Positions 1 to 41,125 of a stretch of DNA of 41,125 bases are shown here, one piece after another. Position numbers and translations under genes: made by a program. A model generated the notes under the pieces. That model had not been told where the DNA came from. It was given only the letters and a program-made list of their open reading frames with translations, and did not search any database. The stretch comes from Candidatus Bathyarchaeota archaeon (GTDB lineage: Archaea > Thermoproteota > Bathyarchaeia > 40CM-2-53-6). The stretch lies in the NCBI GenBank assembly GCA_005882895.1, contig VBBD01000017.1, positions 1 through 41,125 of the forward strand. The letters are read 5' to 3'. Positions within the stretch are counted from its first letter, which is position 1. Each line of letters begins with the position of its first letter.

Positions 1-789
1 TGCTAGTCTTGTCCCGGGCGGAGCTGGTGAACTGGGAGGATATGATGGTGGCACGCTTGGACTGCTGGGAGGTGCGAAGAGACGCGCCATGGCCATAGCA
101 GTCTTGCTTTCCCTAACCTTCGCTAGAATCCCGGGTTCCACCCGTCGATAGAAGAGTGTTGGCGCGAGAATACATGAGGGGAGTAATGATGCGAAGAGGG
201 TGGTTGTAAGCGCGATTGCCTTGTCGAGGTTTCCGCCTAGGGATACTGCGAAGGTGAGGAACGCGCCCAGGCTCCCAACAGACGCTAGCCAGTTTGACAT
301 CCACGCTCCCGGAGCCGTGACAGTGACCCTTTTCGGATTATGGCACCGCAACCCAGAGTCCTCAAGAACCCAGAAGAGAACGTGTATCGAGGATGGGACA
401 GCGAGGATGAAGATTGCCACGTACACGAACGCGTTGCTGACAATCGCAATGTTCGCAGGACTAACATCGGTTATCCTTGGAACAACTGTAGCCGATAGGA
501 CAAACACGAACAGTAAGACCCGGAAATCCCTCAGGATTCGACGTGAAAAACCAGGAGGTCCCACCAGTTTCTCGAAATAGTACTGGTGACCCGACGACTC
601 ACGGAAATAGCGAATTATTCCAATGACGAGGAAAACGAGGCGATCCACTACGAGGCTCCAGATGAGAACCGGGATGCCAACATACACGACTATTATGGTT
701 ACGAGCCAGCCTATGCCCTTGTAGGTGCCTGCTGCAAGAAGAGGCATCAGGGATAGAATGCCGAGGACGTATTCCTTCCGATAGGTCAA
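1..789 (-). CDS. Multi-pass membrane protein, C-terminus cut by window edge
   Basis: An open frame on the minus strand runs from a TTG at 789 to the left edge without a stop, giving 263 residues. An in-frame TGA lies two codons upstream (793-795), so the start must be this TTG or the ATG at 747. The translation is strongly hydrophobic, with about six membrane segments: near residues 7-22, 26-50, 88-105, 112-145, 175-195 and 205-222. A proline/serine-rich stretch follows (motifs APPSSPS and YPPSSPAPP) as the frame leaves the window. I do not recognise the family and see no catalytic motif. Its plus-strand shadow at 200-580 looks much less protein-like. It is probably a real integral membrane protein of unknown role. 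Confidence 0.72.
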   Translation of the reverse strand, partial: MTYRKEYVLGILSLMPLLAAGTYKGIGWLVTIIVVYVGIPVLIWSLVVDRLVFLVIGIIRYFRESSGHQYYFEKLVGPPGFSRRILRDFRVLLFVFVLSATVVPRITDVSPANIAIVSNAFVYVAIFILAVPSSIHVLFWVLEDSGLRCHNPKRVTVTAPGAWMSNWLASVGSLGAFLTFAVSLGGNLDKAIALTTTLFASLLPSCILAPTLFYRRVEPGILAKVRESKTAMAMARLFAPPSSPSVPPSYPPSSPAPPGTRLA

Positions 790-849
790 GGCTCAGCGGA
801 GAATGGCTTCTAATGGCGGAGTATCAGTTTTCTAGAACCAACAGGCCCC

Positions 850-872
850 GTCCCCGGGAAGTCTCCCGGGAC
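850..872 (-). terminator. GC-rich hairpin after tldE
   Basis: GTCCC-C-GGGA and TCCCGGGAC form a nine-pair stem with one bulged C and a short loop, about 20 nt past the tldE stop. No clear T-run follows on the minus strand, so termination is an inference from position and stability. Confidence 0.4.
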
Positions 873-892
873 TAGGCTGGCGAGCGTTAGGG

Positions 893-2293
893 CTAGAAAG
901 GGGAGACGCTTGTGAAGTTAAAGTCCCTCGCTAGGATACCGGGCTGTAGGATTCGGAACTGCGCGAACTCGGAGAAGTTTCGTACCGGCTCGGAGAGCGC
1001 GTCGACTTTGCTGAACAATTCCAGGAGACTCTGGTTGAACCGCAGGTTCTTGACGGGTCTCTTGATCTGACCGTTCTCAACTAGGAACGTTCCGTCTCTT
1101 GTCATGCCGGTCACGGTCTTGGTCCGCGGCTCCGTTTCCCGCACGTACCAGAATCGGGTGATCAGTAGCCCCTTGTCAAGCTCTCCAATTAGCTCCTCCG
1201 AGGTCTTCGTGGCTCCTCTGCCGCGAATTACGAGGTTGGTCGGCAGCTCACCAAGAGGGTTTGGCAATGGTAGCTCGTGACCTGTCGGTGCTGCGCCATA
1301 ACGGTGCTGGGATATTCGGGAGGAGACGACATTTCGAAAGACCCCATTCTCTACAAGTGACACCTTACTCTTCATGCAACCTTCCCCATCGAAGGGTGGC
1401 CCGGCCTGGTTTGGATCATAAACGTCATCGTCTATACTGATGTTGTCGCCGAGGATCTTCTCGCCGAGCCTGCCTGAGAGGTAGCTTCTTCCTTCCTTGT
1501 ACTGTCGCATTCCAAGATCGGGACTGTAACCCGTGGATGCGGATACAGCGAAGTAGAGCAACATCTCGCTCCAAGCGTAAGGATCGACAACAACATCGAA
1601 CTTTCCAGGGGCTATGTCGGCTTGGTTCTTGTTCAACATGGCTCGTTCAAGGGCTGTCTGCGAGGCCTCGTCAGGGTTCAGCTCGCCGATGTCCCCGAAA
1701 GTTGACAGAGCGTATCCAGTCTGGTTACCATTGTCGGCATCCATTGTTAGCGAGAAGTATCCGCCTGTTCCCCGGTAGGATGCTTCAAGCCCTGATGTGT
1801 TGAGCATCATCACGTGCTCGACGCTAGTCCCGAGAACCCCTGACGCGAGAAGATGGTTCTTCTTAGCTAGATCCATAGCAGACCCGATGTAGCCTGCCTT
1901 CAGCTCCGCGGGAGCTTCAACGGTCTTTTCGCTGTACCGGTCGACTGAGCGGTACTTCTGTGGACCGGGCATCGGCAGATAATCCGGGTCTTCCGGCGAA
2001 TTGCGGGCCTGGCTGATAGCCTTCTCTACCGTCTTCTCAATTGACGCCTTGTCCAACGTTCCTGTTGTGACTCGTCCCTGTTTCTTCTCAGACGCGATCC
2101 TCACTGACAAGTTTCTGCTGGTGCTGTATTGTGACTGGGCGAGCTCGTTATTCCCGAATCGCAGGTACTCGTCAACTCGTGACACCAGTATTATCTCGGC
2201 CTCAGCCTTTCCTGCCACAGCTTTCGCAGTGCGGAAGATCTCGTGAGCTCTTTCTCGGAGAGAAACGGGCTGATGCTCCATCTTCTGCGACAT
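893..2293 (-). CDS. tldE: TldE/PmbA-type subunit of the TldD/TldE peptidase
   Basis: This 466-residue protein is the partner of TldD. The two form a heterodimeric zinc peptidase that, in bacteria, trims modified peptides such as microcin B17 leaders and degrades unfolded peptides. Here the HExxxH metal motif is absent, as expected for the inactive, substrate-chamber-forming TldE subunit. The family's N-terminal alpha/beta domain (residues about 10-130) and C-terminal barrel, with a conserved GEGxxxxK-type segment (FDGEGCMKSKVSLVENG) near residue 300, are visible. It starts 2 nt after the tldD stop, so the two are surely cotranscribed. ATG start. The archaeal substrate is not known from the sequence. 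Confidence 0.9.
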   Translation of the reverse strand: MSQKMEHQPVSLRERAHEIFRTAKAVAGKAEAEIILVSRVDEYLRFGNNELAQSQYSTSRNLSVRIASEKKQGRVTTGTLDKASIEKTVEKAISQARNSPEDPDYLPMPGPQKYRSVDRYSEKTVEAPAELKAGYIGSAMDLAKKNHLLASGVLGTSVEHVMMLNTSGLEASYRGTGGYFSLTMDADNGNQTGYALSTFGDIGELNPDEASQTALERAMLNKNQADIAPGKFDVVVDPYAWSEMLLYFAVSASTGYSPDLGMRQYKEGRSYLSGRLGEKILGDNISIDDDVYDPNQAGPPFDGEGCMKSKVSLVENGVFRNVVSSRISQHRYGAAPTGHELPLPNPLGELPTNLVIRGRGATKTSEELIGELDKGLLITRFWYVRETEPRTKTVTGMTRDGTFLVENGQIKRPVKNLRFNQSLLELFSKVDALSEPVRNFSEFAQFRILQPGILARDFNFTSVSPF

Positions 2294-2295
2294 GG

Positions 2296-3777
2296 CTAGG
2301 ACGCTCCGAAGACCCGGATGTTCCTGAACCTGCTAGGTGAAGCTCCATGTCCCGTGACCATCGTCTGACTGGGCTGGCCCTTTCCGCAATTCGGCGTGCC
2401 CCATAACACCCAGCTCTTCTTGTTGCCGATCGCATCGCATGAGTTCCAGAACTCAGGCGTTATCCCTGAGTAGGTGGGTCCTCTCACCATTTCCCCAATG
2501 CTTCCGTTCCTTATCCTGTATCCCTTTTCGGTGTTGAATTGGAAGTTGTACCTCTTCTGGTCGATGCTCCAGCCATAGTTTGTGACCATAAGGTATCCAT
2601 CGCGAGTATCTTCAATCATCTCATCATAGTCCCAGTCGCCGGGTTCGAGACTGACGTTAGTCATTCTGATTATTGGAAGCTTGTAGTATTCGGCTCGCAT
2701 GCACCCGTTACTCCGGGTCTCGCCCACTCTAGGGGCGGTTTCTCGGGACATTAGATATCCCACGAATTTTCCGTTCTTGACGGCGTATTTTCGCTGGGCT
2801 TTGACTCCTTCGTCATCGTAACCGAATGTCCCAAGTCCGTTTCCATGATCGAGGGTAGCGTCCATTACTATGTTCACGTGTTCTGATCCATACTGGAGTT
2901 TTCCTAGTTGATCAGGAGAGAGAAAGCTTCGGCCTGCAAAGTTTGCTTCGTAACCTAGAACCCTGTCGAGCTCTATTGGATGACCGCACGACTCGTGTAC
3001 CTGCAACGCTACTTGATCTCCACTGAGAATAATGTCCGATTTTCCTTCCTGGATTGTTGGCGCGTGAGTAAGCGCTATGGCGTCTTTTGTGAGTTCCAAT
3101 GCCTGCCCGGGAAGGTCCATCTCGTCGATGAGCTCGTAGCCACCTCCCGTGTTCTGCTGAATCGATCGTCTCTGGACTCCTGTAGGTCCCTTTGCGGCAA
3201 CGATCACGGACACGCCTGCGTTAGAGATAACTTGGAAGATTTTCGATCCTTCGGAGTTCGCGAAGTATTTCTCGATAATTGCAAACATCATCTGGGCTCG
3301 TCTGGCGACAACGTCGTTTTCCTTCATCCTCTTGGTCGTATCTTGGAGAAGCTCGTACTTGGTCTCGGTGGGTACGCGGAAGGGGTCTTTTTTGACCGGT
3401 GTTTCCCACTTGTCGACATGGACGGGTTCCGGGGCTCGGGTGACTTTTATCCCGAGTTTGGATGCGCCCTTGGCGAGTGATAGCGCCTTCTTGGTTGTCT
3501 CTCTGATGCTATCATGTTCAAGCTCGTCGGTATCGGCGAAACCCCAGCCCGAATCTTTGTAGAGTACTCGGATTCCGACGCCAATCGTGCTGGCTTCTTC
3601 GCTGGCGGGGTTCTCGTTGACTACACTCACATCCTCGCTTCGCGTGTTGACGAGCCTCAGCTCGGCATAGGTAGCGTTCTCTCGCTTTGCAAGGTCAAGG
3701 GATATCTTCGCCAGTTCTTCCCCGAGGTCCCTGGTTGAAATCACGGAATCGCCTAACAAGCGGTCCTGCTTAAGCAT
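2296..3777 (-). CDS. tldD: TldD metallopeptidase, catalytic subunit
   Basis: A 493-residue zinc peptidase of the TldD/PmbA family. The metal-binding HExxxH is present as HESCGHP at about residues 262-268. The distal cysteine ligand of the family is in NCGKGQP near residue 465. The following TMVTGHGASPSRFRN segment is also typical. The N-terminal domain (residues 15-180) and the barrel domain match the usual length of about 480. It is the first gene of a tldD-tldE operon. The ATG at 3777 is the only good start near the expected N-terminus. It acts in the cytoplasm, cleaving peptides inside a closed chamber formed with TldE. Confidence 0.93.
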   Translation of the reverse strand: MLKQDRLLGDSVISTRDLGEELAKISLDLAKRENATYAELRLVNTRSEDVSVVNENPASEEASTIGVGIRVLYKDSGWGFADTDELEHDSIRETTKKALSLAKGASKLGIKVTRAPEPVHVDKWETPVKKDPFRVPTETKYELLQDTTKRMKENDVVARRAQMMFAIIEKYFANSEGSKIFQVISNAGVSVIVAAKGPTGVQRRSIQQNTGGGYELIDEMDLPGQALELTKDAIALTHAPTIQEGKSDIILSGDQVALQVHESCGHPIELDRVLGYEANFAGRSFLSPDQLGKLQYGSEHVNIVMDATLDHGNGLGTFGYDDEGVKAQRKYAVKNGKFVGYLMSRETAPRVGETRSNGCMRAEYYKLPIIRMTNVSLEPGDWDYDEMIEDTRDGYLMVTNYGWSIDQKRYNFQFNTEKGYRIRNGSIGEMVRGPTYSGITPEFWNSCDAIGNKKSWVLWGTPNCGKGQPSQTMVTGHGASPSRFRNIRVFGAS

Positions 3778-3824
3778 TTACCGCTCCCTATCGATGGTGG
3801 AGGCGCAGGACCGACAAGTTATGC

Positions 3825-5165
3825 CTAGTTGAATTGGCTGATCTTCCGCTGGAAATACGCGTTCTGGAGAAGGGCAGAGGTCTCCATCCACCCGCGCTTC
3901 GGTATCTCGAAGATATTGCTCACGTGGTTCATCGCATTGTCCATTGAATCGAATCTTTCAAACGGTGTTTTGAAGAGTGCTCTAAGACTTTCTCTAACAT
4001 TCCAAACCCCAACAGGCATTATGTAGCCTGGATGAATTTCTCTCAACATTATTGCCCCGGCCTGTCTTCTAATCGAATCGAGGTACTCGGAGACGGCGAG
4101 CCTTGCGGAATAGTAACAACCGCCTGGCCTGGCGTAGGTCTTTCGTCCCCGGAATCCTTCTGAATCGCCTAGCATAACGGGGTGATATCCTTCCGCAGAA
4201 ACATAGCTGCTCTTCTCCACATCCTCTGCCATGTTCACGTCAGGAAAACTGGTCGCTAGAAGCTCTGGTTCAAACCATGCTTCTATCCATTCGAACTTCC
4301 AGCTTTCAGGAGTTAGGATGCCCACGTAGATATTGTCCAGATACGTGTACTTGTAGACGCGGAACTCGTCGATGGGAGGATGGTGTCTTACGCGGGTCAT
4401 GAGCTTGAGGCTGAGGTTGCTGTCGACTGCTGTTATGCTCCATCGTGTCGGGACTAGCTTCCGTCTTTTGCTCTCGCCAAACATTCCGAGGCTAAACGCT
4501 CGCTGAATTCGGGTCACCAAGACACCATTTCTGTAGAGCTGGAGTACGGCGTCGTCGGCTGGGAGTTCGCCATCATAGAATGCTTTCTCGATCCTATTGT
4601 CAACGGACGAGTTACCGGTATGAAACGAGGTGAGTGGTGCAATGGGACCGAAGGGCTGGGAATCCTCCCGGAGATCTAATATCTTTCGGGGCGGTCGAGC
4701 AAGGACAGGCTCTGTATCAACAGGTTTCGTCATCATAGCAACGTCCTGCAAAGATTCGATCAGTCGGCCTCCCTTCTGGACGTCTGAGACCTTCGCCTTT
4801 TCATAGCCTCGAAGCAGACTGTACCGGAAATCTACTATCTCATCGAAGCCCTTACCCATCCACCATTCGGGAGTGTCAAGAATCTCGGTGTTGCCGGAGA
4901 TCGCCGGCACCATGGGTCCGACGTAGACGTTTGGATACCCGAAGCTGCCCACGAAGACTCCCGGGGGACTGGATCCTGCGATAGATTTCGAGTCGAACTC
5001 GGGATGACGCGCCGCCAAAGAGTCCGCTTTGACGTGTATAGCGCACTTCTTCTCCCCCGATAGCCTCCGAACTCTCCTGCACATTGGACAAAGCCTCTCT
5101 GGAGATGAGACGATGTGATCACGTCCTGACACTCCTCTACCCAACGAGCCGAACATATCTACCAA
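3825..5165 (-). CDS. nreA: Nre-family archaeal DNA repair protein
   Basis: 446 residues matching the archaeal Nre family, implicated in DNA damage repair in Haloferax and interacting with PCNA. The N-terminal zinc site is visible as CPMCRRVRRLSGEKKC followed by H (residues about 27-44). It is followed by the Nre_N signature SSPPGVFVGSFGYPNVYVGP (about 65-84) and a D-x-PEWW segment. The C-terminal half (residues 230-420) fits Nre_C, with YARPGGCYYSARLAV and a GVWNVRE segment. The last residues, QRKISQFN, form a degenerate PCNA-interacting (PIP) box, as found at the C-terminus of other Nre proteins. Start is TTG at 5165 or ATG at 5156; a promoter palindrome just upstream suggests a leaderless message. 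Confidence 0.88.
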   Translation of the reverse strand: MVDMFGSLGRGVSGRDHIVSSPERLCPMCRRVRRLSGEKKCAIHVKADSLAARHPEFDSKSIAGSSPPGVFVGSFGYPNVYVGPMVPAISGNTEILDTPEWWMGKGFDEIVDFRYSLLRGYEKAKVSDVQKGGRLIESLQDVAMMTKPVDTEPVLARPPRKILDLREDSQPFGPIAPLTSFHTGNSSVDNRIEKAFYDGELPADDAVLQLYRNGVLVTRIQRAFSLGMFGESKRRKLVPTRWSITAVDSNLSLKLMTRVRHHPPIDEFRVYKYTYLDNIYVGILTPESWKFEWIEAWFEPELLATSFPDVNMAEDVEKSSYVSAEGYHPVMLGDSEGFRGRKTYARPGGCYYSARLAVSEYLDSIRRQAGAIMLREIHPGYIMPVGVWNVRESLRALFKTPFERFDSMDNAMNHVSNIFEIPKRGWMETSALLQNAYFQRKISQFN

Positions 5166-5180
5166 AGCTTGACCGTCGAA

Positions 5181-5194
5181 CCGTAAAATTACGG
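5181..5194 (-). promoter_or_regulatory. nreA promoter with palindrome over the TATA box
   Basis: CCGTAA-AA-TTACGG is a perfect 6-bp inverted repeat whose AT core reads as a TATA box on the minus strand, centred about 23 nt upstream of the TTG and 32 nt upstream of the ATG start of nreA. A protein bound here would block TBP. Confidence 0.45.
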
Positions 5195-5281
5195 AGATGG
5201 AACCGAATCCTAGCTATTTCTCCAATAAACCTGCTCCTGTCTCTGATGACAAGCGGAAGAAAGCTGTCTAGCTACCTTGGC

Positions 5282-6852
5282 CTACCAAAGAACGGTCTTG
5301 TCTTTTAGCGACCCTGTTCCGACGTAGGATAATTGCAGGATACCCAAAGGGATAGTTTCGTCGTTAGAGTTCGCCAGTGCAGAGACTCCATTGTATGGTT
5401 GTCCTCCCCAGCGGTAGTTCGCCTTCCAGTACGAGTGCCATCCCTGGATGATGTTAGCCCGTTCCATTAACCGCCACGACCCGTCCGGATGTACGAACGA
5501 TGGGTACAGCAACTGTGCTGACGCTGGTCGTACTGCCACATCATCCTGAGATAGACTGGCGTGGACGTGTTCGTGGGACTGATAATTTGTTGGGCGTGAT
5601 ATCTGAGGTGTTCCCAGAATATGCCCCCACAGTTCGCATTTCCATCACAAGTCTCCCATGTTGAGCCGGACACCACTCGGGTGCCGTTGGGCAAGACGAA
5701 GAGGTCCGCTCTCCATCCGAAATCCCAACCGTCAATGCAACAGTTGGGTGATTGAACGCCCATCCCGGCCATAAGGAAGTTGTTCGGGGCTAGCGCTTTC
5801 AGATCCACTTTGGTAAAGCTCACTCCGATCTGAACACAACAGATCCTGTACTGGGTCGAGTTGTAGTAGCCCGCAACGTACGGATAGGTGGGTGCACCGA
5901 GAGTCAGTTGTCCGGGGCTGGGAGAGATGCTAGTGGCATAGAGGACGCTCGGATCCCAGAGGTCGAACGATACGAGAGTCCATAGCGAAAGGAGAAGGAC
6001 TACGGCGATTCCGACCCGACGGATGTCTTCTAGTCTCGGATTGAAATGTCTCAAGGGACCAACGCTTAGTTTTCTGGGGAGACCGAGTTCCATGATGCCC
6101 CCGATCAGAGCGAAGAATCCCCATGATGGAACTGTGAGGAACAAGAGGCTTCTGTTGCAAGATGGACAGAGGAGTGGCCAGAGGAACCCTGACAGGAGAA
6201 GCGCAGAAGCGAAGCCGGAAGCCGTGGCGACCAGGATAGACCTACTTATTTTGGCGGCCTGAATCCCGACCGCCATCTCTGAGACTCCGAAGAGGAGCGC
6301 TGCCTGAAACGGGACAAGTGGCGCGAGATAGGTGACACCTGAAAACCACGCGGTGAGCGGAAACCATGTCGTGACTACGGATGTGATGAACGCACCGAAT
6401 ATCGCGATCCATGGGCGCAACCGCTTATTCAGCTTGTCCTCCTTGTACGAGGCTCGAACGATCGCGGGCAGTGCTCCGAACGAAAACATCATCGTGCCAA
6501 GCCGGACCCCTGCTAGGCCGTCGGGCCCAAAAGAATAGCACTCGGACTTCCAAACCGGTCCCACCATATACGTGGGACATGCGAAGTAGAACAGAACATA
6601 GATGAGTGAAGTGCTGAGTAAGACTTGGATGACCGCCCAACGCGGGCGGAGAAGATACGCGACGAGTATTCCGCCTAGGGCGAAGGAGATTACAAAAGCT
6701 TCGAGCCTCGTTGAAGAAAACTGGTAGTACCAGTAGCCGTTGTTGGTCTGTCCAAACCAGAAGTCCGCTCTCTCAAAGAGATAGGCCGGTGCCCACGGGA
6801 AGAACGTGAGCAGGACTCCGCGGAGAATGATCCGAGGAGTGAGGCTCTGCAA
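5282..6852 (-). CDS. Frameshifted multi-pass membrane protein with Cys-rich outer domain
   Basis: Two overlapping minus-strand frames make one protein: 5467-6852 (461 codons, TTG start) and 5282-5539 (85 codons). The first has about eight membrane segments (residues 8-24, 50-66, 71-93, 118-131, 146-200, 205-232, 240-260, 283-298). An outer C-terminal domain with several N-glycosylation-like sequons and paired cysteines (YRICCVQ, SPNCCIDG, ETCDGNANCGG) follows. After YDQRQ the frame decays into a short basic tail, while the other frame continues sensibly (QLLYPSFVHPDGSW ... LQLSYVGTGSLKDK). A -1 shift around 5515-5525 would join them. There is no slippery homopolymer, so a real indel or sequencing error is likelier than programmed shifting. 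Family not recognised. Confidence 0.65.
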
Positions 6853-6927
6853 AAGCTTCGCCGGAAAAACTTGGGAAGGCGAGTCTATTGACTCTTGCCC
6901 AAGGGGAAATTTACCATATTCCCGTTG

Positions 6928-6951
6928 GAATATATTCTCTCTGGAATATTC
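6928..6951. promoter_or_regulatory. Tandem AT-rich palindromes in a divergent promoter region
   Basis: Two perfect palindromes, GAATATATTC (6928-6937) and GAATATTC (6944-6951), lie 6 nt apart, with a further ATATTCC half-site at 6916-6922. They sit in the 275-nt gap between the divergent membrane gene and tautomerase gene. Operator or TATA function is inferred only from position. Confidence 0.3.
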
Positions 6952-7091
6952 TGCTCCCTCTACGACCGAATGACCAGGCTGGTGTCTACGGTTTGCTTTG
7001 CCTTAAGATCAATTCGGAAAGACAGTCGCGTTGCGAGAAAGCGTTTACGATTTTCGCTCCATCAGCCAGGAACTTGTCTTGCAGCGATTGG

Positions 7092-7098
7092 TATATAT
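7092..7098 (+). promoter_or_regulatory. TATA box of the tautomerase gene
   Basis: TATATAT is centred 33 nt before the ATG at 7128, the spacing expected for a leaderless archaeal transcript. It supports ATG 7128 against the longer upstream open frame. Confidence 0.6.
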
Positions 7099-7127
7099 CC
7101 AGTCTCATCCCCGCTTTGGCGTTTACT

Positions 7128-7568
7128 ATGCCCATGATTGACGTTTATGCACCGGCAGACCTTTTCCCAGCTGGCACGGACGGTCGGCTTGGCAAGGAAC
7201 TCACGATGGCCGTTCTCCGCGCTGAACGTGTGGCAACTCCTGGCCCCTTCCACCTGAACAACACCGCAGCTTTCATCCATCGAATGGACCCGCACGCGGT
7301 TCACACCGCTGCCACCGATTCCGCTCGCACCGTGCGCGTTCAGGTCATAACTCCTCCAGCGGCGTTGACCCGCGAGGGCCAGAAGCAACTCGTCAAAGAG
7401 ATCACCGAGATTGTCACCAAGATCTCCGGCGACCTAACCCAAGCCAGTCGCACCTGGGTGATACTCACTGAGGCAGCGGAGGGGGGTTGGGGGCTCTCAG
7501 GCACGGCCTTCGGCCGCGACGAGTTCGCGGCACTCGCCGCCAAAGCGGCTGCGGCGCGCGCGAAGTAA
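7128..7568 (+). CDS. Tautomerase-superfamily protein (4-oxalocrotonate tautomerase-like)
   Basis: 146 residues starting Met-Pro, so removal of the Met would expose the catalytic N-terminal proline of the tautomerase superfamily. Two beta-alpha-beta units are seen: residues 2-60 and about 68-130. The second carries the family pattern LTREGQKQLVKEITEIV...RTWVILTEAAEGGWGLSG. Members isomerise keto/enol acids, and some dehalogenate or hydrate them; the substrate here cannot be told. The open frame extends upstream to 6888, but the TATA box at 7092 and Pro-1 fix the start at 7128. Codon use is more GC-rich at third positions than in neighbours, and the Ala-rich C-terminus looks bacterial, suggesting horizontal acquisition. 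Confidence 0.8.
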   Translation: MPMIDVYAPADLFPAGTDGRLGKELTMAVLRAERVATPGPFHLNNTAAFIHRMDPHAVHTAATDSARTVRVQVITPPAALTREGQKQLVKEITEIVTKISGDLTQASRTWVILTEAAEGGWGLSGTAFGRDEFAALAAKAAAARAK

Positions 7569-7576
7569 GCGGGCAA

Positions 7577-7590
7577 TCAGCTCAGGCTGA
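7577..7590 (+). terminator. Small hairpin after the tautomerase gene
   Basis: TCAGC-TCAG-GCTGA forms a 5-bp stem 9 nt after the stop codon. No T-run follows. It is weak support for a 3' end. Confidence 0.25.
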
Positions 7591-7757
7591 CCCATACAGT
7601 TTCACAGCTCATGCGCTGGCAGACCTCTCGCTCCCTGTTATCGCGTAGAAGTAATTGCACGTGATATTATTCGGACTTTGCTATTACGCGGATTCCTAGG
7701 AGAATGGAATAGTTCCCCTGCTTTCCTATGTGCACATTAGAGGTAAATCCGTGAAAA

Positions 7758-7985
7758 ATGCGAAGATGTTTGGTATGTGGTTCCGATGAGGTCTTTCTAT
7801 GGCTTGGTGGTTCCATTGGATCTCTTTACCATTGCCCAGATTGCCATTACATTGGACTTGTTGTAATAGAAACCGATGCACGGCAACCGTTCAGAGACCA
7901 GTTCGTGTTATTCAGGGACCACGTAGAGGAAGGGACCTTTTGGAGCGAGACTGGAATAGTCAACGAAATGCTGTTCCAGACATGA
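7758..7985 (+). CDS. Small zinc-ribbon protein
   Basis: A 75-residue protein with two zinc knuckles, CLVCG (residues 4-8) and CPDC (about 26-29), spaced as in a rubredoxin-like ribbon. The tail is acidic and without known motifs. A GAGGT sequence lies about 14 nt upstream of the ATG. It stands alone between the tautomerase gene and the convergent GNAT gene. A nucleic-acid or protein-binding role is a guess from the fold class only. Confidence 0.6.
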   Translation: MRRCLVCGSDEVFLWLGGSIGSLYHCPDCHYIGLVVIETDARQPFRDQFVLFRDHVEEGTFWSETGIVNEMLFQT

Positions 7986-8021
7986 TCGCTTAGGGGCAGG
8001 AAGCTTGGACCGGCCCCTTCC

Positions 8022-8438
8022 CTATTTTCTTAGCCGTTTCCCAATCATTATGAGGTCGGGCTGCGTTTCGTATCCGATGGCTTTGAAGAACTCAGATGAT
8101 CGCTCGTTCCACTTGTAGACTTGAGCGTTCACCTTCTTCGCCCCCTTGGCCAGGAGGCGTTTTTCGACTTCTTGAACGAGGTTCGCTCCGATCCTCTTCC
8201 GTTGGTACTGTGGCTTTACTGCCAGGTGATAGATCCAGCCCCGTCTTCCGTCCCAACCTCCTATTATGCTCCCCACGATCTCATCGTTCTGTTCAGCGAC
8301 TAGGAACAATTCTGGGTCTCGTTGGAGTTTCAGCTTGACGTCTTCGAGTTCGTCTCCTGGACGAAGGGTCAGGCCTGCGGTTTGCCAGAGGTCGCGTACT
8401 ATTGGGTAGTCTTCAATCCTGAATTCTCGGATCTTCAT
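8022..8438 (-). CDS. GNAT N-acetyltransferase, YpeA-like
   Basis: 138 residues covering one complete GNAT domain. The acetyl-CoA loop is QYQRKRIGANLV (residues about 78-89), preceded by the beta-4 strand WIYHLAVKP. Full-length similarity in pattern to E. coli YpeA is evident: FRIEDYPIVRDLW at the start, LFLVAEQNDEIVGSIIGG in the middle, FFKAIGYE at the end. It would transfer acetyl from acetyl-CoA to an unknown amine. Its ATG overlaps the stop of the upstream padR gene by 4 nt, so it is translationally coupled to a regulator. Confidence 0.85.
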   Translation of the reverse strand: MKIREFRIEDYPIVRDLWQTAGLTLRPGDELEDVKLKLQRDPELFLVAEQNDEIVGSIIGGWDGRRGWIYHLAVKPQYQRKRIGANLVQEVEKRLLAKGAKKVNAQVYKWNERSSEFFKAIGYETQPDLIMIGKRLRK

Positions 8439-9007
8439 GGCTTCTTGAGAGCCCGCTTGGTCCAGTCGAGTTGTCTTTCGAGATTAAGGGCGTATTCCTT
8501 CAGCATGAACTGGATTTCTTTGCGCGGGATCTTATCCCTCTTCGATTCGAGGATTCCGCGGAGAAACGCGAATTGTCCAGTTGTCATATGTGTGAACATT
8601 GTTGGAATGTTTTTCGGATCGACTAGTTCCATGAGTATAGATCTCATCGCCCCCCAATTTTGCCCAGTTTTCATAAAGATCTCGCTTGATCGCTGTAGGA
8701 GTGCGCGTCCTTCCGGGGTGATATTGTAGATGTGTTGTTGCTTTCCGGTCTTCTTGTGGGATTCTGTCCTAATGAAACCTCCATTTACGAGCTCTTTGAG
8801 AATTGGATAGATGGAACCGGCTCCGGGCCTCCAGACGCCCTCTGTTTTGCTCTCGATCTCCTGCAAGAGATCGTATCCGTGAGCTGGTTTCTCTGCTATC
8901 CGATGCAGAACATAGTGTCGTAGGAAACCTCTGGGAATTCCTTGTGGGCGTGCAAGAGCGCTGTGAATCGGTGGGCGTAGAATCAATATTTTCCTAGAAC
9001 CAGTCAT
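8435..9007 (-). CDS. PadR-family transcriptional regulator
   Basis: 190 residues with a PadR winged helix at about 27-100. Helix 1 LRHYVLHRIAEKPAHGYDLL, recognition region GAGSIYPILKELVNGGFI, and wing with HIYNITPEGRALL are typical. The C-terminal half is helical and probably mediates dimerisation (PadR subfamily 2 length). It is divergent from a DrrAB-like exporter, the classical arrangement of PadR repressors that control multidrug ABC transporters, and inverted repeats lie between the two promoters. Start is the ATG at 9007, about 35 nt downstream of a TATA-like element. Confidence 0.88.
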   Translation of the reverse strand: MTGSRKILILRPPIHSALARPQGIPRGFLRHYVLHRIAEKPAHGYDLLQEIESKTEGVWRPGAGSIYPILKELVNGGFIRTESHKKTGKQQHIYNITPEGRALLQRSSEIFMKTGQNWGAMRSILMELVDPKNIPTMFTHMTTGQFAFLRGILESKRDKIPRKEIQFMLKEYALNLERQLDWTKRALKKP

Positions 9008-9036
9008 ACACGCCGCGATAGTGTGGGATGCTTTTT

Positions 9037-9048
9037 GCTAATAAACCC
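9037..9048 (-). promoter_or_regulatory. TATA element of the padR-GNAT operon
   Basis: GGGTTTATTAGC on the minus strand lies about 35 nt before the padR ATG, consistent with a nearly leaderless transcript. Confidence 0.4.
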
Positions 9049-9076
9049 GCTTCATGAAAGCTGGGTGGAAGAACTC

Positions 9077-9086
9077 TTTATATAAA
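9077..9086 (+). promoter_or_regulatory. TATA box of the ABC exporter operon
   Basis: TTTATATAAA lies 48 nt before the TTG start at 9130. Transcription would begin near 9107, leaving a short leader with a GAGG ribosome-binding site at 9119-9122. Confidence 0.6.
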
Positions 9087-9089
9087 CCC

Positions 9090-9118
9090 ATATCGGATGC
9101 GATATATCTAATACGATA
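9090..9118. promoter_or_regulatory. Inverted repeats between padR and ABC promoters, likely operator
   Basis: ATATCG-GATG-CGATAT (9090-9105) is a perfect 6-bp inverted repeat. It is followed by TATC-N6-GATA (9105-9118), so three CGATA/TATCG half-sites lie directly downstream of the exporter TATA box, at or before the start of transcription. Binding by the divergent PadR protein is inferred from position and family habit. Confidence 0.5.
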
Positions 9119-9129
9119 GAGGCTTAGAG

Positions 9130-10137
9130 TTGCCCGCAGTTCAAGTCGAGAATCTGGTAAAGACGTACGGGGATGGTACGCAGGCTGTCAAGAGAATATC
9201 TTTCAATGTCGATGACGGCGAGTTCTTCGGATTTCTCGGACCAAACGGTGCCGGAAAGAGCACCACGATCAAGATCCTTACGACTCTTCTGCGGAAGACG
9301 TCGGGTGTAGCTAGCGTCGCTGGGCTTGACATCGAGCATGACGCTCAGAAAGTTCGCAAGCTGATCGGCGTTCAGATGCAGGACACGGTTATTGATGAGG
9401 ATCTGACTGGTCGAGAGAACCTGGAGCTTCAAGGGCACTTACAACAGATGCACGGAGGAGAGTTGAAGGAGCGGGTAAACGAGCTGCTGAAGGTTGTTGA
9501 CCTGGGGGATGCGGCGGACAAACGGTCAGCCTACTACTCGGGTGGAATGAAAAAGAGGCTGGACCTCGCCTCTACTCTTGTTCATAGACCGAAGATACTC
9601 TTTCTCGATGAGCCTACAACCGGTTTGGACCCGCAGTCGCGTGCGCAAGTATGGTCGTATCTTAAGGGGTTAAACCAGACTGGAATGACGATATTCATCA
9701 CAACACAGTATTTGGAAGAGGTGGACCGACTGTGTCGCCGACTTGCTATCTTGGACCATGGTGAGATTGTTGCACAAGGCTCGCCCGCGGAGCTGAAGTC
9801 GGAGATCGGTGCTGATCGTGTCACCTTGGCTTTCGAGAATGGCAATCCTGGAACCGGGTCGCTTAAGGACAAGGCCAAACAAGTCCTCGGCGGGTTAGGA
9901 GGAATCACGGAAATTGTCGATTCTGACGAAGGGATCGTGGTCTACGCGAAGAACGGTGGGTTTTTGGTCCCTGACATCGTACGGGCGTTTGACAACGCTG
10001 AGATCAAGCTTTCCTCGATCGGTGTGTCTAGTCCGACCCTTGACGACGTGTTTCTCAAACACACGGGAAGGAGAATCAGGCCAGAGGAGATTGACAAGTC
10101 AAGGGCGTCCGGTATGTTCGGCCGGAGAAGGAGGTAG
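9130..10137 (+). CDS. DrrA-type ABC exporter ATPase
   Basis: 335 residues. Walker A GPNGAGKST is at about 37-45, the Q-loop near GVQMQD, signature YSGGMKKR near 140, Walker B ILFLDEPTTGLDP near 158, and H-loop region in IFITTQYLEEVD. The C-terminal extension (about 235-335) is typical of the daunorubicin-resistance DrrA subfamily. It powers export by the permease encoded 9 nt downstream, probably of a drug, lipid or other hydrophobic compound. Start is TTG with a GAGG element upstream; no ATG fits the conserved N-terminus. It is probably repressed by the divergent PadR protein. Confidence 0.92.
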   Translation: MPAVQVENLVKTYGDGTQAVKRISFNVDDGEFFGFLGPNGAGKSTTIKILTTLLRKTSGVASVAGLDIEHDAQKVRKLIGVQMQDTVIDEDLTGRENLELQGHLQQMHGGELKERVNELLKVVDLGDAADKRSAYYSGGMKKRLDLASTLVHRPKILFLDEPTTGLDPQSRAQVWSYLKGLNQTGMTIFITTQYLEEVDRLCRRLAILDHGEIVAQGSPAELKSEIGADRVTLAFENGNPGTGSLKDKAKQVLGGLGGITEIVDSDEGIVVYAKNGGFLVPDIVRAFDNAEIKLSSIGVSSPTLDDVFLKHTGRRIRPEEIDKSRASGMFGRRRR

Positions 10138-10146
10138 ACCGACAAG

Positions 10147-10908
10147 ATGACTCTCGCCTCCGACTCTTACTACATGTTCCTGCGCTGGATGAAAAAACTC
10201 GTGCGAAACCCGATCCTGCTCTTCTTCTCGCTCTTTCAACCGATAATTTTCCTCGTCCTGTTCACACAACTGTTCAGCTCGTTCGGTCTACTCCTTGGCG
10301 GAATAAACTACACTATATTCGCCACCGCGGGCATTGTTCTTCAGAACGCCTTCTCAAGCGCGTTCCAATCTGGCACGGCCGTCGTGGATGATATCAAGTC
10401 CGGTTTCCTCACCAAGATGCTCGCCACGCCCGCCAGTCGCGCCTCTATTCTTCTAGGTAGGCTTCTGAGCGACGCGTTCCGGGTCTTTGCGCAATCTCTC
10501 ATCATACTGGTACTTGCCTATGGTCTGGGGGTTTTTCCTGTTACAGGCTTCATAGGATACGTCCTGATCCTGTTCACAGTGGCGTTCTTCGGCCTAGCCT
10601 GGTCAGGAATCTCACTGGCCCTAGGACTCAGGACCAAGAGCGCTGAAACGGTCTTCGGAATAGCCGGAACCTTGACCTTCCCCCTCCTATTCATGAGCAC
10701 AGCCCTAATGGACAAGAGACTGATGCCGGAATGGATGAAGAACGTGTCAGCGTACAACCCGATTAGCTTTGCAGTGAACGCGATTCGCGATCTGATAATA
10801 AACGGATACAACTGGAACTCGTTTCTCCTGTCTTTCGGAGTAATATCATTGATAGCAATTCTAACCATGGGCGCAACGATTTACGAGTTCAGAAAAGTCG
10901 TCAGCTAA
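10147..10908 (+). CDS. ABC-2 type exporter permease (DrrB-like)
   Basis: 253 residues with six membrane helices: about 22-42, 53-75, 105-135, 138-165, 170-190 and 228-248. The ABC-2 signature region around residues 130-190 is recognisable, and the FLTKMLATPASRASILLGR segment after the second helix is typical of the DrrB family. It directly follows the ATPase gene, with which it forms the transporter in the cell membrane. The substrate is unknown; the PadR context suggests a xenobiotic or antimicrobial compound. Confidence 0.9.
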   Translation: MTLASDSYYMFLRWMKKLVRNPILLFFSLFQPIIFLVLFTQLFSSFGLLLGGINYTIFATAGIVLQNAFSSAFQSGTAVVDDIKSGFLTKMLATPASRASILLGRLLSDAFRVFAQSLIILVLAYGLGVFPVTGFIGYVLILFTVAFFGLAWSGISLALGLRTKSAETVFGIAGTLTFPLLFMSTALMDKRLMPEWMKNVSAYNPISFAVNAIRDLIINGYNWNSFLLSFGVISLIAILTMGATIYEFRKVVS

Positions 10909-10949
10909 TAGAATCCCGCGTCCACGGGTTAGTTTCGCAAAGGCTCCAT

Positions 10950-11429
10950 CTAGACACTAAAGTCCGCTATGATGGGGTCCAAGAATTCGAGTATGTCCCG
11001 GGTTTCTAGTTCCACAAGCTTGTCTGGATCCCCTCCACCGGCGATGCTCTTCGTTTTTCGCTGGACTGTTGGGTCGAGTAGGATTCGGGTGATCTTGTTG
11101 AACGGTGGTACTCCGCCGACCGGATAGCCAGATTGTTCCAGAACCTCGTCAGGCTGTGCGAGGCGTACGTCTTTGACTTTGAGTAGTATTTTGATTTTCT
11201 TGTAGCTGATCCTGTTTTTCGCTGGGAGTATTGCTAGGATGGGTTTCTTGTCTGAGCCTATGAGGACGATGGATTTGATGATCCTGTCTGCAGATACTTT
11301 TCTCGCGGCTTCCTCAACGGTTCTGACTGGTTCGTCGAATTCTATGAAGCGATGCCAGATTCCTTTTGAAACTAGAGTGGTTCGGAGAGACTCTGAATAG
11401 CCCTGTTTAGCCTCGCTCAATTTCTGCAT
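10950..11429 (-). CDS. YbaK/EbsC-family aminoacyl-tRNA deacylase-like protein
   Basis: 159 residues of the YbaK/ProX fold, which removes wrongly attached amino acids from tRNA. Seen are the strand-lysine region (IIKSIVLIG, about 50-58), the LPAKNRISYKKI segment, and the diagnostic GYPVGGVPPFN loop near residues 104-114, which shapes the substrate pocket. The charged C-terminus is extended. Its ATG follows the stop of the P-loop gene by one nucleotide, so the two are cotranscribed. Which aminoacyl-tRNA it edits cannot be told. Confidence 0.85.
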   Translation of the reverse strand: MQKLSEAKQGYSESLRTTLVSKGIWHRFIEFDEPVRTVEEAARKVSADRIIKSIVLIGSDKKPILAILPAKNRISYKKIKILLKVKDVRLAQPDEVLEQSGYPVGGVPPFNKITRILLDPTVQRKTKSIAGGGDPDKLVELETRDILEFLDPIIADFSV

Positions 11430-11430
11430 C

Positions 11431-12021
11431 TCACTTTTGTTCGAGCGTCGACAGAAACCTTGTAGCGTCCCTCGGCGATCTCAGCCTTACGACCGTGAGA
11501 TGCGAATTCTCTGGTCTACTTAGAAGAACGGGGTATTGCCTCCTCCGTCTTCGATAGGTTCGGATGGCCCACAAGAACACGGAATCTCGAGTGAACAATC
11601 CTCGAATGTGCTCTTGGTTGCCGTTCCATAATTTCTCGTGGGTGAAGACCCTTCTCATCGTCCGCCTGACTAATCTGCCCATGATGGTCCTGAAGGGATA
11701 GTCCAGCCAGACGACCATGTCCGCTCGGCTCCAGACGATGTCCCGGACCTGATGATAGTTTCCATCAACGACCCAGGAGTCGCTTTGCAACGATTGTTTG
11801 ACACGTTCTCGGAAGAGATCGTTAGGCACCTCCACCCAATGGGGTTCCCAGTGGAGAGAATCTAGCTCGACGTGTGGAGCATTGAGCAGGTGGGATGTTT
11901 TGCGTGCGAACGTGGTCTTGCCTGATCCAATTGTTCCAACGACGGAGATTCGTTGGTAGGAGAGTCGAGGGCTTCTAGGAATCTGCTTAAATCCACTGGA
12001 ACCCGAGTCGAATGTGAGCAC
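11431..12021 (-). CDS. P-loop kinase-like protein (adenylate kinase/FlaR-related)
   Basis: 196 residues with Walker A GTIGSGKTTFA at about 30-40. A substrate-side segment follows (HVELDSLHWEPHW), then WVVDGNYHQVRD and a Walker B-like MVVWLDYPF, as in the small 'topology modulation'/FlaR-related nucleotide kinases. A positively charged lid region follows (RRTMRRVFTHEKLW). The GTG start gives 28 residues before the P-loop core, longer than usual for the family. Part of this extension is encoded by a 20-bp sequence repeated at 13284. It may phosphorylate a nucleotide or other small substrate; the substrate is unknown. Confidence 0.75.
   Translation of the reverse strand: MLTFDSGSSGFKQIPRSPRLSYQRISVVGTIGSGKTTFARKTSHLLNAPHVELDSLHWEPHWVEVPNDLFRERVKQSLQSDSWVVDGNYHQVRDIVWSRADMVVWLDYPFRTIMGRLVRRTMRRVFTHEKLWNGNQEHIRGLFTRDSVFLWAIRTYRRRRRQYPVLLSRPENSHLTVVRLRSPRDATRFLSTLEQK
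11975..11994 (-). repeat. 20-bp direct repeat, copy 1
   Basis: The 20 nt here (plus strand begins CTAGGAATCTG and ends TTAAATCC) are identical to 13284-13303, in the same orientation. This copy encodes part of the N-terminal extension of the P-loop protein. Confidence 0.8.
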
Positions 12022-12052
12022 CTTTCATTTCCATGGAGGAGAGGGATAGAAC

Positions 12053-12403
12053 GTGTCTTCAATCGAGGATCCTCTGCTAAAAGAGGTATTGGCCGCTTTC
12101 AAGGAGGACGCAGCCCGCATGGCGGATGATCTCCTGAGGACGATTACGACTCAGGCCTTGATAGCCGCTTTTGCGCTCTTGCTGGCCATCTCATCGCTTC
12201 TCAGGCTGCTCTTCTTCGTGTATTTTGCTCAGCCAGGGGGATTCGGGTTCCCGATGCGTCCAGCACTGGACACGTCGGCGGTAGTGGAGACAGCATTGAC
12301 AGTTGTCTTGTTCCTGCTTTCTGTAATCTCCATCTACAGCCTATTAGGCCTACGAAGACGATATTCCAGACTACTGGCCATGGCTGAGAAACTCGGCCGA
12401 TGA
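12053..12403 (+). CDS. Small membrane protein with two helices
   Basis: 116 residues, GTG start. An amphipathic acidic N-terminus (1-30) precedes a long hydrophobic helix (about 33-58) and a second one (about 78-100), ending with a basic RRRYSRLL tail. No family recognised. It is followed after 3 nt by another small gene and is divergent from the P-loop gene. It lies inside the segment bounded by the 20-bp direct repeats. Confidence 0.6.
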   Translation: MSSIEDPLLKEVLAAFKEDAARMADDLLRTITTQALIAAFALLLAISSLLRLLFFVYFAQPGGFGFPMRPALDTSAVVETALTVVLFLLSVISIYSLLGLRRRYSRLLAMAEKLGR

Positions 12404-12406
12404 AAA

Positions 12407-12718
12407 GTGCCCCTCTCACCGGAAACAAGGAAAGAGGCAGAGAAGAGACTGACAGTGATGAAAATGATAGAGGTATTTGCGGACAAATGTCCAAAGAGCA
12501 CACTGCTCAACGGACCTTTCGGCGGAGACGACAAGGCGTTTGATCGGCTACTTGGACCCAGCGGCATTCTCACCAGGACATCATTGATCCTAGCCAGCAC
12601 TGATGGTAGAGTTACTCACTACTCAAGAACAGACGCGGGTAAGGTCTACCAGCAGGTCCTCGACATGCAATTGAACTTCCTAGATCCCTACACAGGCGGA
12701 GAGGTCTGGAAGAAGTGA
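12407..12718 (+). CDS. Hypothetical soluble protein
   Basis: 103 residues, GTG start 3 nt after the preceding stop. It is hydrophilic with a helical N-terminus (RKEAEKRLTVMKMIEVFADKC), then a Gly/Asp-rich turn and DGRVTHYSRTDAGKVYQQVL. I recognise no domain. Tight spacing suggests it works with the membrane protein upstream. Confidence 0.55.
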   Translation: MPLSPETRKEAEKRLTVMKMIEVFADKCPKSTLLNGPFGGDDKAFDRLLGPSGILTRTSLILASTDGRVTHYSRTDAGKVYQQVLDMQLNFLDPYTGGEVWKK

Positions 12719-12928
12719 TCAGGCTGAACTCACCGGAAAAACAAGCCAGGGCGTACAGCAGGTCGAAACTCATAAACTGAGTCTCCACCCTTGAGTAAGG
12801 ATATTGCTCCTCGGAGCTCTGACGGGATACGCTGCCACAATACTGATCCTGCTGGCATAGGTCTAGATCCCTCCTTCCGACCCCCTTTCATCTCGCCGGT
12901 CTTTGCCCTAATGTCCGTCCGCAGAGTG

Positions 12929-12953
12929 CCCCATTGCAATGCTGCAATAGGGG
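12929..12953 (+). other. Hairpin overlapping a Shine-Dalgarno sequence
   Basis: CCCC-ATTGCA pairs with TGCAAT-A-GGGG around an ATGC loop (ten pairs, one bulge). The 3' arm overlaps the GGGGAGG ribosome-binding sequence of a 31-codon reading frame at 12964. It could mask that site, or be a 3' hairpin of the upstream genes. Confidence 0.35.
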
Positions 12954-12963
12954 AGGAAAGAAA

Positions 12964-13059
12964 ATGGGGAGTTTGAAGGAAGACATCGACCTGCCAATTA
13001 AGCAGCTGTCAAAGCTAGGGAAGCTAGGGTGCAATTGTGCGCACTACTTGCTGCACTAG
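12964..13059 (+). CDS. Possible 31-aa microprotein
   Basis: A strong GGGAGG ribosome-binding site 7 nt before the ATG is the main support. The peptide reads MGSLKEDIDLPIKQLSKLG and ends CNCAHYLLH. It overlaps the 3' end of the minus-strand frame at 12998-13279, so at most one of the two may be real there. No homology is recognised. Confidence 0.25.
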   Translation: MGSLKEDIDLPIKQLSKLGKLGCNCAHYLLH

Positions 13060-13279
13060 TTGTGCTTGTACTCTGTTGGGTAGTGGTGGACGAAGCGGCA
13101 CCTGCTACAAAAGCTGTACTGATTGCGTAGGCAGTGGCACCGGCACCAACGCCGACTAGAAGCACCAAGAGTATTACTGACCGCAAAGACGACCCCCGTC
13201 GAGCCCCCGCTTGATTTTCACTCTCCAATATTTTTTTCACCTCTACCGTAAGTCCCGTCGCCCCCCAGATCAAGATCAT
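12998..13279 (-). CDS. Small membrane-anchored protein with Ser/Thr-rich tail
   Basis: A 93-codon frame from ATG 13279. Likelier starts are the GTG at 13240 or TTG at 13228, which lie behind AGAGGTG-like sequences. After a basic ARRG stretch comes one hydrophobic helix (RSVILLVLLVGVGAGATAYAIS), then a Ser/Thr/Gln-rich outer segment ending in HNCTLASLALTAA. The RRG-plus-helix arrangement is reminiscent of archaeal pilin-like proteins but lacks a convincing processing site. Moderately likely to be real; the function is unknown. Confidence 0.42.
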   Translation of the reverse strand: MILIWGATGLTVEVKKILESENQAGARRGSSLRSVILLVLLVGVGAGATAYAISTAFVAGAASSTTTQQSTSTTSAASSAHNCTLASLALTAA

Positions 13280-13283
13280 TCTC

Positions 13284-13303
13284 CTAGGAATCTGCTTAAA
13301 TCC
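13284..13303 (-). repeat. 20-bp direct repeat, copy 2
   Basis: Identical to 11975-11994 and in the same orientation. Here it lies just upstream of the minus-strand frame starting at 13279. On the minus strand it contains a TATA-like TTTAAG. Confidence 0.8.
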
Positions 13304-13402
13304 GGAAAACTCCTCTTTCGAAGAAATCGTGCTACAGTACCGGGAGGAAAACGGGAACTAGTCATGCCTTGACTTGTGCGAGTTAGCTGACGTGTTCCGG
13401 GA

Positions 13403-13582
13403 CTATGTCAGGGAGGCTCGCCACGTTGAACCGCAGAGGTTGCAGTTGTGGAAACCATCGACCGTATAGCATCGGGCTATTTGCCCGCACACGGGGCAAC
13501 AGTGAATCGGATCGTATGCAAGATCTCCGACTTGCCCCAATGATCCCAGTTCCATCGAATCCTTCTCTTCTGCGGTTTGCAT
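13403..13582 (-). CDS. 59-aa zinc-ribbon protein
   Basis: A short minus-strand gene, 59 codons from ATG 13582, with an excellent ribosome-binding site (TAGGAGG, 8 nt upstream). Two zinc knuckles, CCPVCGQ (residues 28-34) and CNLCGS (47-52), are separated by 14 residues. They form a typical treble-clef/ribbon pair with HNCNLCGSTWRAS at the end. The N-terminus is acidic (TAEEKDSMELG). Its ribosome-binding site overlaps the stop of the upstream 78-codon frame, suggesting a two-gene operon. Binding of nucleic acid or a protein partner is only an inference. Confidence 0.68.
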   Translation of the reverse strand: MQTAEEKDSMELGSLGQVGDLAYDPIHCCPVCGQIARCYTVDGFHNCNLCGSTWRASLT

Positions 13583-13594
13583 TCTGATAGCCTC

Positions 13595-13831
13595 CTACCT
13601 AACCTGGTTCTTCACGCTATACAGGTACACCTGGTTCCATCTGCGCTCGATCTCTGCAAGCACTCTCGCATCCGCTGTGCTTCTGATCCAGGGGATTGTC
13701 GGGAGGATCCTTGAAGACTTTACAATGTTGTTGCAGCGTACTTCCATCGCTCCCCTTGTGGGGGATCTGAACGCTTGGATAAGACTACGAATGCTATGCG
13801 TGATTCTCGTCCAATCTTCTCGAACTGCCAT
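13595..13831 (-). CDS. Hypothetical protein upstream of the zinc ribbon
   Basis: 78 codons from ATG 13831 (a GTG at 13843 is possible, but then part of the AGGTG ribosome-binding site would be the start). Basic and mostly helical, with no known motif. Its TAG overlaps the ribosome-binding site of the 59-aa zinc-ribbon gene, which supports translation of this frame. The HTH_10 gene runs the other way from 13900. Confidence 0.42.
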   Translation of the reverse strand: MAVREDWTRITHSIRSLIQAFRSPTRGAMEVRCNNIVKSSRILPTIPWIRSTADARVLAEIERRWNQVYLYSVKNQVR

Positions 13832-13899
13832 TTTTCTTTTCACCTAACGATGACGACGTGCTTCTGCCGGATTATCTTTGAGCCGTCCTGCGCTGGTAG

Positions 13900-14811
13900 T
13901 TGTTTCACCGTCGTCCGACTGGTATTAGTTGCTGGCGCACGCCGGCACTTCTGTTATATGGCCGGGATGGAAAATGGGGTTTTGTTCAGAACTTGTTTGA
14001 GCTGTTCTTTCGATTTCAGCCGACGGCAGGGCACGGGGATCACTACAACCTGTTGACTACGAAATTTCCGGATGCAAGATTCTCTTTGTGGTGTAATGGA
14101 AACACGGACGTTCTTGAGATAGAAGCCGCTGGGTTTGGCTCGCTCGAGGAACTGCAGAACGAGATAACCACGAGTACGAAGGCGCATCTTGATGGGAAGA
14201 TTATTTCAAAGACATACCTTCAGGATAAGTTCCAGCTGGTGGCTCGAACATGTTGTTGCGGCTCAGACCACAAGGGGACCCCTATCAGTCCGATAATTCA
14301 GCGACACAATTTCATGCGCATACCTCCTCTGGTCTTGGCTGGAGGATGGGAATACCACCGTCTGGTTGGTTATGATGACAACGATCTGAAGGGGTTGCTT
14401 AGAGGCTTGGACAAGATTGGCGCGACGGAGGTCTTGCACAAGAAGTCTGTCTCGGAAGGAATGACAGACGACGCGTTTCTGTTGTCGCTAAGCAGCTTGT
14501 TCGGCCAGCTGACTGAGAAACAGTTGAAAGCGATGCTATCGGCGGTAGAGGGCGGATATTACGAGATTCCGAAACGAATAACTGCGGATGACCTGGCTCG
14601 GAAGCAAGGGCAGCCCAGGAGTACATTGGAGGAGCATATTCGGAAGGCTGAGAGTAAGATTGTGTTGGCTATGGCACCCTATATGATGATGTATGCAAGG
14701 GTTCCCGAGAATCCTCTCATGAACAAGACTAAAGCGGCAGGGGCAACTGTCGGCGCGAGAATCATGAAACAGGTAGCTATGCAACTAGCTGCGAAGAGCA
14801 GGAACGCATAG
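13900..14811 (+). CDS. HTH_10 (Bat-type) transcriptional regulator
   Basis: Up to 303 residues. The C-terminal 70 (about 220-290) match the archaeal HTH_10 domain: LTEKQLKAMLSAVEGGYYEIPKR, then ITADDLARKQGQPRSTLEEHIRKAESKI, as in bacterio-opsin activator-like regulators. The N-terminal 200 residues form an alpha/beta sensor domain with a CCCG cysteine cluster near residue 117 that could bind metal or sense redox. The frame opens at TTG 13900 just after a TAG. The true start may be an internal TTG near 14008, because residues 1-30 look unlike the family. The target genes are unknown. Confidence 0.82.
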   Translation: MFHRRPTGISCWRTPALLLYGRDGKWGFVQNLFELFFRFQPTAGHGDHYNLLTTKFPDARFSLWCNGNTDVLEIEAAGFGSLEELQNEITTSTKAHLDGKIISKTYLQDKFQLVARTCCCGSDHKGTPISPIIQRHNFMRIPPLVLAGGWEYHRLVGYDDNDLKGLLRGLDKIGATEVLHKKSVSEGMTDDAFLLSLSSLFGQLTEKQLKAMLSAVEGGYYEIPKRITADDLARKQGQPRSTLEEHIRKAESKIVLAMAPYMMMYARVPENPLMNKTKAAGATVGARIMKQVAMQLAAKSRNA

Positions 14812-15046
14812 CACCATTGTACCGCGGGCCATGTTGGGGTGCACGCAAGATTCGCGGTCTTGAACCTACTCGGTAACTTTCATCGGATCTCTTCAGTTGG
14901 AATTACGACGGGATCTCCCGCTTAGTCAGCCGTTGGGTAGTCGCTGTATGTCTGGTACATCTTCGTATTCTCCCCGAGGGATACGGTAGAACGATACGTG
15001 GTCTTAATGAGAAGTCGCTGACCGTTCGTTCGGAATTCATGCCTGT

Positions 15047-16189
15047 CTAGAGGCCTTTGAATCCCCTTTGAAGATCCTCAAGTAGATCTTCAACGTCTTC
15101 TATTCCCACGCTCATACGTATGAGCGTGTCCTTGATTCCCTGCTCCATTCTTCTCTGACGCGGAATGCTGGCATGGGTCATGCTAGCTGGATGTTCGACG
15201 AGAGATTCGACTCCTCCTAGACTTTCTGCCAAAGTGAAGACTCGAAGTTTGGTCAAGAGTTTTTCGCAGTCTCCGAATCCCCCTTTGAGTTCGAAGCTCA
15301 GCATTCCACCGTAGGCCCGCATCTGGCGCTTGACGACGTCTCGTTGTGGATGATCTGGGAGGCCGGGATAGTAGACCTGCTCCACCTTGGGCTCCTTCTG
15401 GAGAAACTCGCTGATCTGTTTTGCGTTGGAATTGTGACGATCCATCCGCACAGCCAGTGTCTTGATTCCTCGCAACACAAGCCAACAGTCTAAGGGTCCG
15501 GGAACAGCCCCGACGGCGTTTTGGAGAAACTTGAGACGTTTGCCGACATTAACGTCGGTTGTGATCGCGGCGCCCCCAATTAGATCGCTGTGGCCTCCAA
15601 GGTATTTCGTTGTGCTATGGACGGAGATATCGGCGCCAAGCTTCAATGGGTTCTGGAGATAGGGGCTTGCAAAAGTATTGTCGACGACTAGCATTGCGTG
15701 GTTCTTCGTTGCGATCTTCGATATGGCTCGAATGTCAACGACTCTCATCAACGGGTTGGTGGGTGTCTCGATCCAGATCATTCTAGTGTTCTTTCGAACT
15801 GCCTTCTCTACCTTGTCAGGTGACCTCGGGTCTACATAGGTGAATTGTAGGCCGTAGTTTCGGAGAACTTGGTCGAATAACCGGTAGGTTCCACCGTAGA
15901 TGTCGTCCCCGGCGATTACATGGTCTCCTTTTCGCAGGAGCATCAGGACGGTGGTCGTTGCGGCGAGACCTGAGCTAAAGGCGAGGCCAACTTTCCCGTC
16001 TTCGAGGGCTGCTAAACTCTCTTCGAGAGCGTTACGTGTGGGATTCGCGGTTCGTGAATATACGTACTTGCCCTCGCGGCCAGGTCTGAGTTGCATGTAG
16101 GTTGAGGTGAGATAGACGGGAACCGTGACCGAGCCTGTGGCAGGATCCGGGTCTTGTCCTGCATGGATGGCTTTGGTTGAAAACCTCAT
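15047..16189 (-). CDS. Cystathionine gamma-synthase/gamma-lyase family PLP enzyme
   Basis: 380 residues of the Cys/Met-metabolism PLP family. The cofactor lysine is K195 in SVHSTTKYLGGHSD. Phosphate-binding YSRTANPTR (about 44-52) and SSGLAATTTVL (72-82), and the family segment LGGVESLVEHPASMTHA near residue 325, are present. Family members either join cysteine to an activated homoserine or split cystathionine. With the cystathionine beta-synthase gene at 23 kb, a gamma-lyase step (methionine to cysteine transsulfuration) is the more likely job, but the sequence alone does not decide. ATG start, directly behind a TATA box. Confidence 0.9.
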   Translation of the reverse strand: MRFSTKAIHAGQDPDPATGSVTVPVYLTSTYMQLRPGREGKYVYSRTANPTRNALEESLAALEDGKVGLAFSSGLAATTTVLMLLRKGDHVIAGDDIYGGTYRLFDQVLRNYGLQFTYVDPRSPDKVEKAVRKNTRMIWIETPTNPLMRVVDIRAISKIATKNHAMLVVDNTFASPYLQNPLKLGADISVHSTTKYLGGHSDLIGGAAITTDVNVGKRLKFLQNAVGAVPGPLDCWLVLRGIKTLAVRMDRHNSNAKQISEFLQKEPKVEQVYYPGLPDHPQRDVVKRQMRAYGGMLSFELKGGFGDCEKLLTKLRVFTLAESLGGVESLVEHPASMTHASIPRQRRMEQGIKDTLIRMSVGIEDVEDLLEDLQRGFKGL

Positions 16190-16215
16190 GATAGAATGCC
16201 AAGCGGCGGACGCTG

Positions 16216-16227
16216 ATTTAACATATC
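16216..16227 (-). promoter_or_regulatory. TATA box of the PLP enzyme gene
   Basis: GATATGTTAAAT on the minus strand is centred about 32 nt before the ATG at 16189, as for a leaderless archaeal gene. Confidence 0.5.
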
Positions 16228-16277
16228 TTTCTGAAACTCGAAGGTGACATCAGAAGCTTGACACGTTTTTGAAAAAA

Positions 16278-16316
16278 TCCCGCGAGGCGCGAGCGACCTA
16301 GGAGACGCCTACGGGA
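16278..16316 (+). ncRNA. Interrupted hairpin upstream of the surface-protein gene
   Basis: TCCCG/CGGGA and AGGCG/CGCCT stack into a ten-pair stem with a small internal loop and a 16-nt apical loop containing the palindrome CCTAGG. It lies about 105 nt before the giant gene and after a T5-G-A6 stretch. It could be part of a structured leader; no known riboswitch class was recognised. Confidence 0.3.
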
Positions 16317-16359
16317 TCTATGCCTCATGCAGGAATGAATCCTTCTAGGAGAACTCTTG

Positions 16360-16449
16360 ATGAACAATTTCGGTAACAAGGAGCATAGTAACGAAAGAAA
16401 TGTGGCTATCCCAGAATCCGAATGCGACCATCGAATTATCGTCCGATAA
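16360..16449 (+). CDS. Possible 29-aa leader peptide overlapping the giant gene start
   Basis: An ATG at 16360 follows TAGGAG by 8 nt and opens 29 codons (MNNFGNKEHSNERNV...), ending at TAA 16447-16449. This is 28 nt inside the giant gene in another frame. The giant gene's own ATG has no clear ribosome-binding site, so coupling through this frame is plausible. Confidence 0.3.
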   Translation: MNNFGNKEHSNERNVAIPESECDHRIIVR

Positions 16450-19400
16450 TCCTCATCGTTCTCTCACTAGCGGTTCTCTGGAGTGTTCCCGCAACCAAAG
16501 CGGGCCCGAATCTGGGAAATCTGTTTCCTCCAAGCTTCGAAGTGAACGGTATGGCAGTCAACCCGCAGGGAGACGTGGCCGCGGGCAGCTTTTACGCCCT
16601 AGACCCGACGATAATTCCCTGGGATCTGACTAACCCGATTTACAAATATGTCGGAGTGACACTGATAGTTAGCAACTTCAACTCTTCAAGCCTGTCCACC
16701 ACCGCGGGAATAAACATCACTAGCTCCGCGAACAGCCTCGCGCCCTACACAGTGATCCTCATAATAGAGGGCGTCCAACGCAACACTCTATCGATAGTTT
16801 CTGACGTGCAGACCGTTTTCGGCATGGCACCGGGATCATTCCAGGCCCTAGTCTCAAACCCTCTAACTCTTCCCGTCTCGGTCTTTGGTGCCAACTTCAC
16901 TTCAAATCCCTATTCTAGCTTCGTCAACAAATTCGTGGCACTAACAAGCGCCAAGTCCGCGATGATAGGAAAGTACACCAGCTCCCTCCTTCAAACGTCG
17001 AGTTCAGCGATTATTTTCAACAGCCTAGAATCCCTCATTTATCCCGTAACTCCAGCGTTTAGCGCATCAAGTATCGCCTCGCAAGTACTCGGTCTAACCT
17101 CGATCGGGGCCGCGATCGCCCCCGCCTTCGGACTCAACTCCACGGGCGTCGTTGTAGTCCACAAGAAAGTCTTGACCTTCTCCCTACCCCAAGACTATAC
17201 AATCGGCTTCGGGTCGCTCGTTGGCGAAACGGGAGGGATCTATTCGGCCACGAATGAGACTTTTGTGGCATCGTTGCCGGGGGGAGCGCAGGTCAAGAGT
17301 TTCAGCCCGACCAACATGTTGGTCCAGTCAGGTGTTGGATCGACACTTGTCGTTGGAGTATTCCCTTGGGTGGGGACAGCCCAGAGACTATTGCCTGACG
17401 TGAGTGTTACATTCCACTATCCTGCTTTCGACTCCCCATATCTCAGTGCAACATGGACCACGACACCCTCAACTTTCAATGTTGGACAGCCGTTCAATCT
17501 CACCTTGGACCTAACCAACACGGGGGCAATGGACGCGAGCAATCTGCACTTCACTCTTGTCTTTTCCGGAGTCGTACTCCTAGGCCAGCCTACTGTATCA
17601 TCTTTGCAGTTCAGCTTGGCCTCTCTTCTCAAAGGAACGACCTACAACCGCTTGTTCAGCTTTCAATCTTTCAATCCAAATCCGACATTCACCCTTAGCG
17701 CATATTTCCTGGACACATCGAACTACGTCTACCAGTGGAACACCCAGTTTTCACCGGCCCTAAACGTGAAACAGAATGGCCCCCTGACCGTTACGAAGAG
17801 TATCAGCCCAACCAGTCCGTCTTACGGACAAATCGGAACCGTCACAGTGAGCATACACAATAACAACCTAACCACCACATACTTCAACATAGAAGACCTC
17901 AACCCCGATGCCCAGATCTTCCTATACCCTCAAGGAGTAGGGAACACTCCACAGCAGCCTCAGCCCTGCCCAGTCGTCGTCAACTCCTTCTCTCCAGTCA
18001 CAGCCAATACTACATACTTCACATTCCAAGTCAAAAACGGTCTCGGCTGCGCTCCAACAGTTCTGACACGTGTACTCCTCCAACCCTTTGGTCAGACAAT
18101 GCAACTTGCGGCTTCTCCAAACATGCTCCTCGGAGGAGGTGAGGCATGGAGCCCGTTGAAACCCTATCAAATTCCTGGAGGCCCTGCCGTGCTCTTCGAG
18201 CAGCTGACCCTTAGGCTGACATTCCAGAACTATGCCAATATGACAGATTCGGGTCAGGTCGGATATTCGGGACCTCTCCCGCAACTCGAAAACCCGAAGA
18301 CCTCCTACCTTGGACTTGACTGTTTACCGTGCTCGGTCCCCAGCGGCGGATCAACTACCATTGCGGGTGCTCTCGTAAACGCAACGGGCAAACCGATCGC
18401 AAACGCTCCCGTGGTACTATCATACAGGTTTACGAACAACACATTGAAACCAATAACGACTGTCATAACAAACTCGACAGGTGGATATTCTACCAGCTGG
18501 CTGGGCGTGTCGACCCTGCCAGTAGGAAGCTACCGACTCATCGGCAATTACACCGGATCTCCGCAGAACAATGCTGAGGGGATGTACATCCCGTTCTCAA
18601 TAATCACTCCAACAAGCATCTCGCCCGGCGGAACGATAACTCTGTCCTATCCGTACTTCTTCAACGTCACAGGTGCAATGTCAATAACACCGGAACGAAT
18701 AGCCTACAGCAGCCAAGTTAATGCAACGGGGACAGGCCAGCAGCTGATTGGTGAATACATCACCCAATCTCCTACAATAGCCGTCACGGTCGGACCCCCA
18801 ACGATCATCCCCGTGGTAGAGATGACGATGAACGTTACGAAGATCAGTTTCCTCTATGTCGCCCAGAACCAGAGCCTGGTCCAGGTCAACCTTCGTGTGA
18901 CCAACACGGGACCTCAACTCGCTAACAATGTTATCGTATCTTCTTTGATTCCGCAAAGCTCCAGGACCAACTCTACTGGTGGCTCGGCACCGTTCTGGCT
19001 CCCAGTTGTGAGCCTCGGTCCTTCTCTTTCCGAAGCCAGCAACCTTAAGACCGTAACATTCTCCGTCGCATCCCTCCCGTCGGGACAAAGCTTCTCCACA
19101 TGGTACACTGTCAGGGCAAATAGCACGAATCTCTACGAGACCGCCAACAACGTCACCGCTCAATCTGGCGCGAACCAGTACAAGTTCTACTACACCGGAC
19201 CCCTTCTCGGGGTGTATCCCTCTCCCTCGACCACCCAGCTTCCCCAGATAGGCCTCCTGAAAACCTATCTCACGATCGACCCGGCGGTCGTGGCGAATAA
19301 GACATCAACCATCGTTAGCGTACATCTATACAACGCGGGAAATGTAACCTACAACAACATCATAGCCACAGTACCGAGTTTCACAGGAAACGGGCTAAAC

Positions 19401-20969
19401 TTTCCCATCGTTTCGAAGATCGTCCCGAACATGGCTCCTGGAACCTTTCAGACGGTGGACTTCACCGCAACTGCTATGGTCCCTACAATAGACTTCTTTG
19501 GTGGTGTGTCGAGCTACTATCTGTCAGGAACAGTATCATACAACCAATCTAGTACCAAGGGTTTCCAGACCAGTTTCGGCCACACCGTACCAATCTATGA
19601 CCCGACGATTGCAGGGTTCAATCCAAGCCTGAGAATTGTCATCTCCGCTCCAACGCCTCAAGTCTCAGCAGGAGCAACTGACCTCGTATTAGTAACAGTA
19701 ACAAATACAGGGTCGTCAAACGTGACGAATTTCTCGTACAATCTTCAAGCCTACAGCCCCTTGTTCAATCCGCTAGGCCCCTCATCCCCCGAGACCAGCT
19801 ACGGAAGCTACTCCACAGGCTGGCCCTACAGCCTCGGAGCAAGCCAGAGCATCAATTTCCGAATTGGAATAGAGACAAGGGCTGGAGGCTCCTACCCTGT
19901 CTACGGATCATACATCAACTACGAATACAGTCCTCCGGGATCAACAAACAGCAACCAGGGCGCACAAGTCTCCTCCTCGAGCGCAGCACTGATAACTGCT
20001 ACTGACACAACACCGCCAACTGTTAGTACTCCGTGGTCCAGCCCATTCGCCCCGACCTCCAGCGACCAAGTTCACGTAGGGACGCAAATCTACGACGGTA
20101 GTGGAGTAAGCTCGGTCAACATAGAGTATTCCACTGACAGACTGACCTGGACATCCGTTCCAATGACCCCGCTGTTCGGCTCCTACGCAAAAGGACAAAA
20201 CGTGCCCGTCCAACAACCATTCTTTGGAGACATATACAACGTAACCATCCCACCAATAGGCCCAGGCGCGGCCGTGTTCTATCGCATCAGAGCATCGGAC
20301 AGTCTTGGAAACAGTGGACTCCAAGACAACAACGGCAACGACTACGTCTACTTCATCCAAGGAGGCAACAGCTGGCTCTTTCCCAACCAGGTTCCGGGAA
20401 CGAACATGCTGTTGAACGGGACTCAGTACGTTCCAGCAATCCAAACATCACTCTTCCTCAACGTGTCCACGCCCATTGCAGTCCAGGTAATACAGCTCCC
20501 CTCAAATCCGGGTGGAACTCCACCGGCTGGATTGTCCGCTCTGGGAATCTACACGCAAGTCAATGCCAACATTTCCATCGCCTTGAATGCTCGCGTCCGA
20601 TTCTATTATACACCAAGCCAGATTCAAGGCTTGAACACCAGCACAATCGCTCCATACTACTGGAATGGGGCGAACTGGATCCCTCTGAGCAATGTTGCGG
20701 TGAACACTAACCAGAACTACGTTGAGGGAACGGTCAACCATTTCAGCCTCTTCGCAGTGTTCGCCAAACAAGCGTCAACTCAGCCTCCTCCGACAACACA
20801 ACCGGCTAGCCAATCAACCATCCTCTACATCGGTCTAGCTGGCGTGATCGCTGCAATCGCCATTATAGGAGGAATCCTCCTAGCGAAAAAGCGAAAACGT
20901 AGAACAACCAACTTCCTCCCGACACCAACTTCCCCTCCCACAGTTTTCGGAAGCCCATCGACTCGCTAA
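16422..20969 (+). CDS. Giant secreted, membrane-anchored surface protein (COG1361-like repeats)
   Basis: 1515 residues. A signal peptide (about 1-28, cleavage near TKA-GP) is followed by a series of beta-sandwich modules of the CARDB/COG1361 kind. Each carries a 'V-T-N-T-G' type strand: LDLTNTGAMDASN (about 360), VSIHNNN (470), LRVTNTGPQLANN (825), HLYNAGNVTYNN (968) and VTVTNTGSSNVTN (1090). A carboxypeptidase-regulatory/Big-like module (VNATGKPIANAPVVLSY) lies near 645, and a TPPTVS Ig-like module near 1195. The last module (YYWNGANW...VNHFSLFAVF, about 1410-1450) precedes a Thr/Gln/Pro-rich linker, one membrane helix (about 1467-1488) and a basic KKRKRR stop-transfer. Many N-x-S/T sites suggest glycosylation. 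An ABC exporter is encoded directly behind it. Confidence 0.85.
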   Translation: MRPSNYRPIILIVLSLAVLWSVPATKAGPNLGNLFPPSFEVNGMAVNPQGDVAAGSFYALDPTIIPWDLTNPIYKYVGVTLIVSNFNSSSLSTTAGINITSSANSLAPYTVILIIEGVQRNTLSIVSDVQTVFGMAPGSFQALVSNPLTLPVSVFGANFTSNPYSSFVNKFVALTSAKSAMIGKYTSSLLQTSSSAIIFNSLESLIYPVTPAFSASSIASQVLGLTSIGAAIAPAFGLNSTGVVVVHKKVLTFSLPQDYTIGFGSLVGETGGIYSATNETFVASLPGGAQVKSFSPTNMLVQSGVGSTLVVGVFPWVGTAQRLLPDVSVTFHYPAFDSPYLSATWTTTPSTFNVGQPFNLTLDLTNTGAMDASNLHFTLVFSGVVLLGQPTVSSLQFSLASLLKGTTYNRLFSFQSFNPNPTFTLSAYFLDTSNYVYQWNTQFSPALNVKQNGPLTVTKSISPTSPSYGQIGTVTVSIHNNNLTTTYFNIEDLNPDAQIFLYPQGVGNTPQQPQPCPVVVNSFSPVTANTTYFTFQVKNGLGCAPTVLTRVLLQPFGQTMQLAASPNMLLGGGEAWSPLKPYQIPGGPAVLFEQLTLRLTFQNYANMTDSGQVGYSGPLPQLENPKTSYLGLDCLPCSVPSGGSTTIAGALVNATGKPIANAPVVLSYRFTNNTLKPITTVITNSTGGYSTSWLGVSTLPVGSYRLIGNYTGSPQNNAEGMYIPFSIITPTSISPGGTITLSYPYFFNVTGAMSITPERIAYSSQVNATGTGQQLIGEYITQSPTIAVTVGPPTIIPVVEMTMNVTKISFLYVAQNQSLVQVNLRVTNTGPQLANNVIVSSLIPQSSRTNSTGGSAPFWLPVVSLGPSLSEASNLKTVTFSVASLPSGQSFSTWYTVRANSTNLYETANNVTAQSGANQYKFYYTGPLLGVYPSPSTTQLPQIGLLKTYLTIDPAVVANKTSTIVSVHLYNAGNVTYNNIIATVPSFTGNGLNFPIVSKIVPNMAPGTFQTVDFTATAMVPTIDFFGGVSSYYLSGTVSYNQSSTKGFQTSFGHTVPIYDPTIAGFNPSLRIVISAPTPQVSAGATDLVLVTVTNTGSSNVTNFSYNLQAYSPLFNPLGPSSPETSYGSYSTGWPYSLGASQSINFRIGIETRAGGSYPVYGSYINYEYSPPGSTNSNQGAQVSSSSAALITATDTTPPTVSTPWSSPFAPTSSDQVHVGTQIYDGSGVSSVNIEYSTDRLTWTSVPMTPLFGSYAKGQNVPVQQPFFGDIYNVTIPPIGPGAAVFYRIRASDSLGNSGLQDNNGNDYVYFIQGGNSWLFPNQVPGTNMLLNGTQYVPAIQTSLFLNVSTPIAVQVIQLPSNPGGTPPAGLSALGIYTQVNANISIALNARVRFYYTPSQIQGLNTSTIAPYYWNGANWIPLSNVAVNTNQNYVEGTVNHFSLFAVFAKQASTQPPPTTQPASQSTILYIGLAGVIAAIAIIGGILLAKKRKRRTTNFLPTPTSPPTVFGSPSTR

Positions 20970-20995
20970 CCCGTTTCTTCGAAATCCAGGCTAGC

Positions 20996-22132
20996 ATGGT
21001 CATAGTCGGTTTGACCTCGTTCAGCCTCCTCCGTTTCACTGCGAGTGGACTCGCCCGCCGCAGGGTCCGCACCATTCTTACAATTGTTGGGCTAGCTGCA
21101 CTGATCCTGACCTATGTAACGGTCCAGTCTCTGGTCTCAACTCTCGAAGTCAACTTGTCAGGAAGTGTAACCTCCCTCGGGGGCGAGATTGATGTCTGGA
21201 GCAAAGGCGCCTCCTACCCGTTAATCAGCAAGATTCCCGAATCCTACGCCGCAGTGGTGAAAACCGTCCCAGGGATTTCTTTCGCCACGCCAGTCACCCT
21301 CGCGCTGCTGACAGTTGACTCTGCTGAAGCTCTCACTGCAGGCGTAGTTCCTGCCCAGCTTCGTTCCCTTCTCAACTACAGCATGGTAGCGGGAACCATG
21401 ATCACATCAAACCAAACTGGGATACTAGCGATAGGCAAAGCGCTGTCAGCAACTATCGGAAAAGGCGCAGGAGACCCGGTCCAGCTGAACGGTGCAATGT
21501 ACAGCATTTCTGGGGTCTACCTTACGAATAGTTGGATGGACTACTCAGCCATCATCCCCCATGTAGTCGCGCAACAGATGATCGGTATGGTGAACGGTAC
21601 CTCGATGATCGTTGCTACAGCTCAGGACTCGCGAAATGTCAACAACGTGATAGGTGAGATCAGGACCCTAATGCCGACAGTGGAGGCTTTTCGGACCAAC
21701 GAAGCTCCTTCGAATGTCTCGCCGATATTCGCCTCTCTGGAAAGCATAGCCTCGGACATAACAGCAATCGTAACTCTCGGCGCTGTTTTGGGAATAATGA
21801 ACTCAAACCTCAACAACCTACGCGAAAGAATGCGTGCATTTGCCATCTTCAAGGCGACCGGAGCCTCTTACAACCAGATAATCAAGCTGGTCTTCTACGA
21901 GTCTCTCCTGCTGGGGACCCTGGGAACGATAGTTGGGCTCGGAATATCCTACGTGGCTCTCCAGTTTATCTCGATCCCAATAGTCCAGAATGTCAGCGTC
22001 GGCATAATTCTCGTTCCTTCCACATTCCTCTACGCCGCCCTGCTCGCATTTTCCGTTTCTCTCGTGGCTTCCATTTATCCGGCGCTCAGAATCGCCCGGG
22101 TCCGGCCTCAGGAGGTCTTCAGGTTTGGATGA
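20996..22132 (+). CDS. MacB/FtsX-type ABC permease
   Basis: 378 residues. One N-terminal helix (about 25-45) is followed by an extracytoplasmic MacB core domain (about 50-245) and three C-terminal helices (about 255-275, 300-330, 340-365). The last carry the FtsX signature (FAIFKATGASYNQIIKLVFYES and [19 protein letters not shown]). Such proteins act by transmembrane movement of an outer domain (mechanotransmission) to release or remodel lipoproteins, toxins or cell-wall enzymes. The gene starts 26 nt after the giant surface-protein gene and overlaps the ATPase gene by 8 nt. Its cargo or partner may be that protein. Confidence 0.9.
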   Translation: MVIVGLTSFSLLRFTASGLARRRVRTILTIVGLAALILTYVTVQSLVSTLEVNLSGSVTSLGGEIDVWSKGASYPLISKIPESYAAVVKTVPGISFATPVTLALLTVDSAEALTAGVVPAQLRSLLNYSMVAGTMITSNQTGILAIGKALSATIGKGAGDPVQLNGAMYSISGVYLTNSWMDYSAIIPHVVAQQMIGMVNGTSMIVATAQDSRNVNNVIGEIRTLMPTVEAFRTNEAPSNVSPIFASLESIASDITAIVTLGAVLGIMNSNLNNLRERMRAFAIFKATGASYNQIIKLVFYESLLLGTLGTIVGLGISYVALQFISIPIVQNVSVGIILVPSTFLYAALLAFSVSLVASIYPALRIARVRPQEVFRFG

Positions 22133-22823
22133 GGAACCCATTCTAAGAACGGATGAGCTGAGCAAGACATACTGGAATGGACCAGAGAAAACAGTCGCTC
22201 TCGACAATGTAAGTCTACAAGTCCGTAAAGGAGAGCTTCTGGCCGTCTACGGTCCATCGGGGTCCGGAAAGACCACCCTCCTGTTCCTTCTAGGCGGGTT
22301 TGACAAGCCAACAACGGGCAGGATACTGCTAGATGGGATTGAAATCTCGAACATGGACGAGCATCGACTTTCCGAGATCAGACGCAACACGGTGGGTTTT
22401 GTTTTTCAAAACTACAATCTCGTCGAGGAGCTGACGGTTCTGGAGAACGTCAAGTTGACAATGATGTTCGAAGGGAAACCGGAGGAAGAAATGAAAGAGA
22501 GGACAAGTGAACTTCTCGACAAAGTAGGGTTGGTTGGCAAAGAGCGACACCGACCCTCTCAACTCAGCGCCGGGGAGCAACAACGAGTCGCAATCGCTAG
22601 AGCGTTGGCGAACAGGCCGCGGCTCGTCCTGATGGATGAGCCTACAGGTAACTTGGATCAGGATAACTCGCGAGCACTCGTCCGGCTGGTAGCTAGTATC
22701 ATTCGAGAGGAAGGAGTGACCTTCATAATCGCCACTCACAATCTTGAGATTGTCCAGGGAACGCCGTCCAGGTTGTTCCTCAAAGCAGGCCAAGTGGCGA
22801 CTGATTTCATGTCACAATCGTAA
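22125..22823 (+). CDS. LolD/MacB-type ABC ATPase
   Basis: 232 residues. Walker [10 protein letters not shown] is at about 44-52, Q-loop in [17 protein letters not shown], signature [15 protein letters not shown] near 145, Walker [13 protein letters not shown] near 168, and H-loop in [10 protein letters not shown]. The TTG start lies 8 nt behind a GGAGG site inside the end of the permease gene, showing translational coupling. It drives the MacB/FtsX-like permease. A LolD-like ATPase usually pairs with one or two such permeases; here only one permease gene is present. Confidence 0.93.
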
Positions 22824-22830
22824 GTCACAG

Positions 22831-22859
22831 GCGGTTCCTAGGAAAGAGGCTAGAACCGC
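22831..22859. terminator. Hairpin between convergent genes
   Basis: GCGGTT-C-CTA pairs with TAG-AACCGC (nine pairs, one bulge) around a 10-nt purine-rich loop. It sits exactly between the ABC operon and the convergent small gene, and so may end both transcripts. Confidence 0.5.
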
Positions 22860-23059
22860 TACGGCCGATGGTTCTTAACTCCGAGAGCTTCCAGTTTGTA
22901 TTGGAGATGTTTCTCCATAACCTCTGTCATGAGCAATCCACTCTTCATGCTGTTGTAGATGAAAAGCCAATAATCCTTCTGGGCCACCCTTTTCCCTTCT
23001 ACACTAAGAACGTACAGTTCAATCTGGTCTAGCAGATTCATCACGTCCCGATCTCTCAA
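22859..23059 (-). CDS. Small helical protein downstream of cystathionine beta-synthase
   Basis: 66 codons from TTG 23059 (ATG at 23041 is an alternative), 19 nt after the beta-synthase stop on the same strand. It is charged and mainly helical (NLLDQIELYVLSVEGKRVAQKDYWLFIYNSMKSGLL), with no recognised domain. Good codon composition and operon position support it. Confidence 0.5.
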   Translation of the reverse strand: MRDRDVMNLLDQIELYVLSVEGKRVAQKDYWLFIYNSMKSGLLMTEVMEKHLQYKLEALGVKNHRP

Positions 23060-23078
23060 TCTTCATCCATCTCTCGAG

Positions 23079-24047
23079 TTATCGGAAGCCTTGTTCTTTC
23101 ATCCATTTGTCAGAGAATAATTTGCTGAGGTAGTTTCGGCCAGTGTCCGGCAGAAGCGCAACAATCGTACTGTGTTCATCCAGGTGCTCTGCAACTTTCA
23201 TGGCAGCTTGGACTGCTGTGCCTCCGGACCCTCCTACCAGGATTCCTTCTTCCCGCGCCAGCCGTCGGGCCATATGGAAAGAGTCCCTATCAGAGACCTG
23301 TATTACGTCATCTACGATCGACATGTCCAGTGTTCCTGGCACGAAATCTTCGCCTATCCCTTCTACCTTGTACTGGTGTGGCTCTTCCTTTTGGCCGTGA
23401 AAGCGCGGATAGAAAATGGACCCTTCCGGATCCACACCGACAACCTTCAAGCTCTTCTTCTTCTCCTTCAGAAACCTACCTGTCCCTGTGATGGTCCCGC
23501 CGGTTCCCATGCCACAGACAAACACGTCTAGCTGACCGTCTGTCTGACGCCAGATCTCGGGACCCGTAGTCCGGTAGTGAGCGTCTGGATTGGCCCGGTT
23601 CTCATACTGATTGGGCATGCAGGAGTTGGAAGTCTCCTGGGTCAACCTCTCCGCGACCTTGGTGTAGTGTTCAGGAGATTCTGGGGGAACGTTCGTAGGA
23701 GTCACCACAACCTTTGCTCCATACGCTCGTAGGATCGCCCGCTTCTCCTCGCTCATCTTGTCCGGCATGACGAAGATCATCTTGTAGCCTTTCACTGAGG
23801 CAACTATCGCCAATCCAACTCCGGTGTTTCCTGATGTGGGCTCTATGATCGTTCCACCGGGTCTTAAGAGACCCTTCTGTTCTGCTTGTTCGACCATTGC
23901 GATTCCTATTCGATCCTTGACGCTCCCTCCAGGGTTGAGGTTTTCCAGCTTTGCAAGAATAGTGGGCTTGAGACCTTTCGAGACTTTGTTCAGCCGGACG
24001 AGAGGCGTGTTTCCAATAGCGTCTAGTATTGTCTTGTGAACTTCCAT
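23079..24047 (-). CDS. Cystathionine beta-synthase-type PLP enzyme
   Basis: 322 residues from ATG 24047 (the frame is open to TTG 24080, but a TATA box at 24081-24093 makes that start unlikely). PLP lysine K44 is in NPGGSVKDR, the substrate loop is PTSGNTG (about 72-78), and the phosphate loop is GMGTGGTITG near 180. The segments VGVDPEGS, YKVEGIGEDFVP and LPDTGRNYLSKLFSDKWM follow cystathionine beta-synthase rather than O-acetylserine sulfhydrylase. There are no CBS regulatory domains. The enzyme condenses homocysteine and serine to cystathionine, the step before the gamma-lyase-like enzyme encoded at 15 kb. A serine/cysteine synthase activity is the alternative. Confidence 0.88.
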   Translation of the reverse strand: MEVHKTILDAIGNTPLVRLNKVSKGLKPTILAKLENLNPGGSVKDRIGIAMVEQAEQKGLLRPGGTIIEPTSGNTGVGLAIVASVKGYKMIFVMPDKMSEEKRAILRAYGAKVVVTPTNVPPESPEHYTKVAERLTQETSNSCMPNQYENRANPDAHYRTTGPEIWRQTDGQLDVFVCGMGTGGTITGTGRFLKEKKKSLKVVGVDPEGSIFYPRFHGQKEEPHQYKVEGIGEDFVPGTLDMSIVDDVIQVSDRDSFHMARRLAREEGILVGGSGGTAVQAAMKVAEHLDEHSTIVALLPDTGRNYLSKLFSDKWMKEQGFR

Positions 24048-24080
24048 TGAGACAATGCTTCCTTTCGTATCCTCAATCAA

Positions 24081-24093
24081 GGTTGTTTATCTG
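24081..24093 (-). promoter_or_regulatory. TATA-like element of the cystathionine beta-synthase gene
   Basis: CAGATAAACAACC on the minus strand is about 40 nt before the ATG at 24047 and favours that start over the TTG at 24080. Confidence 0.4.
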
Positions 24094-24183
24094 AATAATG
24101 CAGACGCACGGTATTCCACCCGCTCTGATAGATACAAATTGCCTAGGTCACCAGCTTATCCTCTGGTCCACCCACTCACAAGT

Positions 24184-25044
24184 ATGAAGGGATCCACGAG
24201 GGACGAGCCGCGTTACGGTCTCTACATGCCGAATTTCGGGAAGGCAGCTCACCCTCAAGTCCTAGCAAAGCTAGCTGATGAGGCGGAGAAGTCTGGATGG
24301 GACGGTTTCTTTCTCTGGGACCACCTTGTTGAATGGAACGAACGTGTTCCCATCTACGAGACCTTCACATCACTGGCCGCAGTAGCTACGAATACAAACC
24401 GGATTAGGATAGGGACAACGGTTACACCGCTTCCGAAGAGTAAGCCTTGGATAGTCGCGCGCCAAACGGTTGCGCTGGATCACCTATCGAATGGACGACT
24501 GACAATAGGTGTGGGCCTAGGCGCGGAGGAAAGCACTGATTACGACCGGTTTGGGGAAGTCGCGGACAATCGGGTGCTTGGTGAAAAACTGGACGAGGCG
24601 CTCAGCATAATTGCGGGTTTATGGACGGGCAAACCATTCAGTCACAACGGCAAACATTTCCGGGTCAAGAAAACTGTCTTCCTGCCCTCTCCATTGCAGA
24701 AACCTCGGATTCCTATCTGGGTAGGAGGATTCTGGCCTCGCAAGGGTCCATTCAGACGCGCGGCCAAATGGGACGGGGCAATTCCCCTGAGAACACCCGG
24801 AGACCTTCCACAGCCAGAGGATATCCGCCAAGTAATCGATTATGTCAACAATCATCGAAGAAGCAGGGCCCATTTCGACGTTGCAAATATTGGCTGGACT
24901 TCTGGAGTAGACCGCAAGAAGGATAGGGAGAAAATATCGCCATATCTGGAAGCGGGGACGACTTGGTGGTTAGAAAGCCTCTACACGAAACAGGATTCGC
25001 GAGAGAAGATGCGGGAGCGAATCCGTAAGGGTCCACCCGGATAA
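24184..25044 (+). CDS. LLM-class (luciferase-like) flavin/F420 oxidoreductase
   Basis: 286 residues from ATG 24184; the frame is open further up to 24055, but the barrel's first strand RYGLYMPNFG begins soon after this ATG. The luciferase-like TIM barrel shows WDGFFLWDHL (about 40-49), the TNRIRIGTTVTPLP strand, ARQTVALDHLSNGRLTIGVGLG (about 97-118) and RIPIWVGGFWP (about 176). Such enzymes use FMN or coenzyme F420; the archaeal host makes F420 likely. The substrate is unknown. The gene is divergent from cystathionine beta-synthase, so a link to sulfur metabolism is possible but not shown. Confidence 0.88.
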   Translation: MKGSTRDEPRYGLYMPNFGKAAHPQVLAKLADEAEKSGWDGFFLWDHLVEWNERVPIYETFTSLAAVATNTNRIRIGTTVTPLPKSKPWIVARQTVALDHLSNGRLTIGVGLGAEESTDYDRFGEVADNRVLGEKLDEALSIIAGLWTGKPFSHNGKHFRVKKTVFLPSPLQKPRIPIWVGGFWPRKGPFRRAAKWDGAIPLRTPGDLPQPEDIRQVIDYVNNHRRSRAHFDVANIGWTSGVDRKKDREKISPYLEAGTTWWLESLYTKQDSREKMRERIRKGPPG

Positions 25045-25233
25045 CACTAAAGCGACCGAAGCCACCTTAGTCAACACAGGACAGTCTCTTCCTCTTCTTG
25101 GATTAAGCCCACGACTCGAAAACACACACAATCTCCACCGTCATCCGCGAGATTACTTAGGACCCTTATCAGAAGTATCACGACCCTTAACTTTCATACT
25201 TTCCCAGCTGACCCTGACACGTGATTGTAGGAT

Positions 25234-26640
25234 TTGTTCCAACGGGTCCCCACCGGCATCCCTGAGCTGGACGATGTGATAGAGGGTGGGTTGCCCAAAG
25301 CCGGTCTATTTCTTGTGGCTGGAACTCCGGGGTCTGGTAAGACAGCTTTTAGCGCGAGATTCCTCTACGAGGGTATCATCAAGGGCGACAGGGGAATCTA
25401 TGTCTCCTTCGCCGAGGGACGTGACGCGTTTTTCTCGGAAACGGCGCGGAGTGGTTTGGACTTCGCGAAGGCCGACGAAGCGGGCATGTTCCTCTACATG
25501 GACCTTCTAACCGTCAAGAACGAAGGTATTCCCGCTGTGACCCAGTCCATAGTTGACGCGGTCCTTGACTTCAAAGCATCTAGGCTTGTAATTGATTCCT
25601 TTTCTGCAATGGCCCAAGCGGTCCCTGAACTGATAGAGGCCAGGTCAATACTTCACACGATTCTCGGAAAGATAATCAGGCAGGCTGAATGCACGACTCT
25701 CCTGATCTCAGAAGTCCCCGTAGGCACTTCGAGGCTGGGCCTAGGGATTGAAGAGTTCGTGGCTGATGGAGTCCTCAAGTTCACTCAGAAGGAGATCGAT
25801 GGGCGGGTGATTAGAAATCTGGTCATTCTCAAGTTACGCGGGACAAAGATAGGGAGAAGAGAGCACATGTTCACCCTCGATGGCGGGTTTCGGATGCTAA
25901 GCCCCTTCGACTCCTCACAGGCTAACAACGGACACTCCTATCCCGTCATCAAGAATACAGCGTCACATTCCTCTACGGGAATTAACGGTCTCGATACTAT
26001 TCTTGGGGGAGGCCTCAAGCGGGGAAGTCACATTCTCCTGGAGGTCGGAGAAGATGTCTCGTCAACTTCTCTGATGAGTTTTCTCACCCCGATAATATCA
26101 AACACTGTCAAGTCCGGCGACCAAGTAATCTGTATTCCGGTCAACGGAATGTACCCTGAAGAACTGCAAGAAACCCTCAGAAAGTCCGTTCCCGAAGGAC
26201 CAGCGTCAATGCAAGTTTTCGACATCACAGGAAGGGGCGGTCCGAACACCGTGGACCTTGGAGGTGCAACCGTCCTCCAGCCCTTTGACATGTTCTGGAA
26301 GACAGCTAAGAAGCTGAGGAAACCTGAGAACCGATTGCTGAGCATAATTGGCTTCGACGCCCTGGAGGCGAGATATGCGAAGGACCTCCCCGCAATGCAG
26401 GGTCTAATAATCGAGACCATCGCCAAGGTGAGAAACGCGGGCGACATCATGATATCAATAGCTCGGCCATTCTCCAACACCCTGCGAGAACTTGCAAGCG
26501 CCTCAGATGTTCATTTGAGACTTGCCCAGTATGACGGCGTTCTTTGCCTTTTGGGCGTAAAACCGAGGACCGATTACTATGGTGTCTCTCTCCCAGACAA
26601 GGGTGCGCATGCTCAGATCGAACTGGTCCAGGTTTCCTAG
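25234..26640 (+). CDS. KaiC-like ATPase with degenerate second domain
   Basis: 468 residues, TTG start. Domain 1 (about 1-235) is a RecA/KaiC ATPase: PTGIPELDDVIEGGLPKAG, Walker A GTPGSGKTAF (about 30-39), Walker B RLVIDSFSAM (about 115-124). The usual paired catalytic glutamates are reduced to FAEG. Domain 2 (about 245-468) starts with the KaiC entry TGINGLDTILGGGLKRG, but the Walker A position reads EVGEDVSSTS without GK[ST], so it probably does not bind ATP in the normal way. The following small gene starts 1 nt after the stop. Archaeal KaiC-like proteins act in signalling and motility rather than a clock; the target here is unknown. Confidence 0.88.
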   Translation: MFQRVPTGIPELDDVIEGGLPKAGLFLVAGTPGSGKTAFSARFLYEGIIKGDRGIYVSFAEGRDAFFSETARSGLDFAKADEAGMFLYMDLLTVKNEGIPAVTQSIVDAVLDFKASRLVIDSFSAMAQAVPELIEARSILHTILGKIIRQAECTTLLISEVPVGTSRLGLGIEEFVADGVLKFTQKEIDGRVIRNLVILKLRGTKIGRREHMFTLDGGFRMLSPFDSSQANNGHSYPVIKNTASHSSTGINGLDTILGGGLKRGSHILLEVGEDVSSTSLMSFLTPIISNTVKSGDQVICIPVNGMYPEELQETLRKSVPEGPASMQVFDITGRGGPNTVDLGGATVLQPFDMFWKTAKKLRKPENRLLSIIGFDALEARYAKDLPAMQGLIIETIAKVRNAGDIMISIARPFSNTLRELASASDVHLRLAQYDGVLCLLGVKPRTDYYGVSLPDKGAHAQIELVQVS

Positions 26641-26641
26641 C

Positions 26642-26977
26642 ATGGCCGCAACAGTGGGCACGTCGTTAGATCGGCCGCTGATAGAATCCATCGACACAGC
26701 CCTCAGTGCTCTTGGTACCAGTACGAGAGATTCGGTTCTGCTCTATCTTCGTAAGAGATATTCCATTTCTCTGGAGGAGACCCCTCAGAGGATGGACGAA
26801 TTCCTCCAAGCTCTCCATGCCCTACTCGGATACGGTGCAAGAGTGATAGAGAAACTAGTAATCGCTAGATTGGTCGAAACCAATGAGATCCCACTTGCCG
26901 AGGCTAGAGGTAGAAACCTGGCCGAGATTGTGACTCTCTTGAGCAAGGGGCGCAATAAGGCTAGGCCGACAGTCTGA
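26642..26977 (+). CDS. Small KaiC partner protein, VIEK (NitrOD5-like) family
   Basis: 111 residues from ATG 26642, 1 nt after the KaiC stop (the frame is open to 26579 within kaiC). The core (about 18-85) is ALGTSTRDSVLLYLRKRY, then MDEFLQALHALLGYGARVIEK and LVIARL. This resembles the short all-helical 'Nitrosopumilus output domain' found at the ends of thaumarchaeal signalling proteins, as I recall that family; a profile search is needed to confirm. A paralogue at 28647-29057 carries FGNGATVIEKVIIKDL and sits in the second KaiC operon. It is likely a binding partner or output of the KaiC protein. Confidence 0.75.
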   Translation: MAATVGTSLDRPLIESIDTALSALGTSTRDSVLLYLRKRYSISLEETPQRMDEFLQALHALLGYGARVIEKLVIARLVETNEIPLAEARGRNLAEIVTLLSKGRNKARPTV

Positions 26978-27026
26978 GAAACCCCTCTCAGCGCGACACC
27001 AATTTCTACGCGAGAAGTTCTCTCGC
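26974..27026. terminator. Two hairpins between convergent KaiC operons
   Basis: CTGAGA-N6-TCTCAG (26974-26991) includes the stop codon of the plus-strand partner gene. GCGAGA-AGTTC-TCTCGC follows at 27010-27026. Both are perfect 6-bp stems in the short convergent gap. Confidence 0.45.
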
Positions 27027-27078
27027 ACTTCAGCGACCTTTGCCAAGAGCTGACCATTGTCGGCAATCTCTGCATAGC

Positions 27079-27165
27079 TCACTTGTCTTTCTTGGCGGCC
27101 TTCGCGAATAATTCGAAGAACTTGTCCGCCCCAGTTGGCGGGGTTTTCTTCTCGGGCTCAGGCTG
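27079..27165 (-). other. Out-of-frame C-terminal tail of the membrane protein gene
   Basis: Directly beyond the TGA of the membrane protein, the +1 frame continues to a TGA at 27079 and encodes a Pro/Glu/Lys linker (QPEPEKKTPPTG) and ADKFFELFAKAAKKDK. The last part mirrors the end of the neighbouring KaiC protein (SEKFMDLFRGAAEKRK). I read this as the true C-terminus, separated by a one-base frame change at about 27160-27168 (natural indel, assembly error or programmed shift). Confidence 0.5.
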
Positions 27166-27505
27166 ACGGTTTTGCCTGGCTTTCGAATCGTTTTGCAAGC
27201 CCGAAGACCCCAAGGAAGAGAAGCGCTCCTGCTACTGCTGTGACCATTGAGCTGAGGATCGTAGTGGTCTCTCCTACTGAACTGATCAGACTGGCTATTT
27301 GGTCAGTTGGCAACGAAAGTGTCAGAACCAAGCCCACAACGCTTTGAATCGTCAGCAACGAAAATGCCACAATTATCATGGTCCAAGCACGAAACGAGCC
27401 CGTTATCCTCGTCACTTTGTATGCGTAGAATACAACGCCTGCTTGGAAGATGAGTTCTAGGACCGCCATGAAGTAGAGCGTTGGTAAAACTATAGGATCT
27501 AGCAC
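27158..27505 (-). CDS. Small membrane protein of the KaiC operon
   Basis: 115 residues from GTG 27505, behind a GGAAG site and 13 nt after the KaiC stop; a longer open frame to 27607 would overlap kaiC. Three or four membrane helices: about 3-30, 38-62 and 80-105. It then ends ESQAKPSA at a TGA. In the +1 frame, a charged tail continues that resembles the C-terminus of the KaiC protein. No catalytic motif. The arrangement resembles the membrane anchors of archaeal sensory systems and could bring KaiC to the membrane. I do not recognise the family. Confidence 0.65.
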   Translation of the reverse strand: MLDPIVLPTLYFMAVLELIFQAGVVFYAYKVTRITGSFRAWTMIIVAFSLLTIQSVVGLVLTLSLPTDQIASLISSVGETTTILSSMVTAVAGALLFLGVFGLAKRFESQAKPSA

Positions 27506-27518
27506 TCTTCCTATCGCC

Positions 27519-28358
27519 TCACTTTCGTTTCTCCGCGGCCCCACGGAAGAGATCCATAAATTTCTCCGACGCAACCCTCCTGGGCGAGCCAGTGATGACC
27601 CCTTCATAGTTCGTGAACGCGGACTCTATCTTGATCCCTGTGGGGGTGATCTCAAACTCTCTAAGTCGCTTATCATGATCGCTTCCCCTCATCTTCAGAA
27701 CTACCAAAGCCTTCCGCATCGAGGACTCGATCTCGACTGGCTTCAGTGCAACGATGCAGTCCACTAAGAAGCTCAATCCTACTTCGGTAACCGCGAATGA
27801 CCCTCCTGTCATCTGCGGAGACTCCCAGACCAGCAAGGAGCTTATTCCCTTGGTCTTGAGGTGCATGATCAAGCGGTACGCTTCTCGCCTCAGCTCGCTT
27901 TCCTTCACGAACATGACGAGATGGCTCAACGAGTCCACAACGATTCGTCTGGGCTCGATGTCTCGGAAGGATTCGTCGAGGAGACTCTCTCCCTCCGACT
28001 CAAGCATCAGGTTTGGTGAGGTGCATACGATTCGGAACTTGTTGTTCTCCTCTAGCTTTCGAAGGTCCCATCCGAGGTTTTTCGCGTCTCGGTAGATCTG
28101 GTCAGGCATTTCTTCGAAGGTCACGTAGATCCCGGGTTCACCAAGCTTGACCCCGTTAACCAAGTACTGGAGGGCTAGAGTTGTCTTTCCGCAGCCAGCG
28201 CTCCCAGCCACCATTACCGCGTCTCCTTCCATGAATCCGCCATGTAGCATCTCGTCCAGCTCAGTTATTCCGGTCCGGACCCTCCCAGCCTCCGCGACCC
28301 TTCCTGTGAAGAACTGGTCAACTCCAGAGACTCCTGTTCTAGAACTTGGTGTTGTCAA
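27519..28358 (-). CDS. KaiC-like ATPase, single domain
   Basis: 279 residues, TTG start inside the end of the upstream winged-helix gene (20-nt overlap). One KaiC domain: TGITELDEMLHGGFMEGD (about 29-46), Walker A GSAGCGKTTLALQ (about 51-63), intact paired glutamates in YVTFEEMP, and Walker B RRIVVDSLSHLVM (near 135). It resembles single-domain archaeal KaiC-like proteins, including FlaH-like relatives, that bind ATP and pass signals to a partner. The C-terminus is extended and ends SEKFMDLFRGAAEKRK, a helix nearly repeated in the tail of the downstream membrane protein. It is the third gene of a four-gene operon. Confidence 0.9.
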   Translation of the reverse strand: MTTPSSRTGVSGVDQFFTGRVAEAGRVRTGITELDEMLHGGFMEGDAVMVAGSAGCGKTTLALQYLVNGVKLGEPGIYVTFEEMPDQIYRDAKNLGWDLRKLEENNKFRIVCTSPNLMLESEGESLLDESFRDIEPRRIVVDSLSHLVMFVKESELRREAYRLIMHLKTKGISSLLVWESPQMTGGSFAVTEVGLSFLVDCIVALKPVEIESSMRKALVVLKMRGSDHDKRLREFEITPTGIKIESAFTNYEGVITGSPRRVASEKFMDLFRGAAEKRK

Positions 28359-28650
28359 TTTTCTCCACCCCCTCTAGATTCCTGAGATGTTTCGCGATGG
28401 CGTCCAAGACTTCCCGGTCCCTCGCACGGTCCAAGAGCAAAACCTCCGAGCGACCAATCCTCCTCGTCTTAAGTACACCCAAGTTCACAAGACCCCGGAC
28501 ATCCTCTTCAATCGAATTCCCTGTTCTCCCAATACGACGCGCGACGCTATCGAGCGTGTCGATGAGTCCAGGGTTGCGGTGGAACAAAACCAGCAAGTCT
28601 CCCGTAACCTCTGAAGCAAGAAGCGTTTCCAGCATCTGTGCAGCGCTCAC
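28339..28650 (-). CDS. Winged-helix protein of the KaiC operon
   Basis: 103 residues. Helices around TGDLLVLFHRNPGLIDTLDS (about 16-35), RRIGRTGNSIEEDVRGLVNLGVL (38-60) and the wing KTRRIGRSEVLLLD (61-74) fit a small winged helix-turn-helix domain, followed by a C-terminal helix that may dimerise. Its ATG overlaps the upstream gene's stop by 4 nt, and its end overlaps kaiC by 20 nt, so all are translated together. It could bind DNA as the output of the KaiC system or regulate the operon. Confidence 0.75.
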   Translation of the reverse strand: MSAAQMLETLLASEVTGDLLVLFHRNPGLIDTLDSVARRIGRTGNSIEEDVRGLVNLGVLKTRRIGRSEVLLLDRARDREVLDAIAKHLRNLEGVEKIDNTKF

Positions 28651-29057
28651 TTTGTCCGCGCCTCCGCCGCGCAGGCTTCTCTTGCCATCTCAAGCGCTTC
28701 TCCATAGTTGAAGGGTCCTTGAGAAGTGTAGGGAATATTCAGCCTGCGGAATAGATCTTTGATTATAACTTTCTCGATGACTGTCGCCCCGTTGCCGAAT
28801 ACTGACTGCAGTTTTTTCTGAAACTCCTTTGGGTCGGAGGCTTTGTCAAACAAGCCCTGGTCAGTTAGAACTCCCAGGATAGCCTGGCCTAGCGCCCCTC
28901 TTATCCCGTCGCCGATGCTGTCTCTAAGCAACGAGGAGAAGGTTTTCTCTTGCGCCACCACGGAGTTCGTCCTATTTGTCTTCCAGTTTGTTCGGAAATC
29001 GTTCTGTGGTATCGTAGAAACGGGCGAACCCATCGCTAGAGCTAGTCTCCTGCTCAT
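28647..29057 (-). CDS. KaiC partner protein, VIEK (NitrOD5-like) family, second copy
   Basis: 136 residues, ATG start directly behind a TATA box. The first 45 residues are variable; the core (about 45-110) contains SIGDGIRGALGQAILGVLTD, then DPKEFQKKLQSVFGNGATVIEK and VIIKDLFRRLNIPY. It aligns with the partner protein at 26642-26977 over the EF...L...G-x-G-A-x-VIEK...I...L motif. It is the first gene of the operon, followed by winged-helix, KaiC and membrane genes. The shared domain in both KaiC operons argues for a direct role with the ATPase. Confidence 0.72.
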   Translation of the reverse strand: MSRRLALAMGSPVSTIPQNDFRTNWKTNRTNSVVAQEKTFSSLLRDSIGDGIRGALGQAILGVLTDQGLFDKASDPKEFQKKLQSVFGNGATVIEKVIIKDLFRRLNIPYTSQGPFNYGEALEMAREACAAEARTK

Positions 29058-29082
29058 TTGTTTCGTTGAGACCCGCTCAAGC

Positions 29083-29090
29083 GATAAACT
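29083..29090 (-). promoter_or_regulatory. TATA box of the minus-strand KaiC operon
   Basis: AGTTTATC on the minus strand is about 29 nt before the ATG at 29057, fitting a leaderless transcript. It touches the outer arm of the inverted repeat at 29089. Confidence 0.5.
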
Positions 29091-29186
29091 CGTTGTAACC
29101 GAACCCTCTCAATTTTAGTTGTTACACTATCGGTGTCCTTTGCGTGAAGACTTGATAGTGAACATCGGAAGCTAGGTTACAACAAG
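29089..29186. repeat. Nested inverted repeats in a divergent promoter region
   Basis: Outer arms CTCGTTGTAACC (29089-29100) and GGTTACAACAAG (29175-29186) pair with one mismatch. Inner arms GTT-A-CACTATC (29121-29131) and GATAGTGAAC (29154-29163) pair with one bulge. The whole could form a cruciform, or serve as paired operators for the KaiC operon and the opposite gene. Confidence 0.6.
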
Positions 29187-29272
29187 TGTATTCGGCCTGG
29201 TTGGGGGGTTTATCGTGAGCTGGGCAGGATGCGGTCTCCTATGGTAACAGTCTTCCATGAGACGCTAGGCTC

Positions 29273-29692
29273 ATGTTTCGCTTCAACCCTCAAAAACATG
29301 CTCGGCTCTGCAGTTTGCGAATCCGTGTACGGGGTCCTAGAGAGAAATGGGATTCCCAGGGGGAGATTGGCAATAGGTTTGATGCCACCGTCACGGTGCT
29401 AACCAAAGTCTTGGGTACATCTTCGCGAGTGCTCGTTCATAGAACCGTTGTTGAGATGTTTCGTCAGTACTCTCAACGGGCCGATTTTTCCTATCAAGAT
29501 TCTCTGAGAGATCGATTGATCGTCTTGAAGGAGGCAGTTGTCGCGAACCACTTGATCCCGAAGGGCCGGCATGATGGCATAGACTTTGACAGCGTGGAAA
29601 ATACGAGACTTACTAGCCCTAGAGAAACTGGCAATCACGACGGTTCCTATGACGATCTGGACGCTGCGAAAAAGAGCGTCCACGCGCCCTGA
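29273..29692 (+). CDS. Hypothetical protein upstream of the RAM-domain gene
   Basis: 139 codons from an ATG. The first 35 look weak, but residues 36-95 (FDATVTVLTKVLGTSSRVLVHRT..., QRADFSYQDSLRDRLIVLKEAV) read as a natural helical domain. The LGTSSR stretch recalls LGTSTR in the KaiC partner protein at 26642. The competing minus-strand frame at 29399-29791 is less protein-like. Start and function are uncertain. Confidence 0.45.
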   Translation: MFRFNPQKHARLCSLRIRVRGPREKWDSQGEIGNRFDATVTVLTKVLGTSSRVLVHRTVVEMFRQYSQRADFSYQDSLRDRLIVLKEAVVANHLIPKGRHDGIDFDSVENTRLTSPRETGNHDGSYDDLDAAKKSVHAP

Positions 29693-29774
29693 GTGATAGA
29701 TTATGGGTCGGCTGGCGTATCGGTGAGGGATATTTCGGGTAAGCCGCGAATAGCTAGCTTTTCTTGCAAGAAAT

Positions 29775-29783
29775 GCATAAATT
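29775..29783 (+). promoter_or_regulatory. TATA box of the RAM-domain/kdp region
   Basis: GCATAAATT lies about 46 nt before the ATG at 29824. No comparably good TATA box is seen in the 48 nt before kdpA, so the RAM gene and kdp may share this promoter. Confidence 0.4.
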
Positions 29784-29823
29784 AGCGCCACGGCCGCGGG
29801 TGCGAAGCCGGTCGAGTCAAAAC

Positions 29824-30138
29824 ATGGCCTCGCTCATCGCGTTCGTTAGCATATTCGTGGAGTCGCCCTACATGGACGATGTAGTGCAGGCCCTATCCCG
29901 TCTCGACAAGGTAGTCGACCTCTACGAGGTCACTGGCGAGTTTGATATTGTCACCGTCGTCTCGGCCTCAGACATTGAGGAGTTTCGAGATGTCCTCAAG
30001 AACAAGATAATGAAGGTCAAGGGCGTCAAGAGTACTGTAAGCTCGATCGTTCTAAAAACCCATAAGGGTTCCGGGTCGAACGGCGATATCTTGAACGCGA
30101 CCCCTGCTGTGGCGGCTTCTTACAGTCACCGGAAATAG
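29824..30138 (+). CDS. Standalone Lrp/AsnC ligand-binding (RAM) domain protein
   Basis: 104 residues from ATG 29824 (the frame is open from 29764). Residues 1-78 form an AsnC-type alpha/beta RAM domain: SLIAFVSIFVESPYMDDVVQ, then VVDLYEVTGEFDIVTVVSASDIEEFRDVL, and GVKSTVSSIVLKTHK. There is no helix-turn-helix, so it is a stand-alone sensor ('SraM-like') that could bind an amino acid or other small ligand and regulate by pairing with a full Lrp protein. A low-complexity tail follows. It ends 48 nt before kdpA on the same strand, so a link to potassium transport is possible. Confidence 0.85.
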   Translation: MASLIAFVSIFVESPYMDDVVQALSRLDKVVDLYEVTGEFDIVTVVSASDIEEFRDVLKNKIMKVKGVKSTVSSIVLKTHKGSGSNGDILNATPAVAASYSHRK

Positions 30139-30186
30139 ATTAACCTCCCTTGAACTCTGAGTCCGTTCTATGGAGGCTGTTAGAGG

Positions 30187-31905
30187 CTGATCGACGCGAG
30201 CAATCTATTCATACTCATTGCGATTCTAGTTATAGCCATCCTATCGGGTCGCCTCCTAGCTCCTCACGTTACTAGAGTTTTCACCCTAGCCCCCAGCCGA
30301 CTGGACAAGGTCCTCAATCCCATCGAGAGAGGAATCTATCGACTCATCAGCGTAAATCCGGCTCGCGGCATGGGCTGGAAAGAATACTTCCTCGCCGCCC
30401 TCTTTGTCAATATCTTCCAGATGGCAATCGCATTCGTAATATTCTCACTTCAAGACGTACTTCCATTGAACCCTCAGGGGTTTCCAGGACTCTCATGGGA
30501 CTCGGCGTTCATGCAGGTCATCAGCTTCGGCACCAACACCAACCTACAACACTACAACGGCGAAGGACTCTGCAACCAACTACCGAACTGCGCTGCATTG
30601 ACGCCCGGGGTTCCTGGTCTTTCATATCTAAGCCAGATGATGGCCGTCCAGTTCCTACAGTTCACAAGCGCAACCACGGGAATATGCGTCGCTGTCGCAA
30701 TGATTCGAGGTTTCATCACTCACTCGAAGGACTTGGGCAACTTCTACGTTGACTTCACTAGATCTCTAACAAGAATACTGCTCCCTCTGTGCTTCGTTGC
30801 CTCGCTAGTCTTTGTCGGGCTAGGAACTCCTCAGACATTGACTGGATACCAGATCGTTAAGACAGTGGAGGGTGCGACAACCCAAGCTACTCAGACAATC
30901 CTAGTCGGGCCTGTCGCTTCGCTTGTCAGCATAATGCAGCTAGGCACTAATGGGGGAGGATACTACGGGGCGAACTCAGCCTATCCATTCCAGAACCCGA
31001 GCCCTGCATCCGACATCTTTCAGATCTTCCTGATGCTTCTCATCCCCACATCGCTATGTTTCGTATTCGGTCAATTGATTGGCAAGAAGCGAGAGACTCG
31101 CCCTATTCTCTGGGGTGCCTACGCCCTCTTTGCCCTTGACCTCCTGATCGCCTTCACGCCCAATCTTCCAGTGGTAGGTCCAGGTATGGAGGTCAGGTTT
31201 GGAGGCTTCTTCTCAACCTTCTGGACAGTCGTCACCACAGCAGTAACCACCGGCTCGCTCAACGCATCTCTGTCAGCAGTGAACCCGCTAGTCATCCTCT
31301 CCGCCTTCAACGGAATGTTGATCCAGGCAACTCCTGGGGGGAAGGGCGTGGGAGTGATGTACATGGTCATGTTCATTGTCCTCACAGTATTCATTGTCGG
31401 CCTAATGTCAGGTCGGACCCCTGAGTACTTGGGGCTGAAAATAACCGCTCGAGATGTCAAGCTGGTAATGATCGCATTTCTTGTCCACCCGGTTATCGTC
31501 CTCATTCCGATGGTCCTCGCCTATTCGACCGGGGCTGCGAGCGCTATCGGGGTCGGGACGAATTCTGTCGGGTTCACCAAGATCTTCTACGAATTCACGT
31601 CCGCCGCTGCGAACAACGGGAGCGATTTTCTCGGGGCAACGGCCAACACGCCGTTCTTCAACGTCTCAACAGCGATCGTCATGTTTCTGGGACGCTTCAC
31701 ACCGATCGGTCTATTGCTCGCGTTGGGTGGATCTATGATCAATAGAAAGAGACTCACAACAGAAGCCGGCGTGAGGACTGACAGCCCTCTCTTCTCGCTG
31801 ATTCTTGTAGGAAGCATACTTGTCCTTGTCCTCCTCACCTTCTTCCCGTTCCTCGCACTTGGCCCGATTCTAGGATTCTTCCAAGGACGTGTAAATGGAT
31901 TCTAG
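30187..31905 (+). CDS. kdpA: KdpA, potassium-binding subunit of the K+ ATPase (CTG start)
   Basis: 572 residues if started at CTG 30187. KdpA is the channel-like subunit holding four selectivity-filter loops, visible as TNTNLQHYNGEG, LGTNGGGYYGANSAYPFQNP, a GMEVRFGGFFST loop and AAANNGSDFLG. About ten membrane helices are present. The first ATG (30370, MGWKEYF) would drop the first conserved helix, which is clearly encoded upstream (NLFILIAILVIAILSGRLLAP). That stretch has no ATG, GTG or TTG. CTG 30187 follows a GGAGG at 30172-30176 by 10 nt, and an in-frame TAG lies at 30181. A one-base error upstream is the alternative: a six-codon frame from ATG 30170 ends across the CTG. Confidence 0.93.
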   Translation: MIDASNLFILIAILVIAILSGRLLAPHVTRVFTLAPSRLDKVLNPIERGIYRLISVNPARGMGWKEYFLAALFVNIFQMAIAFVIFSLQDVLPLNPQGFPGLSWDSAFMQVISFGTNTNLQHYNGEGLCNQLPNCAALTPGVPGLSYLSQMMAVQFLQFTSATTGICVAVAMIRGFITHSKDLGNFYVDFTRSLTRILLPLCFVASLVFVGLGTPQTLTGYQIVKTVEGATTQATQTILVGPVASLVSIMQLGTNGGGYYGANSAYPFQNPSPASDIFQIFLMLLIPTSLCFVFGQLIGKKRETRPILWGAYALFALDLLIAFTPNLPVVGPGMEVRFGGFFSTFWTVVTTAVTTGSLNASLSAVNPLVILSAFNGMLIQATPGGKGVGVMYMVMFIVLTVFIVGLMSGRTPEYLGLKITARDVKLVMIAFLVHPVIVLIPMVLAYSTGAASAIGVGTNSVGFTKIFYEFTSAAANNGSDFLGATANTPFFNVSTAIVMFLGRFTPIGLLLALGGSMINRKRLTTEAGVRTDSPLFSLILVGSILVLVLLTFFPFLALGPILGFFQGRVNGF

Positions 31906-34062
31906 GTGAATGCTATGTCAACAAGGTTCAGCAAGATGATGTCTGTCCGGCGACCGACGCTGGTTTCGCGGAAAGTGCTTATCGACTCGCTGGTCCGCCT
32001 AAACCCGCTCAGGCTAGTCGCCAACCCGGTGATGCTGATCGTGGAGATCACATTCTTCATTGTTACAGCCCTGGCAATCTACCCAGAAGGATTCCCCAGG
32101 GTTGCAAGCCCTTCCCTCCGATTATTCTACGTGGAGGTTGCATTGATTCTTCTGGTTACGGTCTGGTTCAGCACGTTGTCCGACGCTCTCGCGGAGAGCC
32201 AGGCGAAGAATACTGCCAACAGTCTTCGAAGACTCGAAATGGAGGTATCAAGCAAGAAGATCCTCATCGAAGAAGGCTCTAGACGAATCGTTCCAACTCC
32301 TTCCAGAGAACTTCGCAAGGGCGACCTAATTCTTCTAGAGAAAAATGACACGATTCCGATTGACGCTCAGGTCCTCGAGGGAATCGCGATGGTTGACGAA
32401 TCGCTCCTAACAGGAGAGTCCACCGCGGTCCGAAAAGCACCGGGAGACGATGTGATTGGGGGCTCGCAGGTTCTTAGTGACACACTTACAGCGAAAGTTA
32501 CGGTCAACCCTGATGAGACTTTCATCAATCAGATGATTAGAATGGTGGAGTCGTCTAAGAGGCCGAAGACTCCGAACGAGCAAGCCGTAACCATTGTGCT
32601 GATAGGGCTCACGGCGATTTTCACAATCCTCATCGGAGCTCTGCTAGGCATTTCTCTGGTTTTGAGCCTCGCAGCAGACCTATCGGTCCTGATAGCACTC
32701 TATGTCTGCCTCCTCCCTACGACGATAGGAGCACTGCTTCCCTCGATAGGATTGTCAGGCATCTCTAGGCTCTACAAGGAAAAGATAGTTGCAAAATCTG
32801 GTCGTGCGGTCGAGACCGCGGGTGATACTGATGTCATTCTTCTCGACAAGACCGGAACCATAACAGTGGGCAACAGGCAAGCAGTGGAATTCCTACCCTT
32901 TCCGGGGTTCACTGAGAGGGATGTGGGCGAGGCCGCCTTCTTGGCCTCGTGGCACGATGATACACCAGAGGGCAGGAGCCTGATCCGGCTGGCGTACGAG
33001 GACGGTTTTGTGCCCAAGGAAATGAACGCTCTAGACGCCTCGGAGGTCTACGAGTTCAGCGCTAGCACCCGAACGAGCGGCGTCAAGCTTTCCGGAGGAA
33101 CCGGCTTCATGCTTCCCAAGAGCGGCGGGACCGGCAGGGAGAGAGGAAGGCTGAGGAGAAAATTCGAACCCCACGTGGAAGGAGGTGTCCCGATCGGATC
33201 CGACGAGATAGAGATCATCAAAGGCGCCCCTGATGCCATCAAGAAAATTGTCAAGTCTGTTCCGGCTGACTACGACGAGATCGTTCAGAAAATATCTGCT
33301 GCCGGAGACACTGCCATGGCTCTTTCAAGGAATCGGGAAGCAATCGGGATCGTGAGATTGAGAGATGTTCTCAAACCCGATATCAAGGAGAAGATAATGG
33401 CGGTTAAGGTGATGGGCATTAGACCAGTCATGATAACTGGCGACCAACCTCTCACCGCTAAGAGCATAGCTGCTGAGGTGGGAATTGATGAGTTCCAGCC
33501 GGAGGCGAAACCCGAGGACAAGTACGATATCGTCAAGCGAGAACAGGCTGAGACGAGAATTGTTGCTATGATAGGAGACGGGACCAATGATGCCCCCGCG
33601 CTAGCGATGGCCGACGTGGGATTAGCGATGAATTCTGGAACTCAGGCAGCGAAGGAGGCCGCGAACATGGTCGACCTCGAGTCCAACCCGGCCAAGATCA
33701 TAGAAGTCGTGATGCTCGGCAAACAGTTGCTTATGACCCGTGGCGCTGTGACAACGTTCAGCATCGCGAACGATGTCGCGAAATATTTCGCTATTATGCC
33801 CGTGTTGTTCGCATCAACTGTTCCCGAGCTGAAGGCGTTGAACGTGCTCGGGCTTGGGCTGAACACGGCCGTTCTCTCGGCCCTTATCTTCAACGCCATC
33901 ATCATTCCCCTCCTGATTCCCCTGGCTATGAGGGGAGTCACGTTCAAGCCTTCAGGGACAATGACTCTTTTCCTGAAGAACACGATTATCTATGGGATAG
34001 GCGGAGTAATCATTCCATTCGTCGGAATCAAACTGATAGACGTGGGAATATCACTGCTCTAG
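31906..34062 (+). CDS. kdpB: KdpB, P-type ATPase subunit for potassium uptake
   Basis: 718 residues, GTG start directly after the kdpA stop. The actuator motif LLTGES is at about 168-173. The phosphorylated aspartate D314 is in DKTGTIT, and the hinge motif GDGTNDAPA is near 560. The C-terminal helices include FSIANDVAKYFAIMP. It hydrolyses ATP to drive K+ import through KdpA. Compared with the usual length of about 680, there is an insertion of roughly 40 residues in the nucleotide-binding domain after FSASTRTSGVKL: a Gly-rich and strongly basic stretch (GGTGRERGRLRRKFEP) before IIKGAPDAI. Confidence 0.96.
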   Translation: MNAMSTRFSKMMSVRRPTLVSRKVLIDSLVRLNPLRLVANPVMLIVEITFFIVTALAIYPEGFPRVASPSLRLFYVEVALILLVTVWFSTLSDALAESQAKNTANSLRRLEMEVSSKKILIEEGSRRIVPTPSRELRKGDLILLEKNDTIPIDAQVLEGIAMVDESLLTGESTAVRKAPGDDVIGGSQVLSDTLTAKVTVNPDETFINQMIRMVESSKRPKTPNEQAVTIVLIGLTAIFTILIGALLGISLVLSLAADLSVLIALYVCLLPTTIGALLPSIGLSGISRLYKEKIVAKSGRAVETAGDTDVILLDKTGTITVGNRQAVEFLPFPGFTERDVGEAAFLASWHDDTPEGRSLIRLAYEDGFVPKEMNALDASEVYEFSASTRTSGVKLSGGTGFMLPKSGGTGRERGRLRRKFEPHVEGGVPIGSDEIEIIKGAPDAIKKIVKSVPADYDEIVQKISAAGDTAMALSRNREAIGIVRLRDVLKPDIKEKIMAVKVMGIRPVMITGDQPLTAKSIAAEVGIDEFQPEAKPEDKYDIVKREQAETRIVAMIGDGTNDAPALAMADVGLAMNSGTQAAKEAANMVDLESNPAKIIEVVMLGKQLLMTRGAVTTFSIANDVAKYFAIMPVLFASTVPELKALNVLGLGLNTAVLSALIFNAIIIPLLIPLAMRGVTFKPSGTMTLFLKNTIIYGIGGVIIPFVGIKLIDVGISLL

Positions 34063-34073
34063 GAGAGAAAACA

Positions 34074-34532
34074 GTGTTGAACATAAAGCGAGAACTCCCG
34101 CAAAACTATGGCCCCGCCGTGAGACTGGCAGTAATCTCGCTGGTGATATGTGGGCTAGTGTTTCCCCTTGTCATAACAGGCTTTGCCCAGTTAATTTTCC
34201 CATCCCAGGCGAATGGAAGCCTTGTCCAATTCCATGGCAAGACCATAGGCTCGAGTCTCATCGCTCAGAATTTCAGCCTGCCGATCTTTTTCCATCCCCG
34301 AAACGATTCTGCCTCCGGGGTTGACCCGGACATTACTGTCCAGGATGCGTATTCTCAGATTCCAAGGATAGCTTCTGCAACCGGCATTTCAGCGGACAAG
34401 CTTCAACAGATTGTCGACCAGAATCAGGAGGGCACGTTCTGGATCTTCGGCACACCATACGTGAATGTCTTAGAGCTCAACCTGGCTCTCATCAATCAGA
34501 CAGGTAGTTCAGTTTACAAGAATTTCCGATAG
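34074..34532 (+). CDS. kdpC: KdpC subunit of the K+ ATPase
   Basis: 152 residues, shorter than the bacterial form of about 190. GTG start 8 nt behind AGGAG. One N-terminal helix (about 18-42) anchors the outer domain. Family segments SLIAQNFSLPIFFHPRN, then SASGVDPDITVQDAYSQIPRIA and VNVLELNLAL are seen. The family's Ser/Asn-rich central region is compressed. KdpC stabilises the KdpAB complex. No KdpF, KdpD or KdpE gene is recognisable next to it. Confidence 0.93.
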   Translation: MLNIKRELPQNYGPAVRLAVISLVICGLVFPLVITGFAQLIFPSQANGSLVQFHGKTIGSSLIAQNFSLPIFFHPRNDSASGVDPDITVQDAYSQIPRIASATGISADKLQQIVDQNQEGTFWIFGTPYVNVLELNLALINQTGSSVYKNFR

Positions 34533-34574
34533 GTTCTTCTAACCGAAAACGATCGCATGCTTGCTTGTAGGAGA

Positions 34575-35015
34575 CTACATCAGTTTCTGGTACAGTACGA
34601 AGTATGCTGTGGCCATGAAGACGAAGCTCAGGAGCATGCCGAATCCTAGAAACCCGTATGCCCTGTTAGGCCGGTAAGCGTTCCGTGTGCTCATGAACAT
34701 CATGTACAATCCTACGACTCCCAGCCCATAGAGCAACCCCACGAACACGCCTTCGGCAGGAGTCTGGTTGTTAATGTCGTGCGGATAGACGAAGCCGAGG
34801 CCTTGCTGCACGTTCAATAGGCTGACAGATGTACCAGCGCCGACTAGAACGAACAGTCCACCAGCGAGAACAAAAACCGTGAAGGCGAGGATCAAAAACG
34901 AGGCCACAGGTAACAAGGGCCTGCTCGACCCGGGAGCGAGTTTGACAAAGCTCATCCGGAATGCCAGGTTGTTGAGGGATCTCTTCAGTTTGAAGAGTCC
35001 TGTTCTGAAGCCCAT
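34575..35015 (-). CDS. Ost3/Ost6-like membrane protein
   Basis: 146 residues. Three membrane helices (about 38-62, 92-113, 122-145). The NNQTPAEGVFVGLLYGLGVVGLY stretch, then RNAYRPNRAYGFLGFGMLLSF, resembles the membrane part of Ost3/Ost6-type oligosaccharyltransferase subunits, including small archaeal versions without the thioredoxin domain. That is a pattern judgement, not a search result. If correct, it may assist N-glycosylation of surface proteins such as the 1515-residue protein in this window. It is convergent with kdpC and divergent from the zinc-ribbon gene. Confidence 0.6.
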   Translation of the reverse strand: MGFRTGLFKLKRSLNNLAFRMSFVKLAPGSSRPLLPVASFLILAFTVFVLAGGLFVLVGAGTSVSLLNVQQGLGFVYPHDINNQTPAEGVFVGLLYGLGVVGLYMMFMSTRNAYRPNRAYGFLGFGMLLSFVFMATAYFVLYQKLM

Positions 35016-35054
35016 CGCTAGTCCACGTTGTCAGGCTGGTGAGTGGCCTTGGCC

Positions 35055-35062
35055 GATTATAA
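35055..35062 (-). promoter_or_regulatory. TATA box of the Ost3/6-like gene
   Basis: TTATAATC on the minus strand lies about 42 nt before the ATG at 35015. Confidence 0.5.
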
Positions 35063-35099
35063 GCCCTGCTTTCCAATTGTACGCGCGACTCTGAAACCG

Positions 35100-35108
35100 T
35101 TTTTATAG
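35100..35108 (+). promoter_or_regulatory. TATA box of the zinc-ribbon gene
   Basis: TTTTTATAG lies about 45 nt before the TTG at 35149, leaving a short leader of roughly 20 nt. Confidence 0.5.
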
Positions 35109-35148
35109 CGCGCTTGGTCATGAGACCTCACGAGGCTTCCGCACCGGT

Positions 35149-35331
35149 TTGTGTCCGCAGAGAATCTTGTGCTCCAAGTGCGGCGAACTCCTCTACACCG
35201 GGCTTGAACTGGAGACTCCTGGCGAGATCATTCAGCGCAACGGGGGGTATTGCCCGAAGTGCGGCAAGAAGCTAGGGTTTGACACTGAGAACCTGAAGAT
35301 TATTCCCGAGACCCCTGTCCCTGGTCCGTAG
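35149..35331 (+). CDS. Small zinc-ribbon protein
   Basis: 60 residues, TTG start. Knuckles CSKCGEL (about 8-14) and CPKCGKK (about 35-41) form a zinc ribbon with a Pro-rich tail (PETPVPGP). Its sequence suggests a conserved archaeal small zinc-ribbon protein of unknown role. It precedes gcvT by 60 nt on the same strand, separated by a T6 tract. Confidence 0.7.
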   Translation: MCPQRILCSKCGELLYTGLELETPGEIIQRNGGYCPKCGKKLGFDTENLKIIPETPVPGP

Positions 35332-35344
35332 TTTCCTCGCATTC

Positions 35345-35350
35345 TTTTTT
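35345..35350 (+). terminator. T6 tract after the zinc-ribbon gene
   Basis: A run of six T residues 14 nt past the stop. T-runs are the usual archaeal termination signal. Confidence 0.35.
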
Positions 35351-35391
35351 CTACCCCCACTCTATGACCAGCGGATTACAGTAGTTGACCT

Positions 35392-36597
35392 TTGGCAAGG
35401 AGAACCCAAGTCTACGAGTACCACAAGAAACATGGTAACATTGTCGAGTATGCAGGTTTCGACCTTCCGGTCTGGTTCGAAGGCATAGTCCCGGAATGCC
35501 GAAGCGTCAGAAACAGCTGTGGAATTTTCGATGTCTCCCACATGGGACGGGTTCTAGCGGAAGGAAAAGGCGCCGAGTCATTCCTCAACCAGCTCACGAC
35601 AAACGACGCGTCAAAGCTCGCCGTCGGAAGGGGTCAGTATTCTCTCCTCTGCAATCCTAAGGGTGGAATTATGGACGATCTCACCATCTTCAGAATCGGT
35701 AGCATGCGATATCTTGTCGTTTACAACGCTGCTAACCGTGACAAGAATTGGGCCTGGCTTCTCAAGAACAAGACCCGAAGCGATGTGACCATTTCCGATG
35801 TTTCCGATGATGTTGCCATGTTCGCTGTTCAGGGTCCTCGGGCCGGTACGGTCCTCTGGAACGTGTCTGATGTCAAGCTCGAAGAGGTCGAAAGGTATGG
35901 GACCAGGGATGTGAAGGTTGCTGGGATTCCATGTCTCCTCACACGTAGCGGGTATACGGGTGAGGATGGTTTCGAGATCTACGTCTGGAATACCAGCGTG
36001 AAGGAACCATCAAATGCGGTGAAGGTCTGGGAGAAGATGTTGTCGGGTGGTAGAGAGCTAGGGATCTGTCCGGTCGGGTTGGGTGCTAGAGACGTTTTGA
36101 GACTTGAAGCAGGAATGTGCCTCTATGGGAATGATATTGACGAGAACACTTCTCCCGTTGAAGCCAGGCTGAACTGGGTTGTTCGTCTCGAGAAGCCGGA
36201 TTTTGTTGGCAAGAATGCGATCATGCGCTTGAAGGAAAAAGGGCCTAGCCGAGTGAGGGTTGGTTTCAAGATGAAGGAGAAGGGGATCCCGCGTCAAAGC
36301 CAAGACATTCTTGCGGATAGTGAAGCAGTTGGCAAAGTGTCGAGTGGAACATTTTCTCCTACGCTAAGCGTTGGGATTGGTATGGGCTATGTTCTTCCGT
36401 CGCAATCCGCGATTGGAGAAACATTTAGCGTGGGAATCCGAGACCATAGGGTCCGTGCCGAGGTCGTCAAGCTTCCCTTCTACCAACGACGATCAGAAGA
36501 TCAAATTGTAGTGTTCGGAGAGGAGATGGGGCTGAGAGATTTTAGGAAAAAACACAGCTCCTCAAGTCAGTCCTCAGTCGCGACCGCGACCCTTTGA
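35392..36597 (+). CDS. gcvT: Aminomethyltransferase, glycine cleavage T-protein
   Basis: 401 residues, TTG start. T-protein transfers the methylene group of glycine from the H-protein to a folate-type carrier, releasing ammonia. Conserved parts are AGFDLPVWF, SVRNSCGIFDVSHMG (about 38-52), the YNAANRDKNWAWL stretch that holds the substrate-binding NA motif (near 110), GYTGEDGFEIYVW, and GARDVLRLEAGMCLYGNDI with the C-terminal barrel domain after 290. The last 25 residues are low complexity and beyond the usual end. The other glycine cleavage genes (gcvPA, gcvPB, gcvH) are not in the window. Confidence 0.93.
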   Translation: MARRTQVYEYHKKHGNIVEYAGFDLPVWFEGIVPECRSVRNSCGIFDVSHMGRVLAEGKGAESFLNQLTTNDASKLAVGRGQYSLLCNPKGGIMDDLTIFRIGSMRYLVVYNAANRDKNWAWLLKNKTRSDVTISDVSDDVAMFAVQGPRAGTVLWNVSDVKLEEVERYGTRDVKVAGIPCLLTRSGYTGEDGFEIYVWNTSVKEPSNAVKVWEKMLSGGRELGICPVGLGARDVLRLEAGMCLYGNDIDENTSPVEARLNWVVRLEKPDFVGKNAIMRLKEKGPSRVRVGFKMKEKGIPRQSQDILADSEAVGKVSSGTFSPTLSVGIGMGYVLPSQSAIGETFSVGIRDHRVRAEVVKLPFYQRRSEDQIVVFGEEMGLRDFRKKHSSSSQSSVATATL

Positions 36598-36661
36598 GTC
36601 AAAGGCGCGAGCCATTCTCTCGGCTGGAGAAACTTCCTGTTCAATTGTAACCGGTCTATGG

Positions 36662-36811
36662 TTATCCGGCTACTTCGTAGTTTCGGGCTTTGAGCCGGTC
36701 GCATTCGTGCTGTGTGCTGTGCTTTTCGCACAGGTCTCTGCTGCAGTGGGGGCAGTTCTCCACTGCGAGTATTTGGCAGTCGGTGCATACTGCGCCCCAT
36801 ACGAGTGCCAT
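36662..36811 (-). CDS. 49-aa AN1-like zinc-finger miniprotein
   Basis: A short minus-strand frame from ATG 36811. Its residues fit C-x2-C-x7-C-x2-C-x4-C-x2-H-x4-H-x-C: VCTDC, CPHCSRDLCEKHSTQHEC (positions 9-37). That is the full eight-ligand pattern of an AN1-type zinc finger, usually a ubiquitin- or stress-linked domain in eukaryotes and present as small proteins in archaea. No other start exists in frame, since a TAA lies 13 codons upstream. A GGAGA sequence is 14 nt before the ATG. Chance occurrence of all eight ligands with this spacing is unlikely. Confidence 0.75.
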   Translation of the reverse strand: MALVWGAVCTDCQILAVENCPHCSRDLCEKHSTQHECDRLKARNYEVAG

Positions 36812-36934
36812 TTTGTTTTCATGTCTCCGGGAATTCTCAGCGTATTAGCGATGGTTACTAAAGCCATTTGGACATTTCTTACTCAAAAAGATAAGTAAAT
36901 TGGTACCGAACCCACACAGACAAGTCTAATGGAG

Positions 36935-36949
36935 ATAGATATCATCTAT
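36935..36949. repeat. Perfect inverted repeat downstream of rps12
   Basis: ATAGAT-ATC-ATCTAT, a 6-bp stem with a 3-nt spacer, lies 22 nt beyond the rps12 stop and between it and the AN1 gene promoter. It may be a 3'-end hairpin or an operator. Confidence 0.35.
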
Positions 36950-36970
36950 AATCTTTCTTTATGAATGAGA

Positions 36971-37408
36971 CTAACGACGGGGCTTCTCTTTCTTCCCCTT
37001 CAACAGCGCATCAAGACTAACACCGTTGACGGTGAAGACACGGTAGCGAGTTCCAGGAAGGTCGCCGTACGCCTTACCTTCGGCACCACCAATGCCCTCG
37101 ATCTCAACCTCATCGTGTTCGTCTATAAAGTTCAATGCTCCGTCGCCCGGGAGGAAGGCGGTCACGGTCTTTCCGTTCTTTATGATCTGGGCTCTCACGC
37201 ATTTGCGAACAGCGCTGTTTGGCTGTCGACATTCTACCCCGACTTTCTCTAGGACGATGGCTTTTCCTTGTGGCGCTCCTTGGAGGGGGTCTGACTTGTA
37301 GTCCAAGCCAAGCATTCGTCGCTTGTACGGCGCGTAGGCCCACCTGAACTCTTTACGCCTCTTCCGGAGCTTCTGGGCTGCGAACAGCCCTCTAGACGCC
37401 TTAGCCAT
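36971..37408 (-). CDS. rps12: Ribosomal protein S12 (uS12)
   Basis: 145 residues with the archaeal/eukaryotic S12 (S23e) pattern: N-terminal [21 protein letters not shown], then [20 protein letters not shown] (about 56-75), [24 protein letters not shown] and the basic tail KGKKEKPRR. It belongs to the decoding centre of the small subunit. In most archaea it follows nusA directly and is followed by rps7; here 348 nt separate it from nusA and rps7 is missing downstream. It seems to have its own promoter. Confidence 0.97.
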
Positions 37409-37450
37409 TCATCCACCGTGTACTGGAAGATAGCGGGGTCGGTGGGTTGC

Positions 37451-37462
37451 TTTTTAGATTGA
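37451..37462 (-). promoter_or_regulatory. TATA-like element of rps12
   Basis: CTAAAAAGC-type sequence on the minus strand, about 45 nt before the ATG at 37408. Confidence 0.4.
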
Positions 37463-37683
37463 CGCCAGCAGATCCGGAAAAAAAATCGCCCATTATCAGC
37501 CCTGATTTCGAATCTGATGCTACCACAAGATTTCGCCTAGGAATAGTTCGGGAATCGCCAGATAACCAGGGGGTAATCGCTGAGCCACCTAAGTCCAGAC
37601 TGCGCCCTGACTACATTGTCTCGCCCAAAAATCAGCGCCAGACAGGAAATCGTCTCTGGAAAAAGGGGGTGCGTGTCAAGCAT

Positions 37684-37698
37684 CTCGCGACGCGCGAG
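37684..37698 (-). terminator. Hairpin downstream of nusA
   Basis: CTCGCG-CGT-CGCGAG on the minus strand is a perfect 6-bp GC-rich stem, 59 nt past nusA. A CCCCCTTTTT tract follows about 16 nt later. This is likely the end of the rpoA-rpl30e-nusA transcript. Confidence 0.5.
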
Positions 37699-37756
37699 TG
37701 GTGAGGAAGAAAAGATCCAGAGATTCCTGCGACCGAGTCGCATCTAGGCGAGACCC

Positions 37757-38197
37757 TTATTGGACGACTACGTGGTCGATGTCGAAGTATCTCTTCACAA
37801 GCAGACGTGTCTTGTCAATAGTCCGGCCGTTTTTCCCAATCGCAATCGCCTTATCCTGGGCGTCTACTTCAACGACAACGATCTTCTTGTCCGGCCTTTC
37901 TGTTACCCGAATCTCTTTTATCCTCGCAGGCGATAAGCTGTTCCGGATCAAGCCTTCAGGAGTCTCCGCATACTCTACCACCTCGATCTGCCGGCTTGTC
38001 ATGCGACGCAACTGGTTGATGTTTTTTCCGCCCTTCCCGATAGCAAGTCCCATGTCACCGGGCTTTGCTACAAAGATGATCCGTCCCAATTTCTCGTCGA
38101 TCACGCAGTCTTGTGTGGTCGCACCGGTGGTGCTCTCGAAGAGGGCCATGTACTTCATCTCTTCACTGGTTAGCTTGATCTTGGGCTGAAGCATCAC
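37757..38197 (-). CDS. nusA: Archaeal NusA (two KH domains)
   Basis: 146 residues, the short archaeal form without S1 or N-terminal polymerase-binding domain. Two KH domains are marked by GXXG loops IGKGGKNI (about 54-61) and IGKNGRTI (about 120-127). It is an RNA-binding factor associated with transcription. Its start overlaps the end of rpl30e by 4 nt, and position after rpoA-rpl30e is the classical archaeal order. Confidence 0.95.
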   Translation of the reverse strand: MMLQPKIKLTSEEMKYMALFESTTGATTQDCVIDEKLGRIIFVAKPGDMGLAIGKGGKNINQLRRMTSRQIEVVEYAETPEGLIRNSLSPARIKEIRVTERPDKKIVVVEVDAQDKAIAIGKNGRTIDKTRLLVKRYFDIDHVVVQ

Positions 38198-38496
38198 TTG
38201 TTCTCAGCCAGCTTCAAGACCTCAGAATCACCAGGTTCTCTGACGACCATTGATGCAACAGGGAAAGGTTTCTCGCAGAGCGCACCTAGGTCGAGGCTGC
38301 TGCCCTGGAAAACATAGACTGGAACCTCTGACTGTTCCGCGTCATAGACAATGTTCTCGCGAAAAACCGCAGGACAGTTGCTCGCGAGGATCAGCAGCTT
38401 GGCTCTTCCGAGGGAGGCGCTAGAAAGCGCGACCTTACTTCCGAACTCAACCTTGCCGGTCTTGACAGCCATACGAATCTGCTTGTTCACGTCCAA
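38194..38496 (-). CDS. rpl30e: Ribosomal protein L30e
   Basis: 100 residues of the L7Ae/L30e RNA-binding fold. The family core GKVEFGSKVALSSASLGRAKLLILASNCP (about 14-42) and VPVYVFQGSSLDLG (58-71) are evident. It lies 6 nt after rpoA and overlaps nusA by 4 nt, so all three are one transcript. It belongs to the large ribosomal subunit. Confidence 0.95.
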   Translation of the reverse strand: MDVNKQIRMAVKTGKVEFGSKVALSSASLGRAKLLILASNCPAVFRENIVYDAEQSEVPVYVFQGSSLDLGALCEKPFPVASMVVREPGDSEVLKLAENK

Positions 38497-38502
38497 CCGG
38501 GT

Positions 38503-41125
38503 CTACTTGCTCCCTTTCCGCGACATTGACATCGAGACCTCTATGAGACCTGTGCCCATCGGTACTTGTTGACCGACGATCACGTTCTCGGCAACGCCCC
38601 TCAGTGTATCAACGATTCCTTTCACGGCAGCGTCTACGATGGTTGGAATTGTTATCTCGAAGGCTGCCTTCGCAAGTGTGCTCGCCTTCTCTCCGCTGAC
38701 ACCGTGGCGTCCAACTTGGAGAACTTCGCCTGATGAGGTCATCATGTCAGCTACTAGCATCACGTGTCGAATGTCCACGTCGAGTCCTTGTTCCTCCAGT
38801 ACCCCTAGCGCTTCTTTGATTATTACGTTGCGGGCTGCCTCGATCCCGAGAACGACGGCCGTCTCGTTGATGTTGTTGCTGACTGTTCTGCTTGTGTCAA
38901 CACCTGGGACTTCAAAGGCCAAGGCGAGGCTGGAGCCCTCTGTTCTGACTATCCATTCACCCTTCTCCTCGATAACGAGAGCTCTTCTGACAGCCGGCAA
39001 ACCCTTGACATGATAGACGAGCAGTTTCCCAGTCAACCGTCTGAACTGGGGGATCTCAAGCTCCTTCGACTTGATCTCCACATGGTATCCTTCGACTTTG
39101 ACCTCGCAGTTCGGCGGCTTCACAGCATCCCGCACGTCTTGAACCGTGATCTCTCTTTCTCTCATAGCCTGCGGGTTCAGTTTCACATCAACCCTCATCC
39201 GTGTGACGTCGGACTCGAAGGTACTGGCGATGTCCCCTAACGTAGCGTGGGTGAGTAGTGTGGCTACTTCCTGAGCCTTCTCTCTGCTAGTTCGGTGCTT
39301 CGCGTCCAGGTACACGGTCATGTTTGGAGTTGAGGGGATCTTGCGTGCGTCCACGATCTCTATGAGTCTTGGAAGTCCTAAAGTGACGTTTTGCTCTCGG
39401 ACACCTGCGAAATGGAAGGTTCGAAGCGTCATCTGCGTACCGGGTTCGCCGATGGATTGGGCGGAGACTATTCCTGCAGCTTCGCCAGGCTCCACCAGAG
39501 CACGCTTGTAATTCTCTATAGCCTCCAACACGGTCTCGTCTACTGCCGGCTTGGGCAGCTTCGCAATTACCAGGCTCTGCCGTAGCTTGTTGAGTATCAA
39601 AGGCGAGAGAGTACTGTTTGCTTTGTCGACTTCATCCTCAACGTATTCCTTGGTCGCGGCGGTCCCCTTTTTCATTGTAAGCCGGATGCGTTCAATCAGT
39701 CGATCAATGTTGACAGCCTTCCCGTGATCGCTCTTCGCTGTGTCGACACCGTCTTCTCCGTAGCGGATTTGGATTATGTTGCCTCGGGAATCTCTGACTG
39801 TCGAATCGTATTCTACTCTGAGATGTTCCAGGGCATTGATTAAGCGTCGTTGCATGTATCCGCTTTGTTGGGTTCTTACCGCTGTGTCTACCAGCCCTTC
39901 TCTTCCCCCCATAGCATGGAAGAAGAATTCGATCGGTTCAAGCCCGTCCCGGTAGGAATTGTAGACGAATCCTCGAGCCGCCGCTCCTGCGTCTCCAGGT
40001 TTAAAGAAAGATAATGCTCTGCCTCGATATCCTCGAAGAATTCTTTTTCCGCGGATCGATTGTTGCCCAACGCTTGCAGTCATCTGGGATATGTTGAGTG
40101 TTGAGCCTCGGGCACCGGCCCTGCTCATGATCACGCCGCTGTTGTCCATCTGGAAGTATTGGTCGGCGAAGTCGCCGGCTACATCTCGAGCTCTCGAGAG
40201 CTCGTTCATAATGTAGAGCTCCAATGATTCCTCCAGCGACTGCCCTGGCAATCGTTCCAGGGTTGCCTTGCGGTAGCTGTCGATGTATTCGTTGACTCTT
40301 TCTTCCGCCTTGGCAATGGCTTTTGCGATCTTGTCCTTGGTAGCTGGAGGGATTTCCAGTTCGTCGAATGCGTAAGTGAAGCCTCGAAGCACCATGTATC
40401 GATCAAGAAGTTTTGTGACCGCGTTGAGGAACGTCCTTGCCTCCTCGGCCCCGTAGTCTTTGACTATGCGGTGGAAGAGGCTCTCTGATTTTTCAGCGCC
40501 GATGGAAGCCTTGTCGATTACTCCTTGCTCTAGAACGCCGTCTTTGATCACGATGAAGGCATCGTAGGGGCAGTCGTGGAGGACTCCTTTGTCGCAGTCG
40601 GCGCACTTGTAGTAGCTTGAAAGGTTGGATTTCGAAACGAAGTTGAAGCCTTTCGGGAGTACAATGCTGAAAATCTGTTTCCCGGTCCATTTCTCTTCGG
40701 GTTTTGTCACTGCGGGTTCTGGCATGGGTCCTTCGAAGTCAGCGGCCGCTAGAAGCTTCGAGACAGTTGGGCGATCTAGAAGCGTCGATTTCTGAGTGAG
40801 GAGGAAAGCCGCGGTCAGTGAGTCCCGAATTGCTCCGATGATCGGCCCACCGTATCTTGGGGAGAGAATCTGGTCTTGAACCTGCATGAGCAGACGCGCT
40901 TCCGTTCGGGCTTCTTCTCCTTGCGGGACATGCAAGTTCATCTCGTCACCGTCGAAGTCCGCGTTGTAAGGCGGGCATACGGTCGGGTTGAGCCTGAAGG
41001 TTTTGTACGGAAGCACCCTTACTCGGTGAGCCATTATAGACATTCTGTGAAGGCTGGGTTGCCGGTTGAAGAGCACAATGTCGCCATCTCTGAGATGTCT
41101 CTCGACGACGAAACCTGGCTGCAAG
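38503..41125 (-). CDS. rpoA: DNA-directed RNA polymerase subunit A, unsplit (N-terminus outside window)
   Basis: 874 codons of the largest polymerase subunit, open at the right edge; the leading TTG is an internal leucine, not a start. The catalytic Mg-binding loop NADFDGDEMN is near residue 58 of this fragment, preceded by NRQPSLHRMS. A CADC...C zinc-like site lies near 172. The bridge helix GGREGLVDTAVRTQQSGYMQRR follows near 410. Beyond VRDSRGNIIQIRYGEDGVD, where many archaea end A', the frame runs on into A'' sequence (EAAGIVSAQSIGEPGTQMTLRTFHFAG) without stop or restart. The fused form is known from Thaumarchaeota, Aigarchaeota, Korarchaeota and Asgard archaea. Confidence 0.97.
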   Translation of the reverse strand, partial: LQPGFVVERHLRDGDIVLFNRQPSLHRMSIMAHRVRVLPYKTFRLNPTVCPPYNADFDGDEMNLHVPQGEEARTEARLLMQVQDQILSPRYGGPIIGAIRDSLTAAFLLTQKSTLLDRPTVSKLLAAADFEGPMPEPAVTKPEEKWTGKQIFSIVLPKGFNFVSKSNLSSYYKCADCDKGVLHDCPYDAFIVIKDGVLEQGVIDKASIGAEKSESLFHRIVKDYGAEEARTFLNAVTKLLDRYMVLRGFTYAFDELEIPPATKDKIAKAIAKAEERVNEYIDSYRKATLERLPGQSLEESLELYIMNELSRARDVAGDFADQYFQMDNSGVIMSRAGARGSTLNISQMTASVGQQSIRGKRILRGYRGRALSFFKPGDAGAAARGFVYNSYRDGLEPIEFFFHAMGGREGLVDTAVRTQQSGYMQRRLINALEHLRVEYDSTVRDSRGNIIQIRYGEDGVDTAKSDHGKAVNIDRLIERIRLTMKKGTAATKEYVEDEVDKANSTLSPLILNKLRQSLVIAKLPKPAVDETVLEAIENYKRALVEPGEAAGIVSAQSIGEPGTQMTLRTFHFAGVREQNVTLGLPRLIEIVDARKIPSTPNMTVYLDAKHRTSREKAQEVATLLTHATLGDIASTFESDVTRMRVDVKLNPQAMREREITVQDVRDAVKPPNCEVKVEGYHVEIKSKELEIPQFRRLTGKLLVYHVKGLPAVRRALVIEEKGEWIVRTEGSSLALAFEVPGVDTSRTVSNNINETAVVLGIEAARNVIIKEALGVLEEQGLDVDIRHVMLVADMMTSSGEVLQVGRHGVSGEKASTLAKAAFEITIPTIVDAAVKGIVDTLRGVAENVIVGQQVPMGTGLIEVSMSMSRKGSK

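Follow-up and report, generated by a model that had tools for sequence, protein, structure and literature searches.

Two KaiC ATPase–adaptor units in one archaeal locus, with a proposed autoregulated ATPase–adaptor–winged-helix switch

KaiC-type ATPases are relatives of the cyanobacterial clock protein. In the genome of a soil bathyarchaeon, two convergent units each pair a KaiC with a homologous small adaptor, and one of them forms part of a cassette, duplicated within the genus, that also carries a predicted winged-helix DNA-binding protein (wHTH), a small membrane protein and a DNA motif that occurs as a pair. A signalling role of the locus is a reasonable inference. We propose that its two ATPase–adaptor units include an autoregulated ATPase–adaptor–wHTH switch, a mechanism that we consider about evenly balanced between being right and wrong.

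Results

Layout of the locus

The locus lies in a 41,125-nt stretch of DNA (the window, meaning the whole stretch analysed) from a soil metagenome-assembled genome that is 87% complete. A preliminary description of the window had pointed to Thaumarchaeota for related loci; the organism belongs to Bathyarchaeia. All of its gene positions were reproduced, as was the convergent arrangement, in which KaiC2 and partner A face a minus-strand operon of partner B, wHTH, KaiC1 and a membrane protein (4TM). It had overlooked a third partner paralogue, C, and the paired DNA motif. The features are as follows.

25234..26640, plus strand: KaiC2, a tandem, two-domain KaiC of 468 aa
26642..26977, plus strand: partner A, 111 aa, starting 1 nt past the KaiC2 stop
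27158..27505, minus strand: TM membrane protein, 115 aa counted from GTG, in an open frame that begins at 27607
27519..28358, minus strand: KaiC1, single-domain, CII-type, 279 aa
28339..28650, minus strand: wHTH, a predicted winged-helix DNA-binding protein of 103 aa
28647..29057, minus strand: partner B, 136 aa, the adaptor paralogue leading the minus-strand operon
29089..29100, minus strand: candidate operator GGTTACAACGAG, upstream of B
29175..29186, plus strand: candidate operator GGTTACAACAAG, upstream of C, oriented relative to its gene as at B
29229..29692, plus strand: partner C, a frameshifted pseudogene with open-frame fragments 29229-29402 and 29273-29692

Three spacings on the minus strand had been read as overlaps; those of 4 nt and 20 nt are overlaps, but the 13 nt are a gap. 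A Kdp operon lies nearby. Hydropathy predicts about 4 hydrophobic segments in the TM protein. By profile, wHTH may be ArsR/NmtR-like: NmtR, a weak match (E=0.002), was the only solved homologue that the profile search yielded, and the HVO_A0114 profile scored below its cut-off (E=0.0014). The predicted wHTH model has an H-H-H-E-E-H topology at low confidence (pLDDT 57.5).

Partners A, B and C form one adaptor family

The core said to be common to A and B was confirmed, reading EFLQALHALLGYGARVIEKLVIARL in A and EFQKKLQSVFGNGATVIEKVIIKDL in B, and profile comparison bears out their homology. Separate A-type and B-type profiles aligned by hhalign with E=2.8e-7 and a probability of 93%; five column-shuffled controls reached 0.1-0.3%. 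BLASTP gave E=5e-7 for A against B, and profile iteration started from either one retrieved the other (6e-22 and 8e-26). C lies upstream of B in divergent orientation, and the partner tree places A, B and C each in a different clade. Of 200 genomes sampled from the phylum, 86 have the family, and the window's own genome holds several further members. Four genomes have indels in C, at positions that differ between them, which makes a programmed frameshift or an assembly error unlikely.

Likeness of the partners to thaumarchaeal output domains had been suggested, and a resemblance to NitrOD5 (PF11537) does exist, but it is weak: A scored E=0.024 and 15.2 bits where the cut-off is 27 bits, and B gave no match. 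Across the family 22 of 72 members matched NitrOD5 at E<=0.1 (best 2.8e-5); in 61 genomes none passed the Pfam gathering cut-off of 27 bits. The adaptors had no meaningful match in NCBIfam. The one convincing structural match found with Foldseek was PH0832 (PDB 2P9X; TM 0.72/0.81, probability 1.00), which the partner also matched by profile (E=8e-7). Partner A is modelled as an all-helical adaptor with a PH0832-like fold. Foldseek did not recover a DEATH-fold identity and yielded PH0832 alone; the closest DEATH-fold entry was ASC2 (pyrin domain), at TM 0.21 and E 5.

Linkage between partner and KaiC, as foreseen in the preliminary description, recurs across Bathyarchaeia and beyond. Of 33 partner clusters, 15 had a KaiC within 1.5 kb, where the density of KaiC genes would predict 5.8%; the remaining 18 had no adjacent KaiC. 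With the three types present in the window (A, B and C) removed, the count was 11 of 29. Many Bathyarchaeia families have a tandem KaiC followed directly by a partner, an order also seen at three loci of other classes.

KaiC1 is CII-type and KaiC2 has one degenerate domain

In a profile search the two KaiC proteins matched PF06745 at 189 bits (P0002) and 191 bits (P0003), well over the cut-off of 26.6. KaiC1 has intact Walker A, Walker B and EE motifs, equivalents of T426 and S431, and an A-loop-like C-terminus, and these are kept in all 13 aligned KaiC1 copies from both cassette loci (I and II, below); the T432 equivalent is F in every copy. In the tree KaiC1 joined the CII domain of clock KaiC (support 100/99), whereas the first domain of KaiC2 (D1) did not. 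KaiC1 is an active-looking, CII-type KaiC and probably an autokinase. KaiC2 D1 has Walker A and Walker B, with FAE where the catalytic FEE is expected, while Walker A is absent from D2 in 17 of 18 tandem proteins. KaiC2 combines an active-looking, CI-like D1 with a degenerate, inactivated D2.

Neither protein reached the 546-bit equivalog cut-off of TIGR02655 (circ_KaiC), the scores being 85 and 164 bits. Together with the F at the T432 equivalent and the single domain of KaiC1, this led us to reject clock KaiC identity. No KaiB was found in any of 41 genomes of the group that were searched, the window's own 87% complete assembly included, and a KaiABC-type clock was likewise rejected. One alternative is that the locus keeps time, as an oscillator or an hourglass, with the adaptor standing in for KaiB. 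This would fit the absence of KaiB as well as the CII-like character of KaiC1, with its A-loop-like tail and two of three phosphosite residues, and a DEATH-like adaptor has been suggested as a possible KaiB-like substitute (PMC4858521). Such a KaiC-based timing device is nevertheless improbable: besides the altered T432 position, KaiC1 has no CI ring, KaiC2 D2 has no Walker A, and the adaptor fold is all-helical, which that of KaiB is not.

The two units did not arise by local duplication

The preliminary description derived the two units from one KaiC-plus-output unit that was duplicated, one copy then gaining wHTH and the membrane protein. That both units pair a KaiC with a homologous partner and stand next to each other speaks for this origin, but monophyly of KaiC1 and KaiC2-D1 was rejected by the AU test (p=3.5e-7); A and B also belong to separate clades, and complete cassettes occur elsewhere without KaiC2-A. 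We regard local duplication as very improbable. An ancient common origin of the partner–KaiC pairing is possible.

The whole cassette is duplicated and decays in part

Duplication within the genus involved the cassette as a whole (C/B-wHTH-KaiC1-TM), which is present a second time on contig C81 (locus II). At locus I, KaiC1 is deleted or broken in five of ten genomes (G006, G012, G014, G015 and G017), all of which have B and wHTH intact. Both are under purifying selection even where the neighbouring KaiC1 is lost: omega was 0.02-0.22 for wHTH and 0.08-0.34 for B, comparisons between genomes without locus I KaiC1 included, and those genomes retain the motif, partly with one or two changes. Since B and wHTH persist after loss of the adjacent KaiC1, KaiC1 in cis is not essential. 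Separately, C at locus I survives in 2/2 genomes without locus II and in 0/9 others.

The same data could be read as a minus-strand core of B and wHTH, that is, a regulator with a ligand- or partner-binding protein, to which KaiC1 and TM are dispensable modulators, KaiC acting in trans or standing idle. Against this, all five genomes that lost KaiC1 at locus I keep a complete KaiC1 at locus II, with the B-wHTH-KaiC1-TM order conserved, and single-protein wHTH-KaiC fusions occur in the window's genome (C26, L003 446-1483) and in G026 (L140). This reading is unlikely, though it carries more weight than the other alternatives.

A candidate operator lies mainly at the cassettes

The motif GGTTACAACNAG precedes both divergent genes, B and C. 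Exact matches number three in 1.97 Mb, every one inside the two cassettes, and in six genomes of the genus 11 of 12 matches sit at cassette promoters. The 9-base core showed no genome-wide enrichment (21 matches, 23 for the reversed control); a wider regulon is unsupported because the core is no commoner than that control. The remaining exact 12-base matches examined were mostly within open frames, none near partner or KaiC genes. Two sites common to G000 and G005 lie in stretches of 83-86% similarity, with no indication of a promoter role.

The locus could in principle be a chance neighbourhood of unrelated regulators near the Kdp operon, as the genome holds 29 PF06745 matches in 1.97 Mb and several other adaptor-family members. 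But about ten species keep the gene order at two loci, genes overlap, the motif is shared and specific, and linkage extends across classes, so that coincidence is the least probable explanation considered.

Discussion

Given the observed gene content, homology, linkage, active-site state, cassette duplication, specific motif and decay patterns, the proposed switch might work as follows. Unit 1 would be the cassette: KaiC1, wHTH, the small membrane protein and two adaptors, B and the divergently encoded C. What B binds would depend on the nucleotide or phosphorylation state of KaiC1, and B (with C where intact) would relay that state to wHTH. By binding the motif ahead of B and C, wHTH would set the cassette's own expression, and the membrane protein may anchor KaiC1 or supply its input. 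Unit 2, KaiC2-A, would be an independent, older pair, in which the active-looking CI-like domain and the second domain without a nucleotide-binding loop cooperate with adaptor A. In a more specific and distinctly doubtful version, the cassette is a KaiB-less, self-regulated KaiC feedback device with a CII-type autokinase, paired adaptors, wHTH and one cassette-only operator, and KaiC2, whose docking domain is dead, is a separate CI-like ATPase; clock CI- and CII-like functions would then be split over two genes, each with an adaptor, to give a switch or timer with transcriptional feedback.

Makarova, Galperin and Koonin reportedly described pairs of archaeal KaiC and 'DEATH domain-like' adaptors in mBio in 2017. 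Those pairs resemble the locus in having a small helical protein encoded beside a KaiC ATPase, weak NitrOD5 similarity and a proposed KaiC output or adaptor role. The locus differs from them in its three adaptor paralogues, wHTH, membrane protein, dedicated DNA motif and duplicated cassette. Type IV pilus genes were not recognised among the neighbours examined, and structure comparison did not recover the DEATH fold for its adaptor. The idea of KaiC–adaptor pairs has thus been published before, and it also covers arCOG03758 with arCOG01174 (PMC4858521) and NitrOD2/4/5 (PMC5847659). PH0833, the Pyrococcus horikoshii KaiC3, has measured autokinase activity (PMC5520375) and, by locus-tag numbering, adjoins PH0832, which has the adaptor fold. 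Unlike that pair, the locus has a KaiC1 of one CII-type domain and a KaiC2 whose second domain has no Walker A, and it adds wHTH, the membrane protein and further adaptors. KaiC1 aligns to the CII domain of cyanobacterial KaiC over 248 residues, keeping T426, S431 and the GSP-R A-loop segment, but has F at T432 and no CI domain, in a group where KaiB was not found. In Haloferax, a KaiC-like protein has been proposed to act with a transcription regulator (CirA and CsmR), as is proposed for the locus; no adaptor family or shared cassette is described in the excerpt of that source considered here (PMC13286277). The layout of the locus, its DNA site and its decay pattern look new.

Archaea have many KaiC proteins, as the number of matches in the window's genome illustrates, and few with a known output. 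The cassette unites a KaiC, an adaptor, a DNA-binding protein, a membrane protein and a predicted DNA site, and it is duplicated and variously broken in sister species. The proposal that KaiC serves as an archaeal signalling hub could therefore be tested on five small proteins and a single 12-base site.

Gene content and relationship of the partner proteins

Locus I, in the window, comprises the following genes:
25234-26640, plus strand, KaiC2, a tandem KaiC with domains D1 and D2
26642-26977, plus strand, A, a small helical partner (adaptor) protein
27158-27505, minus strand, TM, a membrane protein
27519-28358, minus strand, KaiC1, a single-domain KaiC
28339-28650, minus strand, wHTH, a predicted winged-helix protein
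28647-29057, minus strand, B, a partner paralogous to A
29229-29692, plus strand, C, a third partner gene, upstream of B

C is thus divergent from the B-wHTH-KaiC1-TM operon, which is convergent with KaiC2-A. The open frames, strands and spacings of the preliminary description were correct, except that its 13-nt figure is a gap and not an overlap, the KaiC1 stop lying at 27519 and the GTG start of TM at 27505. The core it had noticed in both A and B was confirmed: BLASTP of one against the other gave E=5e-7, and the profile comparison it proposed, made with separate builds from A-type and B-type relatives, gave E=2.8e-7 and 93% probability, against at most 0.3% for column-shuffled control profiles. 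Iterated searches seeded with A or with B each converged on about 115 open frames, reaching the opposite partner at 6e-22 and 8e-26.

An AlphaFold2 model of the adaptor, based on 72 relatives, was helical and confident (pLDDT 81.6, pTM 0.69). Its only convincing PDB match was Pyrococcus horikoshii PH0832 (TM-score 0.72/0.81), which the adaptor profile also matched (E=8e-7). By locus numbering PH0832 adjoins PH0833, an archaeal KaiC whose autophosphorylation has been measured (PMC5520375). The suggested likeness to thaumarchaeal output domains was borne out, but as a faint one: 22 of the 72 relatives matched NitrOD5 weakly, below Pfam's cut-off. The 'DEATH-like' label for adaptors comes from the literature (PMC5847659, PMC4858521); structure comparison of our model did not reproduce that fold.

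Of 200 genomes sampled across the phylum, 86 carry a member of the family. For partner clusters defined at 50% identity, a KaiC lay within 1.5 kb in 15 of 33, compared with 5.8% expected, and in 11 of 29 once the window's own types were excluded. Partners with KaiC directly upstream are also found in other classes of the phylum (loci L187, L188 and L193). Elsewhere in the window's own genome (L132:1017-3223, contig C7), the gene for a 610-aa protein without a Pfam match is overlapped at its end by a partner gene; the eight sequences that cluster as relatives of that partner (from the genus and G020) had no KaiC nearby. In genome G117 (C68:10804-11151), a 930-aa open frame includes a partner-type domain and may encode a multidomain signalling protein.

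KaiC proteins

KaiC1 aligned best with the CII domain of clock KaiC and grouped with it in the tree (100/99). It retains Walker A and B, the EE pair, the T426 and S431 equivalents and, in the A-loop, the GSP-R segment, while the T432 equivalent is F; the reference row in this alignment is the T432V variant, and a separate alignment includes the wild-type row. KaiC2 D1 looks active, with FAE replacing FEE, and D2 is without Walker A, a state found in 17 of the 18 aligned tandem KaiCs. In the remaining one, L135 (G018:C39), both domains are intact, D2 is CII-like, and the partner lies upstream instead of downstream. There, partner, tandem KaiC and a multi-PAS histidine kinase stand in a row, a possible bridge from KaiC to two-component signalling. 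On contig C6 of the own genome (L133:2121-5043), a 549-aa GvpD/KaiC-like tandem ATPase lies between two partner-family genes, one divergent and overlapping it, the other downstream.

Duplication of the cassette

The closest named records to the window are soil Bathyarchaeota/Crenarchaeota MAGs. The own genome (1.97 Mb, 87% complete) gave 29 KaiC-family matches and ten partner-profile matches, representing nine genes. One further locus, on contig C81 (locus II), repeats the order of C divergent from B-wHTH-KaiC1-TM, without KaiC2-A. Locus II is present in ten genomes, with every gene intact but for a split KaiC1 in G003. The B proteins of the two loci are sisters in the partner tree (99/97) and their KaiC1s cluster together (100/99), so the unit duplicated in this lineage was the whole cassette of C and B-wHTH-KaiC1-TM rather than a KaiC-partner pair. 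The duplication of one KaiC-plus-partner unit proposed earlier is not upheld; a single clade of KaiC1 and KaiC2 D1 was also rejected (p=3.5e-7).

Beside locus I (29764-34062) are a gene for a stand-alone Lrp/AsnC ligand-binding domain and apparent kdpA and kdpB genes; frames of similar size and placement flank locus I in related genomes.

Decay at locus I

At locus I, KaiC1 is intact in G000, G004, G005, G009 and G013 and gone or broken in five genomes (G006, G012, G014, G015 and G017; loci L114, L117, L118, L120 and L121); in G001 the contig ends at its position. Every genome compared has B and wHTH intact, with or without KaiC1, and between genomes without it omega was 0.08-0.34 for B and 0.04-0.22 for wHTH. 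All five genomes without an intact locus I KaiC1 keep that of locus II. Either the locus II KaiC1 serves both loci, or B-wHTH is able to work alone.

C is broken across two frames in the own genome. In a nucleotide alignment of six genomes, locus I C carries distinct indels at differing positions in G000, G009, G012 and G014, and its frame is intact in G013 and G004; C at locus I is therefore a repeatedly decaying pseudogene. None was found there in G005, G006, G015, G017 or G001. Intact C at locus I occurs only in the two genomes where no second cassette was found; since the assemblies are incomplete, this link is only suggestive.

A DNA motif between C and B

In the C-B intergenic region, GGTTACAACGAG precedes B and GGTTACAACAAG precedes C, each oriented the same way with respect to the gene that follows. 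The motif is kept, with small changes, in the copies of locus I and, at locus II, ahead of B. Exact matches to GGTTACAACNAG in the own genome number three, two in the C-B region of locus I and one before B of locus II. Six genomes of the genus have both matches and mapped cassettes, and in these 11 of the 12 matches were at cassette promoters. Since the motif was derived from locus I, its occurrence there is not independent evidence; its specificity and its presence at locus II as well do count as such. Other matches examined were mostly within open frames. The core 9-mer showed no genome-wide enrichment, ruling out a general promoter element.

Proposed function

The view of KaiC as a signalling hub in archaea, working with small helical adaptors, has been published before. 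For a cassette of three adaptors, wHTH and membrane protein, with its own DNA site, duplication and decay, we found no precedent in the literature searched; because the central 2017 paper lies outside that literature, we regard the layout as new with reserve. A functional link between wHTH and KaiC is supported by their fusion, in a 345-aa protein of the own genome (L003:446-1483, contig C26; cassette-type wHTH at residues 5-89, plus a KaiC domain) and a similar one in G026 (L140, 9079-9999). We infer binding, phosphorylation and the direction of the signal: most likely, wHTH would read the state of KaiC1 and adaptor and act on the divergent promoters of its own cassette.
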